From Planctomycetia bacterium (GTDB lineage: Bacteria; Planctomycetota; UBA8108; SXIK01): a stretch of 60,355 nucleotides of DNA. Below the pieces are notes generated by a model, which ran no database searches, was not told the origin of the DNA, and saw only the letters and a list, made by a program, of their open reading frames with translations. The DNA is taken from the NCBI GenBank assembly GCA_005772855.1, contig SXIK01000081.1:1-60355 (forward strand), written 5' to 3'. Every line of letters starts with the position of its first letter. Position 1 is the first letter of the stretch. Of the stretch, positions 1 through 60,355 are shown piece by piece. Both the position numbers and the translations under genes were made by a program.

Positions 1-226
1 ACGAGATCGCGACCACGCCGATCCCGCGCGTCTGAACCTCACGCGCGAAGTCGACGAAGGCGTCAATCACGTGCAGCACGAACGGGCAGTGGTTGCAGAT
101 GAAGGCGACGAGGAGCGGCTTGCCCTCGAAGTCGCTCCGCTTGACAGTGCGCCCGCTGGTGTCGGGCAGCGAGAAGTCGGGGGCTTGGGTCCCGAGATCG
201 ACCATGACGGAAGGGGTCAGGCCCAT
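1..226 (-). CDS. Thioredoxin-family (AhpC/TSA-like) protein, partial
   Basis: The 5' part of a redox protein whose C-terminus lies beyond the left edge. The visible ~75 residues begin with an APDFSLPD segment typical of the AhpC/TSA and thioredoxin-like fold, followed by FICNHCPFV, which carries the C-x-x-C pair expected in a thioredoxin-type active site. The ATG at 226 is preceded by an AGGAGG ribosome-binding site eight bases upstream, so the start is well supported. It lies downstream of the cus-type efflux genes on the same strand and may belong to the same metal-stress group (inference). Family members are usually around 180-200 residues, so more than half is missing here. The exact substrate cannot be told. 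Confidence 0.85.
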   Translation of the reverse strand, partial: MGLTPSVMVDLGTQAPDFSLPDTSGRTVKRSDFEGKPLLVAFICNHCPFVLHVIDAFVDFAREVQTRGIGVVAIS

Positions 227-313
227 GGTAGTGTCCTCCTGGATTGAGTCGCTGAAAGCACACAAAGTACACGGAGGCGGCGGTCACGTCCATGGAAGGC
301 CGAGGGACTCGAC

Positions 314-331
314 GGCCCGGCATGCCGGGCC
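314..331. promoter_or_regulatory. 18-bp perfect palindrome upstream of the thioredoxin-family gene
   Basis: GGCCCGGCATGCCGGGCC is a perfect 18-bp palindrome about 90 bp upstream of the start at 226. No T-run follows on either strand, so it does not look like an intrinsic terminator; an operator is possible. It lies in a non-coding stretch (227-565) that also holds AGGTGAG/CTCACCT arms with a 6-base gap at 369-388. I see no gene in that stretch. Confidence 0.35.
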
Positions 332-565
332 TGAAAACAGTCAAAAACTAAACTTCTGATTGGCTCAAAGGTGAGGACAAGCTCACCTGAATCTCGAGGT
401 TCGAGACGAGACAGATGACGAGCGCATCACGTTTCACCTCCCGCCGCCAAGGACTCCATGGACTGCCTCCCGCGCAGCCGGCTCGAAATACACCTCCTCG
501 GCCGGCGCGGGGAGGCACACAACAGAGCTGCGTCGCAGCACGGTGCGTGCGAGGTGGGAGGGGTC

Positions 566-903
566 TTACTGCGCCCTTGGGGTCTGGGGGCGGCTCTTGA
601 GGACGATGTCGCCCGGGGACCAGCCGAGCTCGCGTTCACACTCCGTCCCGCCGTCGTCCTTCCGGTCGACCACCAGGATCCAGATCACGAGCTGATTGAA
701 CTGGCTCCAGACCTTTCGCCACAGCGGCACCGGCGGCGCTCGGACAGCTTGTTGGGCCCGTCCGCCCCGAGCCGTCGCGAGGCTTCCGCGCCGGTCAAAC
801 CCCGGCCGGAATCGCTTCCGAGACTCCGCAGCACGTCTCCCGCGCTCAGGGATTGGGGAGCCGAAAGCATCTCTCGCCGTGCTTCAGCGGCTTGAGGATT
901 CAC
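566..903 (-). pseudogene. P-type metal ATPase, N-terminal remnant
   Basis: Starts with ATG at 903, overlapping the end of cusA by 20 bp. The first ~57 codons read as the cytoplasmic N-terminus of a cation-transporting P-type ATPase: a GLTGAEASRRLGADGPNKL segment matches the usual pattern before the first membrane helix. The frame is then lost. In another minus-strand frame the expected continuation, VWSQFNQLVIWILVV (first helix), appears and then jumps to SPGDIVLKSRP, which resembles the start of the actuator domain, before a TAA at 566-568. The remnant thus carries a frameshift and deletions, and the whole catalytic part (DKTGT domain) is absent. A P-type ATPase behind an RND efflux system would fit a metal-resistance operon. 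Confidence 0.6.
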
Positions 904-3900
904 GGACGAGGCGCCTCCGTAGCTTCCATTCCTCGACCCAGCAGTAAACGCAAGGCACGATGAAAAGCGTAATGAGCTGGACCGCCATGCCTCCCACCGA
1001 CGGAATCGCCATCGGCTGCATGACGTCCGAGCCCCGGCCCTCGGTGAGGAAGACGGGCAGGAGACCGATCACTGTCGTTGCCGTCGTCATGAGGCAGGGG
1101 CGGATGCGCTTCATCCCCGCCTCCACGACCGTTTCACGCACCGCCTCGACGGTCGCGGGGGACCGCTCGTCGAAGAGCTGGCCGAGGTAGGTGGCCATCA
1201 CCACGCCGTCGTCCTCCGCCACGCCGAAGAGCGCGATGAATCCCACCCAGACCGCCACGCTCAAATTGGCGCCGTACCACAGCAGCATGAGGAAGCCGCC
1301 CGAGGCGGAAACGAGGATGCCGGAGAAGACGAGGAGCGCGACCCACCAGCGGCCGAAGCCCATGAAGAGCAGCACGAAGTCGAGGGCAAGGCACAGGGGG
1401 ACGAGCAGCGAGAGCCGCTTCGTGGCGCGCACCTGGCTCTCGAACTGCCCCGCCCACTTGTAGTAGTAGCCGTTCGGGATCTTGAGCTCGCCGCTCTGGA
1501 TATTCGCCTGGATCAACTGCTCGGCCTCCTCGACGACGCTCACCTCGTCGCGGTCGCGGGTGTTGAGGGTGACATAGCCGACGAGGAGCGCGTTCTCGCT
1601 CTTGATCTCCTGGGGGCCGATCGTGTAGCGAATGTTTGCCACCTGGGTGATTGGGATGTGCGGGCCGCTCGAGGCGGGGACGAGGATGCGCTCGAGATCC
1701 TCGAGGTTGTCGCGGAGCTCGCGCGGGTAGCGGACGCGCACGGGATAGCGCTCCCTGCCCTCCACCGTCGTCGTGAGGTTCTCGCCCCCCAGGGCGATCT
1801 CGATCACGTCCTGGACATCGCGGATGTTGACGCCGTACCGCGCAATCTTCTCGCGGTCGATCTCGAACTCGATGTATGGCTTGCCGGTGATCCGGTCGGC
1901 CACCACATCCGTGGCGCCGGGCACCTGCCGCAGGATCTGCTCGAGCGCAAGGCCGAGCTTCTCGATCTCGCGCAGGTCGGAACCGAAGACCTTGATGCCC
2001 ATCATGGCACGGAAGCCGCTTTGCAGCATGACGATCCGGGTCTGGATGGACTGGAGCCAGGTGGGGAGCACGCCGGGGATGTCGGTCCTCTGCCGCAAGT
2101 CGTCGAGCACTTCGCTCTTCGTCATGGGCCGCTCCTCCGGCCACCCCCAGCCGAAGGCGGCGTGCGTCCAGCGGGGCCAGCTCGAGTAGAACCGCTCGAC
2201 GGGGACAAGCCGCCACTGATCGGTCGGCTTGAGCAGGATCACCGTCTCGATCATGCTGATCGGCGCCGGGTCGAGCGCGGAGTCGGCACGCCCCAGCTTG
2301 CCGACGACGCTCTCCACCTCCGGCACGCTCCGGATGGCCATGTCCTGCTTCGAGATCACCTCCAGCGCCGCCGACAGCGAACCCGCCGGGGCAAGCGACG
2401 GCATGTAGAGGAGCGAGCCCTCGTCGAGGGGCGGCATGAACTCCCGCCCGAGCCCGGGAAACTGGTGCTTGAGGGCGCTCCAGGGGCGCCACTCGTTGAC
2501 GTTGACCCCGACCCTCGAGAGGCCCCATTCGACAGGGTACGCGAGCCTTCCCCAGCCGAGCCAGATCGTGATGCCGAGGAGGATCAAGGCGACCGGCAGC
2601 GACAGGAAGAGCCTCTTGTGCGCCAGGACCCAACGCAGGGCCGGGACGTAGACCCGCAAGATCCCTCGAGAGACCCGGTTTTCCTCGAGGGGCACCAGAC
2701 GCTCTCGACCCATCCGGTAGACGGCGAGACCCGCGACCACGCCCACGGCGAGCGCCAGGAAGACGCCTTGCCACCAGGCGCTCTGGGCGGGGAGGAAGAA
2801 GCTGCGGGAAGCCACGCCGGCGGTGGCCGCCGCGGCGATGCCGCAACCGAGGGCGACCAGGGAACTCCTCCGGCGGCTCCAGCTCGAGGGCTTGAGCAGG
2901 TAGTACGCGAGGACCGGGACCACGGTGACCGCGAGGACGGCCGAGGAGGTGATGGCGAAGGTCTTCGTGTAGGCGAGGGGCTTGAAGAGCTTCCCCTCCT
3001 GGTCCGCGAGCGCGAAGACGGGCAGGAAGGAGACGATGGTGTTCGACACGGCGGTGATGATGGCGGTCCCGACCTCGAAGGCTCCGTCCTTGACGCACTC
3101 GAAATGCGACTTCGAGCCATCGTTCTTGGCGATGTGCCGGTAGATGTTCTCCGTCATGATGATCCCCATGTCGGCGACGTCGCCGATGGCGATGGCGAGG
3201 CCCGCGAGGCTCATGATGTTCGAGTCGATGCCCAGCCAGTACATGACGAGGAAGCTCATGCCCACCGAGAGCGGCAAGGTCGGCACGATGGCGAGCGAGC
3301 TGCGGAAGTGGAGGAGGAAGAAGAGCACGACAAGGCCCGCGACGATCGCCTCCTCGATGAGCGCCTCGCGGAGCGTGTCCATGGTCTCGTGGACGATCTG
3401 GGTGCGATCGTAAAAGGAGACGATCCGCGGCCTGGAAGTCCTCCCATCGGGAAGCGTCTTCTCCGGCAGCCCGGGCGAGATCTCTGCAATCTTCTGCTTG
3501 ACGCGTTCGAGGACGCGCAGCGGATTCTCGCCGTAGCGCATGACGACGACGCCCCCCACCGCCTCGACGCCCTCCTTGTCCAGCGCTCCGCGCCGAAACT
3601 CGGGCCCCAGGCTGACCGTGGCCACGTTCTTGACGTAAAGCGGTGTGCCCTCCCTGGAGCGCACCACCACATTCTCGAGGTCCTTCACGGACTTCAGGAA
3701 GCCAACCCCGCGGATAAAAAACTCGACCTGATTCACCTCGATGACCTTGGCGCCGACATCGATGTTCGACTTGCGGACGGCTTCCGTGATCTCGGGCAGG
3801 GTGACTCCGTGAGCGCGCATCTTCACGGGATCCACGTCGACCTGGTACTGCTTGACGTGGCCGCCGACGGAGGCGACCTCGGAGACACCCTCCACGGCGT

Positions 3901-4399
3901 TCAACTGGTAGCGGATGTACCAGTCCTGGAGCGAGCGCAGCTCGGCGAGGTCGAAGCCCTCACCCTCCACCGTGTACCAGAACACCTGTCCCAACGCGGT
4001 CGCATCGGGGCCCAGGACGGGCTCGACGCCAGGCGGCAGCCGCCCCCGCGCGACGTTCAACCTCTCCAGCACCCGGCTTCTCGCCCAGTAGTACTCAACA
4101 TCGTCGCGGAAGATGATGAAGACCATGGCGAAGCCGAAACCGGAGGCGGAGCGGATGACCTTGACTCCAGGAGTGCCTTCCAGGGCGATGGTCAGTGGGT
4201 ACGTGACTTGATCGTCGACGTCCTGGGGGCTGCGGCCGGGCCAGTCGGCGAAGACGATGACCTGCTTCTCGCCAATGTCCGGGATGGCGTCGACGGGCGT
4301 GTTCTCAAGCGAGTACCAGCCGCCGCCGACGAGCGCCATGGCGGCTATCAGGACGAGCGGGCGGTTCGTGAGGCACCAGAGGATGATGGCGTTGATCAT
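884..4399 (-). CDS. cusA: Heavy-metal RND efflux permease, CusA/CzcA type
   Basis: Inner-membrane proton-driven pump of the heavy-metal-efflux RND family, 1171 residues. The N-terminus (first helix, then TPVDAIPDIGEKQVIVFADW and SPQDVDDQVTYPL) is diagnostic of CusA/CzcA proteins. A TM4-like IAIGDVADMGIIMTEN segment and a C-terminal GVAEDDGVVMATYLGQ segment correspond to the proton-relay helices. It is about 120 residues longer than usual. The excess lies in the middle, after VLAYYLLKPSSW, where two extra hydrophobic segments precede the LGREFMPPLDEGSLLYMP region. It starts nine bases after the end of the adaptor gene, in a cusC-cusB-cusA operon. The adaptor's metal-binding motifs suggest Cu(I)/Ag(I) as substrate, but Zn/Co/Cd cannot be excluded from sequence alone. 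Confidence 0.93.
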   Translation of the reverse strand: MINAIILWCLTNRPLVLIAAMALVGGGWYSLENTPVDAIPDIGEKQVIVFADWPGRSPQDVDDQVTYPLTIALEGTPGVKVIRSASGFGFAMVFIIFRDDVEYYWARSRVLERLNVARGRLPPGVEPVLGPDATALGQVFWYTVEGEGFDLAELRSLQDWYIRYQLNAVEGVSEVASVGGHVKQYQVDVDPVKMRAHGVTLPEITEAVRKSNIDVGAKVIEVNQVEFFIRGVGFLKSVKDLENVVVRSREGTPLYVKNVATVSLGPEFRRGALDKEGVEAVGGVVVMRYGENPLRVLERVKQKIAEISPGLPEKTLPDGRTSRPRIVSFYDRTQIVHETMDTLREALIEEAIVAGLVVLFFLLHFRSSLAIVPTLPLSVGMSFLVMYWLGIDSNIMSLAGLAIAIGDVADMGIIMTENIYRHIAKNDGSKSHFECVKDGAFEVGTAIITAVSNTIVSFLPVFALADQEGKLFKPLAYTKTFAITSSAVLAVTVVPVLAYYLLKPSSWSRRRSSLVALGCGIAAAATAGVASRSFFLPAQSAWWQGVFLALAVGVVAGLAVYRMGRERLVPLEENRVSRGILRVYVPALRWVLAHKRLFLSLPVALILLGITIWLGWGRLAYPVEWGLSRVGVNVNEWRPWSALKHQFPGLGREFMPPLDEGSLLYMPSLAPAGSLSAALEVISKQDMAIRSVPEVESVVGKLGRADSALDPAPISMIETVILLKPTDQWRLVPVERFYSSWPRWTHAAFGWGWPEERPMTKSEVLDDLRQRTDIPGVLPTWLQSIQTRIVMLQSGFRAMMGIKVFGSDLREIEKLGLALEQILRQVPGATDVVADRITGKPYIEFEIDREKIARYGVNIRDVQDVIEIALGGENLTTTVEGRERYPVRVRYPRELRDNLEDLERILVPASSGPHIPITQVANIRYTIGPQEIKSENALLVGYVTLNTRDRDEVSVVEEAEQLIQANIQSGELKIPNGYYYKWAGQFESQVRATKRLSLLVPLCLALDFVLLFMGFGRWWVALLVFSGILVSASGGFLMLLWYGANLSVAVWVGFIALFGVAEDDGVVMATYLGQLFDERSPATVEAVRETVVEAGMKRIRPCLMTTATTVIGLLPVFLTEGRGSDVMQPMAIPSVGGMAVQLITLFIVPCVYCWVEEWKLRRRLVRESSSR

Positions 4400-4408
4400 G
4401 GCGGTGCC

Positions 4409-5950
4409 TCAGTTGTCCTTGTGGCCTTCATGACTCTCGTGCCCCTGGGGCTTCTCCCCGGGCGGCTTGACCCCACCATCCGGCGCTCCGTCGCCCTGGT
4501 GACCGGCGTGCCCGACGCCTCCTCCCGCGATGCCCTCCGGGTAAAACAGGCTCGGCTTGCCGCTGATCTGAAACTGCGAGTCGAGGAGGAAGCTCCCGCG
4601 CGTGACGACCCGCTGGTCCTTCTCGAGGCCCTCGATGACGGGGTAGTAGTCCCCTGCGCGCGGCCCCAGCCGGGGCTCCACGAGCCGGTACTTCCCGGGC
4701 TCGACCTCGACGTAGACGAGCGAGCGCCGCCCGGTCGTGAGCACGGCCTCCGCTGGCACGGCGAGCGTCCGCGGCGCCGCGGACCCAGCCGGCATGGGCT
4801 CTCCCGGCACCTTCTCGAGGGGCATCCCACAGACCGTGCACTTGCCGGCTTCATCCGCCACCACGTTGGGGTGCATGGGACAGGCATACTTGCCCTCGAG
4901 GCCCGTCGGCGCGGGCTTCCCGCCGGGAAGGATCCCGATGCGGAGGTGCGCTTGCGCGTACATGCCCGGCTTGAAGCGGCCCTCGTCGTTTCCGAGGACC
5001 ACGCGTACGCGGATCGTGCGGGTGGCATCGTTGAGGACAGGCTCGATGAAGGCCACAGTCCCGCCGAAGCTTCGCGCCGGCTCGCTCTCGAGCTTGACCT
5101 CCACGGACTGGCCAAAGCGCACCCAGGAGATCTCGGACTCGTAGACCTCCATGACGAGCCAGACATGGGCCAGCTCGGCGATGGTGTAAAGGGAGTCGCC
5201 GGGCTCCACGTACTGCCCCTCCCGGATGTCCTTCTCGATGACCGTGCCGCCCAGGGACGCGAAGACCGTGACGTGCGTCTGCGGCTTGCCCGTATGCACG
5301 AGCTCGTCGATCTGCTCGTCGGTGAGCCCCCAGAGCCGCAAGCGCTCCCGGGCGCTCGCCGCGAGGCCCTGATCGAGTCCGACCCCGGGAGCGGCGGCCG
5401 GCACCTTCTCCCGCCGCAGGCTGAGGAGCAGTTCCTGCTGCGTCGCGAGGAGGTCGGGGCTGTAGATGCGGACGAGGTGGTCCCCATCCTTGACGACGAT
5501 GCCGGGGAAGTTGGCATAAACTTCATCGACCCTGCCAGCGACGCGGGCGCTGATGTGGCGCACCCGCGTTTCGTCCAGCTCCACCTTGCCGACGGTCCGG
5601 ATCTCCTTGTGGATTTCGCGCTCCGCGACGGCCACGGTCGCGACCGTGGCCATGAGCCTCGCGTGGTCGCCGAGGGTCAGGTGCAGGGCCGAGTGGCCGG
5701 CAGCACCCGAGCCCGCGGAACCTTCCGCCGGCACGGGGACCAAGTCCATGCCGCAGAGGGGGCAGCTGCCCGGCCGGCCCATCCGGATCTGCGGGTGCAT
5801 CGAGCAGGTCCAGACCGAGCCCGCCGGCGCGGCAGCGCTGCCGGTGTCCGCTCCTCCCCACCCCAGGCCCATGTAAAGTACCCCCGCCACGGCAAGCCCC
5901 AGGACGATCCCGATGCCGAGGTGCATTAACGATTTCCGGTTCACGTGCAT
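4409..5950 (-). CDS. cusB: RND periplasmic adaptor with two heavy-metal-binding domains, CusB type
   Basis: Membrane-fusion protein linking the inner-membrane pump to the outer-membrane channel. The chosen start (ATG at 5950, protein MHVNRKS...) has an AAGGAG site upstream; an ATG 33 bases earlier lacks one. An N-terminal anchor helix is followed by a WTCSMHPQIR...CPLCGMDLVPV metal-binding domain. A second copy (YACPMHPNVV...CTVCGMPLEKV) lies in the C-terminal half. The two lipoyl/barrel-sandwich halves flank a helical hairpin (LATQQELLLSLRRE). It is 513 residues, longer than E. coli CusB because of the duplicated C-P-M-H-P/C-x-x-C-G-M modules, which are known to bind Cu/Ag-type ions. Ten bases separate it from the end of cusC, and nine from cusA. 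Confidence 0.92.
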   Translation of the reverse strand: MHVNRKSLMHLGIGIVLGLAVAGVLYMGLGWGGADTGSAAAPAGSVWTCSMHPQIRMGRPGSCPLCGMDLVPVPAEGSAGSGAAGHSALHLTLGDHARLMATVATVAVAEREIHKEIRTVGKVELDETRVRHISARVAGRVDEVYANFPGIVVKDGDHLVRIYSPDLLATQQELLLSLRREKVPAAAPGVGLDQGLAASARERLRLWGLTDEQIDELVHTGKPQTHVTVFASLGGTVIEKDIREGQYVEPGDSLYTIAELAHVWLVMEVYESEISWVRFGQSVEVKLESEPARSFGGTVAFIEPVLNDATRTIRVRVVLGNDEGRFKPGMYAQAHLRIGILPGGKPAPTGLEGKYACPMHPNVVADEAGKCTVCGMPLEKVPGEPMPAGSAAPRTLAVPAEAVLTTGRRSLVYVEVEPGKYRLVEPRLGPRAGDYYPVIEGLEKDQRVVTRGSFLLDSQFQISGKPSLFYPEGIAGGGVGHAGHQGDGAPDGGVKPPGEKPQGHESHEGHKDN

Positions 5951-5960
5951 GGACTCTCCT

Positions 5961-7319
5961 TCATGGCTTCGGCGCTTCCCCAATCGCCTTCTCGAGCTCC
6001 GCCTGGCTCGTGGCGTGCTCGACGAGAGCCCGCTCGCGCTCGAGCTGCTTCAGGAGGAGCATGCGCTGCGAGTCGAGGAGCTCGAGAAAGCCGAGCTTGC
6101 TTGCGGTGTAGGCCGCCTCGGCCACTCCCAGGTTCTGCTCGGCGCGAGGCACCGCCTCCTCGGCAAGGATCGTGAAACGCTCCGCCGCAGCAGCGAGGCG
6201 TGCGGACGTCGACTTCACCTCGTCCAGCACGCGGTTCCTGGCTGCCTTGAGCTCGGCGCTGGCACGGCGCGACTCCGCTTCCGCCTCGCGGCTCTTCGCG
6301 CGGATCGAGCCCCACCAGAGCGGCAGCGTGATCCCGGCAGTGACCTCGACCTCGTTCTCGTCCATGCCGAGGTCGCGGACGTAGGCGCCGCCGACGGTGA
6401 GGTCCGGGATCCACTCCTCTCGCGCCCGGGCGAGCATGGAGTCCGCTGAGGCCACTCGCTGTGAGGCCGCCTCCAGCTCGGGGCGGTACTGGAGGGCCCT
6501 GTCGTAAAGCTCGCCGGTCTGAGCGCCAGGCTGCGGCAGGGCCAACGGCGCGAGCGGACCGATGGGCGTCTCGGGAGGACGGTCGAGAAGGACATTGAGC
6601 GCGCTTGCCGCCGTTTCGACCTCTCGCGATAGCACCGCTCGCTCGGCGCGGATCGTCGAGCGCTCCAGCTCCGCCCGCAGCACATCGGACTGGGTCACGG
6701 TTCCGGCTTCGTACCGGGTCTGCGCAATGCGGACAAAGCGGTTGAGGATCTCGAGGTTGGCGTCGAGAAGCTCAAGCTCGCGACGTGCCAGATAGAGACT
6801 GGCGTAAGCCGCAGTGACTTGCTGCCGCAGGAGATTCCGACGCTCCTCGAATTCGGCACCCGTGGCCCGCGCCTCCGCGAGGGCGGCTCGGCCCTCGGCG
6901 AGGAGCTTCGAGGGGAACGGCACGTCCTGCATGAGCTCGACCGTGTTCATTCGGAACATGGACGAGTAACCCAAGCGGAGCGTGGGGTAGGGCGGCGCCA
7001 GACGCTGCGGCACCTTCTCGAGGAAGCCGACCCAGCGCTCGAGCGCGGCCGCGAGGTCGGGGTTTCGGCGCTCCGCGGCGGACAAAACCAGATACAGCGT
7101 GGGGTCATCCGCAAGCTTCCGGTGAAGCTCGGGGTCATCTGTCTCGGTGGACGTCTGCCGTTCGGCGCGCCTCGTGGATGCCGGCGCAGGCCTCTCTCCC
7201 GATCGAGCCCGTGCCACCGCTTGCCAGTCCTCCTTGAGCTCTGGCGCGAGACACCCCACAACCTGAAGGAACACTGGCACGAGCAAGGCGATCCTCAGAG
7301 TGGCACGTCCAGGAATCAT
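5961..7319 (-). CDS. cusC: Outer-membrane efflux lipoprotein, TolC/CusC family
   Basis: Outer-membrane channel of the RND system, 452 residues from the ATG at 7319. This start gives a short signal peptide ending in a VVGC lipobox (Cys about residue 23); an upstream in-frame start would add 50 residues of non-signal sequence. Two outer-membrane-efflux repeats are visible, each with long amphipathic helices, for example SDVLRAELERSTIRAERAVL and ARNRVLDEVKSTSARLAAAA. Helical content and length match TolC-like proteins. It is the first intact gene of the cusC-cusB-cusA operon. About 260 bp upstream, on the same strand, is a broken cysteine-rich lipoprotein. Confidence 0.9.
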   Translation of the reverse strand: MIPGRATLRIALLVPVFLQVVGCLAPELKEDWQAVARARSGERPAPASTRRAERQTSTETDDPELHRKLADDPTLYLVLSAAERRNPDLAAALERWVGFLEKVPQRLAPPYPTLRLGYSSMFRMNTVELMQDVPFPSKLLAEGRAALAEARATGAEFEERRNLLRQQVTAAYASLYLARRELELLDANLEILNRFVRIAQTRYEAGTVTQSDVLRAELERSTIRAERAVLSREVETAASALNVLLDRPPETPIGPLAPLALPQPGAQTGELYDRALQYRPELEAASQRVASADSMLARAREEWIPDLTVGGAYVRDLGMDENEVEVTAGITLPLWWGSIRAKSREAEAESRRASAELKAARNRVLDEVKSTSARLAAAAERFTILAEEAVPRAEQNLGVAEAAYTASKLGFLELLDSQRMLLLKQLERERALVEHATSQAELEKAIGEAPKP

Positions 7320-7577
7320 GGTAGGCCAGCGAAGCAACGCCTGTTCCCTATCCGTTAGAAACCGGAAGTCTCGGCAGACGGCGGCAGAGCCGGGGCTCCT
7401 GATCCTCACGGGACCGGCGGCGAGGCATAAAGATGACGAATCCCGCGAGAGCCCACGAGGGCTTGACACGCAGGCCCCTCCTCGAGCGTTGGTTGGTGTT
7501 CCTCTGATTTCATGAAGGAAAAACTCCCGGTCAGGCGGAAAAACTCCCCATCACGAGCAGCTCAGAATGGCAAGCTT

Positions 7578-7949
7578 CTACGGCAATGCACGCAACTCGC
7601 CCCAAGCCGGCTCCGGGGGGCGTACCCGTCCACTCGGCCAGTTCTTCGCCGCCCTTGCGCATACCGGGCAGACGAGCTCCGACTTCGCGCACTCAGAACA
7701 CGCCGAGCTTGGGTCCACGCCTGCGACCCACTCGCGCTTGCACATCGGGCAGTTGTGCTTGACCTCCTTCTTGCCGAGGAACAGCCCCTTCGGCGAGTAA
7801 ACGTATTCTTAGCTGTTCTTGCACATGGAGCACGTCGCCGTGGTCGCCTCGGCGACGGTGCCTCCGGAGCCTTTGGCCTGGGACAAGCTGCAACCAGCGA
7901 ACGAGACCGAGAAGACCGCCGCGACAACGCCAAGGGCAATTCGGCTCAT
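7578..7949 (-). pseudogene. Cysteine-rich lipoprotein with four CxxC pairs, interrupted by an in-frame stop
   Basis: An ATG at 7949 opens a signal peptide with lipobox FAGC (Cys20). The frame then runs to CSMCKNS and hits a TAA at 7809-7811 (codon 47). Beyond it the same frame stays open for 76 codons with no indel. It encodes CPMCK, CSEC and CPVC, i.e. three more C-x-x-C pairs spaced like a zinc-ribbon or metal-binding lipoprotein, and ends at a TAG at 7578-7580. Continuity of frame and spacing argues that one ~122-residue lipoprotein was cut by a single nonsense change. It lies directly upstream of cusC on the same strand and is probably part of the metal-efflux operon. I do not recognise a named family. 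Confidence 0.6.
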
Positions 7950-8132
7950 GGAACGTCTCCTTGTGGAAAGAGGGGGGTACCTTTTCGAACCTCACACAAC
8001 ACGATGCGATGCAAGAGCAAGTCCTGCCGTGCGAACGGCGTGCGTCCGCTGCCCTGAAAACGTGTGAGTCCTCAAGGACGCTCTTCGGGGTTTCGAGGAG
8101 GGGAATCGACCCTGGTGAAAGATGCCGACCCT

Positions 8133-8600
8133 CTACCCGACGGTTGGCTCGAGGAGTTCCTCGAGAAGGCTGATCTTGAGCGCTTGTTCCTGCGCCTGAG
8201 CGGACCTCCACGTCGGTCCGATGTTGACTTTCAAGACCTTCTCGTGGAAGGCATTCTCGATGCACTGCTGCCCCATTGAAGGGTTCAGGACAACGACCGA
8301 GTCCTGGTTTTTGCAGCTTTGAGGCTGCATGGCTTGGGTCCATCCGCTTGGCTCAAACCTCGTGCTGGCAGGGTTCATCGACCGGCTCACCGGCAACGAC
8401 GCCTTCGTCATCAGGACGGTGGCTGGGCGGCGCGTCCAGCCACCGAGGTGCCGCAGGATTTTTTCTGTCACCTCGTCGTGGTGCGGTGAGGTCAACGCTG
8501 CCATGATCTTCATTTGTCCGCCACACCTTGGGCAAGGCTTCGGATCGACCAGGTACGCCCTGGCCAGGAGACACGCCCACTGGCCCTTGCTGGACGCGCA
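8133..8600 (-). mobile_element. IS91-type transposase, C-terminal remnant
   Basis: The minus strand encodes WACLLARAYLVDPKPCPRCGG followed by MKIMAALTSPHHDEVTEKILRHLGG. This is the pattern seen at the end of IS91-family transposases: an RLLARVY-like helix, a CPRCGG zinc knuckle, then an ILRHLG segment. The large upstream part of the transposase (HUH/Tyr catalytic core) is absent; immediately upstream lies the 3' end of another gene. After the ILRHLG segment the frame continues to a stop at 8133 with sequence I do not recognise. No terminal sequences were found. It marks past mobile-element activity beside the rearranged 8.6-13.2 kb region. Confidence 0.6.
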
Positions 8601-8634
8601 GCCTCTTGACCCTGCGGGGCCCCTTCTCGCATCT

Positions 8635-11010
8635 TCACCTGCACCGCGGCTGCGCCGTACACGGCAGCGCGTCCCCTGTCGGATCCAGGCCGCACCCCGG
8701 GAACGGGGCGGGGAGCTCGGCCCCGCCGAGGAAGAGGTAGCCCAACAGCCGCACTGCGTCCGTGATCTGGAGCGCTCCGTTATCGTCCGTGTCGGCTGCG
8801 TCCTGGCAGCTCGGCTGCCGGCCCCCAAGGAAGAGGTATCCCAGGAGCGAGATCGCATCGGTGATCTGGAGCGCTCCGTTCGCGTCCGTGTCGCCACGGA
8901 GGAACGCCTCCCCGAAACCTCCGCAGAGGATCGTCGCGCGCGCCGACTTCGAGGCCCCCACGCGGCCTCTCACCGCATATTCCACCGCTCCCGGCGGTGC
9001 GTACAGGTCCACGTACCGCGTGCAACCACCCGGCAGCGCGGCCAACATCGATCCTTCCCGGTAAATGATCACCTCGTCGTAGACGACCGGGCTCGACCAG
9101 CTCAACGCCACGGCCCGCGTTCCCGCCTCGTCCTCGAGCGTCGTACGGATGCAATCGACCTCGCGCGGCGTGGGGGCACCGAAGAAACACTCCTTGAAGT
9201 CATTCGTGCGATCGCGGTCGATCGGGTTGGGGCTCAGCCGCACGCGCAGGCGGACCGGATCGTGCGGCATCTCGAGGGGCAGCTCCACCGTGTGCCGCAG
9301 AGACGGCTGGAGCTCGGGAACCTCCGCAAACCCAACCACTCGCTCGCTCCCGTCCTCTTCGATGAAAACCGCCTCGAGGCCCACGGCGCCCGCCCCGAGC
9401 TCGTCCACCGGCGTCCCCGCGAGGCCGAGGTTCTCGAGCAGCACCTTCGTCGTCACCCGCGAGCCCGGCGCAGAGTAGGGGTCGGAGATCGTGCACCCAA
9501 TCACGGCGACGTCCGGCTCGAGCCGCGTCTCGGTCGACTCGAAGAACCGTACGCGCGGCTCCACACCTCCGCCCGCACCTCCTCCGGCGAGGATCTTGTC
9601 TGAACCGCTGTTCAGGTTGAGCGTGTGGAGCACCCCGCCGGCGAGGGATGCCGAGACGTTGGAGCGGATCGCCCCATCGTTGAAGAGGCCCACCGCAGGG
9701 CTCGCCTGGTCCACTCCCTGGGGAATCACCGAGACGACCACGTTGCCCGAGCCTTCTTCCTGACCGATCGGGCCCGTCCCCTGGAAAATCATCACCCACT
9801 CGGGCTGACGGAACTTCAGCTTGGCCAGCGGGTCGACCAGGTCCGGAATGTCATAGATGACCTGGGGCACCCAACCGTATTGCCTCCGGAGGCAGCGGCC
9901 GTGGATGAGGAACGGCTCGCCGAAGACTCCCCCGGTGAGGCGCACGCCATAGACGAAGCGGCTTCCGCCCAGGCCGGAGTCGGTCGTGGAGGAGCCTCCC
10001 GCCAGCGCGGTGAAGACGACGAGCCCCGTCGTATCGTTCCGCAGGGCCATGTGCGGCTCGAGGACGCCCGGGTACTTCGCGTCGTAGTCCGCGATGTTCG
10101 GGAGAACCGAGGCCGGAGCGCCCCAGGCGCCCGTGGCACCGTTGTATACGGAGTAGAGCAGCATCCTTCCGCGGTTCGTGTCGATCAGGTTCTTGTGGGT
10201 CGGGTCATGGACCCAGACGCAGTAGCCCACGTTGCCGGTGGGCGAGAGCGCCAGCGCAGGCTCCACGTTGATTCCGGGAGGAGAAAGCTTCACCTTGTCC
10301 TCGCCCACGAGAAGGCCGTTCAGGCTCACGCGGCGGGCGTAGATCGCGGTCAGCTCCATCTGGGGACGGTGGTTATCGACCTCCTCCTCGACAAAGTCGC
10401 ACTGCTTGAAGGGGGCCTGCGGATTCCCGCTCGCGCACAGAACGGTCTGGCCCTTCGGCAGCTTCCGGTAGATCTTGCGTTTGCCGTCGAGCACCTGAAA
10501 GTCACCCTCGTAGCGGACCCAGGTCACCAGGACCTCCCCTCCGGGGGGATCGTCGCTCAGGGTCGAGAGATCGGCGGCCACCGCGGCCATACCGTCCGCG
10601 TTCCGAGCCGCAGGATTCGGCGCTTCCGGGGGCTGGTCCGCGACGCGGATCGTGTCCGCGAGAATCCACTTTGGAAATTCCAGTGGATTGACAGGTTTCG
10701 TCTTCTTCAGCGTGGAGAGCACGATCTCCTGCTGCGCGTACATCAGGTTTTCCTGCGTCGGGGTTGGAGCAGGATCCCCCGGCTGGGGATTGCAGAGTGC
10801 GCCCAACCCGGCGTCTGCGCAAAACGACTTGGTCCAGGCAATGACCCCAGCCGTATTCGACACAAACGTGGCAGCAGGGTTCATGAGGTCGCCAACCGCA
10901 AGCTGGAAAGTGGGAGTGTCGGCCGGTTCGCTGTTGACGACGACCTTGCTGATCCCGTCCTGGTCGAACGTGAGCTCCATGCGGCTCTTGCGATCCGGTG
11001 ACACCACCGT
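8635..11010 (-). pseudogene. Secreted dockerin-type protein, N-terminally truncated
   Basis: A large protein of unknown core function reading from about 11010 to a stop at 8635 (about 790 residues). The C-terminus carries two dockerin-like repeats, GDTDANGALQITDAISLLGY and DTDDNGALQITDAVRLLGYL, each a Ca-binding-like loop followed by the LLGYLFLGG helix common in Planctomycetota secreted proteins. Before them are Ig/CARDB-like segments. No signal peptide or start is visible: upstream of about 11010 the same frame runs antisense through sirtuin-coding DNA, so the true 5' end has been lost at that junction. An in-frame ATG at 10980 exists but sits inside conserved-looking sequence. A frameshifted paralogue lies at 11.5-13.2 kb on the opposite strand. 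Confidence 0.65.
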
Positions 11011-11491
11011 CACAGGCGCGGAGCTCGCACGGCTCCTGGGAGATCGGCTCGTCCTGATCACGCAGAACGTCGACGACCTGCACGAGCGCGGCGGATCCAG
11101 GGCGGTGCTGCACATGCACGGCGAGCTCTTGAAGGCACGATGCGTCGAGTGCGGTGACGTCGTTTCGTGCGAGCGCGACATGACGCTCTCGGACGCATGT
11201 GGTGCGTGTGCCGGCCGCATGCGGCCGCACATCGTCTGGTTCGAAGAGGTCCCCTTCTACCTCGACGAGGAGATCCCACGAGCCCTCCAGGCAGAAGTGT
11301 TCCTGAGCATCGGCACGAGCGGGAGCGTCTACCCCGCCGCCGGCATGGTGGTCGAGGCGAAACGGCACGGAGCGGTGACGATCGAAGCGAACCTGGAGCC
11401 GAGCGGAAATGCGCGCTGGTTCGACCACCAGGTCCTCGGCCCCGCGGGCACCACGCTGCCAGAGCTTGTGGCGGAAATCGTCGGCGCGTAA
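11010..11491 (+). pseudogene. Sirtuin (NAD-dependent protein deacylase), N-terminally truncated
   Basis: The C-terminal two thirds of a bacterial class III sirtuin. It has TQNVDDLHERGGS, the catalytic-His segment HMHGEL, a four-cysteine zinc site (CVEC ... CGAC), RPHIVWFEEVP, and SIGTSGSVYPAA of the NAD-binding fold, with a normal C-terminal end at 11491. The first ~80 residues, including the GAGxSxxSGIPxFR NAD-binding motif, are missing. Recognisable sequence begins at about 11010-11020, exactly where the opposite-strand dockerin-type gene also loses its 5' end. No start codon or ribosome site makes sense there, so it is probably non-functional. Confidence 0.75.
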
Positions 11492-11530
11492 GCCCGCCCG
11501 GGGAGCGCTCACCACGGAGTCGCGCCGTAC

Positions 11531-13190
11531 TTGACCTTGACCCCTGCCTCCGCGTCGATCCGCGCCCGCATCGCCGATCGGCCCTCGGACGAGGCCGGCG
11601 AGCCCAATGTCCCCAGCCGCTGGGGCAAGTTCGGGCTCGTGGCGCGCCAGGACTGCGCCCCCTTCAGCCGCTATACGGTGATCACCAACGTCACCGAAAG
11701 CTCCGACGGCAGCGATCCGGACAGCTACGGGGTGCAGGGACGCACTGTTCACGGCGCGGCCAGGCTCCTCCAGTGCCTGCAGCCGCCGCCGTTGACGCCG
11801 GTCGGCAAGGCGGGCGACCTCGAGCTGACGCTCTACGGCGATCAGTCCATCGTGGAGCCGGGCGACTGCGTCTCGTTCCCCGTGGGATGAGTCGGCGGAG
11901 GCGTGGACGCAGGCGATGCGGCACCGGCGGGCGGCCGCGGCGGCAGGATCGTGGATGCGGTGCTCGACATCGGCTTCTCGCGGAAGCTGCTCGAGATCAC
12001 GGACTTCGGGGGCATCACCACGGGCCTCTCGCTCGATCGCGATTCCGAGCGGCTCGAGATCGCGGCCTGGTACCGCAAGATCTTCGTCGGACCTGGCGTC
12101 GAGCTGCGCGCACGGTTAGCGCGGGTCGGGCCGGATGCCGAGCGCAACTTCGCAGGATGCCCTCACGCTGCCCGATGTCTTCCCGAGCGACAAGGCGGAG
12201 AAGCGCCCCCTCCTCTACTTGCGAGCCGATGGAGACATCGGGAAGCCCGGCGCCGAGCCGGGCGGCCTCCTCATCCCGGCAGGCGACTACTTGCTCGACT
12301 TCTTCGCCGTGGGCACCGAGCGCAAGACCGCCTACCACGCCTTCCCCAACGACAAGCGGGACACCGAGCTGCTCGTGCCCGGGGCGCCGTGTCCGCCCTA
12401 CTCGCTTGTCGAGGTCACTGATCTCGAGCGGCTTTCCCGCGCTGCCGAACATCCACGGCATCCGCCACGAGCCGCAGCTTCACGTCGGCTGCATCCTGCC
12501 GGCGCTCGGCGTGACCTTCACCGCACAGGTCTTCCCCGCCACGCTCGATCCCGACCTCGAGAACGTCTGGACCATCCACGACCGGGGCAATCAGTCGACG
12601 GAGAGATCCTCGGGGACCTCGACCTCGCTCAGCACGTGCGTCCCGGACTGGGGCTGCTACCTGGTCGAGATGCGCGTCCGCTCGCGGAGCTGCCCCGTCT
12701 CGAGAACGGCATCTTCCAGGCGCCGGTCCTCATCCACGGCAAGTGCCTCGAGCGACCCTACGGGACCATGGCCTACCTCGACACCGATCGGGGCCTCAAG
12801 CGCGACCGAAACGGCAACATCATCCGGCCCGCGGAGTACGTGCTGGGCTACCTCGGCACCGACCCGGGCCTGGGGAGCCCGGAGTCCTCCGGCGACGTGC
12901 TCGTCACGGCGCTGGGCGAGGGCATGGGCGCGTGGAACACGCCGATCAACCTGCCCCCCCGACGAGGACGTCCACTCCAACATCGCCGTCACCGAGGCGG
13001 ACGGAGCCCGTCCACTCGATCAACTTGAACGGAGGAGCCGGCCGCCTGTTGCTGCTCGCGGGTCTCGGCGGCGGCCTCGAGCCCGAGTCGAGCTTCGAGG
13101 TCATCGACTCGCCCCTCTTGCCCGATCCGGCCGTGACCGGCTGCCCGCGTGCGTTTACGCGCAGTGTCCGTGGACGATGGCGGATAGCGG
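11531..13190 (+). pseudogene. Frameshifted paralogue of the dockerin-type secreted protein
   Basis: Coding-like sequence that switches frame repeatedly. Similarity to the minus-strand protein at 8.6-11.0 kb is clear in several blocks: LIHGKCLERPYG against LIHGRCLRRQYG; SSGDVLVTALGEGM against GSGNVVVSVIPQGV; HSINLNGGAGRLLLLAGLGG against HTLNLNSGSDKILAGGGAGG. Lesions: an in-frame TGA at about 11888; frame changes near 12125, 12430 and 12600; one at a C8 run (about 12954-12960); and one near 13010. No intact N- or C-terminus or dockerin repeat is seen. Neighbouring genes of comparable length elsewhere in the window are intact, so decay is more likely than sequencing error, although the C-run change could be either. 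Confidence 0.65.
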
Positions 13191-13494
13191 CGGCGCGCAG
13201 CGACGATCTCGCGACCCTCGATACCTGGGCAAAAACCGAGTCGACCGACTCAGCACCGATCGTGGGGCAGTCACAAGATCGCGAAGCTCAGTCAAGCTCC
13301 GGCAGCGATTCCACCCCTTGCTTCCTGTGCGACATCAGGTACCAAGCGAACTACCTTTCCACCGCGGCTCTGTGGCCGCAGAGGATCGAAAAAGTCCATC
13401 TGGCTTAGCTTTCGCTGATCTCCCGAAAATCGGGACTCTTCGCTGAGGTCGTGACTCACAATCAACGCATTGTGCTTGTACCGGACAAGTCACA
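13191..13494. other. Unassigned stretch
   Basis: About 300 bases between the decayed paralogue and the peroxiredoxin gene. No gene is recognised. The only structure noted is a short inverted repeat, TCCCGA-AAA-TCGGGA at 13431-13445, with no T-run. Confidence 0.4.
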
Positions 13495-13965
13495 TTACTG
13501 GGAAGACTTGCGTGCCGCACCCACGGCGATCAACGCCTCTCGGACGTGTTCGTCCGAGGCGAATTGTGCCGAGAAGATTTGCCGGATGATCCCTTCTTGA
13601 TCGACGACGTAAGTGACCCGACCCGGAAAGAGCCCCATCGTCTTCGGTACCGCAAATGCCTTGCGCAGCGAGCCGTCCACGTCGCTGATCAAGGGGAACG
13701 ACAGCTTGTACTGCCGTGCGAACGTGCGGTGGCTTTCCTCGGTATCACCGCTGACGCCGATCACGTCCGCCCCGGCGTCGACGAATTGCTCATAGGAATC
13801 GCGAAAGGCGCAGGCTTCCTTTGTGCAAATCGGCGTGCCATCTCTGGGGTAGAAGAACAGCACCAATGCACGCTTCCCCAAAAAGTCAGCCAGACCGATC
13901 TTGTTGCCGTCATACGTGGTCGCGGAAAAGTCCGGCGCACGGTCTCCAACTTCAAGTCTTGCCAT
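13495..13965 (-). CDS. bcp: Thioredoxin-dependent peroxiredoxin, Bcp/PrxQ type
   Basis: Reduces hydrogen peroxide and organic hydroperoxides in the cytoplasm using thioredoxin; 156 residues, normal for Bcp/PrxQ. The peroxidatic centre is YPRDGTPICTKEAC, with the Pro-x-x-x-Thr/Cys arrangement and a second Cys five residues downstream. That spacing is the PrxQ resolving cysteine, so both catalytic cysteines are present. The C-terminal GRVTYVVDQEGIIRQIF strand is typical. The ATG at 13965 has a GGAG site seven bases upstream. It lies 41 bp downstream of the broken FAD amine oxidase on the same strand and may be the last gene of that stress cluster. It is one of the few intact genes there. Confidence 0.93.
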   Translation of the reverse strand: MARLEVGDRAPDFSATTYDGNKIGLADFLGKRALVLFFYPRDGTPICTKEACAFRDSYEQFVDAGADVIGVSGDTEESHRTFARQYKLSFPLISDVDGSLRKAFAVPKTMGLFPGRVTYVVDQEGIIRQIFSAQFASDEHVREALIAVGAARKSSQ

Positions 13966-14006
13966 GTTTGTTCTCCAAAGAGTTCCTGGTCACGACGAGC
14001 CAACGC

Positions 14007-15157
14007 TCAAGGATGACCACACAATCCACAATAACAGGACCCCGCGCAGGCTCCAGGCGACGGTCCGCAACCAATTGGTCGAGACAAGTCGTTGATCGAC
14101 AACCGGGGTGAAGGCTGGACCACGGTGCCAAACCACTCACCCAGATGCTCGCACACCTCCGCCAGGAGGCGATTGGGATCGTTCCCCGTGCCCAGGATTG
14201 TCACCGAGACCAGGCTCTTGCCGCCAGGACCATAAGAAGGGGCGGCGCCGGTGGGGACACAGAGATTGTTGATCGGGCCGCGGCCATCGCCGTTCAATAC
14301 GAGCAACGGTTGAGCAATCGGGGGACGAGGTGCAGCGAAGTAGAGACACGTCGTACCTTGTCCCGCCTGGGAAATGGTGTCACCCAGCAGTTTCGCGGCC
14401 ATGCGTCCTTCCACCGCCACCACCACCGACTTTGCACTGAGTTCCTCGCCGGTGGAGAGTGTCACCGCACCAGGCCCAACTCGCACCACCCGAGATCTCA
14501 GCCGAATGCTGCCGGGCGGCAGCCCCATCCTTGGTTGTCGGGGAATGGCTTCCATCGCCTCTGCGGGCAGACAGGCGTTTCCAAGGGAGAACATGCGAAC
14601 CAAGAAGCTCAGCATGCAGCTGAAAGCACACAGATCGGAGTCGAGAAAGATGCCGCCCAGGAACAGTCGGAAGAACCGCGCGATCATCGACGGCGAGAAA
14701 CCCGCATCCTGAAGTGCCTGGAGGGATGTGGTTTCGGGATCGCGGAAATGGTCCTCAATTGTGCCCCGCAATGATCCTGAGCGAAAACTTGCAACACGTA
14801 ACTTGTCGGTGAAGGAGCCGATCGGCGACCGCAACGAACGTATGGCGCCAAACGGTCGCCGCCAGAGGCCGGTCACTTCGTGAAACTGGCCACCGTAACA
14901 AACCAGAGCGCAGGGCAGAAACGGCTTCAGGTCCAACGCATCGTAGTCAAGGATCGTCTTTGCTTCCGGGTAACTGGTCAAGAGGACTTGAAAACCTCGG
15001 TCCAGGCGAAACCCGCCCACAGTATCAGTACGGATGCGGCCCCCGACCTCATCGGCAGCCTCCAGCACCCAGCAGCGAAGGCCCTGTTGTTGCTGCCTGC
15101 GAGCGCAGCACAAGCCAGAAAGCCCCTCGCTCCCACAATCAAGACATCACGATTCAT
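14007..15157 (-). pseudogene. FAD-dependent amine oxidase/phytoene-desaturase-like oxidoreductase, broken
   Basis: The gene starts MNRDVLIVGA at ATG 15157, then a two-base insertion (AG after GGAGCG) destroys the GxGxxG dinucleotide-binding motif. The next frame resumes at GLSGLCCARRQQQQGL and continues EAADEVGGRIRTDTVGGFRLDRGFQVL, the FAD-binding GG-doublet region of the NAD(P)/FAD amine oxidase family. The C-terminus is also wrong: after EHLGEWFGTVV the usual FAD-binding segment is absent and the frame ends in unrelated sequence. Such oxidoreductases occur in bacterial light-stress clusters with photolyase and SDR genes, as here. Nine bases separate it from the preceding gene. A second, more degraded copy lies at 24950-25436. 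Confidence 0.75.
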
Positions 15158-15166
15158 TTGGCGTCG

Positions 15167-16060
15167 TCACCTCTTGCTTGCTGACAACGAGCTCGTCCAT
15201 ACCCCGGATTCGATCAAGCTTCGCGTCTTTTCATGGCGGAAGGCGAACATGGCCTCCAGTTTGCGGCGAACAAGCCAGCCGCCGAGCCACCGCCCAATCA
15301 CTCCCAGGGGAAGCGCATATTCGACCTCGTCCGTCAAGAGGGTTCCGCCCTGACCATCATCGAGAAAGCGATGGCGGTAATACCAATAGGCGAACGGACC
15401 TGATTCCTGGCGATCCGCGAACAGGTGCGGCGGATCATACTCAGTGTGAATGGCGATCCATTGAATCGGAATGACTCCGAGACGCCCGCGCAGGACGACC
15501 TGGCTGCCGGGCCGGAGGGACCCGGCAGATTCGACCAGTTTCATGCTCTCCCACGGTGGAATGAGATGCAGCAACGCATCCGGGCTCTCGTGAAAACGAA
15601 AAACCACATCGGGGGATGCATTGATTGTGGTCTGTTTGAAATACCGCTGCCGCGATGTTCCCTGCGATTGCTGGGTCTTTCTATGGTGTTTTGCCGCATC
15701 CCGCAGAATCATGGCGAAGGGGATCCACCACAGCAGATCGTTGGTCAAGATCGTCAATCCGAAGAGGGGTGGAAACGTCCCCCGCGACAGCGCCACCAAG
15801 AATCCGATCGGACCGAAGACTTTGCCCAACAGCCCGACTAGCACGATCGGCCAATGAGTGCGCGGATCGCCCGCGGCGATGAGGTACCCGATTCCATAAA
15901 CACCAACGACCATCCCCACGCATTGCCAGATTTCGGCATAATTGATCCGCTCGGCACCGCTGAGGTCGAACAGGAAATGGGGCACGCGATCGCAAGTGTT
16001 CCCCAGGTCAGGTTGTAGATCCCCGCGGCCCAGAGCCAACGAGTCGCCCATGGCGGCCAA
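15167..16060 (-). pseudogene. Membrane protein fused to an SRPBCC (START-like) domain, frameshifted near its start
   Basis: The main frame encodes a membrane part (EIWQCVGMVVGVYGIGYLIAA, HWPIVLVGLLGKVFGPIGF and further helices), then after about residue 140 an SRPBCC ligand-binding domain (YFKQTTINASPDVVFRFHES ... RHRFLDDGQGGTLLTDEVEY). The expected N-terminal helix WATRWLWAAGIYNLTWG lies in another frame at about 15985-16060. The two join if one C is restored in the run at 15979-15982, so a one-base deletion is the likely lesion. The N-terminal part also overlaps the truncated end of the photolyase gene. An internal start could still give a shortened product. The role of this fusion within the light-stress cluster is unknown. 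Confidence 0.65.
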
Positions 16061-17465
16061 GCAACCAAGAGATGCCGGAGTAGGAGTTCGGATCGCGACC
16101 GTCGAGCGCATACTTGCTATTAATTTCTTTCATCACATGGATCGCGTCGCGCGGTGTCGCGGTCCATTCCAAAACCTTCTTGCCCCAGAGCGTTCTCAGG
16201 TAGTTGTGGATACGACCCTCGCGGAGGAGTTGGGTTTGGGCGGCGTTCCAGAGCGGGTCGTACGTCGCGGCGGTGGCAAATTGGTCCAGAGAATAGACCT
16301 GCGGGCACGGATCGCGTTGATGCTTGGCGAGCGTTGCCCGCGCCCAGGCCGGCAGCGACTCAAACTGGTCGCAGTCGTCACAGCGCGAAGTCATGTTGTA
16401 ACCCAGCTCGCACCAGGTGACGAACTCGTCGAGCCACGACTCAGCACCGGGGCTCACGCCCCACCAGCCTTCACGCTTGCCACCCGTTTTCTCGCCGAGT
16501 GACGAGGGCGACCACTCTTCTCGGGTCATCAAATCGTGAAACAACTCGTGCGGGGAGATGTGGCCGAAATATGGATTGGGCGACAGTCCGCTGCGATTGT
16601 CGGCATCGGGATCGTTGGCTCCCGCCGCGTAATGTGGCAGTTGTTGGTCGAGAAACTTCGTCAATCGCTGTCGAGCCGCCGTGGAGCCGCCAAGTGCTTC
16701 GACGATGCTGACCGAGTGGTCGATTGGCACCGCAGCGAATTCCGCCCTTTCACTGGACAACAGCGCCGCTGAAGCAGCCGGCCACCGTTTCGTGATCTCT
16801 GGCGGCAGCAGTTTGAGTGACGGAAGTCGTACGCCCTTCAATGGGTTGGCTAGCGGGAAATTCTCCAGGTGGACCGGCAACGGCTTCTGCAAGTAGGCTC
16901 GGAAGGAGAAGACCGTCGAGAAAACTCGGTCGGTCGCACGCAGCGGCAGCAGGCCGTTGGAATCAGCAGCCTCCAACCGCACTTGCAACCGAGCGGCCGC
17001 CGCCGAAACCATGCGAGGCCGAAAGAACGAGGGGAAGTTATCGGTCACGATCACACTCGCCCGCGTGGCCAGCGCCGGGCCATGTAGCAAGCCCTTGTCC
17101 GCATCGGGCAGCGGTTCGACACGGCAAGAGTAAAGTACGCCGGAATTCTTGAGCGCGTCAATGTGACCCGCGTTTTCGGCCATGCCGTTTATCACGAACC
17201 GATGAATCCGATCGCTGGCCCAGCGAGGTCCAATTCGCAGCGGCTCGAAGATCACCAACGGCTTTGGCAACTGAATGGCCAGCTCCACCGCGCGTTGCAG
17301 ACTGAAATTCGACGACAGCCGCAGAAACGCGGTCATCCAGTACAGTACGAACTCAGCGTCAACTCGGACAGGAGCGGAATTGCAGTTTCGGATGCGAGAA
17401 GCTGCCACCATGGATTGACAAGTCCTTCGTTCGGCAAGGCAGCCCTCAAGATTTTGGTGAGTCAT
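16008..17465 (-). pseudogene. phr: Class II-like deoxyribodipyrimidine (CPD) photolyase, C-terminally truncated
   Basis: Flavin enzyme that repairs cyclobutane pyrimidine dimers with light. From the ATG at 17465, overlapping the DUF2177 stop by four bases, it runs 485 codons. Signature blocks: DAEFVLYWMTAF at the N-terminus, HFGH-like FGHISPHELF, GWWGVSPGAESWLDE, the substrate/FAD region REGRIHNYLRTLWGKKVLEW, then YALDGRDPNSYSGISW. The last part is lost: after SWLLGRHG the frame reads unrelated residues and stops at 16008, whereas homologues continue for roughly 30-40 residues (a WGPERPIFGTVRYMSS-type segment). The loss coincides with the start of the next gene, suggesting a small deletion joined the two. 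Activity is doubtful but cannot be excluded. Confidence 0.75.
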
Positions 17466-17846
17466 TTCGTCAGCCAGCCATCCACGAACCTCGTGACAAC
17501 GGTGATCGTGCCGCAAAGGACGCAGCCCCAAATCATGTCGGCCAGGGTCAGACGCACCGTCCATCTTTCGAGAACCGCAAGATTGGTCAGGTCGTACACG
17601 CCAAAGAGCACCAGCCCGAATAATGATCCCCAGCCGAACGCCTGCCAGGCGGTTCCGTTCCCCGGCGGGAATCAGCAGATAGACCAGCATTGCCGCGCCC
17701 CAACGGGGGGCGAGAACCGCTCCGTGCCGGCGAGCCAGCTCACGCAGCTCTTGGCTGTAAAAACCTTTCATGAATACGCCCAGCCAGAGCAAGTCCATGA
17801 ACAAGAAAATGGGCAACACAATCGTGAACAGTCTCCAGGTTTGCAT
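17462..17846 (-). pseudogene. DUF2177 membrane protein, internal deletion/frameshift
   Basis: The ATG at 17846 follows AGGAGG by seven bases. The first ~60 residues (LPIFLFMDLLWLGVFMKGFY, ... AMLVYLLIPAG) are the start of a DUF2177 four-helix membrane protein. After LLIPAG the frame is lost. The next minus-strand frame carries the expected remainder, AWQAFGWGSLFGLVLFGVYD through WLTK, ending at the TGA at 17462. The segment normally between these parts is missing, so a small deletion plus frameshift near 17655 is likely. The gene overlaps the photolyase start (ATGA). DUF2177 proteins are common members of photolyase/SDR light-stress clusters. Confidence 0.75.
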
Positions 17847-17916
17847 CTTCAATCCTCCTGGTACTCACGTCGCAGCAATTCGCTACATAAACGCTGGCTG
17901 AAATTCATGGGATGGT

Positions 17917-18648
17917 TCACCTCCGTGGCACGACGTGGCCCAACCCGCCATCGATTCCGATCACTTGGCCGGTGATCCAATCGTTTTCCGCCTCGAGTAG
18001 CCAATATGCCAGCGAAGCGACATGCTCTGGTTCTCCGAGGCGACCCAGTGCATGCATCTGGGCGGACGCGGCTGCGCTCGCCGAGTTCTCCCAGATTCGA
18101 CGCGTCAACTCCGAGCGAACCAGTCCGGGACTGACCACGTTCACGCGAATATTGTTCGCTGCGTAAGTTGCCGCCGCTGAACGGGCCAACCCAATGACCC
18201 CGGCCTTGGCCGCCGCAATCGCCTCGTGGTTCTTCAGGCCGATCTCTGCTGCTGCCGACGCGAAAAGGATGATTGTCCCCCCTCGATCGCGCAGCAGTTT
18301 CGCTCCGACGCGAATTGTCGCAAACGCGGTGAACAGGTTCGCCTCCACCACCTGACGGAACTCGTCATCCGTCGTGGCGTCCGCGGGCTTCAAGAGAATC
18401 GAACCGATACAATTGACCAGAGCGTGCATGCCGCCACGAGCAGCCGCCACCTCCCGCAGCGCCTGTTCCAGTGGCGCGGAGCTGGTCAGGTCCACCGCCA
18501 CGAACGGCTGGCCGAGCTCCTCGGACAGCGAACGCAGTTTCTCTTCATTGCGTCCCACCAGTAGCACCTCATGGCCATGCCGGACCAATCGCCGCGCCAG
18601 AGCGCGGCCGATTGTTCCCGTGGCACCCAATATCGCGGTCGAGCTCTT
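17917..18648 (-). pseudogene. Atypical SDR oxidoreductase, apparent loss of the start codon
   Basis: Rossmann-fold protein of the short-chain dehydrogenase superfamily: AILGATGTIGRALA nucleotide-binding loop, LVNCIGS (NNAG-like), and a C-terminal WITGQVIGIDGGLGHVVPRR. The active-site Tyr of the usual Y-x-x-x-K is replaced: HEAIAAAKAG has Ile four residues before Lys, so it is unlikely to be a normal SDR reductase. A strong GGAGGAG site lies nine bases upstream of codon AAG at 18646-18648, exactly where ATG is expected; the frame extends upstream but without signal or similarity. A single T-to-A change could have removed the start. It heads the decayed light-stress gene set; a remnant of a second copy is at 27229-27335. 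Confidence 0.7.
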
Positions 18649-18745
18649 GGAGTGTATCTCCTCCGTATTTTTCTCCTGGGTTGAGCAGGGCTGATTCAAG
18701 TATTGATCTCGCGGTTGATGAATCGTGATCAGCAAAAGGCCCGGC

Positions 18746-18789
18746 GAAAAAGCGTCAACGCCTTGCAATCCCATTGCAAGGCGTTGACG
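18746..18789 (-). terminator. Intrinsic terminator downstream of the fasciclin gene
   Basis: Arms at 18753-18769 and 18773-18789 form a perfect 17-bp stem with a three-base loop. On the minus strand the stem is followed by CTTTTTCG, so it should terminate transcripts coming from the fasciclin gene. This separates that gene from the SDR-photolyase set, which must then have its own promoter between about 18650 and 18745. Confidence 0.75.
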
Positions 18790-18913
18790 ATGGACTGTTG
18801 AAATCGCGGGCAGGTGGCGATCGGGACCGCAAGCTCATGGTCAATCAACTGTTTTGCGCCTTCACGCCGGAGCAGATCACTCGCGCGGTCTGCGGGCAGA
18901 AGTAGTAGAGGTT

Positions 18914-19858
18914 TTACGAGGTGACCGGGGCGACGTGTGCGCCCTTCGCCGGTACGGCCGGGGGAAGAATTACACTTTCGATCACATGGATCACTCCATT
19001 CGAGGCGTCGATGTCCGTCGCGGTGAGACCAGCTCCGTTGATGGTCGCCGCGCCATTCTTCATGGCCGCAGTCAAGTTGCCTCCGTGGACAGTCTTGAGT
19101 TCCGTCTTGCTCAGGACTTCATTCGAGAACACGCGGCCTGGCATGACGTGGAACTTCAAGATTGCAGCCAGTTTCTCCTTGTTCTCGGGTCGTAGCAAAT
19201 TATCCACAGTGCCGGCCGGGAGCTTCGCGAACGCGTCATCAGTCGGAGCAAACATTGTCAACGGCTTGTCTCCCGACAGCACGTCGACCAGTCCCGTCGC
19301 ATTCGCGGTGACGAGCAGCGTCTTGAAGATACCGGTCTTGTTCGCAGTCTCCGGGATGCTGTCGGTCGACGGCAGAAGGACTTGGTCGATCACATGGATC
19401 ACCCCGTTGGAACAAAGGATGTCAGTGGTTACAACACTAGCTTGATCAACATAAACTTTTCCGCCGTTTACCTTGATGTCGACCCGCTGGCCATTGACAG
19501 TGGTCGCCGCCTTCAGTTTGACCACCTCCGCGGCCCTCACCTGCCCGGGAACAACATGGTACGTGAGCACGGCGATCAGTCGCTGCTTGTTCTCTGGCTT
19601 CAGCAGAGTCTCAATTGTTCCCCCGGGCAACTTCTGAAACGCTTCATCCGTCGGAGCAAAGACGGAAAAGGGCTCCTTGCCCTGCAGCGTCTCTACCAGC
19701 CCGGCCGCTTGGAGTGCCGCAGCGAGCGTCTTGAACGAACCCGCCTCCACCGCTGTTGTAACAATGTCCTTTGTCGCCTTGCCTTGCGCCGTTGCGCATC
19801 CCTGTCCCACGCACAGCACCACGGCAACAGCTGCGCCAGCCATCAGTCGCTGAATCAT
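18914..19858 (-). CDS. Secreted protein with two fasciclin (FAS1) domains
   Basis: 314 residues from the ATG at 19858, with a hydrophobic signal segment (AGAAVAVVLCVGQG) at the N-terminus. Two FAS1 repeats follow, about residues 35-165 and 170-305. Each has the H1-type motif (PFSVFAPTDEAFQKLPGG; PLTMFAPTDDAFAKLPAG), a YHVVPG or FHVMPG motif, and the H2-type ending (SNGVIHVIDQVLLP; SNGVIHVIESVILP). FAS1 domains mediate adhesion or extracellular interactions; fasciclin genes are also often seen near light-stress gene sets. Unlike its downstream neighbours it is fully intact, and it has its own terminator. A possible operator or promoter lies upstream at 19.92 kb. Confidence 0.93.
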   Translation of the reverse strand: MIQRLMAGAAVAVVLCVGQGCATAQGKATKDIVTTAVEAGSFKTLAAALQAAGLVETLQGKEPFSVFAPTDEAFQKLPGGTIETLLKPENKQRLIAVLTYHVVPGQVRAAEVVKLKAATTVNGQRVDIKVNGGKVYVDQASVVTTDILCSNGVIHVIDQVLLPSTDSIPETANKTGIFKTLLVTANATGLVDVLSGDKPLTMFAPTDDAFAKLPAGTVDNLLRPENKEKLAAILKFHVMPGRVFSNEVLSKTELKTVHGGNLTAAMKNGAATINGAGLTATDIDASNGVIHVIESVILPPAVPAKGAHVAPVTS

Positions 19859-19923
19859 TGTCCGGTTCTCCCAATTTCACAATCCTCGGGCCAAACGACG
19901 ACCGACCCACAATAAAACAGTCA

Positions 19924-19940
19924 AATCGTTCAAGACGATT
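19924..19940. promoter_or_regulatory. Inverted repeat upstream of the fasciclin gene
   Basis: AATCGT-TCAAG-ACGATT, two perfect 6-bp arms with a 5-base gap, about 65-80 bp upstream of the fasciclin start. On the minus strand a TTGAAC box overlaps it and an AT-rich stretch (TTTTATTG) follows about 12 bases later. It could be an operator overlapping a promoter, but this is a sequence-only guess. Confidence 0.3.
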
Positions 19941-20380
19941 AAACCGGCACCGTCGCACAGACCTAACACGGTTTCTGAAAAAATGAATTTCAGCCGCCTT
20001 GGAGCCCATTTCAGTAGTCGATCCGGAAGACCCGAGGCCGAGCGAACTCCCGCGCGACTCGCTCTCCCGGGGACCCCGGGAGCGACGACGTCGCGGCTCG
20101 GATCCGAACGTTGAGTACGAATTAAGTGCAGCGGTGCAATCTATCTCGAGACTTTCATCGAGGGACTGTAGGCACATTGAGCTCCACTCCTCAATTCTGC
20201 TATCCGGACCACGGGAGATGGCTCTCCTGCCGGTGGGGTTGACTCACACTGATCACGCCAGCCCCTGCTGGACGCGCAATTGCTTGACCCCACGACATCG
20301 AGAGTTGTGTTATCGACCCCCCTGGCTGTATTTTTGCGGTCATGGACTACGGCCAAGCAGAATACTTCACTGGCATTCGC
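19941..20380. other. Intergenic stretch with a short IS91-like repeat
   Basis: No gene recognised between the fasciclin promoter region and the glycosidase-like gene. On the minus strand, about 20261-20289 reads GGTCAAGNNNNTGCGCGTC then CAGCAGGGGC. This closely matches a segment inside the IS91-type remnant at about 8584-8612, so it may be a tiny piece of the same element. Confidence 0.35.
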
Positions 20381-22084
20381 ATGTGTGCCGCGATGCTGTT
20401 TTTCTTCACCGTGTCCACGAACGCCCAAACGCGATTCATTTATGGCATCCACGACTTCGAGCCCCGCCCGGATGAGTTCACATCGCGTCTCGAAGCGGCG
20501 GACGTGCGCGGGGTCGTCACCGCCACGGAAGCCGTGGGCCACAACCCCACCGACACGTCGGGCAAGGACTACCGATCCGTCTCCTCGCGGGGCCACACGG
20601 TTATCTCACGCCTCAACAACGGTTACTTCCCGCTCGGGACGATCCCTGTTCGCACCGAGTGGAACAACTTCGCGGCGCGCTGCGCGAGCTTCGCATCTGC
20701 TTCGCAGGGCTGCACCCTCTGGGTGATCGGCAATGAGACGAACCTCTCCGGCGAGTGGCCTGCCGAGCCGAACGGCTACAGGAAATACATTTCGCCTGAG
20801 GACTACGCGGACTGCTTCCGCCGCGTCTACAACTCGATCAAGGCCGTGTGTCCAACCCACCTCGTGATCCCCCAGGCCCTCGCGCCCTTTGCCGGGCCTT
20901 ACGGGTCGGGATCCGATCACGACGCCATGCCCATCGATCACGTCACCTACATGCGGCGCATGCTCGAGGCGATCCAGGCCTCCGGCGGCGTTGACGGCAT
21001 CGCTCTCCACATCCCATCTCGCGGGTACTCTCGCGCGGAAGTGTTCAGCACGCAGAAGGTGAACGGAAACTACTGGAGTTTTTTCTGCTACAAGGACTGG
21101 ATCGAGCGCGGCATTCCACAGAAGCTCTGGAGCTTGCCCGTCTACGCTACTGAATCGAACGGCTACTATTTCTGGAAGGGCGGCCACCCGGAGGCCCCGG
21201 CAAGAACTTACGAGCCGGGCTGGGTGAAGATGGTCCTCCTCGAGATCGACCGCTGGAACCACAACGAGGCTCTCGTGGATGGCAAGCCGATCGTCCGCAG
21301 CCTCAACTTTTACCGTTGGTGCTCCGACTGCGATGGCTGGAACATCGACGGCACGCCTCAGGAGAGCCAAATCCTGGCCGACCTCGACGAAGCCGCCGCC
21401 TACAAGCTCGAGTGGCCCGACCGTATGCCCCCGGGCAGGGTACCCTTCACGGTCGACATCGAGATGAGGCCGCCGCCCTTGCAGAAGGAAGAAGCTCCGT
21501 ACCTCGGGGTCTGGCGGAGCTGGGTCTTCAACATCGCTGGAACCAACGCCGTCTCGGTGACGTTCGAGCTCAGCGGGGCGGCAGCGAACGGATCCGATGA
21601 CGACGACGCCCGGCTCCTCGTGGACTCGGACGACCCGGCGGTTGGCACGACGTGGAACACGACCGCAAGCCTCGACGGGTCGAGGGACCAGGGCGCGACC
21701 GCGACGGCCGCGTTCACGCGAAGCCTCTCGCCGGGCCAGCACGTGCTTCGCTTGCAGATCGACGGCACGCCCTTCATCCAGCGCATCCGCGTGTTCAGCG
21801 CCATGCCGCCGGCCGATCGGTTCGTTCGGGGCGACGCCAACAGCGATGCCGTCGTCGACCTGAGCGACGCAGTGGCCACGCTTTTCCATCTGTTTGCCGA
21901 CCGCGCGCTCGACTGCCTCGACGCCGCGGATTCGGACGATTCGGGGGTGATCAACGTCACCGATGTCCTCAGCCTTCTCGGTTATTTGTTCAAGGATGGA
22001 CCGCCTCCGGCAGCACCTGCCGGGTGCGACAGGGACGCGACCAGCGATGACCTTGATCCCTGCGCCAAAGACCGGTGCCCGTGA
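20381..22084 (+). CDS. Secreted glycoside-hydrolase-like protein with dockerin repeats
   Basis: About 567 residues from the ATG at 20381, chosen because it gives a compact signal peptide (MCAAMLFFFTVSTNAQ); an in-frame ATG at 20342 adds 13 residues, and neither has a clear ribosome site. The N-terminal ~350 residues look like a TIM-barrel glycosidase: WVIGNETNLSGEW has the Asn-Glu pair of a clan-A acid/base residue, and LPVYATESNGYYFW could hold the nucleophile Glu. The substrate and GH family are not identifiable. A beta-sandwich-like region follows, with a CBM-like ending (QHVLRLQIDGTPFIQRIRVF). The C-terminus has dockerin-like repeats GDANSDAVVDLSDAVATLFH and DSDDSGVINVTDVLSLLGYL. It shares the LLGYLF ending with the 8.6-11.0 kb protein. 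Confidence 0.7.
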   Translation: MCAAMLFFFTVSTNAQTRFIYGIHDFEPRPDEFTSRLEAADVRGVVTATEAVGHNPTDTSGKDYRSVSSRGHTVISRLNNGYFPLGTIPVRTEWNNFAARCASFASASQGCTLWVIGNETNLSGEWPAEPNGYRKYISPEDYADCFRRVYNSIKAVCPTHLVIPQALAPFAGPYGSGSDHDAMPIDHVTYMRRMLEAIQASGGVDGIALHIPSRGYSRAEVFSTQKVNGNYWSFFCYKDWIERGIPQKLWSLPVYATESNGYYFWKGGHPEAPARTYEPGWVKMVLLEIDRWNHNEALVDGKPIVRSLNFYRWCSDCDGWNIDGTPQESQILADLDEAAAYKLEWPDRMPPGRVPFTVDIEMRPPPLQKEEAPYLGVWRSWVFNIAGTNAVSVTFELSGAAANGSDDDDARLLVDSDDPAVGTTWNTTASLDGSRDQGATATAAFTRSLSPGQHVLRLQIDGTPFIQRIRVFSAMPPADRFVRGDANSDAVVDLSDAVATLFHLFADRALDCLDAADSDDSGVINVTDVLSLLGYLFKDGPPPAAPAGCDRDATSDDLDPCAKDRCP

Positions 22085-22129
22085 GCGTTCCAGGCTCAAG
22101 CACGATCCCGCGCCACGGCCCACGGACTT

Positions 22130-23650
22130 TCATCCGCAGGCAGCTGTATCCCCCAGAACTCGGCCCCCGGGGTAAAGAGTAGTCGCTGCGGCGGCAACCC
22201 CACAGGCGCTCACGCCAGCTGCTCTGGCCGGAAGCGAAATCGTGAGCGCGAACACACCTTCCATGTTCGAGGATGCGCTCACCGTGCCACCGAGAACGGA
22301 GACGCACTGTTTTACCAGCGCAAGCCCGAGCCCACAGTGATGGGCAGCACTGCCTCGCGCCGCGTCACCCCTCCAGAATCTCTCGAACACGTGCCCTGCC
22401 TGCTCGGGCGTCAATGCGCTTCCACTGTTGGAGACGCGAATCTTCAGCAGCTCACGTTCTTCGAAGGTCTCGATCCGTATCCAACCACCGCCGCCGACGT
22501 GATCAACAGCGTTTTCGAAGGCATTCCGCAACACAAGCCCCAACAGCGAGGGGTCGGTCACCACCTCGCGATCAGCCATCAGCTCCCACTCGATCTTGAG
22601 CCGCAGCGAGGAAGCTCTGCCCTCGTAGGGCTTCCAGGCCGAGCGGAGGACTTCATTGGGCAACACACGCTCCGGCCGGCTTACAATCTGGCCAGAATCA
22701 AGCCGCGCGAGAGAGAGTATGCGGTCGACGAGGTGCTGAAGCTTCAAGGTGATCCCCAGGCAATCGCTCAGCGCTTCCTGATACTGGCCGGGATCGCGAG
22801 CCCGCGCGAGGGTCACCTCGATGGTCGAGCGAAGCCCTGCAATCGGCGTGCGGAGCTCGTGCGCCACGTCAGCGCTCAGCGTACGCTCCCGCCTGAAGGC
22901 AGCGTCGAGGCGACCGAGCAGATCGTTCAAACGCGCGGCGACGGACAGGAGCTCCTTCGGTGCGCCGCCCTCGTCGATGCGGGACGAAAGGCCATGCTCA
23001 TCAAGGAGGCTGATCTGCGCCGCAAGCCTCTCGAGCGGCCGCAGGCTTCCCCGGATGATCCACCAGAGAAGAGCCGTGGAGACTCCGATGGCCATCAAGC
23101 TCACCGACGCAATAAAAACAGCCATCCGCGCTGCTGGCTCGTCCACCGGCTCCCTGCCCCGCGCCAGCACCATCGTGACGGTTCGCGCTTTCCACCCTGG
23201 CGTCTCCTCCGCCTTGCTGGTCCCGTCTCTCCGCCTGTCCACTCGGGGCGTGAACGTGACGCCGAGGAATCGCCCCGGCCGGTAATCCGGCAGTATTCCC
23301 GAGCGCAAGAGCGGCGCATCGATGGTGCCGGCCTCTCTCGCGAGGTCCTTCTCGCCAAGCGACCGCGAGCGGAAAAACACGGAGCCATCTTCGAGCCAAA
23401 GCTGGAGATACCCCGGCCGCTCGCCCTGCTCGAGCTCCCGCATGTCAAACTCGTGAAACTCGCCATCAACCTTCTTGGCCCCCTGTTCCATGGTGGACGC
23501 GAGCAAGCGGGCACTTTCGACGAGCACCGAGTCGAGCTTCTGCTCGAGGTCGTGCCGCAAGATCGCATGCAAAATCACGCCCGCGCCGGCAAGGACCACG
23601 GCCATCGCGGTCACCGTGCCCACCACGAGGGTCGCCCTCACGGATCGCAT
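22130..23650 (-). CDS. Sensor histidine kinase
   Basis: Membrane sensor of a two-component system, about 506 residues. The ATG at 23650 overlaps the response-regulator stop by one base (TGATG). Layout: helix at about 8-30; a periplasmic sensor of about 145 residues without recognised motif; a second helix at about 177-200; a HAMP region; a HisKA domain with H-box ADVAHELRTP (phospho-His about residue 264); then HATPase with N-box LRNAFENAVDHVG, an FERFWRG F-box and GLGLALVK G-box. The C-terminal ~30 residues after the kinase domain are low complexity. The domain layout is that of CusS/QseC-like kinases, but the signal cannot be inferred; the cus operon is 15 kb away. Confidence 0.93.
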   Translation of the reverse strand: MRSVRATLVVGTVTAMAVVLAGAGVILHAILRHDLEQKLDSVLVESARLLASTMEQGAKKVDGEFHEFDMRELEQGERPGYLQLWLEDGSVFFRSRSLGEKDLAREAGTIDAPLLRSGILPDYRPGRFLGVTFTPRVDRRRDGTSKAEETPGWKARTVTMVLARGREPVDEPAARMAVFIASVSLMAIGVSTALLWWIIRGSLRPLERLAAQISLLDEHGLSSRIDEGGAPKELLSVAARLNDLLGRLDAAFRRERTLSADVAHELRTPIAGLRSTIEVTLARARDPGQYQEALSDCLGITLKLQHLVDRILSLARLDSGQIVSRPERVLPNEVLRSAWKPYEGRASSLRLKIEWELMADREVVTDPSLLGLVLRNAFENAVDHVGGGGWIRIETFEERELLKIRVSNSGSALTPEQAGHVFERFWRGDAARGSAAHHCGLGLALVKQCVSVLGGTVSASSNMEGVFALTISLPARAAGVSACGVAAAATTLYPGGRVLGDTAACG

Positions 23651-24324
23651 CAAAAAGGCTCCCCGAGCACGTACCCCAGTCCGCGGCGCGTGTTGATCAG
23701 ACGAGGCCAGCCATCTCGTTCAAGCTTCTTGCGTAAATACCCCACGTAGACGTCGACCACGTTGGAGTAAACCTCGGAGCCAAAGTCGTAGAGGTGCTCG
23801 CAGATCTGCGTCCGCGTCACGACCTGATTCGCTCTGAGGGCCAGATATTCGAGGAGGTTGTACTCGCGCGCCGTCAACAAAACGGCCTGGCCCGCCCTCT
23901 TGACCGTGCGGGCGCGCGTGTCGACCTCGAGGTCACCCACCTGGATCAAGGACGAAGCTGTTTCATACCTCCTGCGCACCAGAGCACGTACTCTCGCCAC
24001 GAGCTCGGTAAAGTCGAACGGCTTGATCAGATAGTCATCCGCACCCGAGTTGAGGCCACGGACCCGCTCCGGCACCGTGTCCTTCGCTGTAAGGATCAGG
24101 ACACATACCGTCTTGCGCTCGGAGCGCAGCCGATCGAGGATCGTCAGTCCGTCCAGGCCGGGGAGCATCAAGTCGAGGACGATGACATCAAACTCCTCCG
24201 AGCGAGCATGCCATAGCCCTTCTTCGCCGTCTCCGGTCGCAGTTACAGAGAAGCCGGACTCCCGCAGACCCTGCGTGAGTGACTTCCGGAGGATGTCATA
24301 ATCTTCGATGAGTAGAAGTTTCAT
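23650..24324 (-). CDS. OmpR/PhoB-family response regulator
   Basis: DNA-binding regulator partnered with the overlapping histidine kinase; 224 residues from the ATG at 24324 (MKLLLIEDYD). The receiver domain has the acidic pair at the N-terminus, the phospho-acceptor Asp51 in VIVLDLMLPG, a conserved Thr in LILTAKD, and Lys in LIKPFDF. The C-terminal winged-helix effector includes LLTAREYNLLEYLALRANQV and ends with LINTRRGLGYVL, typical of OmpR/PhoB. It is transcribed first, with the kinase translationally coupled behind it. The target genes are unknown. Confidence 0.95.
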   Translation of the reverse strand: MKLLLIEDYDILRKSLTQGLRESGFSVTATGDGEEGLWHARSEEFDVIVLDLMLPGLDGLTILDRLRSERKTVCVLILTAKDTVPERVRGLNSGADDYLIKPFDFTELVARVRALVRRRYETASSLIQVGDLEVDTRARTVKRAGQAVLLTAREYNLLEYLALRANQVVTRTQICEHLYDFGSEVYSNVVDVYVGYLRKKLERDGWPRLINTRRGLGYVLGEPF

Positions 24325-24949
24325 CGCTTGAGTCCCTGCCACTACTATATCAGCCAGCAGGCGCCACCGGTCGCGGTGAATGCCGGGAAGCACCGCTGAC
24401 TTGCAACTACACGACGACCATATCCCTCCCCTGGAATCTGTACGAGCTCTGTCCGGGTTCCTCGGTCCCTCACGTTGACCTCCAGCGCGAGACCCACTCC
24501 GGGCGCGCAAGTCCTGTTCTCGTTGCCATCGGGCTCAGTTGTGATTCCTGCGACGAAGTCCGCGGCAAGGGTCCAGGGGTTGTACGGTCGGTCGGGGAGG
24601 TCGCAGCAAGTATCATTCCGCGCTTCGAGCTGCTCGCTGCAGAGTTCGTGCGCTTCCTTGAGATCCGCAAGGGCCTCTCTCTGGTAGGCCCTCTTCTCGG
24701 CCAGGCTCGAGAAGTTTTCGCAATCACCAGGCGCGATGGAGTGGTCGCTTCGAACTTCGTACCCGCGAGCCCTCACCAAGTTGCGTGCGCTCCGCTGGCT
24801 CGCGTTACTTCGATCATTCTCCTTCGCGCTGACCCCCTCGTCGCGCCACGGCAGGACAAGACAACAATTCGCCACTGCGACCCCCAGCATGCCACCTCCA
24901 CACCCTGCCATGCTGAAGGGTCGATATCGCCAATTTGCCAATCTTGCCA
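24325..24949. other. Unassigned stretch, possibly degraded coding DNA
   Basis: A minus-strand frame stays open through here into the FAD-oxidoreductase remnant. Its residues (for example LADLKEAHELCSEQLEARND and YNPWTLAADFVAGITT) are not assignable and no start is apparent. It may be a fragment of another protein fused by deletion to the remnant at 24950. No RNA gene or repeat was recognised. Confidence 0.35.
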
Positions 24950-25436
24950 CCCTGAAACTCCTTCCTGAGACCCTGGGGGGAATGACTCGCGAATACCTGG
25001 CGTGCATCGCTCCTGTGGACAACACCGAATGTACAGGGCCAACATGAGAGGGCCATGAGAATTCGCAGCACGGATTCGAGAAACTGCCCCCCGGCAACGG
25101 TTGAAACAACCGCCCGATCATCAGCGCCGAGAAGCCCGCGCCGTGAAGGGCCGGGAAGGATGTGGTTTCGGGGTCGCAAGAGGGGTCCTCAGTGGTGCTC
25201 CGCAACAATCCTGAGCGAAGACTCGCGATGCGTGAGTTATCACGGACGGTGTGCCGACCGGAGACGACAACGAACGTGGGGCGACAAGCGGTCACCACCA
25301 CGGGATAGTCCATTCGTGAAACCGTCCACTCTCCCTGCGCTTCCTGAAGCCAACAACCTCTTGAACAAGTCCGCGCCGCAGCGCCAGGCCCAAATGCAAG
25401 CGCCGCCAGGAGGGAGTCCACTGGGGGGCCGTGCAA
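24950..25436 (-). pseudogene. Degenerate second copy of the FAD amine oxidase
   Basis: DNA and translation match the broken oxidoreductase at 14007-15157. SRIASLRSGLLRSTTEDPSC then DPETTSFPALHGAGFSALMI corresponds to LRVASFRSGSLRGTIEDHFR then DPETTSLQALQDAGFSPSMI; the DNA upstream of it (tttcacgaa onward) also aligns. The catalytic and FAD-binding parts are missing or unrecognisable: the N-terminal half is shrunk by deletion, and after about 24950 similarity is lost. It follows the SDR/DUF2867 gene at the same position in which the first copy follows the membrane/SRPBCC gene, so the two regions look like related gene blocks rather than random fragments. Confidence 0.65.
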
Positions 25437-25463
25437 CTTGGTAAGTTCCTGCGTGGCTTTCGG

Positions 25464-26978
25464 TCACATCATGGCTCCCGGCTCGTGCTCTTCAGGGGTT
25501 GCTGCCCTGGTCACGATGCCGCTCGGCGGTGCACGATCACGATCGGAACTTTCGGCAGCCCGGGCCAGATTCCGAAGCATGCCTGCGAACACAAGTTGAT
25601 GGAGCGGATAGATCCCGTACCAATACATTATCCCTGCCAGTCCGCGGGGATCGAAAATTGCGGTTTGGCGAATGGTGCTCCCGTGTTCACAGGGACTGAC
25701 CTCAAATTCCAGCCAGGCGCGTCCAGGCAGTTTCATCTCGGCTTGCAGGCGTAGTCGTTGGTTTGGCTCGAACACTTCGACACGCCAGAAGTCGAGCGGA
25801 TCGCCCTCGTGCAGGTTATCGGGATCGCGCCGGCCGCGGCGGACACCCACTCCGCCGAGGAGCAAGTCCAGGAAACCGCGCAGCCACCACAGCCAGTTCC
25901 AGTGGTACCAGCCGGTCTGACCGCCAATGCGGCGAATCGGCGCGAACGCTTGTTCCGGCGACACAGCCACCGTGATCGTGCGCGAATCCACAATCCGTGA
26001 ACCGAACCGGTATCCCCCCCAGCTCTGCGGTCTTCCGGCCGACGAAAGAGCGTCGGACCAACGAGTTTCGGCAAACTCGCAATCTTCGTTCACGAGGGCC
26101 CGGGCAATGGCGTCGCGAACTGAACGCGGACGCACGGAAAAGACGGCTTCGGCCAGGTTGTTCGAGAGGAGCGTCGGATTCCTCAGACTTTCGACAAGCT
26201 TCCTGCCGACCCGAGCATAGAGCGGAGTAACCAGGCCCAACCAGAGGCTGGATAAATAGGGAGTCAAGAACGGCACGGGAATCATCCACCGCGTCAACCC
26301 ACGTTGCCGGGCGTACTCAAGCATGATCTGGCCATAAGAGACCTGGTCGGGACCGCCGATCTCGTAGACTTGTGAGGAACCTGGCGGGAGTTGCAGAGCG
26401 GCGAGCAGATACGCCAGCAGGTCTTCGATTGCGATGGGTTGCGCTTTCACCCGAACCCACCGCGGGCAGATCATGACTGGAAGTCGCTCAACCAGCGCCC
26501 GGATCATCTCGAACGACAGGCTGCCGGAACCGATCACAATCGAGGCACGAAACTCAATCACTTGCGAGTGGTGCGCCCGCAAAACGTCACCTGTCTCCTG
26601 TCGACTGCGGAGGTGTTTCGAGAGCTTCTCGGCGGGATTGCCGAGTCCGCCCAGATAGACCAGGCGACGAACTCCGGCGTTTGTGGCTGCCTGTGCGAAG
26701 CAGCTCGCCGCGATCCGGTCCTGTGATTCAAAGTCGCGGTTTCCACCCATTGAGTGGACAAAGTAATAGGCGGTTTCAACTCCCTCGAATGCGGATTGCA
26801 TCGACTGGGGCTCGAAGACATCTCCGCGCACGACCTCGGTGGTGGCGGCGACACGGTCCCGCAAGGCTTCAGGCCGCCGCGTCACACACCGAATCTTCAA
26901 GCCACGCTGCTGGAAGAGCGACAGAAGTCGCCCCCCAACGTAGCCCGTGGCTCCCGTCAATAAGATTAGTCCCGACAT
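25464..26978 (-). CDS. NAD(P)-binding SDR (atypical) with C-terminal DUF2867/SRPBCC-like domain
   Basis: 504 residues, intact, ATG at 26978. The N-terminal part is an extended/atypical SDR (NmrA-like) with LLTGATGYVGGRLLSLFQQR, then YYFVHSMGG and RLVYLGGLGN, typical of the two-domain protein usually described as SDR plus DUF2867. The C-terminal ~150 residues (from RIVDSRTITVAVSPEQAFAP, with WYHWNWLWWLRGFLDLLLGG, LHEGDPLDFWRVE and MYWYGIYPLHQLVF) are the DUF2867 ligand-binding-like domain. The family often sits in photolyase/FAD-oxidase gene sets. Here it is the only intact gene between two remnants (SDR upstream, FAD oxidase downstream). The substrate is unknown. Confidence 0.88.
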   Translation of the reverse strand: MSGLILLTGATGYVGGRLLSLFQQRGLKIRCVTRRPEALRDRVAATTEVVRGDVFEPQSMQSAFEGVETAYYFVHSMGGNRDFESQDRIAASCFAQAATNAGVRRLVYLGGLGNPAEKLSKHLRSRQETGDVLRAHHSQVIEFRASIVIGSGSLSFEMIRALVERLPVMICPRWVRVKAQPIAIEDLLAYLLAALQLPPGSSQVYEIGGPDQVSYGQIMLEYARQRGLTRWMIPVPFLTPYLSSLWLGLVTPLYARVGRKLVESLRNPTLLSNNLAEAVFSVRPRSVRDAIARALVNEDCEFAETRWSDALSSAGRPQSWGGYRFGSRIVDSRTITVAVSPEQAFAPIRRIGGQTGWYHWNWLWWLRGFLDLLLGGVGVRRGRRDPDNLHEGDPLDFWRVEVFEPNQRLRLQAEMKLPGRAWLEFEVSPCEHGSTIRQTAIFDPRGLAGIMYWYGIYPLHQLVFAGMLRNLARAAESSDRDRAPPSGIVTRAATPEEHEPGAMM

Positions 26979-27006
26979 GCTGAAATCCCACCGGCTGTTG
27001 CACGAG

Positions 27007-27201
27007 TCATTTCACCGAATCATATCCGGTCGTGGCGGTGAGTCCCAGGCTGCGTGAAGACGTGAAGACCCATGCGATCGACCAGATCGCGAACCCGGCA
27101 GAAACCTCGAGAAATCCCGGCTTCCGAGGCGACAAAGGGCCGGACCCATTCACCGCCCTGAACAACAGGAACATGAGATGAAGGAGTCCGCTGTCGAACA
27201 A
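27007..27201 (-). other. Possible small membrane-protein remnant
   Basis: A 64-codon frame with two hydrophobic segments (GLLHLMFLLFRAVNG and FAIWSIAWVFTSSRSLGL), lying between the SDR remnant and the SDR/DUF2867 gene on the same strand. By position it corresponds to the membrane-protein genes of the first block. I cannot assign it to a family and it may be only a fragment. Confidence 0.3.
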
Positions 27202-27228
27202 GACTGTCGCCTGGATTCCTTGGATGGT

Positions 27229-27335
27229 TCACCTCCGTGGTACGACATTCCTCAAGCCGCCATCGATTTCAATCACTTGACCGGTGATCCAATTGTTCCC
27301 CGTGTCGAGCAGCCAAGTCGCCAGAGAGGCCACCT
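27229..27335 (-). pseudogene. SDR oxidoreductase, C-terminal remnant
   Basis: The minus strand reads VASLATWLLDTGNNWITGQV then IEIDGGLRNVVPRR and a stop at 27229. This is nearly the same as the end of the SDR at 17917 (VASLAYWLLEAENDWITGQV then IGIDGGLGHVVPRR). Only about 35 codons remain; upstream similarity stops abruptly near 27335. It marks the upstream end of the second, decayed light-stress block. Confidence 0.75.
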
Positions 27336-27923
27336 ACGTGCAAGGAGGCCGCCTGGCCGATCACGTCAAGCTCGATGGCAAAAAATCTCGCAAAAAGGCG
27401 CAGGAAGCCGCCGCAGTCAACCGGGTGGCCCTTCACGTCGCGGGCGAGTCTGGTGGGAAGCGTTTTCTCGTGAAGCGGGAGCCTCTCGGCACGAATCGCC
27501 CATTCGACGGTGTGAACCGCGAGCTCGAAGTACCCACGCTCAAGGGTGCGCTGGAGCCCCCCCCCACACAGGAACTTCGAGGTCACTTCCACCGACCAAA
27601 AGGACATAACGGAATTCTTGTAAAAAGTGTGTGGATTGCTCCCAGAAAACCAGCTCGTGCTTTTCAACGGTACCCATGTATAGCCCGAAATGATGAGCAC
27701 GAGCGGTGGAAACAACGCCTTTCCAGCGGCAAGCATTGACGATGAGACACCCTGAAAAACATCGCACCCGGCGCGCACGCGCAACCTGCAAGCCCGTTGC
27801 GAAATCAAATCGTGCATATCACCTTGAAGGTGGTGACTGCGCCGTTCGTTCCGCCTTGTATGAAACCTTCGCCGCGGCTCCCGGCGGCGACCCTCCCCAA
27901 TAAAATTACGTCGGAACCTACAC
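27336..27923. other. Unassigned stretch
   Basis: About 590 bases between the SDR remnant and the phosphorylase pseudogene. Frames are open on both strands but show no recognisable motif and no ribosome site. Nothing is called here. Confidence 0.4.
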
Positions 27924-29120
27924 ATGAACGGACAGAATGCATCCATGGCTTACTTCTCGATGGAGTTCGCCATCGAGCCCAGCATACCCACTTACTGCGG
28001 AGGACTGGGAATCCTTGCCGGCGACACCCTCCGCTCCGCCGCCGACCTCAAAGTGCCGATGATCGCGGTCACGCTGCTGCACCGAAAGGGCTACTTCTAC
28101 CAGCGGCTCGATGAGAGCGGCTGGCAGCACGAGGAGGCAGCCGAATGGCGCGTCGAGGATTTTCTCAAGGAGCTGCCGCCTCGTGTAGGCGTCACCATCG
28201 AGGGACGCGCAGTGCATTTGCGCGCATGGTGATATGAAATCAAGGGTCCAAGCGGCTGCATCGTACCCGTCTTCCTACCCGACTCCGACTTGCCCGAAAA
28301 TGCCACATGGGACCGGACGCTGACGCACTATCTTTATGGCGGCAACACTTACTATCGCCTTTGCCAGGAAGTCATCCTCGGCATTGGCGGCGTGCGAATG
28401 CTCCGGGCACTGGGGCATCACGACGTGCAGCGTTTTCACATGAACGAGGGTCACGCGGCGCTGCTCGGGCTGGAGTTGCTCGATGAACGCGCGCGTTGGT
28501 TCCAGCGCGACCGGATCCTACACGAAGACCTCGAAGCAATTCGCCCGCAGTGCGTATTCACCACGCACACGCCGGTGGCCGCAGGCCACGACCAGTTCAC
28601 CCTCGAACTCGCCGTTCGCGTGCTGGGGCACTCCGAGATGTTCGAGATGAAAGAGGTCTTCTGCTGCGAAGACCGGCTCAACATGACCTTCCTCGCGCTC
28701 AACCTCAGCCACTACATCAATGGCGTGGCGAAGAGGCACACCGAAGTCATGCGGATGATGTTTGCCAAGTACAGGATCGACGATATCACCAACGGAGTCC
28801 ATGCAGCGACCTGGACGTCGGCCCCATTCCGGGAACTGTTCGACCGCCATATCCCCGACTGGAAGCTGGATAACGCTAGTCTGCGGCACGCGCTGAACAT
28901 TCCGTCCGTTGAAGTCTGGCAGGCCCATCAGCAGGCCAAGCGGCAACTGCTGGACCGCGTTCGTCGCGAAACCCAAATCGGCATGGACGAGAGCGTTTTC
29001 ACGCTCGGTTTCGCTCGCCGCGCGGCAGCTTACAAGCGTGGCGACCTGCTCGTGACCGATTTTGGACCGGCTCAAGCACATCGCAGCCGCCGCCAGGCAC
29101 CAACAGGCTGCTGTGCGCGG
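27924..29120 (+). pseudogene. glgP: Alpha-glucan (glycogen) phosphorylase, broken
   Basis: Short-type alpha-glucan phosphorylase. It starts at ATG 27924; [20 protein letters not shown] and [15 protein letters not shown] are the family's N-terminal signature. After HLRAW the frame meets TGA at 28230-28232 where homologues have Arg, so a CGA-to-TGA change is likely. The same frame resumes with [20 protein letters not shown] and runs through [34 protein letters not shown] and [12 protein letters not shown]. After [19 protein letters not shown] a frameshift moves the reading to [14 protein letters not shown], and similarity ends at about 29120. The C-terminal part carrying the PLP-binding Lys is missing. 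At least three lesions make it non-functional. It is cut next to the TauE/SafE gene. Confidence 0.85.
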
Positions 29121-29175
29121 TTGATTCGACCCCGGCCCCTGACGGTCGGCTACAGCGCCTTGTTGGGCAGCTTCG

Positions 29176-29910
29176 TCATGCAAGGATCAGTTTGCCCCCG
29201 GCAATGAGGAGGACCAGCGCGAGCATACGCTTGATGACGGTGGGTTCCAAGCGCTGGCTCCCCAGGTAGGAGCCAGCCACGCCCCCGACTCCGGCGGCTA
29301 CGAGCAAAGCCAGCGCCGGCGCAGGGAAGCTCTTCGTGGAGCTCAGATTGCCTAGCAACCCAGCCACTGAGTTGAGCAGGATGAAGAACGCAGAGAGCGC
29401 GCTGGCGGATCGGGTACGAGCCCACTGCTTGAAGAGCAGGATGGGGGTCAGGAAGATGCCGCCACCCGTGCCCGTGAGCCCGGACAGAAAACCGATTCCC
29501 CCGCCAATGGCAAGCGAAGCCGAGCGGGGGGGATCCGACTTCTTCACATCTGCGGGGGGCCGCATCAGGAGGCGCGCTGCGGAGACAAGCAAGACGAGAC
29601 CGACGAGCACTGTGAAGGCTCTGGGGGGAAGCCGGACGTAGCCGCCTACAAAGGCAAGAGGCACCGAGAGCAGCGCGAACGGCCAGAATTCAGACCACGA
29701 GAAGTAGCCGGCGCGCCAGAACTGCCACGAAGCGAGGCACGCCACAAGGATGTTGAGGACAAGCGCGGTCGGCTTGATGACTTCTGGTGCGAGGCTGAAC
29801 AGCGACAGGACAGCGATGTAGCCCGACGCTCCCGCGTGGCCCACGGACGAGTAGAGGAAGGCGATGGCGAGAATCGCAGCCGCCATGAAGGGTAGTTGCT
29901 CGGGTGTCAT
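29176..29910 (-). CDS. TauE/SafE-family membrane permease (sulfite exporter-like)
   Basis: Eight-helix-type inner-membrane anion permease; 244 residues from the ATG at 29910. An upstream TTG would add seven residues and seems less likely. It has two related halves with family-typical segments: [20 protein letters not shown] near the N-terminus and [19 protein letters not shown] in the second half. The family exports sulfite, sulfoacetate or other organosulfur anions; the substrate cannot be assigned. It stands alone, with an 18-bp perfect palindrome 66-83 bp upstream of the start as a candidate operator. Confidence 0.9.
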
Positions 29911-29975
29911 CTCGGTCTTGAAGCTGCCCAAGCTCTTGAGCTCAGGCGCCTGTGCGTGTTGGGTGTGTCAGGCGG

Positions 29976-29993
29976 TCACCCCCATGGGGGTGA
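29976..29993. promoter_or_regulatory. 18-bp perfect palindrome upstream of the TauE/SafE gene
   Basis: TCACCCCCATGGGGGTGA is a perfect dyad centred about 75 bp upstream of the permease start. No T-run flanks it, so a dimeric regulator operator is more likely than a terminator. No known consensus was recognised. Confidence 0.45.
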
Positions 29994-30564
29994 AAGCTTT
30001 ATCGGAATCGAGTTTGGCTGCCTCTTCTATAGCTCCGGGGAACGTAGGAAGGATACTCCCAACTGAGACATTCAAGAGGGTTCAAAGCCCGCAGGGTTGC
30101 ACGCACGCTCGGGTGCGATCCCATCAGCGCAAACAAGCTCCGTGAGGAGACCAGCGTTTGCCAAGGCACGCTGTCCCGCTGGTCGCGGGAAACTCCCGAC
30201 GAATTGAAGAAAAATGGGAACGGAGTGCCGAGGTCTTCAGACTCAAGCGAATCGCGTCCTGTACGTCTCGACGACCTTCCGCCAGCTCCGCCAGCTCCAC
30301 CGGCTCCACCGGCGACAGGCCGGCGAGCTCTCCGACGAGGACCTCGAGGCCTTCCTGCGCCGCAGCGGAATCCCACACGCACCCATAGATCGAGGAAGTG
30401 GCGCCAGAAGGCTCTCGAGACCCTTCAGACCCTCTCTCGCGGCCTCCGGGGCAAACTTTCGATGGGTTTGGCGCCCCACTACTACCCTTGTCCCTTGCCA
30501 GGCGACGAGGTAGTCTCTGGCGGCCTTCGACAGTTTCCCCACGTCTTCGACCCAGGAGCTCGCC
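29994..30564. other. Intergenic stretch, no gene recognised
   Basis: About 570 bases. Around 30283-30315 there are short tandem 9-mers (CGCCAGCTC, CACCGGCTC). A short plus-strand frame encodes GELSDEDLEAFLRRSGIP, which could be the tail of a lost gene, but nothing identifies it. Confidence 0.4.
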
Positions 30565-31317
30565 ATGGAACCGTCTCTCGTCCGATCGACTCTCGTCCTC
30601 CACGCATTCCTCCTCGCGCTGACCGTCCCGGGCCTCGCCGAGGACAAGAAAGCGGCCACTCCGCCGGACAAACCGAAGGAGGCCCCTGTAGTCCCCCCGC
30701 ACAAGGGCAAGTCGGAGACGATCGAGCTATTCAACGGCAAGAACCTCGAGGGCTGGGAGGGTCATGCAGATCTCTGGAGCGTGAAGGACGGAGTGATCGT
30801 CGGAAAGAACGTGAATGAGGTCAAGGTCAGCACGTATCTCCTCACGAAGCGCAAGTTCACCGACTTCCGGCTCACAGCGACCGTGAAGCTCGTGCAGTCG
30901 GAGATGCACTCGGGAATAGCGCATTGGGGGCGTAACGCACCGGAGCGCGGCGACAAGTACACCTACGCCGGCCATCTCGTCATGTTCCCCTCCGAGTGGG
31001 GTTTGCACGATCTCTTCGGCCGCAACAATCTCAAGGTCGACGGCGCTCCCGCCAAGGCCGTCGGCAAGCAACACGACTGGAACCAGCTCGAGATTCTCGC
31101 GCAGGGAAACCGCTTGCGCGTGGTTGTCAACGGTCACCTCGTCGTCGACTGGCGTGATCCCGAGCCCGAGCGCATCCTGGAAGGACCGATCGGCCTCCAG
31201 CTCCACTCGAACAAGGTCCAACAGGAAGTCCACTTCAAGGACTTGTCGCTCACGACCTTCCCCGAGGACAGGCTCATGACCCTCAAGACAGAGTCGAAGC
31301 CCACGGAGAAGAAATAG
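30565..31317 (+). CDS. DUF1080 (3-keto-disaccharide hydrolase-like) secreted protein
   Basis: 250 residues. The ATG at 30565 follows AGGAG with good spacing. A signal peptide (LHAFLLALTVPGLAE) is followed by a Lys/Pro-rich linker and a concanavalin-like DUF1080 domain from about residue 50. The domain opens ETIELFNGKNLEGWEGHADLW, where the FNGxxLxGW motif is diagnostic; later blocks include GLQLHSNKVQQEVHFKDLSL. Family members act on keto-glycosides or polysaccharides and are highly expanded in Planctomycetota, but many are of unknown function. It is a single gene upstream of the kinase/sigma-54 gene on the same strand, about 90 bp away. Confidence 0.9.
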   Translation: MEPSLVRSTLVLHAFLLALTVPGLAEDKKAATPPDKPKEAPVVPPHKGKSETIELFNGKNLEGWEGHADLWSVKDGVIVGKNVNEVKVSTYLLTKRKFTDFRLTATVKLVQSEMHSGIAHWGRNAPERGDKYTYAGHLVMFPSEWGLHDLFGRNNLKVDGAPAKAVGKQHDWNQLEILAQGNRLRVVVNGHLVVDWRDPEPERILEGPIGLQLHSNKVQQEVHFKDLSLTTFPEDRLMTLKTESKPTEKK

Positions 31318-31375
31318 GGCTGAGGGCTATTTTCAGGTTGAAATCCGTCATCGCACGCCGGCAGGACGGCCAGAT

Positions 31376-31390
31376 TGACGCTTTGCGTCA
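31376..31390. promoter_or_regulatory. Inverted repeat just upstream of the kinase/sigma-54 gene
   Basis: TGACGC-TTT-GCGTCA, perfect 6-bp arms with a 3-base spacer, 20 bp before the ATG at 31411. It overlaps an alternative TTG start at 31375 and supports the ATG as start. It may be an operator, possibly for self-control by the HTH-bearing product (inference). Confidence 0.35.
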
Positions 31391-31410
31391 CACCGCGCAT
31401 ACTTGCAAGA

Positions 31411-34400
31411 ATGCGCCGGGAAAAGGGCTTTCAACATCCCCGATACGAAGTCTTGCGGCTCCTCGCCGAGGGAGGGATGGGGAAGGTCTTCCTTGCAAGG
31501 GACCTGCTCGAGGATGATCGTGAAGTCGCGCTCAAGGTCTATCCTGCCAGCTACTACCACGCTCGGCTCAAGGATGAGTTTCTCGCGCTGAAGAGCCTGT
31601 ATCACCCGGGAGTGGCCAGGGCCCTGCACTTTGGGGTCTCGGAGTCCGATGGCGCCCCATTCTTCACGCTCGAGTTCATCCGTGGGAACCCCCTCCACGC
31701 CTTCGTGGACACACTGCCAGGGGAGGCGCGGAGCCTCGCGACAGCCCAGCTCCTGCTCAAGACAACCCGGGCCGTGGCTTATCTCCACCGCCGTGGAGTG
31801 CTTCACCTCGACTTGAAGCCGGACAATATTCTCGTCGTCGGCTCCACTTCGGGCCTTCCACCTCGTCCCGTCCTGATTGACTTTGGCCTCGTCCGCCTTG
31901 TCGGCGAAGCCTGCGTCTCGCCCGGCCATGCGACCTTGCCGTATGCGCCTCCGGAGTCCTTCACGGGCGCCGCACCCACTCGGGCGAGCGATGTCTATTC
32001 GCTTGCGGCCGCGTTTTATCGGGTCTTCTCCGGCCGTTATCCCGTAGAGGGCAAGAGCCCGAAAGCGATGGCGGAAGCCCACAGGTCACGAGGCGCAGCA
32101 CCTCTGCCTGAAGTGCCCCAGCCCCTGGAACGGATTTTTCTGCGGGCCCTGGCGAAAGACCCCACGAAACGGTTTCACGACGCCGGAGAGCTGCTCAGGG
32201 CGCTCACCCAGCTCGATCGTGCCTCTCTCTTCGGGGCCGGTTCCGAGCCCGTGGAGGTGCTATTCCACGAGCCCGAGTTCGTTGGGAGGAAGCAGGAGCT
32301 TGTGGCCCTCGAATCGTGGCTCCACGACGGGCGCCTCTGTCATCCCGTCCTCGAGCTTCTCGGCGGGAGCGGCTTCGGCAAGTCGCGCTTCCTCGAGAAG
32401 GCACAAACAGTCCTCGAGATCGGCGGGCACAAGGTTCTCGCATTTCGATCCACCCTGGAGCCCGGCTACCCGATTCTCTCGCATCTGGAGCGAGCGGCGC
32501 AAGTTCTCCTGGGGCTGCCCACGCGAACAAGGTCGTGGCCCATGATGACGCTCGAAGCGGCGAAGCTGGCCTCGCGGCAAGTCCTCTCGCGAATTCTTCC
32601 GCTTCTCGGCGCGGGACTGTTCATCCTCGTCGACGACCTTCATCTCGCAACTTCGCTCGAGAAGGAGCTCCTCATCGACGCGGCGCGTGCGCTCGCAACT
32701 GCAGGAAAGGCCCGGGGTGGAATTCTGGTCTCCCGCGTGCATTCCCCCGTGGCGGATACCAAGCCCACGCCGCCCCTCAACTCGGAGGCTATCGCGAAAT
32801 GCGCTCCGCCGGCGCGAAAAGCGGGGACGGGCTTGCGGCCAGCCGTGGCCGGGACGGACTTCTGGGATGGGCGCCTCGAGGGGTTGGCCACGAGTCTTGT
32901 GCTGGAGCCGCTCACGGTCGAGGAGGCCCTGGAAATTGACCTCGAGGGCCTCAACAGCTCTCTCGCCAGCCTGTCGCCTGAGAGAATTCTCGCCCTGAAG
33001 CGTGGCCTCTTCGACGAGACGGGAGGCCACCCGCTATTCTTTGTACAGGGCCTCCTCGATCTCGCCGGCGGCTGCCCTGAGTCCGGCCGCTTCGCTCCGA
33101 CGGAGAGAGGGGCCTCGCAACTTCGAAAGCTGTCGCCACAGGAGCGCGACGTGGCAGCCACGCTTGGTCTGCTCGATCGCGAGGCCTCCAGCGGTGAACT
33201 CGCCGATCTCTCGGGGGTGGAGATCGCCGCCGTGCCCGCGGCGATCGAGCGCCTCAGGTGGCGTGGCCTGGTTGCGCCGCGTGGCGCCGGCTTCCGGATT
33301 ATTCACGAGTCGATCGTGGATGCCCTCACCTCCACGCTCGCCACCAGAGAAAAGACGAGCCTCCATTTGAGGATCGCGGAGAGGCTCGGACAGGCCGGCG
33401 CGCCGGGCGCGCAGCTCGAGGCTGCATGGCATTTTTTGGAGGCCACCGAGAGCCGGCGTGGGATCGACTGCGCACTCGAAAGTATCGAGCTCCTTGGCGC
33501 GGAAGGCGCCGCCCAGGGAGCTCGCGACTCAAGGACACTGCTTCGGGCCGGCGAGGCAGCGGGCGCTTCGACGTCGTCCGGCAAGGCCCTCCTGGAGGCG
33601 GCGAGCGATGCGCTGGAGAGCCAGGGTTTGTTCGCGCAATGCGTGCACGCCCGTAAGCGACTGGTGTCGAACCTGGGAGCCACCTCACGCCTCAAGGCAG
33701 GGGATGTGCGCCGATTGCGCAAGCTGGGCTCCGCTTGCCACAGAGCTGGCCTTGTCGACGAGGCCCTGGAACACCTGCAACTTTGCGTGACACCCGAGTC
33801 CGAGAAGGCGTCCCTCGTTGAGTCCTTGCGCGCACGAGCAGATCTTGCGCTCATTTCTCACTTCCGTGGCCAGACCGATGCGGCTCTCGCGCACGCGAAA
33901 CACGGCACGGATGCCTGGAGACACTCCACAAACGCCGAACGCCAAGCGACGGTCCAGAGCGCAGTCAACTTCCTTGTCCTCGAGGGGCAAGTACTTATCC
34001 GCAAACTCGAGCCCGAGGAAGCCATCACGGTCCTCGAAGAGGGTCTGAAGCTCGCTCGAAAGACCGATTCGAGGGCCAACACGGCGCTACTCCTGAATAA
34101 TCTCGCGCTCGCCCAACATCTCTTCGGAAAGCTCGGTCAAGCCCTCGCGACTTTCGAGAAAGCTGAAGCCATCGCGAAGGAGTTCTTTGATGCCGCTGCT
34201 CTCGTCAGCATTCGATCCAATGTCGTCCAGATTCTCGCCCGAAAGGGACGATTTCAGGCAGCAAGCGCCATCCTCGACCAGGTCGAGGAGTCGACAGCAG
34301 CCAACCAATCCAAACGCTTACGACTCTACTGTCTTTATACACGAGGCATCTTCCAGAGTTTGCTGGGCACCGACTCGAGCGACCTCTGGTCGAAAGTCGA

Positions 34401-36819
34401 GTCGCAGGCACTGGACACGAACGATACATTCCTCTCACGCTTCGCGCGCCTCTACCTCGCCGAAAGCCACATCTCGCAGGGGCGCTACTCGGACGCCAGG
34501 TCGACGCTCACGGAGAATGCTCGAGAGCCGGAGCTTTCTCCCGGCATCAGGGCCCCCACGTGGTCTCGCCTTGCCCTGGCGGAAGCCCTCCTTGGGAGGA
34601 CCGCGGCGGCACGAAAGGCTCGAAAGCGCCTCGATTCCGAACCAGAAGGGCCGCCCCTTCTGAGTGCCTGGAATCAGCTCCAGTGCGGAACCAGTGCCAT
34701 GGAGACGGCGGATTTTGAGGAAGCAGTGGGCCGCCTCCAGCGGTGCCGGGCAGTCCTGCGAGGTGCCGGTGCAACCGTCGGGGAGGTGGAGTGTGCACTC
34801 GTGCTGGCCGACCTCTGGATCCGGAGAGCCGCAGTCGCCTCGGATCCTGGACGATGGCTCGATCGCGCCGAAGCGGAGGTGGCGATCGCCCGCAAGCTGC
34901 CCCTCGAGTCACCCGGAGACGCCTCACCCCGACTCAGGGACCTCCGCTGCATGATCCTGGAAGCCAGAGTCGTGGTGGCCCGCTGGCACGAAAACTTCAT
35001 CTCCTCACTTCAGGGCCGAAAATCGCGCTCGACGGCCAGAAGCCGGGCGCAGACGGATGGAGAGCGGAGGCTGAGGGATCTGCTCGCCCGATCGAGTGGC
35101 GACCCCGCCCTGGCGTTTGCCCCGGACTTGCGTGCGATGCTCGAGTGCTTGCGGGCGGCAGCGGCGCGGCTCTGGGGCGATGCGGAAGGGACCCGAAGCG
35201 GGGCCAATCGGGTTCGGCGACTCACGGCAGAGAATTCCGTGGCGCTGAGCGCCGCCGACCGGACCGACTACGAGCGGCTGAGCCCATGGGCCCGTTTCGG
35301 CCTCAAGGCTTTCGAGCCCCTCGGGGGTGACCCGAGCCTCGAGCCCCGCCACGCTCGGGCTCTGGACCTGATCCTGCGCAGCCTGGAGAGATCGACAGGA
35401 GAGCGCACAGCTATTCTGGCGACCCTCGAGGAGATCCGTGCCACCCTTGGAGCCACGCACTTGGCCCTGGTTGCTGCAAGTGGAGTCCCCGTGGAATGGA
35501 TCCGCCCGGACGGCCTCGAGAAGGAGGCCGTGATCCCCGGCTCCGAATCGAGCCTCTGGGCGCCATGCCGGTTTCGGGGGCAGGAGAGAGGAGTCCTCTT
35601 CGCCGCTCGAGGAGCCGGAGTCCACTTCACCGCGAGCGACGCGGCCTTCCTCGAGGCCGCAGCACTTGCCCTCGCGCCAAGAATGACCGCGCCTCCTTCC
35701 ACGGCCGCGGCCGCCTCAAACTCCACCGATCCTTCCCGGGGAAAAAACTCCACCACCGAGGCACCCACGGCATCACTCGAGGGCACCGCGACCGTCTCAC
35801 ACACCCGCCGCGTGATCACGGACACTGCACTGAGGTCCGGGAGCATCGCCCGGGTGCTGAAGGAGGAAGGCTTCATCGCGAAGGGTCGGGAAACTCTGAA
35901 GACGCTGCGCGTCGCGGCAGCCGTGGCGGCAACCGACATGCCTGTCCTCATCACGGGCGACTCCGGAACGGGCAAGAGCACGCTCGCCCGCGCAATCCAC
36001 AAATTGAGCCGGCGTGCGCAGCACCCATTCCTGGTCCAGAGTGCCAGTGCAGTGCCGCCGGAGCTCTTCGAGGCAGATTTTTTCGGCTACGAGAGCGGCG
36101 CTTTCACCGGTGCGGAACGTACCCGCACGGGTTTCCTCTTCCAGGCAGAGGGGGGAACCTTTCACCTCGAAGAGATCGGCGACCTCGAGCCTGCATTGCA
36201 GCAGCGCTTCCTGCGCGTGATCGAGGAGCGCTCGGTTCGCCCCCTGGGAGCAACTCAGGCCAGGACGTTCGACGTACGCTTTCTTGTCTCGACCCAGCGG
36301 GATCTGGAAGCCATGGTGAGACGGGGCGAATTCCGAAAGGATCTCTACTACCGCTTGAACAGTGCTCACGTTCACCTGCCACCCCTGTCGGAACGGAGGG
36401 ACGAGATCGAGGACTTGATCAAGCATCACTGGCAAGTGCTGAGGGGTTCCAGGTCGCCATTTACGCAAACTGCCATGAGCCTCTTCCGCCAGCACGACTG
36501 GCCCGGGAACATTCGAGAGCTCGTGGGCGTCCTGAACAGACTCAGTCTTGAGACCCAGGGGGAGCTCACCACGGACGACGTGCGTGCGGTCCTTGGCTCG
36601 AGGTCGGAGCGCTCGCAATTTCCAGCATGCCTCTACGAATCGAAAGGGTACGACGAGCTCCTGCAACTCCTGGAAAAAGGTTACCTCGAGCACCTTCTGG
36701 TGAAGCACTCGGGAAACCTGGAAGCCATCGCCTCGGCCCTCGGAACAACGACTCGCAGCATCTACCGACGCTTTGAACGGCTCGGGCTCAAGCCCAGGGA
36801 CCTCCTGAGGGAGCCATGA
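31411..36819 (+). CDS. Ser/Thr kinase - NTPase - helical repeat - GAF-like - sigma-54 AAA+ - Fis HTH regulator
   Basis: 1802-residue cytoplasmic regulator. Domains in order: protein kinase (about 11-270) with Gly loop LAEGGMGKVFL, Lys42, catalytic HLDLKPDN (132-139) and DFG (157-159); an AAA_16-like NTPase with Walker A GGSGFGKS (318-325); a long TPR-like helical region (about 700-1250); a GAF-like segment (about 1340-1420); a sigma-54 AAA+ domain with Walker A GDSGTGKS (1516-1523), GAFTGA (1563-1568) and DLYYRLN; and a C-terminal Fis-type HTH (AIASALGTTTRSIYRRFERL). The intact GAFTGA loop argues it can contact sigma-54. Walker B reads FHLEEIG rather than FLDEIG. It presumably couples Ser/Thr phosphorylation to sigma-54 promoters. 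No ribosome site is evident at the ATG. Confidence 0.9.
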   Translation: MRREKGFQHPRYEVLRLLAEGGMGKVFLARDLLEDDREVALKVYPASYYHARLKDEFLALKSLYHPGVARALHFGVSESDGAPFFTLEFIRGNPLHAFVDTLPGEARSLATAQLLLKTTRAVAYLHRRGVLHLDLKPDNILVVGSTSGLPPRPVLIDFGLVRLVGEACVSPGHATLPYAPPESFTGAAPTRASDVYSLAAAFYRVFSGRYPVEGKSPKAMAEAHRSRGAAPLPEVPQPLERIFLRALAKDPTKRFHDAGELLRALTQLDRASLFGAGSEPVEVLFHEPEFVGRKQELVALESWLHDGRLCHPVLELLGGSGFGKSRFLEKAQTVLEIGGHKVLAFRSTLEPGYPILSHLERAAQVLLGLPTRTRSWPMMTLEAAKLASRQVLSRILPLLGAGLFILVDDLHLATSLEKELLIDAARALATAGKARGGILVSRVHSPVADTKPTPPLNSEAIAKCAPPARKAGTGLRPAVAGTDFWDGRLEGLATSLVLEPLTVEEALEIDLEGLNSSLASLSPERILALKRGLFDETGGHPLFFVQGLLDLAGGCPESGRFAPTERGASQLRKLSPQERDVAATLGLLDREASSGELADLSGVEIAAVPAAIERLRWRGLVAPRGAGFRIIHESIVDALTSTLATREKTSLHLRIAERLGQAGAPGAQLEAAWHFLEATESRRGIDCALESIELLGAEGAAQGARDSRTLLRAGEAAGASTSSGKALLEAASDALESQGLFAQCVHARKRLVSNLGATSRLKAGDVRRLRKLGSACHRAGLVDEALEHLQLCVTPESEKASLVESLRARADLALISHFRGQTDAALAHAKHGTDAWRHSTNAERQATVQSAVNFLVLEGQVLIRKLEPEEAITVLEEGLKLARKTDSRANTALLLNNLALAQHLFGKLGQALATFEKAEAIAKEFFDAAALVSIRSNVVQILARKGRFQAASAILDQVEESTAANQSKRLRLYCLYTRGIFQSLLGTDSSDLWSKVESQALDTNDTFLSRFARLYLAESHISQGRYSDARSTLTENAREPELSPGIRAPTWSRLALAEALLGRTAAARKARKRLDSEPEGPPLLSAWNQLQCGTSAMETADFEEAVGRLQRCRAVLRGAGATVGEVECALVLADLWIRRAAVASDPGRWLDRAEAEVAIARKLPLESPGDASPRLRDLRCMILEARVVVARWHENFISSLQGRKSRSTARSRAQTDGERRLRDLLARSSGDPALAFAPDLRAMLECLRAAAARLWGDAEGTRSGANRVRRLTAENSVALSAADRTDYERLSPWARFGLKAFEPLGGDPSLEPRHARALDLILRSLERSTGERTAILATLEEIRATLGATHLALVAASGVPVEWIRPDGLEKEAVIPGSESSLWAPCRFRGQERGVLFAARGAGVHFTASDAAFLEAAALALAPRMTAPPSTAAAASNSTDPSRGKNSTTEAPTASLEGTATVSHTRRVITDTALRSGSIARVLKEEGFIAKGRETLKTLRVAAAVAATDMPVLITGDSGTGKSTLARAIHKLSRRAQHPFLVQSASAVPPELFEADFFGYESGAFTGAERTRTGFLFQAEGGTFHLEEIGDLEPALQQRFLRVIEERSVRPLGATQARTFDVRFLVSTQRDLEAMVRRGEFRKDLYYRLNSAHVHLPPLSERRDEIEDLIKHHWQVLRGSRSPFTQTAMSLFRQHDWPGNIRELVGVLNRLSLETQGELTTDDVRAVLGSRSERSQFPACLYESKGYDELLQLLEKGYLEHLLVKHSGNLEAIASALGTTTRSIYRRFERLGLKPRDLLREP

Positions 36820-36861
36820 GAAGTTCTCCACTTTTCGTGCCGCGGCGTGTCGAGATCGAGC

Positions 36862-37590
36862 CTACGGATCGGTCGAGTCTGCTTGCGAATCCGCATTCGA
36901 GCCCTCTCGCGTGGCTCTCCACGCCAGAATTGCGAGGATCACCAGGCCCGCAGCGGCAAGGCTCGTGAAAAGCTCAAGGGGCAACCGCCCGTCCTCGAAC
37001 CGACTGCCCAACGTCGAATAGATGAACGTCGCGGGAATCTGACCGATCAAGTTCGCCGTGACGAATCTCCGGCGCGTTGTCGCGGTGAGACCGGCCGCGT
37101 AGCTGATGGGATCAAAGGGCACGAACGGAAGCAACCGCGCCACCAGCACGGCTCCAACACCGTGGCGCTGGAAGAAATCGTCAGCCCACGCAAGTGTCGA
37201 GGCGCCCACCCATCGCTCCAGGGCCGGTCGACCCAGAGCACGGGCTGCCTCGTAGCAAAGCTGAGCGGCCACCGTCGCCGACAGGAGGGCCAGGACGCCG
37301 CCCCAGAACGCCCCGAAGACGTAGCCGTTCGCGATCGTGATCATGAAGGCCGGCAGCGGGCTCACGATGGCCTGAAGGATCATGAGGAGCGAGCTGAAGG
37401 CCCACGCCCAAGGGCCGAGAGAAAGGAGCTTCTCCCGAATCGCCTCTACGGACCAGTTCGACGCCACAGCCCGAACAGCGGGCACGCAAGCCACGGCAAG
37501 GATGGCTGCCGCCACCAGCACGAGCCAGAAGAGGGGCCTGAGCCACCGACTCGTGCCGCAAGATTCCGGACCTTCATCGCCCGGGCTCAT
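36862..37590 (-). CDS. VTT-domain membrane protein (TVP38/TMEM64, DedA-like)
   Basis: 242 residues from the ATG at 37590 (an upstream TTG is possible). Several membrane helices with the VTT signature are visible: SPLPAFMITIANGYVFGAFW in the first half, then the re-entrant/Gly-rich region VARLLPFVPFDPISYAAGLT and the TANLIGQIPATFIYSTLG segment. The family includes putative lipid scramblases/flippases and transporters; the role here is unknown. It is convergent with the large kinase gene (42 bp apart) and lies just downstream of the broken lipoprotein on the same strand. Confidence 0.9.
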   Translation of the reverse strand: MSPGDEGPESCGTSRWLRPLFWLVLVAAAILAVACVPAVRAVASNWSVEAIREKLLSLGPWAWAFSSLLMILQAIVSPLPAFMITIANGYVFGAFWGGVLALLSATVAAQLCYEAARALGRPALERWVGASTLAWADDFFQRHGVGAVLVARLLPFVPFDPISYAAGLTATTRRRFVTANLIGQIPATFIYSTLGSRFEDGRLPLELFTSLAAAGLVILAILAWRATREGSNADSQADSTDP

Positions 37591-37598
37591 ACCGCGCC

Positions 37599-38098
37599 TC
37601 AACTCTTGTTCGCGGGAGGGTGAACATCGAAACAGAGCGCAGGGTCCTTCTCCCCCGGCTTGCGCTCGGGCGTCTCACGAACCTGTCCTGGCGGCGGCCC
37701 GGGAGGATCCCGGAAGATGCCGGCAATCCACTCGAAGGGCTGAGCAAGCACCACCGCTCCGAGCCCACTTGCGTACTCGTGCGAAGCCTGCACCAGCGGA
37801 ATGTGCATGTCACCCTTCCCACGGCCGTCCTTCGATGAACTGTTCGGGAAGGTGTGAGCACATCGCAGCTCTCCACGGTAGCTCCCTCGAAGAACCAGGT
37901 CGGATAAAGGATCACGCTGATCGGCAGCGCCACCACGTGACCCACGATCGCTCCAAGACCCGCCGGGAGGCGGATCAGGGCCGAGCGGCCCGGGTTATCG
38001 AGGAGGTCATGTCCTTTCTGGCTGGCAGGCTGAAACGTCCCGCAGCCGGGAGAGATGGCGCAGAGGAACACGCTCGACAGGAGTCTTTTCCTGAACAT
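37599..38098 (-). pseudogene. Lipoprotein (YceK-like), apparent frameshift
   Basis: ATG at 38098; signal peptide with lipobox-like SPGC (MFRKRLLSSVFLCAISPGCG). The body has GRSALIRLPAGLGAIVGHVV then ALPISVILYPTWFFEGATVE, resembling small YceK/YidQ-like lipoproteins. Near 37855-37870 the frame changes, and the alternative minus-strand frame continues as LRCAHTFPNSSSKDGRGKGD, MHIPLVQASHEYASGLGAVV and EWIAGIFRDPPGPPPGQVRE to a stop at 37599. Both halves look coding and together give a ~165-residue protein, so one indel is likely. It diverges from the phosphatase gene, with 167 bp between starts. Confidence 0.45.
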
Positions 38099-38265
38099 GA
38101 GCGACAGGTTAGCCTTTCCCATGCTCGAGGTGGTAAGCTTTTTCATTCCCTCGGCCGTTGAAAGCCTGAAGATGAGCACCGCGCCCGTGAGTGGGTCTTT
38201 TTCAGGAACGAGCGTGTGTTGGTTGGTTCCCAGAACTTTCTGTTCTTCGCAAGAGCAAGTGAATC

Positions 38266-40408
38266 GCATGGAACGGGCGACCAAGGAATTTGAAATTCTC
38301 CTCGTCACGCCGGATCTCGCTCTCGGCCGGGCGCTCGGCGACGCGCTGCAATCGTTGGGTAAAAACTCAGCGATCCAACCTGCTGACCTTTTCAAACGAG
38401 AGCACCTCCTGGCCTCCCGGGTGGCCATCGTCGACGTGGACACGGCACGGATACGGGGACGCGAGACAGGATCCTGGAGAACGTCGGTCACGTGATCCTT
38501 GCGGGCGACCGCGGTGACCCGAACCAGTTGCTCGAGGCGCTGCGCTCGGGGGCCGCGGACTTCCTTCCCCGTGACTTCCGACCCGAAGAGCTCGAGAGCG
38601 CCCTCCTACTCGCGAGCCATCGCGCCGCGATCTCCACCGCAAGGCTCGACGTCGAGGAAAATCCGGGGGCCGTGCGGCAGGTTCCTCTTCACGGCAAGGA
38701 CTTCACGATCGGGAGAGATCCATCGAACAATCTTTACCTCGAGTCGGTGATCGTGTCGCGGTTTCACGCCAGGATCTCGCGGCAGGGCACGGGGCACTGG
38801 ATCATCGACTGCGCCAGCCGGCATGGAACGTTCGTGGACGACGTCAGGATCACCACGTGCCCCCTCAGGAACGGCATGCGCATCCGGCTCGGGACGCCCG
38901 GCGGGCCGACTCTGACTTTTCAATCGGGCGAAGAGGCCCCGACGGACGAGTCGCACCTGCGCTCGAGCCCGCCACAGGCGGAAGCCTCGGTCGACTCGAG
39001 CCAGGAGCTACGCGACATCGCCTCGCTGGTGGACACTTTCCTGAAGCTGAATGGCGATCTCCTCGTCGAGGATGTTCTTCAAATCGTGGTGGCCCGCTCC
39101 ATCGAGCTCGCCGATGCAGACCGCGGCATGATCCTCCTTCTCGAGCCGAGCGCCCGGAGCTCCGAGGACCCCACCGCGCACGATAGCGTTGGCTCTCCCG
39201 ACACCAAGCTCAATCCCGAGGCCAAGGACTTCGAGCTCCAACTTGCAATTGCGCGCCGCCGAGATGGCACGACCATCGAGCAAGAAGGCCTCACGATCTC
39301 GCGAAGAATTCCGCTAGAGGTCTTGAGGACCGGCTCCGGCGTGATCCTCGAGAATCTCCTGGCTAGCGAAAGCCGCGGCTATCATCCGACCACGATCGAG
39401 ATCGGAGTGCGTAGCGCGATGTGCGTACCCCTCAGGGTGCGCCGGAACCACGAAAGTCAGGGCGTCACGCCCATTCTCGGAGTTCTCTACGTCGATTCAA
39501 GCTCACGCAGGCGTCCCTTCTCGGCGCGTCTCCTTGAGGCGCTCGAGTCGCTCGCATCGGAAGCGGCGCAGGCGATCTACAACTCACAGCTCTATGAGGA
39601 GTGTCTCGTCAAGCGGGAATTCGACGCGGAGATGCGAATCGCACGCAGCATCCAGAAGGATCTCCTGCCGCCCAGCGGCTACCACAACTCCTGGTTGGAT
39701 CTCCATGGAACCTCCCGGCCAAGTCGAGAGGTTGGCGGCGATCTCCTCGACTACCATGCTCATGGAGAGGAACGCGTGCACGTCTTGATCGGCGACGTCA
39801 GCGGGAAGGGAATCCCCGCGGCAATGATGCTCGACGGGCTCTTCTACGGCATGGGGGCGCAGGTGGTGGCGGATCCCGACCTCGGCAGGGCCGCGAATGC
39901 GCTCAACCGCTACCTACTCTCCAAATCGAGCGACGAGAAGTTCGTCTCGGCCATTCTGGGCATCCTTTGGGCCGATGGGCGGTTCGCGTACGTGAACGCC
40001 GGACACAACCCGCCACTGTGCATCCGCGCCGGCGGCGAGGTCGAGGTTCTGCGCCCGCACGGGACGATCCTCGGCATGTTCGAGGAGTCGCGGTACTCGA
40101 CCGTGGAAATCCCCCTGGCGAAGGGAGACCTCCTCGTCCTTTACTCGGACGGCCTCACCGAGGCGCGAGCCAAATCAGGAGAGCGCTTCGGATTTCCAAG
40201 GCTCCAGCAAGCGGCCGTTGAGGCGAGCGCTCGATCGGCCAGGGAAGTCCACGACGCGGTGCTCTCGGCCGCCGCGCGTTTCACCGCCGGAGCGCCGCGG
40301 AGCGACGACACAACGATTCTGGTGGCAAAGATGCTTGTCGATGAGCTCAGGATCTCGAGCTCGAGCGCTCGAGACTCAAGACCACCGCGCCCTTACGGAA
40401 CATGGTGA
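38266..40408 (+). CDS. Receiver-like - FHA - GAF - PP2C/SpoIIE phosphatase (frameshift in receiver part)
   Basis: From the ATG at 38266 a receiver-like domain begins (FEILLVTPDLALGRALGDAL; IVDVD) but the frame closes at 38495. The continuation (RILENVGHVILAGDRG, ... GAADFLPRDFRPEELESALL) lies in another frame, so one indel at about 38440-38460 splits the domain. From GTG 38492 the frame is intact to 40408. FHA: FTIGRDPSNNL ... VSRFHARISR ... SRHGTFVDD, with phospho-Thr-binding Arg and Ser-x-x-His. GAF region: about 39020-39600. SpoIIE-type PP2C: VGGDLLDYH, IGDVSGKGIPAAMM, VNAGHNPPL, LYSDGLTEA and SDDTTILVAK, all metal-ligand Asp motifs present. It dephosphorylates Ser/Thr in family members. 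Its 3' end overlaps the cyclase gene on the other strand by 62 bp. Confidence 0.85.
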
Positions 40409-41714
40409 CCTCGCCGGTCGATTGCGAAAGCGCGATCGCTATCGCGCTGGTGGCATCCGTGATGGCGCAGGCGACCCGGTGCCGACTCCCATACCCGCCC
40501 GGAAGACTCACGTCCCGGCTCACGCGCAGGTAGGTGCCGGCCGAGACGACAACTCCGTCGCCCCGAACGACGAAGGCGCCGTCGATCGCCGCGAACTCCT
40601 TGATCGTCTCCTTCAAGGTCGGGTCGAGGACGTTGCGCTCCTCTTCCGGGTACCCCCGAAATGGGTTCATCACCATTTGCTGGCAGAAAGGCTGTAATTC
40701 GCCCGGATCTCCCACCACAAAGATGGTTCCCAGGGGCCTCCCCTCGCGGCCCTCCGTGGAGAGCTCTGTCGCGATGCCAATCACACGTTCGAGCACTCCG
40801 GGTAGCACGCCAGGCGAGACCTCGCCCGATGGGGTCACAAAACGCCCGAATTCGCGGCCAATCTCCAGGATCGTCATGGAGTCAAGGCCGCCGGAAAGAT
40901 CCCCGGAAAGGAAAGCGACGACGTCGCCTCGGTGGATCAGCCCGTTCGTGAGCGCCATGAGAGCCGTGAGTCGCAGCCGCGCCTCCCTTCGAAACGGCAT
41001 CTGCGGCAGGAGAATCACGCGGCCCACAAGCTTCTCCGCCTCCTCGTAAATCCGACGCGACCCCGTGGCGATGATGAAAGCCTTCCTGCCAGGAATATTC
41101 CTGAAAAGGGACAGGTCCTCGAACGTCTCGATCGAGATGATGATGGTGTTTACGCCAAGCTCGCGACCTATCTTGCGCGCCGTGCTCAGAAGAAGCTGCG
41201 AGAGCGGCCGGGCCTTCTTGCGAGGAGTGCCCTTTCCAGGAGAGTCCAGAAGGCGGTGAACGGCGTCCACGTCATGAGCCTCGAAGAGCTGCTCGCGAAG
41301 ATCCTCGCTCTTGACCGCACTGGCGATGGCCCCGAGGACTCCCACATGCTCCTCGGTCAGCTTCTCGTTGCCGACGACGAGAAAGACAATCCGGACCGGT
41401 TGGTCTGTCTCGACACCGTAGGGAAATCCAGCCGCGTTTCGGGCCAACGCGATCGAGATACCCTCAATGCACTGAACACGAGCGTGCGGAATCGCCACTC
41501 CCTCACCGACGTAAGTGTTCACGGCCGCTTCACGTTCGAGGGCGGCGGCGCAGATTTGATCGACCTGATCCTGATCGGCGCCTTCCAGCACAATTTCCGA
41601 GAGGCTGCGCAGCAACTCCTCCTTCGAGGCGAAGGACCTGTCAAGGATGGCCGTGGGCCGAAGGTATCGAGAAAGCTTCCCTTCGACGGTCGGCGCGCGC
41701 TCCCTGGGGGTCAT
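40347..41714 (-). CDS. PTS EIIA - pyruvate-kinase-C-like - diadenylate cyclase fusion
   Basis: 455 residues. The ATG at 41714 has GGAGG nine bases upstream. Residues ~15-155 form a PtsN-type EIIA-2 domain with phospho-His77 in GEGVAIPHARV. Residues ~165-325 resemble a pyruvate kinase C-terminal-like domain (FLSGDLSGGLDSMTILEIG). Residues ~330-450 are a DAC/DisA_N domain: DGA at 378-380 (IDGAFVVRGDG), RHR at 411-413 (GSRHRVACAITD), then ALSQSTGEVTMFRKG. Both catalytic motifs for c-di-AMP synthesis from two ATP are intact. Archaeal DacZ proteins are known to join a PK_C-like domain to DAC; an added EIIA could make output depend on PTS phosphorylation (inference). It converges with and overlaps the PP2C gene. 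Confidence 0.85.
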   Translation of the reverse strand: MTPRERAPTVEGKLSRYLRPTAILDRSFASKEELLRSLSEIVLEGADQDQVDQICAAALEREAAVNTYVGEGVAIPHARVQCIEGISIALARNAAGFPYGVETDQPVRIVFLVVGNEKLTEEHVGVLGAIASAVKSEDLREQLFEAHDVDAVHRLLDSPGKGTPRKKARPLSQLLLSTARKIGRELGVNTIIISIETFEDLSLFRNIPGRKAFIIATGSRRIYEEAEKLVGRVILLPQMPFRREARLRLTALMALTNGLIHRGDVVAFLSGDLSGGLDSMTILEIGREFGRFVTPSGEVSPGVLPGVLERVIGIATELSTEGREGRPLGTIFVVGDPGELQPFCQQMVMNPFRGYPEEERNVLDPTLKETIKEFAAIDGAFVVRGDGVVVSAGTYLRVSRDVSLPGGYGSRHRVACAITDATSAIAIALSQSTGEVTMFRKGAVVLSLERSSSRS

Positions 41715-41826
41715 ACGAAAGTGCCTCCACTCCGTCGGTCGGCCGACCCACTCACTTCTTTTCTCAAGTATCAGTGCTTTCCGCAAGAGACGCCGTCGTC
41801 GCTTGCATGAAGGCGCGCCTGTCGTG

Positions 41827-42663
41827 CTATGCGCCCGTAATAATTTTTCGAAGCAAATGCACTCCCTTTCGGATGTCCTCAACCCGCTGCGCCTGGCTAC
41901 CCACCCCACGCTCCACCACGAGAGGTCCAGAGTAATCCATCGAGGCCAGAGCCTCCAGGAACTCAGTCATCCCGACGTCCCCTTCCCCCAACGCAACTTC
42001 CTCACCCCAGACGCCCGGCCTCAGTGGAGCCTTCGCGTCCTTGACATGCACGTGGACAATGTCCTGGCCCAGAACCTCAATCGCTCGGATCGGGTCCACC
42101 ATGTCGTGGAGGATCATGTTGGCTGGGTCAAAGTTGATGCGAAGGCTCTCCATGGCAATTTCATCGAGGGTGCGCCTGAGGAGCTCCGGCGGCTCTTGCC
42201 CGGTTTCCATGGCAAAGGTAATCCCCTTTTTCTCGGCGTACTCTGCCGCATCGTAGAGACAGTCAAGAAAAGGCATGCGAGCCGGATCCCCCGGCTCCGG
42301 AACAAAGCCTGCATGGCTCGTCAGGATCTTCACGCCAAGCTCTGCTGACCTGTCGACGGCACGCTTGAAAATCTCGAGACGCTCCTTCCGCGTGGCAGGA
42401 TTCCCGAAACCACCTGTCTCCTGGATCGTCTGTGGCGACGCGTAATCCTCGCCCGGGTACCCGATCATTGTGGCGGAAATGTCGAGATGGGACTTCTTGA
42501 GGGCGCTGATGAGATCAGGGCCTTCGATCCATTCGCCATGATGGGAATCACCCAGGGCCACCTGGATCACCGCGGCACCCACCTCCTTCATGAGCCTTTG
42601 AAGCTCGGGAACACTTGTAACCTTGAGTGACCAACTACATACACCAATCGCAGGGATCCCCAT
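41827..42663 (-). CDS. Sugar phosphate isomerase/epimerase (xylose isomerase-like TIM barrel)
   Basis: 278 residues, starting at ATG 42663; an in-frame TTG 12 bases upstream lies closer to a GGAGG site and is an alternative. The AP-endonuclease-2/xylose-isomerase-like TIM barrel is visible: ILTSHAGFVPEPGDPARM, GITFAMETGQEPPELL (metal-ligand Glu), LRINFDPANMILHDMVDP (Asp), DIVHVHVKDAKAP (His and Asp) and GPLVVERGVG (Glu). The metal site looks complete. Substrates in the family are sugars, inositols or hydroxypyruvate; not assignable here. It is 33 bp downstream of the cytochrome gene. Confidence 0.9.
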   Translation of the reverse strand: MGIPAIGVCSWSLKVTSVPELQRLMKEVGAAVIQVALGDSHHGEWIEGPDLISALKKSHLDISATMIGYPGEDYASPQTIQETGGFGNPATRKERLEIFKRAVDRSAELGVKILTSHAGFVPEPGDPARMPFLDCLYDAAEYAEKKGITFAMETGQEPPELLRRTLDEIAMESLRINFDPANMILHDMVDPIRAIEVLGQDIVHVHVKDAKAPLRPGVWGEEVALGEGDVGMTEFLEALASMDYSGPLVVERGVGSQAQRVEDIRKGVHLLRKIITGA

Positions 42664-42695
42664 ACAACCTGTCAAAAACCTCCAAAGCGAACGCC

Positions 42696-43154
42696 CTAAT
42701 TATCGCGAAACTTCTCGTGACACATCTCGCAAGTCTTCTCAACCGCAGCATGCTGAGTCATCACCGCGGCTGCGTCCTTCTTGTCGGCGGCCTCTGAAAG
42801 CTTGAGGGCTGCCTCCTTCCACTTCTCACAAACGCTCACCCACTCCTTGTTGTTTCGGTATTCCTTGTCTTGAGCCGTCAAGTTCGCGATCTCGGCCAGA
42901 AAGAGGCCCTCGCGCTTGATGTCCTTGAACTTACCGGCTTTTGCCTTGTCCGGGATCTTTGAAAAAATGCTGTTGTCCATGACCTCCATGATTGCGGACA
43001 AGGGGGCAACAAGATTGTAGCCAGCGGCACTATCCTTCTTGGTCTCTGCCTTGTTGTCTTCGGCGGCCTCGGAGGGACGGTTCGAGACAACCACAAGGAC
43101 CAAAAACGTAAGCGTGATGGCCGTAATCATACCGAAGGAAAAACGGTTTCTCAT
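42696..43154 (-). CDS. Periplasmic cytochrome c, single C-terminal CxxCH (c'-like)
   Basis: 152 residues. The ATG at 43154 has an AGAGGA site upstream. A signal helix (MITAITLTFLVLVVVS) precedes a helical domain with KKDAAAVMTQHAAVEKTCEM; the haem motif CEMCH lies about nine residues from the C-terminus. A haem motif near the end of a four-helix-bundle-like protein is the arrangement of class II (c'-type) cytochromes. The function, electron carrier or gas binding, is unknown. It is followed by the isomerase gene. Confidence 0.85.
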   Translation of the reverse strand: MRNRFSFGMITAITLTFLVLVVVSNRPSEAAEDNKAETKKDSAAGYNLVAPLSAIMEVMDNSIFSKIPDKAKAGKFKDIKREGLFLAEIANLTAQDKEYRNNKEWVSVCEKWKEAALKLSEAADKKDAAAVMTQHAAVEKTCEMCHEKFRDN

Positions 43155-43534
43155 GAAGGAGTCCTCTTTCTTCTGAGCATGGACTTGCAAAAATTTCACA
43201 GGAGTCATTCCAGTTCCAGGCCATCACGGCAAGGCCGCATGAACCTTTCTTGAGTGCCCTATTCTGGCCATGGGCGCCCTTCCGTCAAGAGTAGATTATC
43301 GTTGCCGCTTTCAGTCTCGTGGATTCACATTCCGATCCAGTCGTAGCGAGGGGCCGTGCGTTTGGCCGGGTCGCGAAGGCTGTCGGGCGGAGACGTCGTG
43401 CTGTCGACTGTGCGAAGAACCTCGTCGAGGGGTCATGACGCCGCGTCGCAGCCTCACCCCCCATGGAAGCCTCACAGCCGGTCGAAGCCCGGTTGGGCCA
43501 GCGAACAAGGCTACAAGTCCCGGCCCATTCGGGC
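43155..43534. other. Intergenic stretch, nothing recognised
   Basis: 380 bases between the cytochrome start and the end of the DUF4159 gene. It presumably contains the cytochrome promoter. No gene, repeat or clear terminator is seen. Confidence 0.45.
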
Positions 43535-45301
43535 TCAACTCCCGCCGGCACTATTTTTCTCCAGCTTCTTGCCCGGTTCGAGCTTGCGCACCGAGCGGGA
43601 ATCTCGGGCCGCGTTGGCGTCCATGAGAACATTCAAGAGAAGGTTCTGAATCGACATCTCGTCCTCGGTTGAGTGTTGATGTCCAAAATGGCTCAGGACA
43701 ACAGTGACGACCCCCGGCAAGCCCTTCGGCACAGGACGGGTCCCTGGCGGAATGTTGACGGAGCCCGGCCGGAAGCAGAGAGCCACGGCGCCGTCTCCCC
43801 CCGCGTCCACCTGTAGCTTGCCGCTGGTCAGGAAGGCAACGACTCGAGACCTGTCAAGGATCTTGAGCGCAAAACTCTCATTGTCGATGCTCCACTGATG
43901 TTTAACTTTCGGTGGATCTTCCTCAACGGACGTTGGCTCCTCCGTCAAGGGCTTCCTCACCACCACCGTCTTGCCTCGTGGAGCATCCTCGGCCTTCACC
44001 TTCTTCGAATCCGACAGCTCTGGCGGCACATGGATCACCTTTGGCTCAAAGATGCCTCTCAAGTACGGATGCGAGGCTTGACCGCGGCCCGGTATTACGT
44101 CGACGGAACTCTTCTTGAGTTTGTCACCAGCCGAAACGAATTTCGGAAACGCCCGTTCGACGACCTCCTTTACCGTCCAGTCCTCGCAGAACAGAAAACC
44201 ACCGCCATTGACATAGCTCACGATCTTCTTGATGTCCTCGCCGGTGAGCTCTGCCTTGAACTTGATGTGCTTTTCACAACCGGTGCACCGGTAGAGTCGG
44301 TTATTCACGCCGCCGCCGGGCTTACACGTGGGGCAGATGCAAAACTCGTGGAACTGTGCGCAGTTAATCAGGAGAATGCCAGTGTCCTTCAGGTCAAAGG
44401 CCTGAAAATCCTCCCGCAGCACCACGGCGTGCGGAATATTCATACGGGCCAGGACCGCTTCAATGTGGTCGTTGTTGAGGTCCTTCGTGCTCTTCTTCGT
44501 ATACTTGGCGCTCAGCACGACCACCGCCTTCTCCGGCGCCTTCTCGACGCCAAGGAAGGCTTCGAGCCGGGCACGGTCGGGGTTCAGCTTCAGGAAATCG
44601 ACAGCAGTCTCCGTGCGAGCTCCACTGTTTTTCTCGACCACGCCGGGGAGTGGCTTGTCGCGGTTCTTCTTCCACCAGCCTTCCCAGTTGATCGCGGACG
44701 GCCCAAAACTCTGCCCCGTGGCCCTCGCTAACCCCTCGACGGCTATCCAACCAAGCTCGCCCAGCTTCTCTCCCTTCGCTTTTTCCTCACGTTTGAGGAG
44801 CTCGATCAGGACATCCACCGAGTCATGGCTCCGAATCATGCTCACTTTCTTCGCGACCGCGAGGCGGATCTCGTCGGTTCCTTCGAAAAGAAGCGGTTTG
44901 AACGAAAGAACAAAGAAAGGGGACGTATTCGTCGCGAGGCCGTGGAGGAGATCCCTTGCTACAAAGTTACCCTTCTTTGCAATGACGTACTTTCCCAGCT
45001 CCTCCATCGCAGGTCTGTCCCGAAACGAGACGGCTCCCACAAGGAGCGACCAGTAGAGCGAGTCCTCGGACGCCGGAATCTTCTCAAGGTGCTCAAGAAC
45101 AAGCTTCAAGCTAGCTGCCCCGCCCGAGCGCGCCAGGGCTTTCACGGAAACGTCGAGCTTCTGGACATCTCCCGCGAGAATGGCCTGACGAATAACCTTC
45201 CTCTCGTCTTCCTCCGCCTTGAGGCTCGAGAACGAATTGCCGACCATTGCAATCCACAGCCATGTAAGAGCCCCGGGTACGCATCGCCACGTTCTCGACA
45301 T
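43535..45301 (-). CDS. HEAT-repeat and DUF4159 domain protein
   Basis: 588 residues from the ATG at 45301, chosen because GAGGAG lies four bases upstream and a signal peptide follows (GALTWLWIAMVGNSFSSLKA). The N-terminal half has HEAT-like helical repeats (LKLVLEHLEKIPASEDSLYW; IRLAVAKKVSMIRSHDSVDV). The C-terminal half is DUF4159, a glutamine-amidotransferase/ThuA-like fold, with KDTGILLINCAQFHEFC, a zinc-ribbon-like insertion (CPTCKPGGG ... YRCTGCEKH) and YVNGGGFLFCEDWTVKEVVE. The C-x-x-C pairs inside the domain are noteworthy. DUF4159 proteins are typical of Planctomycetota and often accompany MoxR/CoxE gene sets, absent here. Function unknown. Confidence 0.82.
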   Translation of the reverse strand: MSRTWRCVPGALTWLWIAMVGNSFSSLKAEEDERKVIRQAILAGDVQKLDVSVKALARSGGAASLKLVLEHLEKIPASEDSLYWSLLVGAVSFRDRPAMEELGKYVIAKKGNFVARDLLHGLATNTSPFFVLSFKPLLFEGTDEIRLAVAKKVSMIRSHDSVDVLIELLKREEKAKGEKLGELGWIAVEGLARATGQSFGPSAINWEGWWKKNRDKPLPGVVEKNSGARTETAVDFLKLNPDRARLEAFLGVEKAPEKAVVVLSAKYTKKSTKDLNNDHIEAVLARMNIPHAVVLREDFQAFDLKDTGILLINCAQFHEFCICPTCKPGGGVNNRLYRCTGCEKHIKFKAELTGEDIKKIVSYVNGGGFLFCEDWTVKEVVERAFPKFVSAGDKLKKSSVDVIPGRGQASHPYLRGIFEPKVIHVPPELSDSKKVKAEDAPRGKTVVVRKPLTEEPTSVEEDPPKVKHQWSIDNESFALKILDRSRVVAFLTSGKLQVDAGGDGAVALCFRPGSVNIPPGTRPVPKGLPGVVTVVLSHFGHQHSTEDEMSIQNLLLNVLMDANAARDSRSVRKLEPGKKLEKNSAGGS

Positions 45302-45583
45302 AAAACTCCTCGGCCAGGGGGAAGGATCGGCAGAATCAGGGTGATGGTACCGGCGCGCAGCGGGGATGCAACGGCGCGACTCGGGCGGGGCACTCGGCCA
45401 CCGGGGGACCTGGGAAATTTGAGGAGTCCACCTGCCGCGGCAAGCGTGAGAGCCCTTCGTCTGGGAGAGCACAGGTCCCCGGGAAGACCCCGGAGGGCTC
45501 ATGGCAGTGTCGATTGCATCCAGTTGGACGCGGCGGAAGCCGCGACTTGGACGACCACGGCTACATTCTTGAGCCTCACGCCC

Positions 45584-47389
45584 CTAGGGGGCCAGTTGCT
45601 CCAGCTCTTCCCAGCGCTGGTAGGCCGTGGCCAACTCCCCTTGCAGATACTTGAGGCGAGCTTGCGCCCCGGAGATCTGAGCCCCCGACTGCTGGTAAAA
45701 CTGCGGCTGGGCCATCTCGCCGTGGAGCGCGTCGATTTCACTCTCCATCTTTTCGATGGCCGTCGGAAGGCCGGACAATTCTTGCCTCTGTTTGAAGGAA
45801 AAGCGCGGCTTGCGGCTCTCACGAAGCTCGGCGCTGGAGGGGGGAGCGGCGCTCGGTTTCACTGCGGAGGCCCGTGGGGTGGCAACGGAAGCCGGCCGCT
45901 GCCGCTGCCAGTCGTCATAGCCTCCCACATACTCCTTCACGCCCCCGTCCTCAAACACGATCGTGCTGGTGACCACGTTGTTCAAGAACGCCCGGTCGTG
46001 ACTCACCAGCAAGACGGTGCCCTCGAACTGTACCAACCGCTCCTCCAGCAGCTCCAGAGTCTCGGCATCCAAATCGTTGGTCGGTTCATCCAGGACAATC
46101 ACATTCGCGGGCCTCGCGAAGAGCTTCGCCAACAAGACCCGGTTGCGCTCACCCCCAGACAAATAGCGCACCAGCGTACGCGACCGCTCGGGACTGAATA
46201 GAAATTCCTGCAGGTAGCCGATGATGTGCCGGGGCATGCCCCCAATTTGCACCGTCTGGCAACCATCTCCCACGTTGTCTTCTATCGAAGCATCCTCATT
46301 CAGTTGCTGGCGCAGTTGGTCGAAGTAGGCAATCTGCAGGTTGGTTCCGAGCCGCACCGAGCCCCTGCTCGGCTGAAGCTGGCCCAGAAGCAAGCGCAAG
46401 AGTGTGGTTTTCCCTGCGCCATTGGAGCCAATGATGCCAATCTTGTCTCCGCGCAGGACGCTGGTCGAAAAATCACGAACGATTTCGCGGTTATCGTAGG
46501 TGAAAGAGACTTCATCCACCTCCACCACCAGGGTGCCGCTGCGCTGGCCTTCCTGAATCGTCATTTGCACGCGACCGTCACGTGCGCGGCGCTCGCCACG
46601 GACACGGCGCATCTGCTCCAGGGCTCGGACACGTCCTTCGTTGCGGCACCTGCGCGCCTTGACTCCTTGCCGAACCCAAACCTCCTCCTCCGCCAGCCGC
46701 TTGTCGAACAGGGCGAATTGCTTTTCCTCCGCGGCCAGAGCGTCTTCCTTGCGACTGAGGAAGGTGTCGTAATCGCAGGACCAATCAAACAGCCGTCCTC
46801 GATCAATCTCCAGGATGCGCGTGGCCAGCCTGCGCAGAAACATCCGGTCATGCGTGACAAAGATCAGCGTTGTATTCCAGCGCGGCAAGAATTCTTCCAG
46901 CCAGGTAATGGAATTTACATCGAGGTGATTGGTCGGCTCATCGAGTAACAGCAAATCGGGAGCGGCTACCAGAGCTCGGGCCAACAGGACGCGGCGTTTT
47001 AGACCGGAGGAAAGAGATTCAAAACGAGCCTCGGCCGGCAGGTTCATGTCGGCCAGAATGCGCTCGACGCGCTGCTCCGCTTGCCAGAGCGCTTCGAGCT
47101 CCCCCTCGAGCGAAGCGAAGCCCAGGGCCGCCACCTCTCTCACCGACCCGGTGAGACCCAGCGGTACCTCCTGAGACAGGAGTGCGAGCCTGGTTCCCGG
47201 GGCAAAGGCTATCTTGCCCCCGTCCGGCTGGACGTCCCCCTTCAAGATCCGCAGCAGCGTCGTCTTGCCCGAACCATTGCGCCCGAGGAGCCCAATGCGC
47301 TGCCCCGGCTCGATCTGGCACGACACTCCATCCAGCAGGGCTGGGCCACCAAATCCGATCGATAGTTCATTGACTGTAATTAAGGCCAT
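45584..47389 (-). CDS. uup: ABC-F family ATPase, Uup type
   Basis: Soluble twin-ATPase of the ABC-F family, 601 residues from the ATG at 47389 (MALITVNELS). Two nucleotide-binding domains: Walker A GLLGRNGSGKTTLL and GIIGSNGAGKTTLL; signature LSSGLKRRVLLA and LSGGERNRVLLA; Walker B LLLLDEPTNHLD and VIVLDEPTNDLD. The first signature lacks one Gly (SSGLK). The linker between domains is typical, and the C-terminus has a coiled-coil (IEKMESEIDALHGEM ... YQRWEELEQ) as in Uup. ABC-F proteins act on the ribosome; Uup is linked to ribosome function and transposon-excision phenotypes. It is transcribed divergently from the GDSL-like gene. Confidence 0.92.
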   Translation of the reverse strand: MALITVNELSIGFGGPALLDGVSCQIEPGQRIGLLGRNGSGKTTLLRILKGDVQPDGGKIAFAPGTRLALLSQEVPLGLTGSVREVAALGFASLEGELEALWQAEQRVERILADMNLPAEARFESLSSGLKRRVLLARALVAAPDLLLLDEPTNHLDVNSITWLEEFLPRWNTTLIFVTHDRMFLRRLATRILEIDRGRLFDWSCDYDTFLSRKEDALAAEEKQFALFDKRLAEEEVWVRQGVKARRCRNEGRVRALEQMRRVRGERRARDGRVQMTIQEGQRSGTLVVEVDEVSFTYDNREIVRDFSTSVLRGDKIGIIGSNGAGKTTLLRLLLGQLQPSRGSVRLGTNLQIAYFDQLRQQLNEDASIEDNVGDGCQTVQIGGMPRHIIGYLQEFLFSPERSRTLVRYLSGGERNRVLLAKLFARPANVIVLDEPTNDLDAETLELLEERLVQFEGTVLLVSHDRAFLNNVVTSTIVFEDGGVKEYVGGYDDWQRQRPASVATPRASAVKPSAAPPSSAELRESRKPRFSFKQRQELSGLPTAIEKMESEIDALHGEMAQPQFYQQSGAQISGAQARLKYLQGELATAYQRWEELEQLAP

Positions 47390-47570
47390 GGCATCCAGCG
47401 GGGAGAGTTGCCGGCTCGGAAAACGAGCTGCAGAGTATACACGCCTCGCGAGGGAGGCTGACCCGCAATTGGGATTCAGGTTCAAAATGAGGACCGTTTC
47501 TGAAGCTCGGGTTAGAATCCCCCAACGTTCTTCAAGAGTCGAACCCGTTTTCTTGTCCCTGGAGATTCAT

Positions 47571-48512
47571 GTGAACTTCTGGCTCCTGTGCACCATCCCT
47601 CTTGGTCTGTTCCTGCCCAGTTCCCCGCCGCTCGAGCTACGCGACGGCGACCGCGTGGTGCTTTTGGGCAACGCCTTCTTTGAGCGGGAGCTGCCAACCT
47701 CCTACATCGAAACGCTCCTCACGGCGCGGCACCCCGAACGCAACCTCAAGTTTCGCAACCTTGGCTGGAGTGGCGACAATGTTTGGGGCCACTCTCGCAC
47801 TCTCTTTGACCCCCTCGAGAGAGGTCTGGCTCGCATCGAGGAGCAGGTGAAGGAGCTCAGGGCAACGGTGGTACTCCTGGCGTATGGCATGAACGAGTCC
47901 TTCGACGGCCCCGCAGCCTTGCCGAGATTCATCGAGGGCCTGGGTTGCCTCGCAGACAGGGTCGCCGCGCTCGGCGCTCGCGTGGCGATCATCTCCCCCA
48001 TTCGACACGAGGACATGGGACGCCCGCTTCCCGACCCGAAGCCTCACAATGACTCTCTCACCAGGTACGTCGAGGCCATGTCGCAGCTTGCCGGGAAGCG
48101 CCGACTGCCCTTTGTAAACCTCTTCAAAATCGAGCCTCGGCCTGGTCAGCGGCTGACGCGAAACGGAATCCAGCCGACGGCGGAGGGCTATCGCGTCTAT
48201 GCGGAAGAGATTGCCCGCCAGTTCGGGCACGGCCTCGAGCAGAGCGTGCTCGGCACGAGGTCCGGGGAGGCCCTGCGCAGGGCAATCGTGGAGAAGAACC
48301 AGCTATTCTTCCATAGCTGGAGGCCCCAGAACGAAACCTACATCCTTGGATTTCGCAAACACGAACAGGGTCAAAACGCAGTGGAGATTTCACGAATCGA
48401 CCCGCTCATCGAGGCCAGAGAAAAGGAGATCGAAACTCTACGCTCCGCTTTAACCTCCGTGCCACCGATCCCGCACCCGAAGAGCGATCCCCCCGCGGAG
48501 GTGAAGCCGTGA
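47571..48512 (+). CDS. Secreted SGNH/GDSL-like protein lacking catalytic residues
   Basis: 313 residues from a GTG at 47571 with GGAG six bases upstream; the N-terminus is a signal peptide (FWLLCTIPLGLFLPS). The fold matches SGNH hydrolases: RDGDRVVLLGNAFFERE (block I), FRNLGWSGDNVWG (block II), AYGMNES (block III) and NGIQPTAEGYRVYAEEI (block V). Block I has GNA instead of GDS and block V has Gln where the catalytic His belongs, with Asn for Asp, so the Ser-His-Asp triad is absent. It is probably a binding or structural partner, not an esterase. The PVC-type cytochrome starts two bases after its stop (a GTG start would overlap), so the two are surely co-translated. Confidence 0.85.
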   Translation: MNFWLLCTIPLGLFLPSSPPLELRDGDRVVLLGNAFFERELPTSYIETLLTARHPERNLKFRNLGWSGDNVWGHSRTLFDPLERGLARIEEQVKELRATVVLLAYGMNESFDGPAALPRFIEGLGCLADRVAALGARVAIISPIRHEDMGRPLPDPKPHNDSLTRYVEAMSQLAGKRRLPFVNLFKIEPRPGQRLTRNGIQPTAEGYRVYAEEIARQFGHGLEQSVLGTRSGEALRRAIVEKNQLFFHSWRPQNETYILGFRKHEQGQNAVEISRIDPLIEAREKEIETLRSALTSVPPIPHPKSDPPAEVKP

Positions 48513-48514
48513 AG

Positions 48515-51500
48515 ATGCGCCCCCTCCGACATCCAGCAAGCTTCCTGCTGGTTGCCCTGACGTTCCAGCTCTGCGCCCAGCAGAACCTCAAGGAGATTCC
48601 CGTCCCGGACCCCGAGGCCGAGCTGAAAACCTTCAGGACGGCTCCCGAGCTCGACGTCAACCTCTTCGCTGCGGATCCTCTCATCCACAAGCCGATTCAA
48701 ATCAACTTTGATGCGGGGGGGCGACTCTGGGTCGCAAGCTCCGCGATCTACCCGCATCTCAAGCCAGGCGAAACGGCAAACGACAAGATCATCGTGCTCG
48801 AGGACACGGACGGCGACGGTAGAGCCGACAGGTCCGTCGTCTTCGCCGATGGACTCCTCATCCCCACGGGCGTCGCGCCGGATGATGCCGGCGGAGCTTA
48901 CGTGGCCAACTCGACCGAGCTCGTTCACTTTCGGGATGTCGATGGAGATCTGAAGGCTGACGAGCGTCACGTCGTCTTTTCCGGTTTCGGCACCGAGGAC
49001 ACGCACCACATCGTGCACACCTTTCGCTGGGGCCCGGACGGAATGCTCTACTTCAATCAATCCGTCTACATTCACAGCCACGTGGAGACGCCGTACGGAG
49101 TTCGGCGCCTCGGTGGCGGGGGCATCTGGCAATTCCGACCGGAGACGGAGGAGCTCGAGATCTTCCTGCACGGCATGGTAAACGGCTGGGGCCACCACTT
49201 TGACCGCTGGGGCCAATCCTTCGGGGCAGACGGAGCCAACAGCGGGGGCGTCATCTACTTCATTCCAGGCGCCACGGTCGTGGGCTCGCCGACCTCCAGG
49301 AGGCCGATGCGCGGCCTCAATCCCGGGAGCCCCAAGTACTGCGGTACGGAAATCCTGAGCGGCCGTCACCTGCCGCCCGGCTGGGAAGGCAGCTTCCTCA
49401 CAAACGATTTTCGCGCCCACCGCGTCTGTCGCTTCGTCCTGTCGGAGGACGGCTCGGGATTCGCGTCCAGGGAGGCCGTGGAGCCGCTGCGATCATCGAG
49501 CGTGGCCTTCCGCCCGGTCGACATCAAGCAGGGTCCCGATGGCGCGATCTATGTTGCCGACTGGTACAACCCGATCATCCAGCACGGCGAGGTCGATTTT
49601 CGCAGCCCCCTTCGCAACCACGAAAATGGCCGTATCTGGCGCCTTGTCGCGAAGGGAAGGCCGCTCGTCGATCGCCCCCGGATCGAGGGCGCCCCGATCC
49701 CGGAGCTGCTCGATCACCTGAAGGCCCCCGAGCAGTGGACCCGCCACCACGTGAAGCGAGTCCTGAGCCATCGACCGAAATCAGAAGTTCTCTCGGCGAT
49801 CGCCGCGTGGGTCGCGCACCTCGACTCGAGGGACCCCGAGTTCGAGCACCACAGACTCGAGGCCTTGTGGGTTCACCAGACGCTCAACCTACCCAACGAG
49901 AAGCTGCTTCGGTCGGTGCTGAACTCGCCGGAACCGCGCGCCCGCGCCGCAGCCACGCGAGTTCTGCGGTACTGGCTGCCCCGCCTCGAGGAGAGCTTGC
50001 CGCAGCTCGAGGAACGTATCGCCGACGACTTCCCCCGCGTCCGCCTCGAGGCCGTTCGAGCCCTGGGGGATCTCGGCACCGCTCGTGCCATGGCCGTCGC
50101 GCTCGGGGCCCTTGACAGGCCCGTGGACTCCTTCCTCGACTACGCTCTACACCTGACAGCCACGCAGCTCGAGCCCCAGTGGGTGGCGGCACTCGAGTCC
50201 GACGAGCCCGTCTTCTCCGGAAACGATCGCCACCTGGAATATGTACTGTCGTCCGTGGGCTCGGCCCGCGTCGTTCCGCTTCTGAGGAAGCGGGTCGAAT
50301 CAGGCAAGTGCAAGGGTGAGGAGGAACAGAATCTGCTCCGACTCATGGCTGCGAAGGGGGGAGCGGGCGACCTCGCCGTGGTGCTCGATCGGGCACGAGC
50401 AAGGAAGAGCCAACCGCTGCTCGCAGCGCTCGTAAGCGCCGCCCGTGAGAGAAAAGTTGTCCCGGAGCGAGGAACTGAAGTGTTGAAGGAATGGACCTCC
50501 AACGATTCGAACCCTCTGCGCCTCGACGCCCTCCGGCTCGCAGGCCTCTGGAGAGTGGAGGCCTTGCGTCCAACGCTCGAGAAGACCGCACAGGACGGGA
50601 ACGAGACACTCGAGGTGCAGGCGGCTGCGATCGAGGGGCTCGAAAACCTGGGAGGCGAGGCCAGCGTGCGCCTACTTTCGGCACTCGCAGCCCCGACTCG
50701 ACCGGAGCTCTCGCGCAGACAGGCTCTCGAGGCTCTCATCACGCTGGAACCAAGGATCGCGGCGCAGCTCACAGTTGCGACGCTCACCGAGGGCTCGTCC
50801 GCTGCTGGCCACATCCTTGAGCGTTTCCTGGCTCGCAAGGGGGGGGTGGATGCACTCATCGAGGCTCTCAAGAATCAAAAGATTCCCGAAGACACTGCAA
50901 AACTGGCGCTCCGGGCTGCGCGCTCCGCACCAACCCCGCCGCGCGAGCTCGTTGAGGCCCTGAGCGCTGCGGGAGGCCTGCAGGGCGGCGCCGAGAAGGA
51001 GCTCTCCCCGGAGGAGCTCGCTCGCCTGATGGAGGACGCCAGGACGAGCGGCAATCCAAGGCGCGGGGAGCAGATCTTTCGCCGCAAGGACCTTTCGTGC
51101 CTCAAGTGCCACGCGATTGGCGGCGCTGGCGGGCAAGTTGGCCCCGACCTCATCTCGCTCGGGGCGGCCGCACAGCTCGACTACATCGTCGAAGCGGTCC
51201 TCCTGCCGAACAAGGCGGTGAAGGAAAACTATCACTCGACCGTCGCAGTGACGAAGGACGGCCAGATCATCACGGGGATCAAGGTGCGGGAGAGCAAGGA
51301 GGAGATCGTGCTCCGGGACGCCGACGGCGTGGACATCAGCCTCCCAAGGGGGAACCTCGAGCAGGCATCGCCGTCGGGTTCGATCATGCCCTCCGGCCTC
51401 GCGGACATGATCACGCGCGACGAACTCCGCGACCTGGTGCGGTTCCTGAGCGAGCTCGGGAGGACGCAGGAGTTCTCCCTCTCAAAGACTTTGACCGCAC

Positions 51501-51886
51501 GGCGGTGGCGCGTCCTCGAGAACCCGCCACCGGATGGCTTGCCCGTGAGCGATCCGAGGTGGACGCCAGCCTACAGCGAGGTTTCCGGCGCCTTGCCAGT
51601 GGCCGAGCTGCCGGTCACCTCTCCTGCGCTTATCGCGTACGCCGCCTGCGAGCTCAACGTCACCACGCCGGGACGTGCCACCCTCCGCCTCAACTCTCCC
51701 GACGGGCTCACCGTAAAGCTCGACGACGTGCGCCTTGAACCAGGGAGAGAAATGCCCGTTCATCTCACGAGCGGCTCGCACCGGGTCCTCTTTCGGATCA
51801 ACACCTCGAGGCGCAAGGAGCCGCTCCTTGTGGAGCTTGACGCTGTAGCCGACGGCGCCAGGGTGCTCTTCGCAGTGGGCCCGTGA
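48515..51886 (+). CDS. PVC-type haem-binding CxxCH protein (propeller - HEAT - cytochrome c)
   Basis: 1123 residues. The ATG at 48515 has GAGGTGA upstream; a GTG at 48509 overlapping the previous stop is the alternative. A signal peptide is followed by a beta-propeller dehydrogenase-like domain (FDAGGRLWVASSAIYPHLKP, VLEDTDGDGRADRSVVFADG, WGPDGMLYFNQSVYIHSH, DWYNPIIQHGEVDF). About residues 400-830 are HEAT-like repeats. A single cytochrome c domain follows with CLKCH at about residue 862 and a GPDLISLG segment, then a C-terminal carbohydrate-binding-like domain. This architecture is characteristic of Planctomycetota, where such proteins are thought to be periplasmic oxidoreductases. The electron donor and substrate are unknown. 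Confidence 0.92.
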   Translation: MRPLRHPASFLLVALTFQLCAQQNLKEIPVPDPEAELKTFRTAPELDVNLFAADPLIHKPIQINFDAGGRLWVASSAIYPHLKPGETANDKIIVLEDTDGDGRADRSVVFADGLLIPTGVAPDDAGGAYVANSTELVHFRDVDGDLKADERHVVFSGFGTEDTHHIVHTFRWGPDGMLYFNQSVYIHSHVETPYGVRRLGGGGIWQFRPETEELEIFLHGMVNGWGHHFDRWGQSFGADGANSGGVIYFIPGATVVGSPTSRRPMRGLNPGSPKYCGTEILSGRHLPPGWEGSFLTNDFRAHRVCRFVLSEDGSGFASREAVEPLRSSSVAFRPVDIKQGPDGAIYVADWYNPIIQHGEVDFRSPLRNHENGRIWRLVAKGRPLVDRPRIEGAPIPELLDHLKAPEQWTRHHVKRVLSHRPKSEVLSAIAAWVAHLDSRDPEFEHHRLEALWVHQTLNLPNEKLLRSVLNSPEPRARAAATRVLRYWLPRLEESLPQLEERIADDFPRVRLEAVRALGDLGTARAMAVALGALDRPVDSFLDYALHLTATQLEPQWVAALESDEPVFSGNDRHLEYVLSSVGSARVVPLLRKRVESGKCKGEEEQNLLRLMAAKGGAGDLAVVLDRARARKSQPLLAALVSAARERKVVPERGTEVLKEWTSNDSNPLRLDALRLAGLWRVEALRPTLEKTAQDGNETLEVQAAAIEGLENLGGEASVRLLSALAAPTRPELSRRQALEALITLEPRIAAQLTVATLTEGSSAAGHILERFLARKGGVDALIEALKNQKIPEDTAKLALRAARSAPTPPRELVEALSAAGGLQGGAEKELSPEELARLMEDARTSGNPRRGEQIFRRKDLSCLKCHAIGGAGGQVGPDLISLGAAAQLDYIVEAVLLPNKAVKENYHSTVAVTKDGQIITGIKVRESKEEIVLRDADGVDISLPRGNLEQASPSGSIMPSGLADMITRDELRDLVRFLSELGRTQEFSLSKTLTARRWRVLENPPPDGLPVSDPRWTPAYSEVSGALPVAELPVTSPALIAYAACELNVTTPGRATLRLNSPDGLTVKLDDVRLEPGREMPVHLTSGSHRVLFRINTSRRKEPLLVELDAVADGARVLFAVGP

Positions 51887-51939
51887 CCGAAGGGTCCCGG
51901 CGAGTCAAGAAAAGCCGTCCAGCGCCCAGATACTATTCG

Positions 51940-52165
51940 TTGAGCAGCCCACCCGGCCTCTCGCGGCCCTTGCACGAGACTCGTCGGAAGACGTGCGCGT
52001 CGAGCCCGTGACCGCGCTGGTAGCCCGCGATCCGAATGCCCCGGTCCTGCGGGAGGTACTGGCCCACGACCCGTCCGAGCGAGTGCGAAGACGCGCGGCG
52101 CGTGAGCTTTCCGCAACGGCCAACGATCCGTCCGGGGCCGTGCGCGACCGTGCGGGATCGATTAT
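51940..52165 (+). pseudogene. Orphan HEAT-repeat fragment
   Basis: About 75 codons in one frame encode two HEAT-like turns (ALARDSSEDVRVEPVTALVA; VLAHDPSERVRRRAARELSA) and no start, signal or domain. It is probably the residue of a deleted HEAT-repeat gene downstream of the PVC-type cytochrome. Confidence 0.4.
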
Positions 52166-52378
52166 CATGCCCGCACAGCTCAATTTGCACGGCGACCCAG
52201 AGAACTGACGCCCGAGACACCCCGCGAGGCCAGGATGCCCTACACGGCGTGTGGGCGTCTCCTTTCGGGACGCTCCGCGAAAGGCCGGGAGGGTCGACAG
52301 ACCATCGAATCGAATAACCACAGCATTATCAACGCGCCAGGACCCAACCCTCCCTCGAAATGCGTCCTACAAGAAGTC

Positions 52379-53689
52379 ATGAGGCGTTGTGTTCCGCTCT
52401 CGTCGCCGGGACCCTCAGAAGGAATTGTTAACCAATTGAGTCGTTTCATCTTGTTGAGCGCGATCACCGCATGCGTTGTCGTCCTTATTCTCACAATTTT
52501 GCCACCATCCCGAAAGTCTGAGGACAAGCCGACCAAGATGCTCCCAAACATGACTGGCAGCTATGGCCGCTGGCTGGCCGACAAAGTACTGGGTGATGGT
52601 CCGGCGCAGCTTTCCTTCCGAACCGACCGCTGGAAGAACCTGAAGACATGGCAAGGAGCTGGGCGGCAACGAGTGCTGGAGCTCATCGCGCCCGTGAACC
52701 TCGGAGGCGAGCCTGAAGTCAAGGTGGAATCACAGCACACCCACGACGGTCTGCACGTGGAGCATTTGTCCTGGCAGCTGCCGAACGGCCCCCGGACTGA
52801 GGCTGTCTTCCTCAAGCCAGCCGGCGCCACGGGAAGGCTTCCAGCCATACTGGGTCTCCATGATCACAGCGGAGACAAGTTCATGGGTTGGCGGAAGATT
52901 GCACGAACCGACGATCAACCCTGGAAGACTCAAGAGACGCATCAGGTGCGCGCCTATGCAGGCGTCGCGTGGGCCAATGAAATCGCCAAACGTGGTTATG
53001 CTGTCTTGGTGCACGATACTTTTCCGTTTGGGAGCCGGCGGGTAAGAGTTGCCGATGTTCCGGAAGAGCTGCGTGCGGGCGCCGTGGATCCTGAACCGTC
53101 CGACGTGGAGGGAATCGCGAAGTACAACGCCTTTGCTGCGATTCACGAGAATACCATCGAAAAGAGCCTGCTGAGCGCTGGCACGACCTGGCCGGGGGTG
53201 TACCTCGTTGAGGATCAGCGAGCACTCGATGTGCTTTGCGCCCGCGCGGATGTCGATGCAACGCGCGTCGGCTGTGCGGGGCTCTCGGGTGGAGGGATGC
53301 GAACGGTGTTCCTGGGTGGCCTGGACGACCGTATCCGAGTTGCGATACCCGTGGGTTTCATGACCACGTGGCGCGATTTCGTACTGGACAAGAGCTCCCA
53401 TCACACCTGGATGACCTACGTGCCACTGCTTCCGAAAGACCTGGATTTCCCTGAAATCCTGGCGTTGCGCGCCCCGGCAGCAACTCTGGTGCAAAACTGC
53501 AACGAGGATCCCCTTTACACGCTATCGGAGATGAAACGCGCCGACACGATGCTGCGTGAAACTTTCGAGAAAGGAGGTGCGGCAGAGCGATACCGCTCGA
53601 GCTTTTATCCGGGTGGACACAAGTTCGACCGAGAAATGCAAGCTGAGGCCTTCTCCTGCTTTGATGAGTACTTGAAGGGAAACAGGTAG
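52379..53689 (+). CDS. Alpha/beta hydrolase, acetyl-esterase/dienelactone-hydrolase-like, membrane-anchored
   Basis: About 436 residues if the ATG at 52379 is used. An N-terminal membrane helix (LLSAITACVVVLILTILPP) suggests an anchored or exported enzyme; the exact start is uncertain because no ribosome site is clear. The catalytic domain has an oxyanion region (AILGLHDHSGDK), nucleophile elbow VGCAGLSGGGMRT (Gly-x-Ser-x-Gly), an acidic residue near NCNEDPLYTL and His in YPGGHKFD, so the triad is present. The family is related to acetyl-xylan esterases and dienelactone hydrolases. The upstream DNA looks less GC-rich than its neighbours, hinting at transfer. No operon partner. Confidence 0.85.
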   Translation: MRRCVPLSSPGPSEGIVNQLSRFILLSAITACVVVLILTILPPSRKSEDKPTKMLPNMTGSYGRWLADKVLGDGPAQLSFRTDRWKNLKTWQGAGRQRVLELIAPVNLGGEPEVKVESQHTHDGLHVEHLSWQLPNGPRTEAVFLKPAGATGRLPAILGLHDHSGDKFMGWRKIARTDDQPWKTQETHQVRAYAGVAWANEIAKRGYAVLVHDTFPFGSRRVRVADVPEELRAGAVDPEPSDVEGIAKYNAFAAIHENTIEKSLLSAGTTWPGVYLVEDQRALDVLCARADVDATRVGCAGLSGGGMRTVFLGGLDDRIRVAIPVGFMTTWRDFVLDKSSHHTWMTYVPLLPKDLDFPEILALRAPAATLVQNCNEDPLYTLSEMKRADTMLRETFEKGGAAERYRSSFYPGGHKFDREMQAEAFSCFDEYLKGNR

Positions 53690-53734
53690 GCGTCCGACAA
53701 GACCATCGGTGGACCCGGATATCATTGGAGGATC

Positions 53735-56611
53735 GTGACTCTATCTCGCATTTTCCATCCTCTGTGCCTCGCCACCCTTGCCGCAGTTCAATGTCTGGCA
53801 GGAGATCTCCCCTCGCAGTCTTTTTTCAATTTCGAGTCCGGCCATGTTCGGCCCCTCTGTGTCTCAAGGTCGGGCAGTCTTCTCTTCGCAGTCAACACCC
53901 CGGACAACCGAGTCGAGGTATTTCAAGCCATAGAAGGTCAGTTACGACGCCGCGGTGAAGTCATGGTGGGGCTCGATCCAGTGGCCATTGCTCTCCTGAG
54001 CGAGCGCGAAATCGTCGTCGTCAATCACCTCTCCGATTCTGTTTCGATTGTTGACGTCTCCGATCCAGACCAACCCTTCGTCAAGGAGACGCTGCTCGTT
54101 GGCGATGAGCCCCGTGACGTGGTCGTCGCAGGTTCAAGGCGAAACAAGATCTGCATTTCGACAGCCGCGAGAGGACAAAGCCGCCCCCGGGATTCCTCGC
54201 TCTCGACTCAGGGGATCGGCCGCGCCGACATCTGGGTATTCAACTCGGAGCAGCTCACGGCTCCGCCGAAAATCATCACGCTTTTTTGCGACTCCGTCAG
54301 AGCGCTTGCCGTCAGCCCCGATGGCCGACGAGTCCACGCGGCGGCTTTTCTTTCCGGCAACGGCACGACCGCGATCCCGGCGCCGGCGGCCGACCCAACC
54401 TCGGCCCAGGCACTCGGCGACGGTTTTTCCCCGCCGCCGGCCACGCCACCGACAGAGGATTCGGACGGGAGGCGAGCGCCAGGAACTGCGGTGATGGTGC
54501 GTTGGAACGGTATGCAATGGCTCGACAACGCAGGACGGGATTGGACACCGCGAATGCGCTATCGACTTCCCGACTTCGACCTTTTCACGCTGGACGCCGA
54601 TGCGGAGGAGCCCAGTGTTGTCGCGAAAGCGAGCGGAGTCGGAACAGTTCTTTTTGCCCTCGCGGTCAGCCCGACGACCGGTGCCGTCTATGCCTCGAAC
54701 CTCGAATCCCGCAACCTTGTTCGGTTCGAGCCCGAGTTGCGAGGCCACCTGGTCGACAATCGAATCACCATCGTCGAGTCGAGCAGCCTTGAATCCGTCT
54801 CCTTGAATCCTCACATCCGCCACGAATTCCCCGAGGGGACTCGGGAGGAGTTCGACTTGAGCCTGGCGCTTCCGGTCAGCATGGAAATCACGCGAGACGG
54901 TTCACGGCTCTACGTCGCGGCCATGGGTTCGGGCATGGTCGGAGTGCTCGACAACGGAGGCCAGGTCCTCCGCCGTATTCCAGTGGGCGGAAACCCGACG
55001 GGGCTCACTCTCCACGAAGCCTCGCGAAGGCTTTACGTCATGGATCGATTCATCCACACGATCCTCGTCTACGACCTCGACACGGAGAATCTGGTCGAGG
55101 CCATGCCTCTTCGCTACACTCCCGAGCCGGAACGGGTGCGCCGGGGGCGGCCCTACCTCTACGATGCTCGATCCTCTGCTCACTCGGACGCAGCGTGTGG
55201 AAGCTGCCACATCTTTGGAGACACGGACGGTCTGGCCTGGGATCTGGGTGACCCTTTCGGCAGCTTGAGGGAGTCCCTGCTGGCACCAGCGTCCGTCGAC
55301 AAGGCACAGCTCCTCTACCATCACCCCATGAAGGGCGCCATGACAACACAAAGCCTGCGCGGCCTCGCCGGCGCGGGCCCCATGCACTGGCGCGGCGATC
55401 GAACCGGCGGGAAGAACGCTGTGCAGGATGCGGGCCTCGCTTTCCTGTCGTTTCGCGAATCGTTTCAAACGCTCCTGGGTCGCGCAACAGAGATCTCCAC
55501 GGACGACATGGGAAAGCTCCGCGATTTCGTCCTCTCCCTTCGCTATCCGCCAAATCCAATCGCCCCGCTCGATGGCTCGCTGAGCCCAGCGGCAGCACGC
55601 GGGCGCCGGACTTTCCTCTCCAGTGGCGACCGCGGAGGAATTGGCGGCGACGGGCAGTCGTGCGCGAGCTGTCATGTCTTGCCTCTTGGCACCGATGGAC
55701 GGGGCGCGGTGCGCTCAGGCCAAACTTTCAAGGTCCCTCACTTGCGGAACCTGTATTCAAAGGTCGGAATGTTCGGTTCCCCGCTTCCTCGAACCCGGGG
55801 AGCGGCACAAAGCCATCCTTTCTCCGCACCGACCGAATTCCTGGGCGACCAGGTGCGAGGCTTCGGCTTTTCGCACGACGGATCGGTCCCAACGATAGTC
55901 AACTTCCTCTTGCAGCCCTCGAGCCCCCTCGTATTTCCCGACGAGCCGGGGCGATCGGCAGTGGAAAAGGCCTGCGACCTCGAGGCCTTTCTCCTGAGCT
56001 TTCCGACAGGCTTGGCGCCGGCTGTCGGGCAACAGGTGACGCTGAACCGGTCAACCTGGACTCAGTCGATGGCGCGATTCGATTTGCTCGAATCACGGGC
56101 GGCAGCAGGAGACGGGGACCTTGTGCTTCACGGGCTCCACCAGGGCGAGGCGCGCGGCTGGGTCCGCTCACGGGTGCGGGGTCGAATTGCCTACCTGTCC
56201 AATCGCCTGGGCGAGCAGACCACGCTGGATGACCTCCGCGAGAGCGTGCTCCACGGCGGTTCAGTTCTCACCGCGACACTCGTACCGCCCGGTAGCGGGA
56301 GGAGGATCGGGATAGACCGCGACGAAGATGGGTTCCTTGATCAAGACGAGCTCGACTCGAAGCTCGATCCAGCAAGTCCACGAAGCCATCCACACGAAGT
56401 ACCCGCTTCAAATCTCCCCGGCGACTTCAATGGCAACGGGAGACACGACTACAACGATGTCCGCCTCGCAGTTGAAGCTATCCTTCGTGGCGAAGAGCTT
56501 CAGACCTGTTGGGCCCCCACCGACAAAGATCCTGACATTACGGATCTCCTTCTGCTCCTCTGCCGAATTGTCGGGGTCCACGCGACGAGCCCACTGTCCG
56601 GCTCGCAGTAG
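53735..56611 (+). CDS. Beta-propeller - dihaem cytochrome (MauG/CCP-like) - dockerin secreted protein
   Basis: 958 residues from a GTG at 53735 with GGAGG three bases upstream; signal peptide FHPLCLATLAAVQCLAGD. Residues ~40-470 form a YVTN/Lactonase-like propeller (VVVNHLSDSVSIVDVSDPDQ; DGSRLYVAAMGSGMVGVLDN; RRLYVMDRFIHTILVYDLDT). Two haem motifs follow, CGSCH at 488-492 and CASCH at about 643-647, with MKGAMTTQSLRGLAG and KVPHLRNLYSKVGMFG segments as in di-haem peroxidase-like proteins. The C-terminus has an EF-hand-like DRDEDGFLDQDELD and a dockerin-like LPGDFNGNGRHDYNDVRLAV. Likely an extracellular or surface oxidoreductase. Its end is two bases from the convergent DUF3810 gene. Confidence 0.88.
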   Translation: MTLSRIFHPLCLATLAAVQCLAGDLPSQSFFNFESGHVRPLCVSRSGSLLFAVNTPDNRVEVFQAIEGQLRRRGEVMVGLDPVAIALLSEREIVVVNHLSDSVSIVDVSDPDQPFVKETLLVGDEPRDVVVAGSRRNKICISTAARGQSRPRDSSLSTQGIGRADIWVFNSEQLTAPPKIITLFCDSVRALAVSPDGRRVHAAAFLSGNGTTAIPAPAADPTSAQALGDGFSPPPATPPTEDSDGRRAPGTAVMVRWNGMQWLDNAGRDWTPRMRYRLPDFDLFTLDADAEEPSVVAKASGVGTVLFALAVSPTTGAVYASNLESRNLVRFEPELRGHLVDNRITIVESSSLESVSLNPHIRHEFPEGTREEFDLSLALPVSMEITRDGSRLYVAAMGSGMVGVLDNGGQVLRRIPVGGNPTGLTLHEASRRLYVMDRFIHTILVYDLDTENLVEAMPLRYTPEPERVRRGRPYLYDARSSAHSDAACGSCHIFGDTDGLAWDLGDPFGSLRESLLAPASVDKAQLLYHHPMKGAMTTQSLRGLAGAGPMHWRGDRTGGKNAVQDAGLAFLSFRESFQTLLGRATEISTDDMGKLRDFVLSLRYPPNPIAPLDGSLSPAAARGRRTFLSSGDRGGIGGDGQSCASCHVLPLGTDGRGAVRSGQTFKVPHLRNLYSKVGMFGSPLPRTRGAAQSHPFSAPTEFLGDQVRGFGFSHDGSVPTIVNFLLQPSSPLVFPDEPGRSAVEKACDLEAFLLSFPTGLAPAVGQQVTLNRSTWTQSMARFDLLESRAAAGDGDLVLHGLHQGEARGWVRSRVRGRIAYLSNRLGEQTTLDDLRESVLHGGSVLTATLVPPGSGRRIGIDRDEDGFLDQDELDSKLDPASPRSHPHEVPASNLPGDFNGNGRHDYNDVRLAVEAILRGEELQTCWAPTDKDPDITDLLLLLCRIVGVHATSPLSGSQ

Positions 56612-56613
56612 TG

Positions 56614-57699
56614 CTAGTCAAGCCTGACGATGTCCTTTCGCTCCGCCTTCACAAGCAGCCGGACAACAGTCGAATACTCCTTCAGCCCCTCCTCGAGGCG
56701 TTGAGAGCGAAGGTAGGCGTCATAGGCGCGAGACTGCGCTCGCGCGAGAAGATCGATGCGGTGCCGGGAATGCGCCTCTTGCGAGCTCTTGAGGTCATCT
56801 CGGGCCCCGGGTGGAAGCGCAGCGTGGGCAGACCGAGACTCGCTCTCGGGCAGGGCCGCCGCCATTTTCTGGAAGAGCCACAGCTCCACCGAGTATCTGG
56901 CGTAAGAATTCCTTGCGCTCAGTCCGGCGACTGCAGCCACGAAGTCAGCGTCCGCCTCCGCGCAGTAACCAGCAACGTGGGCCAGCTCGTGCGCGGCCAC
57001 GGCGAGCCACTCCGTCTCGTGAAGGCCAGAGTCGATGTGCGCCTCCAGGAAGAAGGGCACGGTCACCCCGGAAGTGCCAAAAGAGAGGAGGCTTCCCGGG
57101 GGCAAGTCCTTCACCCTGCCCGAAAGCGCCGGCTCGCGGCCGTCCCAGGCTCTCAGGGTCTCAACAAGCGCTTCCCGCAGAGAGGCAAGCGCCGCCTCGC
57201 GGTCACGCGCCCCGGGCTCGGGAAAACTGCTTGCGATACGCCCCGACAGACGTGCAACCCAGCGCAGGACGTCAGCCACCGTGGGCGTCTCGGAGCCAAG
57301 CTCGAGTCTCGTCTCAAGCCGTTCCCGACCGTAGCCGGCCCCCCAGATCACCAGAAACGCACCATAGCCAATCACACAGATTGTGAACACGCGACAGGCT
57401 CCCACGCCCAGCACCCATGGCGCCGACTCCCCCACCTTGCGGCGACGAAGCCAGCCGCGGCAACCACCGACGACGAGAAGAATCGATACAAGGGCGAGGC
57501 CAGACACGCTGAGCGAGAATGGCGCGACACCGACGGCCGGAACAAGCCAGCTCGCAATCGCCGGGAAGAGGCCTTGCGAATACCACCGTTCGACCCAGGC
57601 CCGGGGCGGCGGCGTGAAGCTCCAGAGCAACTCGCCGAGGGTCACCACGAGTACGAACGAAAGCCAAGCCCACTTGCGGATTGATGCGGAGGCCTTCAC
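56614..57699 (-). CDS. DUF3810 membrane protein with HExxH motif
   Basis: 361 residues from a GTG at 57699. Three N-terminal hydrophobic segments (WLSFVLVVTLGELLWSF, SLSVSGLALVSILLVVG, VFTICVIGYGAFLVIWG) precede a soluble domain with AVAAHELAHVAGYCAEADAD, i.e. H-E-x-x-H followed by a downstream Glu/Asp, as in zinc metallopeptidases. DUF3810 proteins have this layout and unknown function. Convergent with the propeller/cytochrome gene. Confidence 0.85.
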   Translation of the reverse strand: MKASASIRKWAWLSFVLVVTLGELLWSFTPPPRAWVERWYSQGLFPAIASWLVPAVGVAPFSLSVSGLALVSILLVVGGCRGWLRRRKVGESAPWVLGVGACRVFTICVIGYGAFLVIWGAGYGRERLETRLELGSETPTVADVLRWVARLSGRIASSFPEPGARDREAALASLREALVETLRAWDGREPALSGRVKDLPPGSLLSFGTSGVTVPFFLEAHIDSGLHETEWLAVAAHELAHVAGYCAEADADFVAAVAGLSARNSYARYSVELWLFQKMAAALPESESRSAHAALPPGARDDLKSSQEAHSRHRIDLLARAQSRAYDAYLRSQRLEEGLKEYSTVVRLLVKAERKDIVRLD

Positions 57700-57751
57700 G
57701 CCGGGGATGTTACGCGGCGGCGACCCAAACGTAAACGGACTGATGGCTCAT

Positions 57752-58501
57752 TCAGTACGTCGCGCGGCCTCCCGAGATGTCGTAGCAAAACCCCGTCGAG
57801 AAGCTGAGCCGATCGCTCGCAAGCCAGGTCACCAGCTCCGCGACCTCCTCGGGGCGGCCCATGCGGCCCATGGGAATCTTTGAGATCATGTAGGCCTTCA
57901 CCTCGGGAGTCACTTGCTGAAGGATCTCTGTTTCGATGACCGCGGGCGCGACAGCATTCACCAGGACCCCGCTCTGGGCGACCTCCTTCGCGTAGGCCTT
58001 CGTGAGGCCGATCACGGCGGCCTTGGTCATCGAGTAGGGCACAAGCCCCGGGTTCCCCTCCTTGCCGGCAATGGAAGCGATGTTGACGATCCTGCCGTAA
58101 CCGGCCTTCACGAGGTGAGGGTGCACGGCCGCACAGGCAAAGTAAACACTCTTGAGATTCACCGCGATGATCCGGTCCAGATCCTCATCGCTGTGGGTCT
58201 CGAGAGAGCCTTGCCGTCCGGCAATCCCGGCGTTGTTCACCAGGATGTCGAGACGCCCGAATCGGCGGATCGCCTCGGCGACCATCGCCTCATTCTCGGC
58301 CCTGCGCGTGACGTCGACGCGGAAGGAGGCGGCCCTCTCGCCGGTGGGATCCATCGCCTTGGCGGCAGCTTTTCCGGCGGCCTCGTCAATGTCAGCAATC
58401 AGGACGCCTCTGGCCTGGGCCCGCAGGAAGGCCTCGGCACAGGCACGTCCAATGCCTCGCGCGGCGCCCGTGACAATGGCAACTCGATGGGATAGCGGCA
58501 T
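57752..58501 (-). CDS. SDR-family NAD(P)-dependent oxidoreductase, FabG-like
   Basis: 249 residues from the ATG at 58501 (GAGAG upstream). Classical SDR: TGAARGIGRACA cofactor loop, ILVNNAGIAG, catalytic Ser in IASIAGKEGN, and the Tyr-Lys pair in VPYSMTKAAVIGL. All three catalytic residues are present, unlike the SDR at 17.9 kb. The C-terminal WLASDRLSFSTGFCYDISGG is usual. It could be a 3-oxoacyl-ACP reductase or a sugar/alcohol dehydrogenase; the substrate is not assignable. Single gene, 52 bp downstream of the DUF3810 start on the same strand. Confidence 0.93.
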   Translation of the reverse strand: MPLSHRVAIVTGAARGIGRACAEAFLRAQARGVLIADIDEAAGKAAAKAMDPTGERAASFRVDVTRRAENEAMVAEAIRRFGRLDILVNNAGIAGRQGSLETHSDEDLDRIIAVNLKSVYFACAAVHPHLVKAGYGRIVNIASIAGKEGNPGLVPYSMTKAAVIGLTKAYAKEVAQSGVLVNAVAPAVIETEILQQVTPEVKAYMISKIPMGRMGRPEEVAELVTWLASDRLSFSTGFCYDISGGRATY

Positions 58502-59020
58502 GGTTTTCTCTCGGAACTGGTGCCAAACAATGGCCTCCTCCGGACAACCCGGAGAAGACATCAATAACGCCCACCCCCCGGCAAAAGAAGGCTATGGGAC
58601 ATCCACTGGAGCACGACAATTTACGCCAATCAGGAGGAAAAGAAAGCGGGGATCCTGGCAGCCAGAAAAACAAGGCCACGCGGCGGCGTCCTGAGTGCCG
58701 GCAGGTCGAAAACCAGGTGCGAAGGACGGCCCCGGTCTCGGGGGGGCCGAAGTGTCGTGGCAACTCGGCGGACGACCCGGCGCCGCTCGAATCCGAAGGG
58801 TCTGGCGCTGCCTTTGGGGATTTGTTGGGCGGGCTGACAGGGAGACATTACAGCCCCCTCCGGGGCACTTCGTCGGATACGCTATACTCCTTTCGCGGTG
58901 GAGGAAGACCTCCCCCGCACCGGCCGCCTGACTGCGTCTCTCGCCCTCCTCGGCGCTCGAGAAGCGCCGGGCGCCTTGATCAAGATGTTCCTGTCACGGC
59001 CGCGAGGAGTACAGTGTCCC
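58502..59020. other. Intergenic stretch with a possible promoter for the ThiF-like gene
   Basis: No gene recognised. TATACT at 58883-58888 is a good -10 box about 130 bp before the ThiF-like start, but no clear -35 precedes it. The start region could also extend to an in-frame ATG at 58985. Confidence 0.35.
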
Positions 59021-60046
59021 GTGAATCGCTACTCTCGCCAGATTCTCTTTACGCCATTGGGCCCGTCAGGGCAGGAGAGGTTGCGCGTCGCCCGGGCTCT
59101 CGTCGTCGGGTGCGGGGCCCTCGGCACTCACTCGGCCGAGCTACTCGCTCGGGCCGGCATCGGCTCGCTTCGCCTTGTTGACAGGGATGTTGTCGAGTGG
59201 TCGAATCTCCACCGGCAGGGTGGCTTCGAGGAGTCCCATGCCCGCGAAGGCATGCCGAAAGCGCAGGCACTCGCGGGTTGGTTACGCCGTATCAACTCCG
59301 AGGTCGAGGTCGACGCGCGCGTCACCGATTTCAACTTCACCAATGCGCTAGAGCTCGCGGATGGTGCCACGGTGATCATCGACGGCACGGACAATCTGCC
59401 GACGCGATTTCTCCTGAACGACGTCAGCTATCGTCTCGCCATCCCCTGGGTTTACGCCGGCGCCGTGGGCTCGTCGGCTCACGTGCAGCTCTTCTCGGGC
59501 AGCCGGGGCCCGTGTCTGAGGTGCCAGCTCCCGACCTTGCCGCCTCCGGGCACAATCGCCACCTGCGACACCTCCGGAGTGATCGGTCCGACGGCCGCTC
59601 TGGCCGCGGCGTGGCAAGCAGCGAGCGCGCTCCGCGCGGTCTCGGCCGACGGGATCGCGGCTCTAGCGGGCAAGAAGGCAATGCTCGATCCCTGGGCGGC
59701 CTCTGCCCGGGTGGTGGATACGGAAGCCGACCCCGAATGCCCTGCCTGCGCCAAGGGCCGCTTCGAGGCACTCGAGGGAGCCCACGGCGAGCGCGCCACG
59801 CTCCTCTGTGGGCGCGCAGCAGTCCAGGTCCTTCCGGCGGGGCCGAGCACCGGCGGGTTCAACTGGGAGGAGGCCATGTCTAGGATCGCGCACCTGGGCC
59901 CGATCGAGATGTTGGGACGTGTCCTGAGGGTCCACTCGAAAGACGGCTTCACTCTCACACTTTTTGACGATGGAAGAGCCATCTTCGACGGGTTGACGGA
60001 CCCGGTGCAAGCTCGTACGCTGTACGCTCGTTTTATTGGGCAGTAA
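59021..60046 (+). CDS. ThiF/MoeB-like E1 adenylyltransferase
   Basis: 341 residues from GTG 59021 (protein begins V/M-NRYSRQIL, the usual MoeB/ThiF start, with GAGGAG about 12 bases upstream); ATG 58985 is the alternative. ATP-binding GCGALGTHSAELLARAGIG, LVDRDVVEWSNLHRQGGF (Asp and Arg of the adenylation site), VIIDGTDNLPTRFLLNDV and WVYAGAVGSSAHVQLF are family hallmarks. Two C-x-x-C pairs (CLRC, CPAC) form the zinc site. The C-terminal ~70 residues lack a rhodanese domain and read as a small beta-rich domain similar in size to a ThiS-like module (RVLRVHSKDGFTLTLFDDGR). It likely activates a sulfur-carrier protein C-terminus for thiamine, molybdopterin or a related pathway. Confidence 0.88.
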   Translation: MNRYSRQILFTPLGPSGQERLRVARALVVGCGALGTHSAELLARAGIGSLRLVDRDVVEWSNLHRQGGFEESHAREGMPKAQALAGWLRRINSEVEVDARVTDFNFTNALELADGATVIIDGTDNLPTRFLLNDVSYRLAIPWVYAGAVGSSAHVQLFSGSRGPCLRCQLPTLPPPGTIATCDTSGVIGPTAALAAAWQAASALRAVSADGIAALAGKKAMLDPWAASARVVDTEADPECPACAKGRFEALEGAHGERATLLCGRAAVQVLPAGPSTGGFNWEEAMSRIAHLGPIEMLGRVLRVHSKDGFTLTLFDDGRAIFDGLTDPVQARTLYARFIGQ

Positions 60047-60083
60047 GTTCCCTCCACGCCGAAGCCCCGAAGCCAAGGACCTG

Positions 60084-60355
60084 ATGAAATCCCTTTCCCG
60101 ACTCCTCACGCTGGACCGAATTCAGTGGCTAGACCAAGGAACAAAGAACGAGTGCTTGCACACGATGGTGGATTGCCTCGCGAGGTCAACCGCACTCGAA
60201 CGGCCCGAAGAAGTCTACGAGGCAATTCTGGAGCGTGAAAAGCTCCTCTCGACAGGATTCGGACTGGGGCTCGCGATTCCGCACGCCAAACTCAAATCTA
60301 TCAACGACTTCGTGGTCGGCCTGGGGATCCACAAGAAAGGCGTCGGCTTCGACTC
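60084..60355 (+). CDS. PTS EIIA type-2 domain protein (PtsN-like), partial
   Basis: N-terminal 90 residues of a second EIIA-2 protein, cut by the window end. The ATG at 60084 has an AAGGA site five bases upstream. The phospho-accepting His67 is in GFGLGLAIPHAKL. It follows the ThiF-like gene by 37 bp on the same strand. Whether it is a stand-alone PtsN-like regulator or a fusion like the EIIA-cyclase at 40.3-41.7 kb cannot be seen. Confidence 0.85.
   Translation, partial: MKSLSRLLTLDRIQWLDQGTKNECLHTMVDCLARSTALERPEEVYEAILEREKLLSTGFGLGLAIPHAKLKSINDFVVGLGIHKKGVGFD

Follow-up and report, generated by a model that had tools for sequence, protein, structure and literature searches.

A PTS EIIA domain fused to a predicted DacZ-type diadenylate cyclase in Planctomycetota

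For most diadenylate cyclases the controlling signal is, to our knowledge, not known, and a gene of a Planctomycetia bacterium raises the question of whether one of them could be the phosphorylation state of the phosphotransferase system (PTS), delivered within a single polypeptide. The gene lies in a window of 60,355 nucleotides (the whole stretch of DNA that was analysed, contig SXIK01000081.1) and joins a PTS EIIA domain, a pyruvate-kinase-C-like (PK_C-like) sensor domain and a diadenylate cyclase (DAC) domain. The product is probably a diadenylate cyclase of three modules, the activity of which would be set by the PTS phosphorelay through a predicted phosphohistidine, His77.

The initial annotation had placed one intact protein of 455 residues here and left the strand unstated. 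The frame was found at that location, uninterrupted on the minus strand, and stops interrupt the plus strand over the same interval; its intactness is confirmed by the open frame and by the occurrence of the same domains in 22 further genomes. The gene begins with ATG, and its 3' end overlaps by 62 bp a convergent gene encoding an FHA-GAF-SpoIIE protein (38492..40408, plus strand).

Table 1. Features of the fusion gene, in window coordinates
Feature	Position	Strand	Evidence
EIIA - DacZ_P (PK_C-like) - DAC fusion gene, 455 aa	40347..41714	-	Open frame; Pfam; AlphaFold2 model, pLDDT 89.7
GGAGG, ribosome-binding-site-like	41724..41728	-	Sequence; 9 nt before the ATG of the fusion gene
PTS_EIIA_2 domain, residues 23-157	41244..41648	-	Pfam PF00359, 1.5e-21; Foldseek EIIA-Ntr 3urr, TM 0.85 on target
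His77 codon, predicted phospho-acceptor	41484..41486	-	GVAIPHAR motif; H in 23/23 fusions
DacZ_P / PK_C-like sensor domain, residues 173-292	40839..41198	-	Pfam PF21755, 2.8e-10; Foldseek pyruvate kinase 3t05, partial match
DAC (DisA_N) domain, residues 319-443	40386..40760	-	Pfam PF02457, 2.1e-18; aligned to CdaA structures

All three domains of the window protein score above the curated Pfam cut-offs (PTS_EIIA_2, 77.3 bits against 27; DacZ_P, 40.4 against 27.4; DAC, 66.5 against 27). The initial annotation, which had named an EIIA-2 domain with His77, a pyruvate-kinase-C-like region and a DAC domain with DGA and RHR motifs, and had expected PTS_EIIA_2 and DisA_N matches from a profile search, is borne out on each of these points. 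By homology, His77 is the predicted phospho-acceptor of the EIIA domain. The DacZ_P domain sits directly before the DAC domain, the motifs of which (DGA at 378-380, GSRHR at 409-413) align with the CdaA motif; a weak match to PK_C itself was obtained in a homologue (L009). The NCBIfam DacZ model covers residues 243-449 at 5.3e-32, and the score against the haloarchaeal-type DacZ equivalog NF041371 was 111.2 bits against a cut-off of 430, so that the protein is not filed as that equivalog. The AlphaFold2 model, also suggested at the outset, was confident (pTM 0.67, mean pLDDT as in Table 1) when built from an alignment of 40 sequences of the window protein and its relatives; a single-sequence model reached pLDDT 35 only. 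In Foldseek comparison with the PDB, the N-terminal part of the model matched EIIA-Ntr and the C-terminal part matched CdaA, CdaM and DisA, and a search of a viral fold library gave nothing significant.

Of 392 planctomycete genomes searched, 72 hold a DacZ_P domain (E <= 0.001). Those DacZ_P frames with room for a third domain were read and yielded 23 EIIA-DacZ_P-DAC fusions, the window protein included, which span seven family-level groups (f1, f2, f3, f27, f29, f37 and f92, with f3 in the window's own order). Eight of the 22 other fusions were rescanned with Pfam: seven were above cut-off in all three domains, and the eighth (L085) in EIIA and DAC, with DacZ_P slightly below. With copies in 22 other planctomycete genomes, the three-domain protein lies far above chance expectation and is not an assembly join. 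The remaining DacZ_P matches, part of which were read, are mostly in frames of about 250-400 residues, which leaves no room for a fusion of 455 residues; proteins made of DacZ_P and DAC alone occur commonly in the phylum. In one genome (G276) a stand-alone DacZ_P protein occurs alongside an EIIA fusion (loci L107 and G276:C35), so the two forms can coexist as paralogues. In a contig scan of a genome collection for the fusion, the nearest relative alone matched, and every DacZ or EIIA gene among the plasmid matches listed was unfused.

In a tree of the DacZ and DAC domains, all fusions fall on one side of a branch with 100/100 support that separates them from the stand-alone type of cultured planctomycetes. 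Five proteins lacking EIIA form one clade nested among the fusions (four of the five rows are long-branched), indicating that the EIIA domain is dispensable there. Two changes suffice to explain the fusion label on this tree, against 17.8 for shuffled labels. One ancient fusion followed by one later loss of EIIA would be the simplest history to draw from these sequences; support in the tree of the EIIA domain alone is too weak to decide between one and two origins. One genome of the EIIA-less clade (L102, G033) has a separate EIIA gene (1208-1801, minus strand) about 3.3 kb from its stand-alone DacZ gene (5058-6053, plus strand), an arrangement possibly due to a split of the fusion or to chance.

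EIIA identity to the window copy drops as low as 21% among the 23 fusions, and of the EIIA positions that were compared the only invariant ones are R61, A74, P76, H77 and V107. Arg61 we take, from established knowledge of EIIA-Mtl and PtsN, to be an active-site residue. The second active-site histidine, H123, is kept in 12 of the 23 and replaced by tyrosine in the other 11, all of them from f27, where the phosphotransfer chemistry may therefore differ. In the DAC domain D378, G379, A380, G409, R411 and H412 are invariant in 23/23, and the x positions of the G-x-RH-x motif vary. Selection has thus preserved the two active sites amid divergence of much of the protein.

The genome encodes a complete supply of phosphoryl donors, in keeping with the initial proposal of a link to PTS phosphorylation state. 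Genes for PtsN, CofD, HPr and EI lie together in one cluster (L091, with the stand-alone PtsN at L091:7760-8236), and a GAF-EI (PtsP-like) gene lies outside it (L093); the phospho-His motif TSH is kept in EI and PtsP, and GLHAR in HPr. The PTS_EIIC permease family was searched for in this genome with good controls and not found, and the relay therefore looks like a regulatory one of the PTS-Ntr kind, as described for Planctomycetales (PMC13104625). EI was present in 60 of 60 genomes probed, nearly all of them DacZ_P carriers; since almost every genome in the groups searched has EI and HPr, finding them is not discriminating. A search for HPr kinase, a weak one in which the control missed Bacillus subtilis, gave none. 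Another EIIA_2 domain (60066-60353, plus strand; 1.6e-15; motif GLAIPHAK) is cut by the end of the contig and is immediately preceded by a ThiF-family gene (58898-60046).

On the side of the messenger, the genome separately encodes a second cyclase, CdaA, in a gene adjoining folP and ftsH, together with a 7TM-7TMR_HD protein of the PgpH type and six TrkA_C/RCK_C matches; from these families we infer c-di-AMP roles for the PgpH-type protein and the RCK_C proteins. No c-di-AMP riboswitch (RF00379) was found in this genome. A CNNM-CBS-CorC gene lies about 5 kb from cdaA on the same contig (L092:9051-10400), and in another genome (L110, G148) such a gene (5049-6311, minus strand) is directly downstream of the fusion on the same strand; c-di-AMP receptors occur among CBS domains.

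The neighbourhoods of the fusion differ between lineages and offer no hint of function: within the window's own order the neighbours encode a xylose-isomerase-like TIM barrel protein and the FHA-GAF-SpoIIE phosphatase, in f27 a methionyl-tRNA formyltransferase-like protein (judged by reading the sequence), and in f29 an enolase-superfamily protein. PTS or K+ genes were found in none of the neighbourhoods read. Elsewhere in the window, a 655-residue protein (43535-45502, minus strand) has no Pfam match at 0.001 and has a similar gene near another fusion (L099; cluster c21). An 1814-residue frame (31375-36819, plus strand) combines a eukaryote-like protein kinase domain at its N-terminus, TPR repeats, and at its C-terminus a sigma-54 activator AAA+ domain with a tail that by eye is helix-turn-helix-like, and reads as a putative kinase-to-sigma-54 regulator in one protein.

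We infer that the fusion is phosphorylated, that it is an active cyclase and that the first property governs the second, in the following way. EI, or the GAF-domain EI (PtsP-like), would receive phosphate from PEP, and HPr would hand it on to His77 in EIIA, the domain at the N-terminus. The state of His77 would alter the packing or the oligomeric form of EIIA together with the PK_C-like domain; domains that precede a DAC domain are able to permit or prevent its pairing. DAC domains pair face to face with one ATP each, and the aspartate of DGA contacts the ATP on the partner side (Rosenberg et al., as cited in PMC6741144); altered packing could thus open or close the dimer and change the rate at which two ATP become c-di-AMP. 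Given that no permease of the PTS_EIIC family was found, the relay would report PEP or carbon-nitrogen state. The c-di-AMP produced would act on K+ and osmotic targets such as the RCK_C-domain proteins, and the PgpH-like protein would remove it. In proteobacteria PTS-Ntr acts on K+ transport via PtsN, the active form of which varies between species (PMC13104625), and c-di-AMP acts on osmohomeostasis (PMC6741144), so that a device fusing both makes physiological sense.

Other readings of the same protein were weighed. The EIIA domain might instead regulate other proteins (K+ transporters, kinases) as PtsN does, the fusion co-localising two K+/osmotic outputs and the DAC domain answering to a metabolite bound by the PK_C-like domain, independently of His77 phosphorylation. 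PtsN does work through contacts with other proteins, namely TrkA, KdpD and YcgO (PMC13104625), the PK_C fold of pyruvate kinase binds fructose-1,6-bisphosphate (PMC6741144), and relatives without EIIA exist; however, the genome already has a stand-alone PtsN, a fixed and retained fusion is more simply explained as control in cis, and the neighbourhoods read hold no K+ genes, which together make this reading unlikely. Control could also run in reverse, with the DAC and PK_C-like domains sensing c-di-AMP or ATP and altering the acceptance of phosphate by EIIA, thereby draining or sparing the PTS relay. With both active sites intact the coupling could be reciprocal, and this genome has several EIIAs competing for HPr-P, but the N-terminal domains of DAC proteins are generally taken as regulators of the cyclase and we know of no precedent for control of such a domain by the cyclase; we consider this direction quite improbable.

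That EIIA serves purely for folding, dimerisation or ligand binding, without phosphorylation, would agree with the tyrosine at H123 in f27, but the invariance of H77 and R61 in 23/23 fusions at identities down to 21% is unexpected for a pure scaffold and makes this reading very unlikely. The source genome is a draft of 244 contigs, and a chimeric assembly or fortuitous open frame might be suspected; an assembly chimera is ruled out by the 22 independent copies, some on contigs of several megabases, and the three above-threshold domains and the confident model likewise leave next to no probability for an artefact. Phosphorelay control of the cyclase through His77 is the preferred reading. Counting against it are the tyrosine at H123 in 11 fusions, the near ubiquity of EI and HPr, the lack of a shared neighbourhood and the nested clade without EIIA. 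The wider proposition is that c-di-AMP synthesis is gated directly by a PTS phosphohistidine domain, which would couple the PEP phosphorelay to a K+/osmotic messenger in one polypeptide that has persisted in Planctomycetota since a single ancient fusion; on this we regard the case for and against as evenly balanced.

If the preferred reading is true, the input to this DAC domain is a defined covalent mark, phospho-His77, made by a relay that could be rebuilt in a tube, and is therefore directly testable. The regulation of K+ by PTS-Ntr (via PtsN) in proteobacteria and the link of c-di-AMP to osmotic and K+ homeostasis in other bacteria and in archaea could, as the fusion suggests, belong to one pathway, and c-di-AMP levels may be under the direct control of nutrient state in those planctomycetes that carry the fusion.

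A full-text literature search turned up no account of an EIIA-DAC protein, in agreement with the initial annotation, which knew of no characterised fusion of this kind; a survey of DAC architectures, reportedly that of Galperin 2023 (J Bacteriol), lies outside that search and may list one. The Pfam DacZ_P family is said to stem from the same survey, and the existence of the family shows that planctomycete DacZ sensors have already been curated by somebody. The initial interpretation is supported in part, for the domains, the motifs and the genomic supply of EI and HPr. The DacZ-type proteins with a PK_C-like domain that it mentioned for archaea are indeed known there but are not confined to them: Braun et al. 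2019 (PMC6741144) had already pointed out homologues in planctomycetes, a phylum in which stand-alone forms are common. Judged by the species assigned to DacD and DacE (PMC6741144), the fusion belongs to neither class.

Compared with known systems, the fusion shares with DacZ/DacY (CdaZ), as in DacZ of Haloferax volcanii and CdaZ of Methanocaldococcus jannaschii, a PK_C-like sensor ahead of a DAC domain that forms the C-terminus and bears DGA and RH motifs, and the planctomycete homologues of Braun et al. 2019 (PMC6741144) have the same layout; it differs by about 150 additional residues at the N-terminus, a PTS EIIA domain in which the phospho-acceptor histidine never varies. The DAC catalytic domain is common to the fusion and CdaA (DacA), but CdaA is a membrane protein without EIIA or PK_C domains. 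With PtsN (EIIA-Ntr) the fusion shares the EIIA_2 fold (3urr) and the active histidine, and its genome likewise has a GAF-EI and HPr and no PTS_EIIC that could be found; whereas PtsN stands alone and acts by contact, the EIIA domain of the fusion is joined to the synthase of a second messenger. DacZ with its PK_C-like domain and its planctomycete homologues were known; what is new is a predicted covalent input to a cyclase of the DacZ type.
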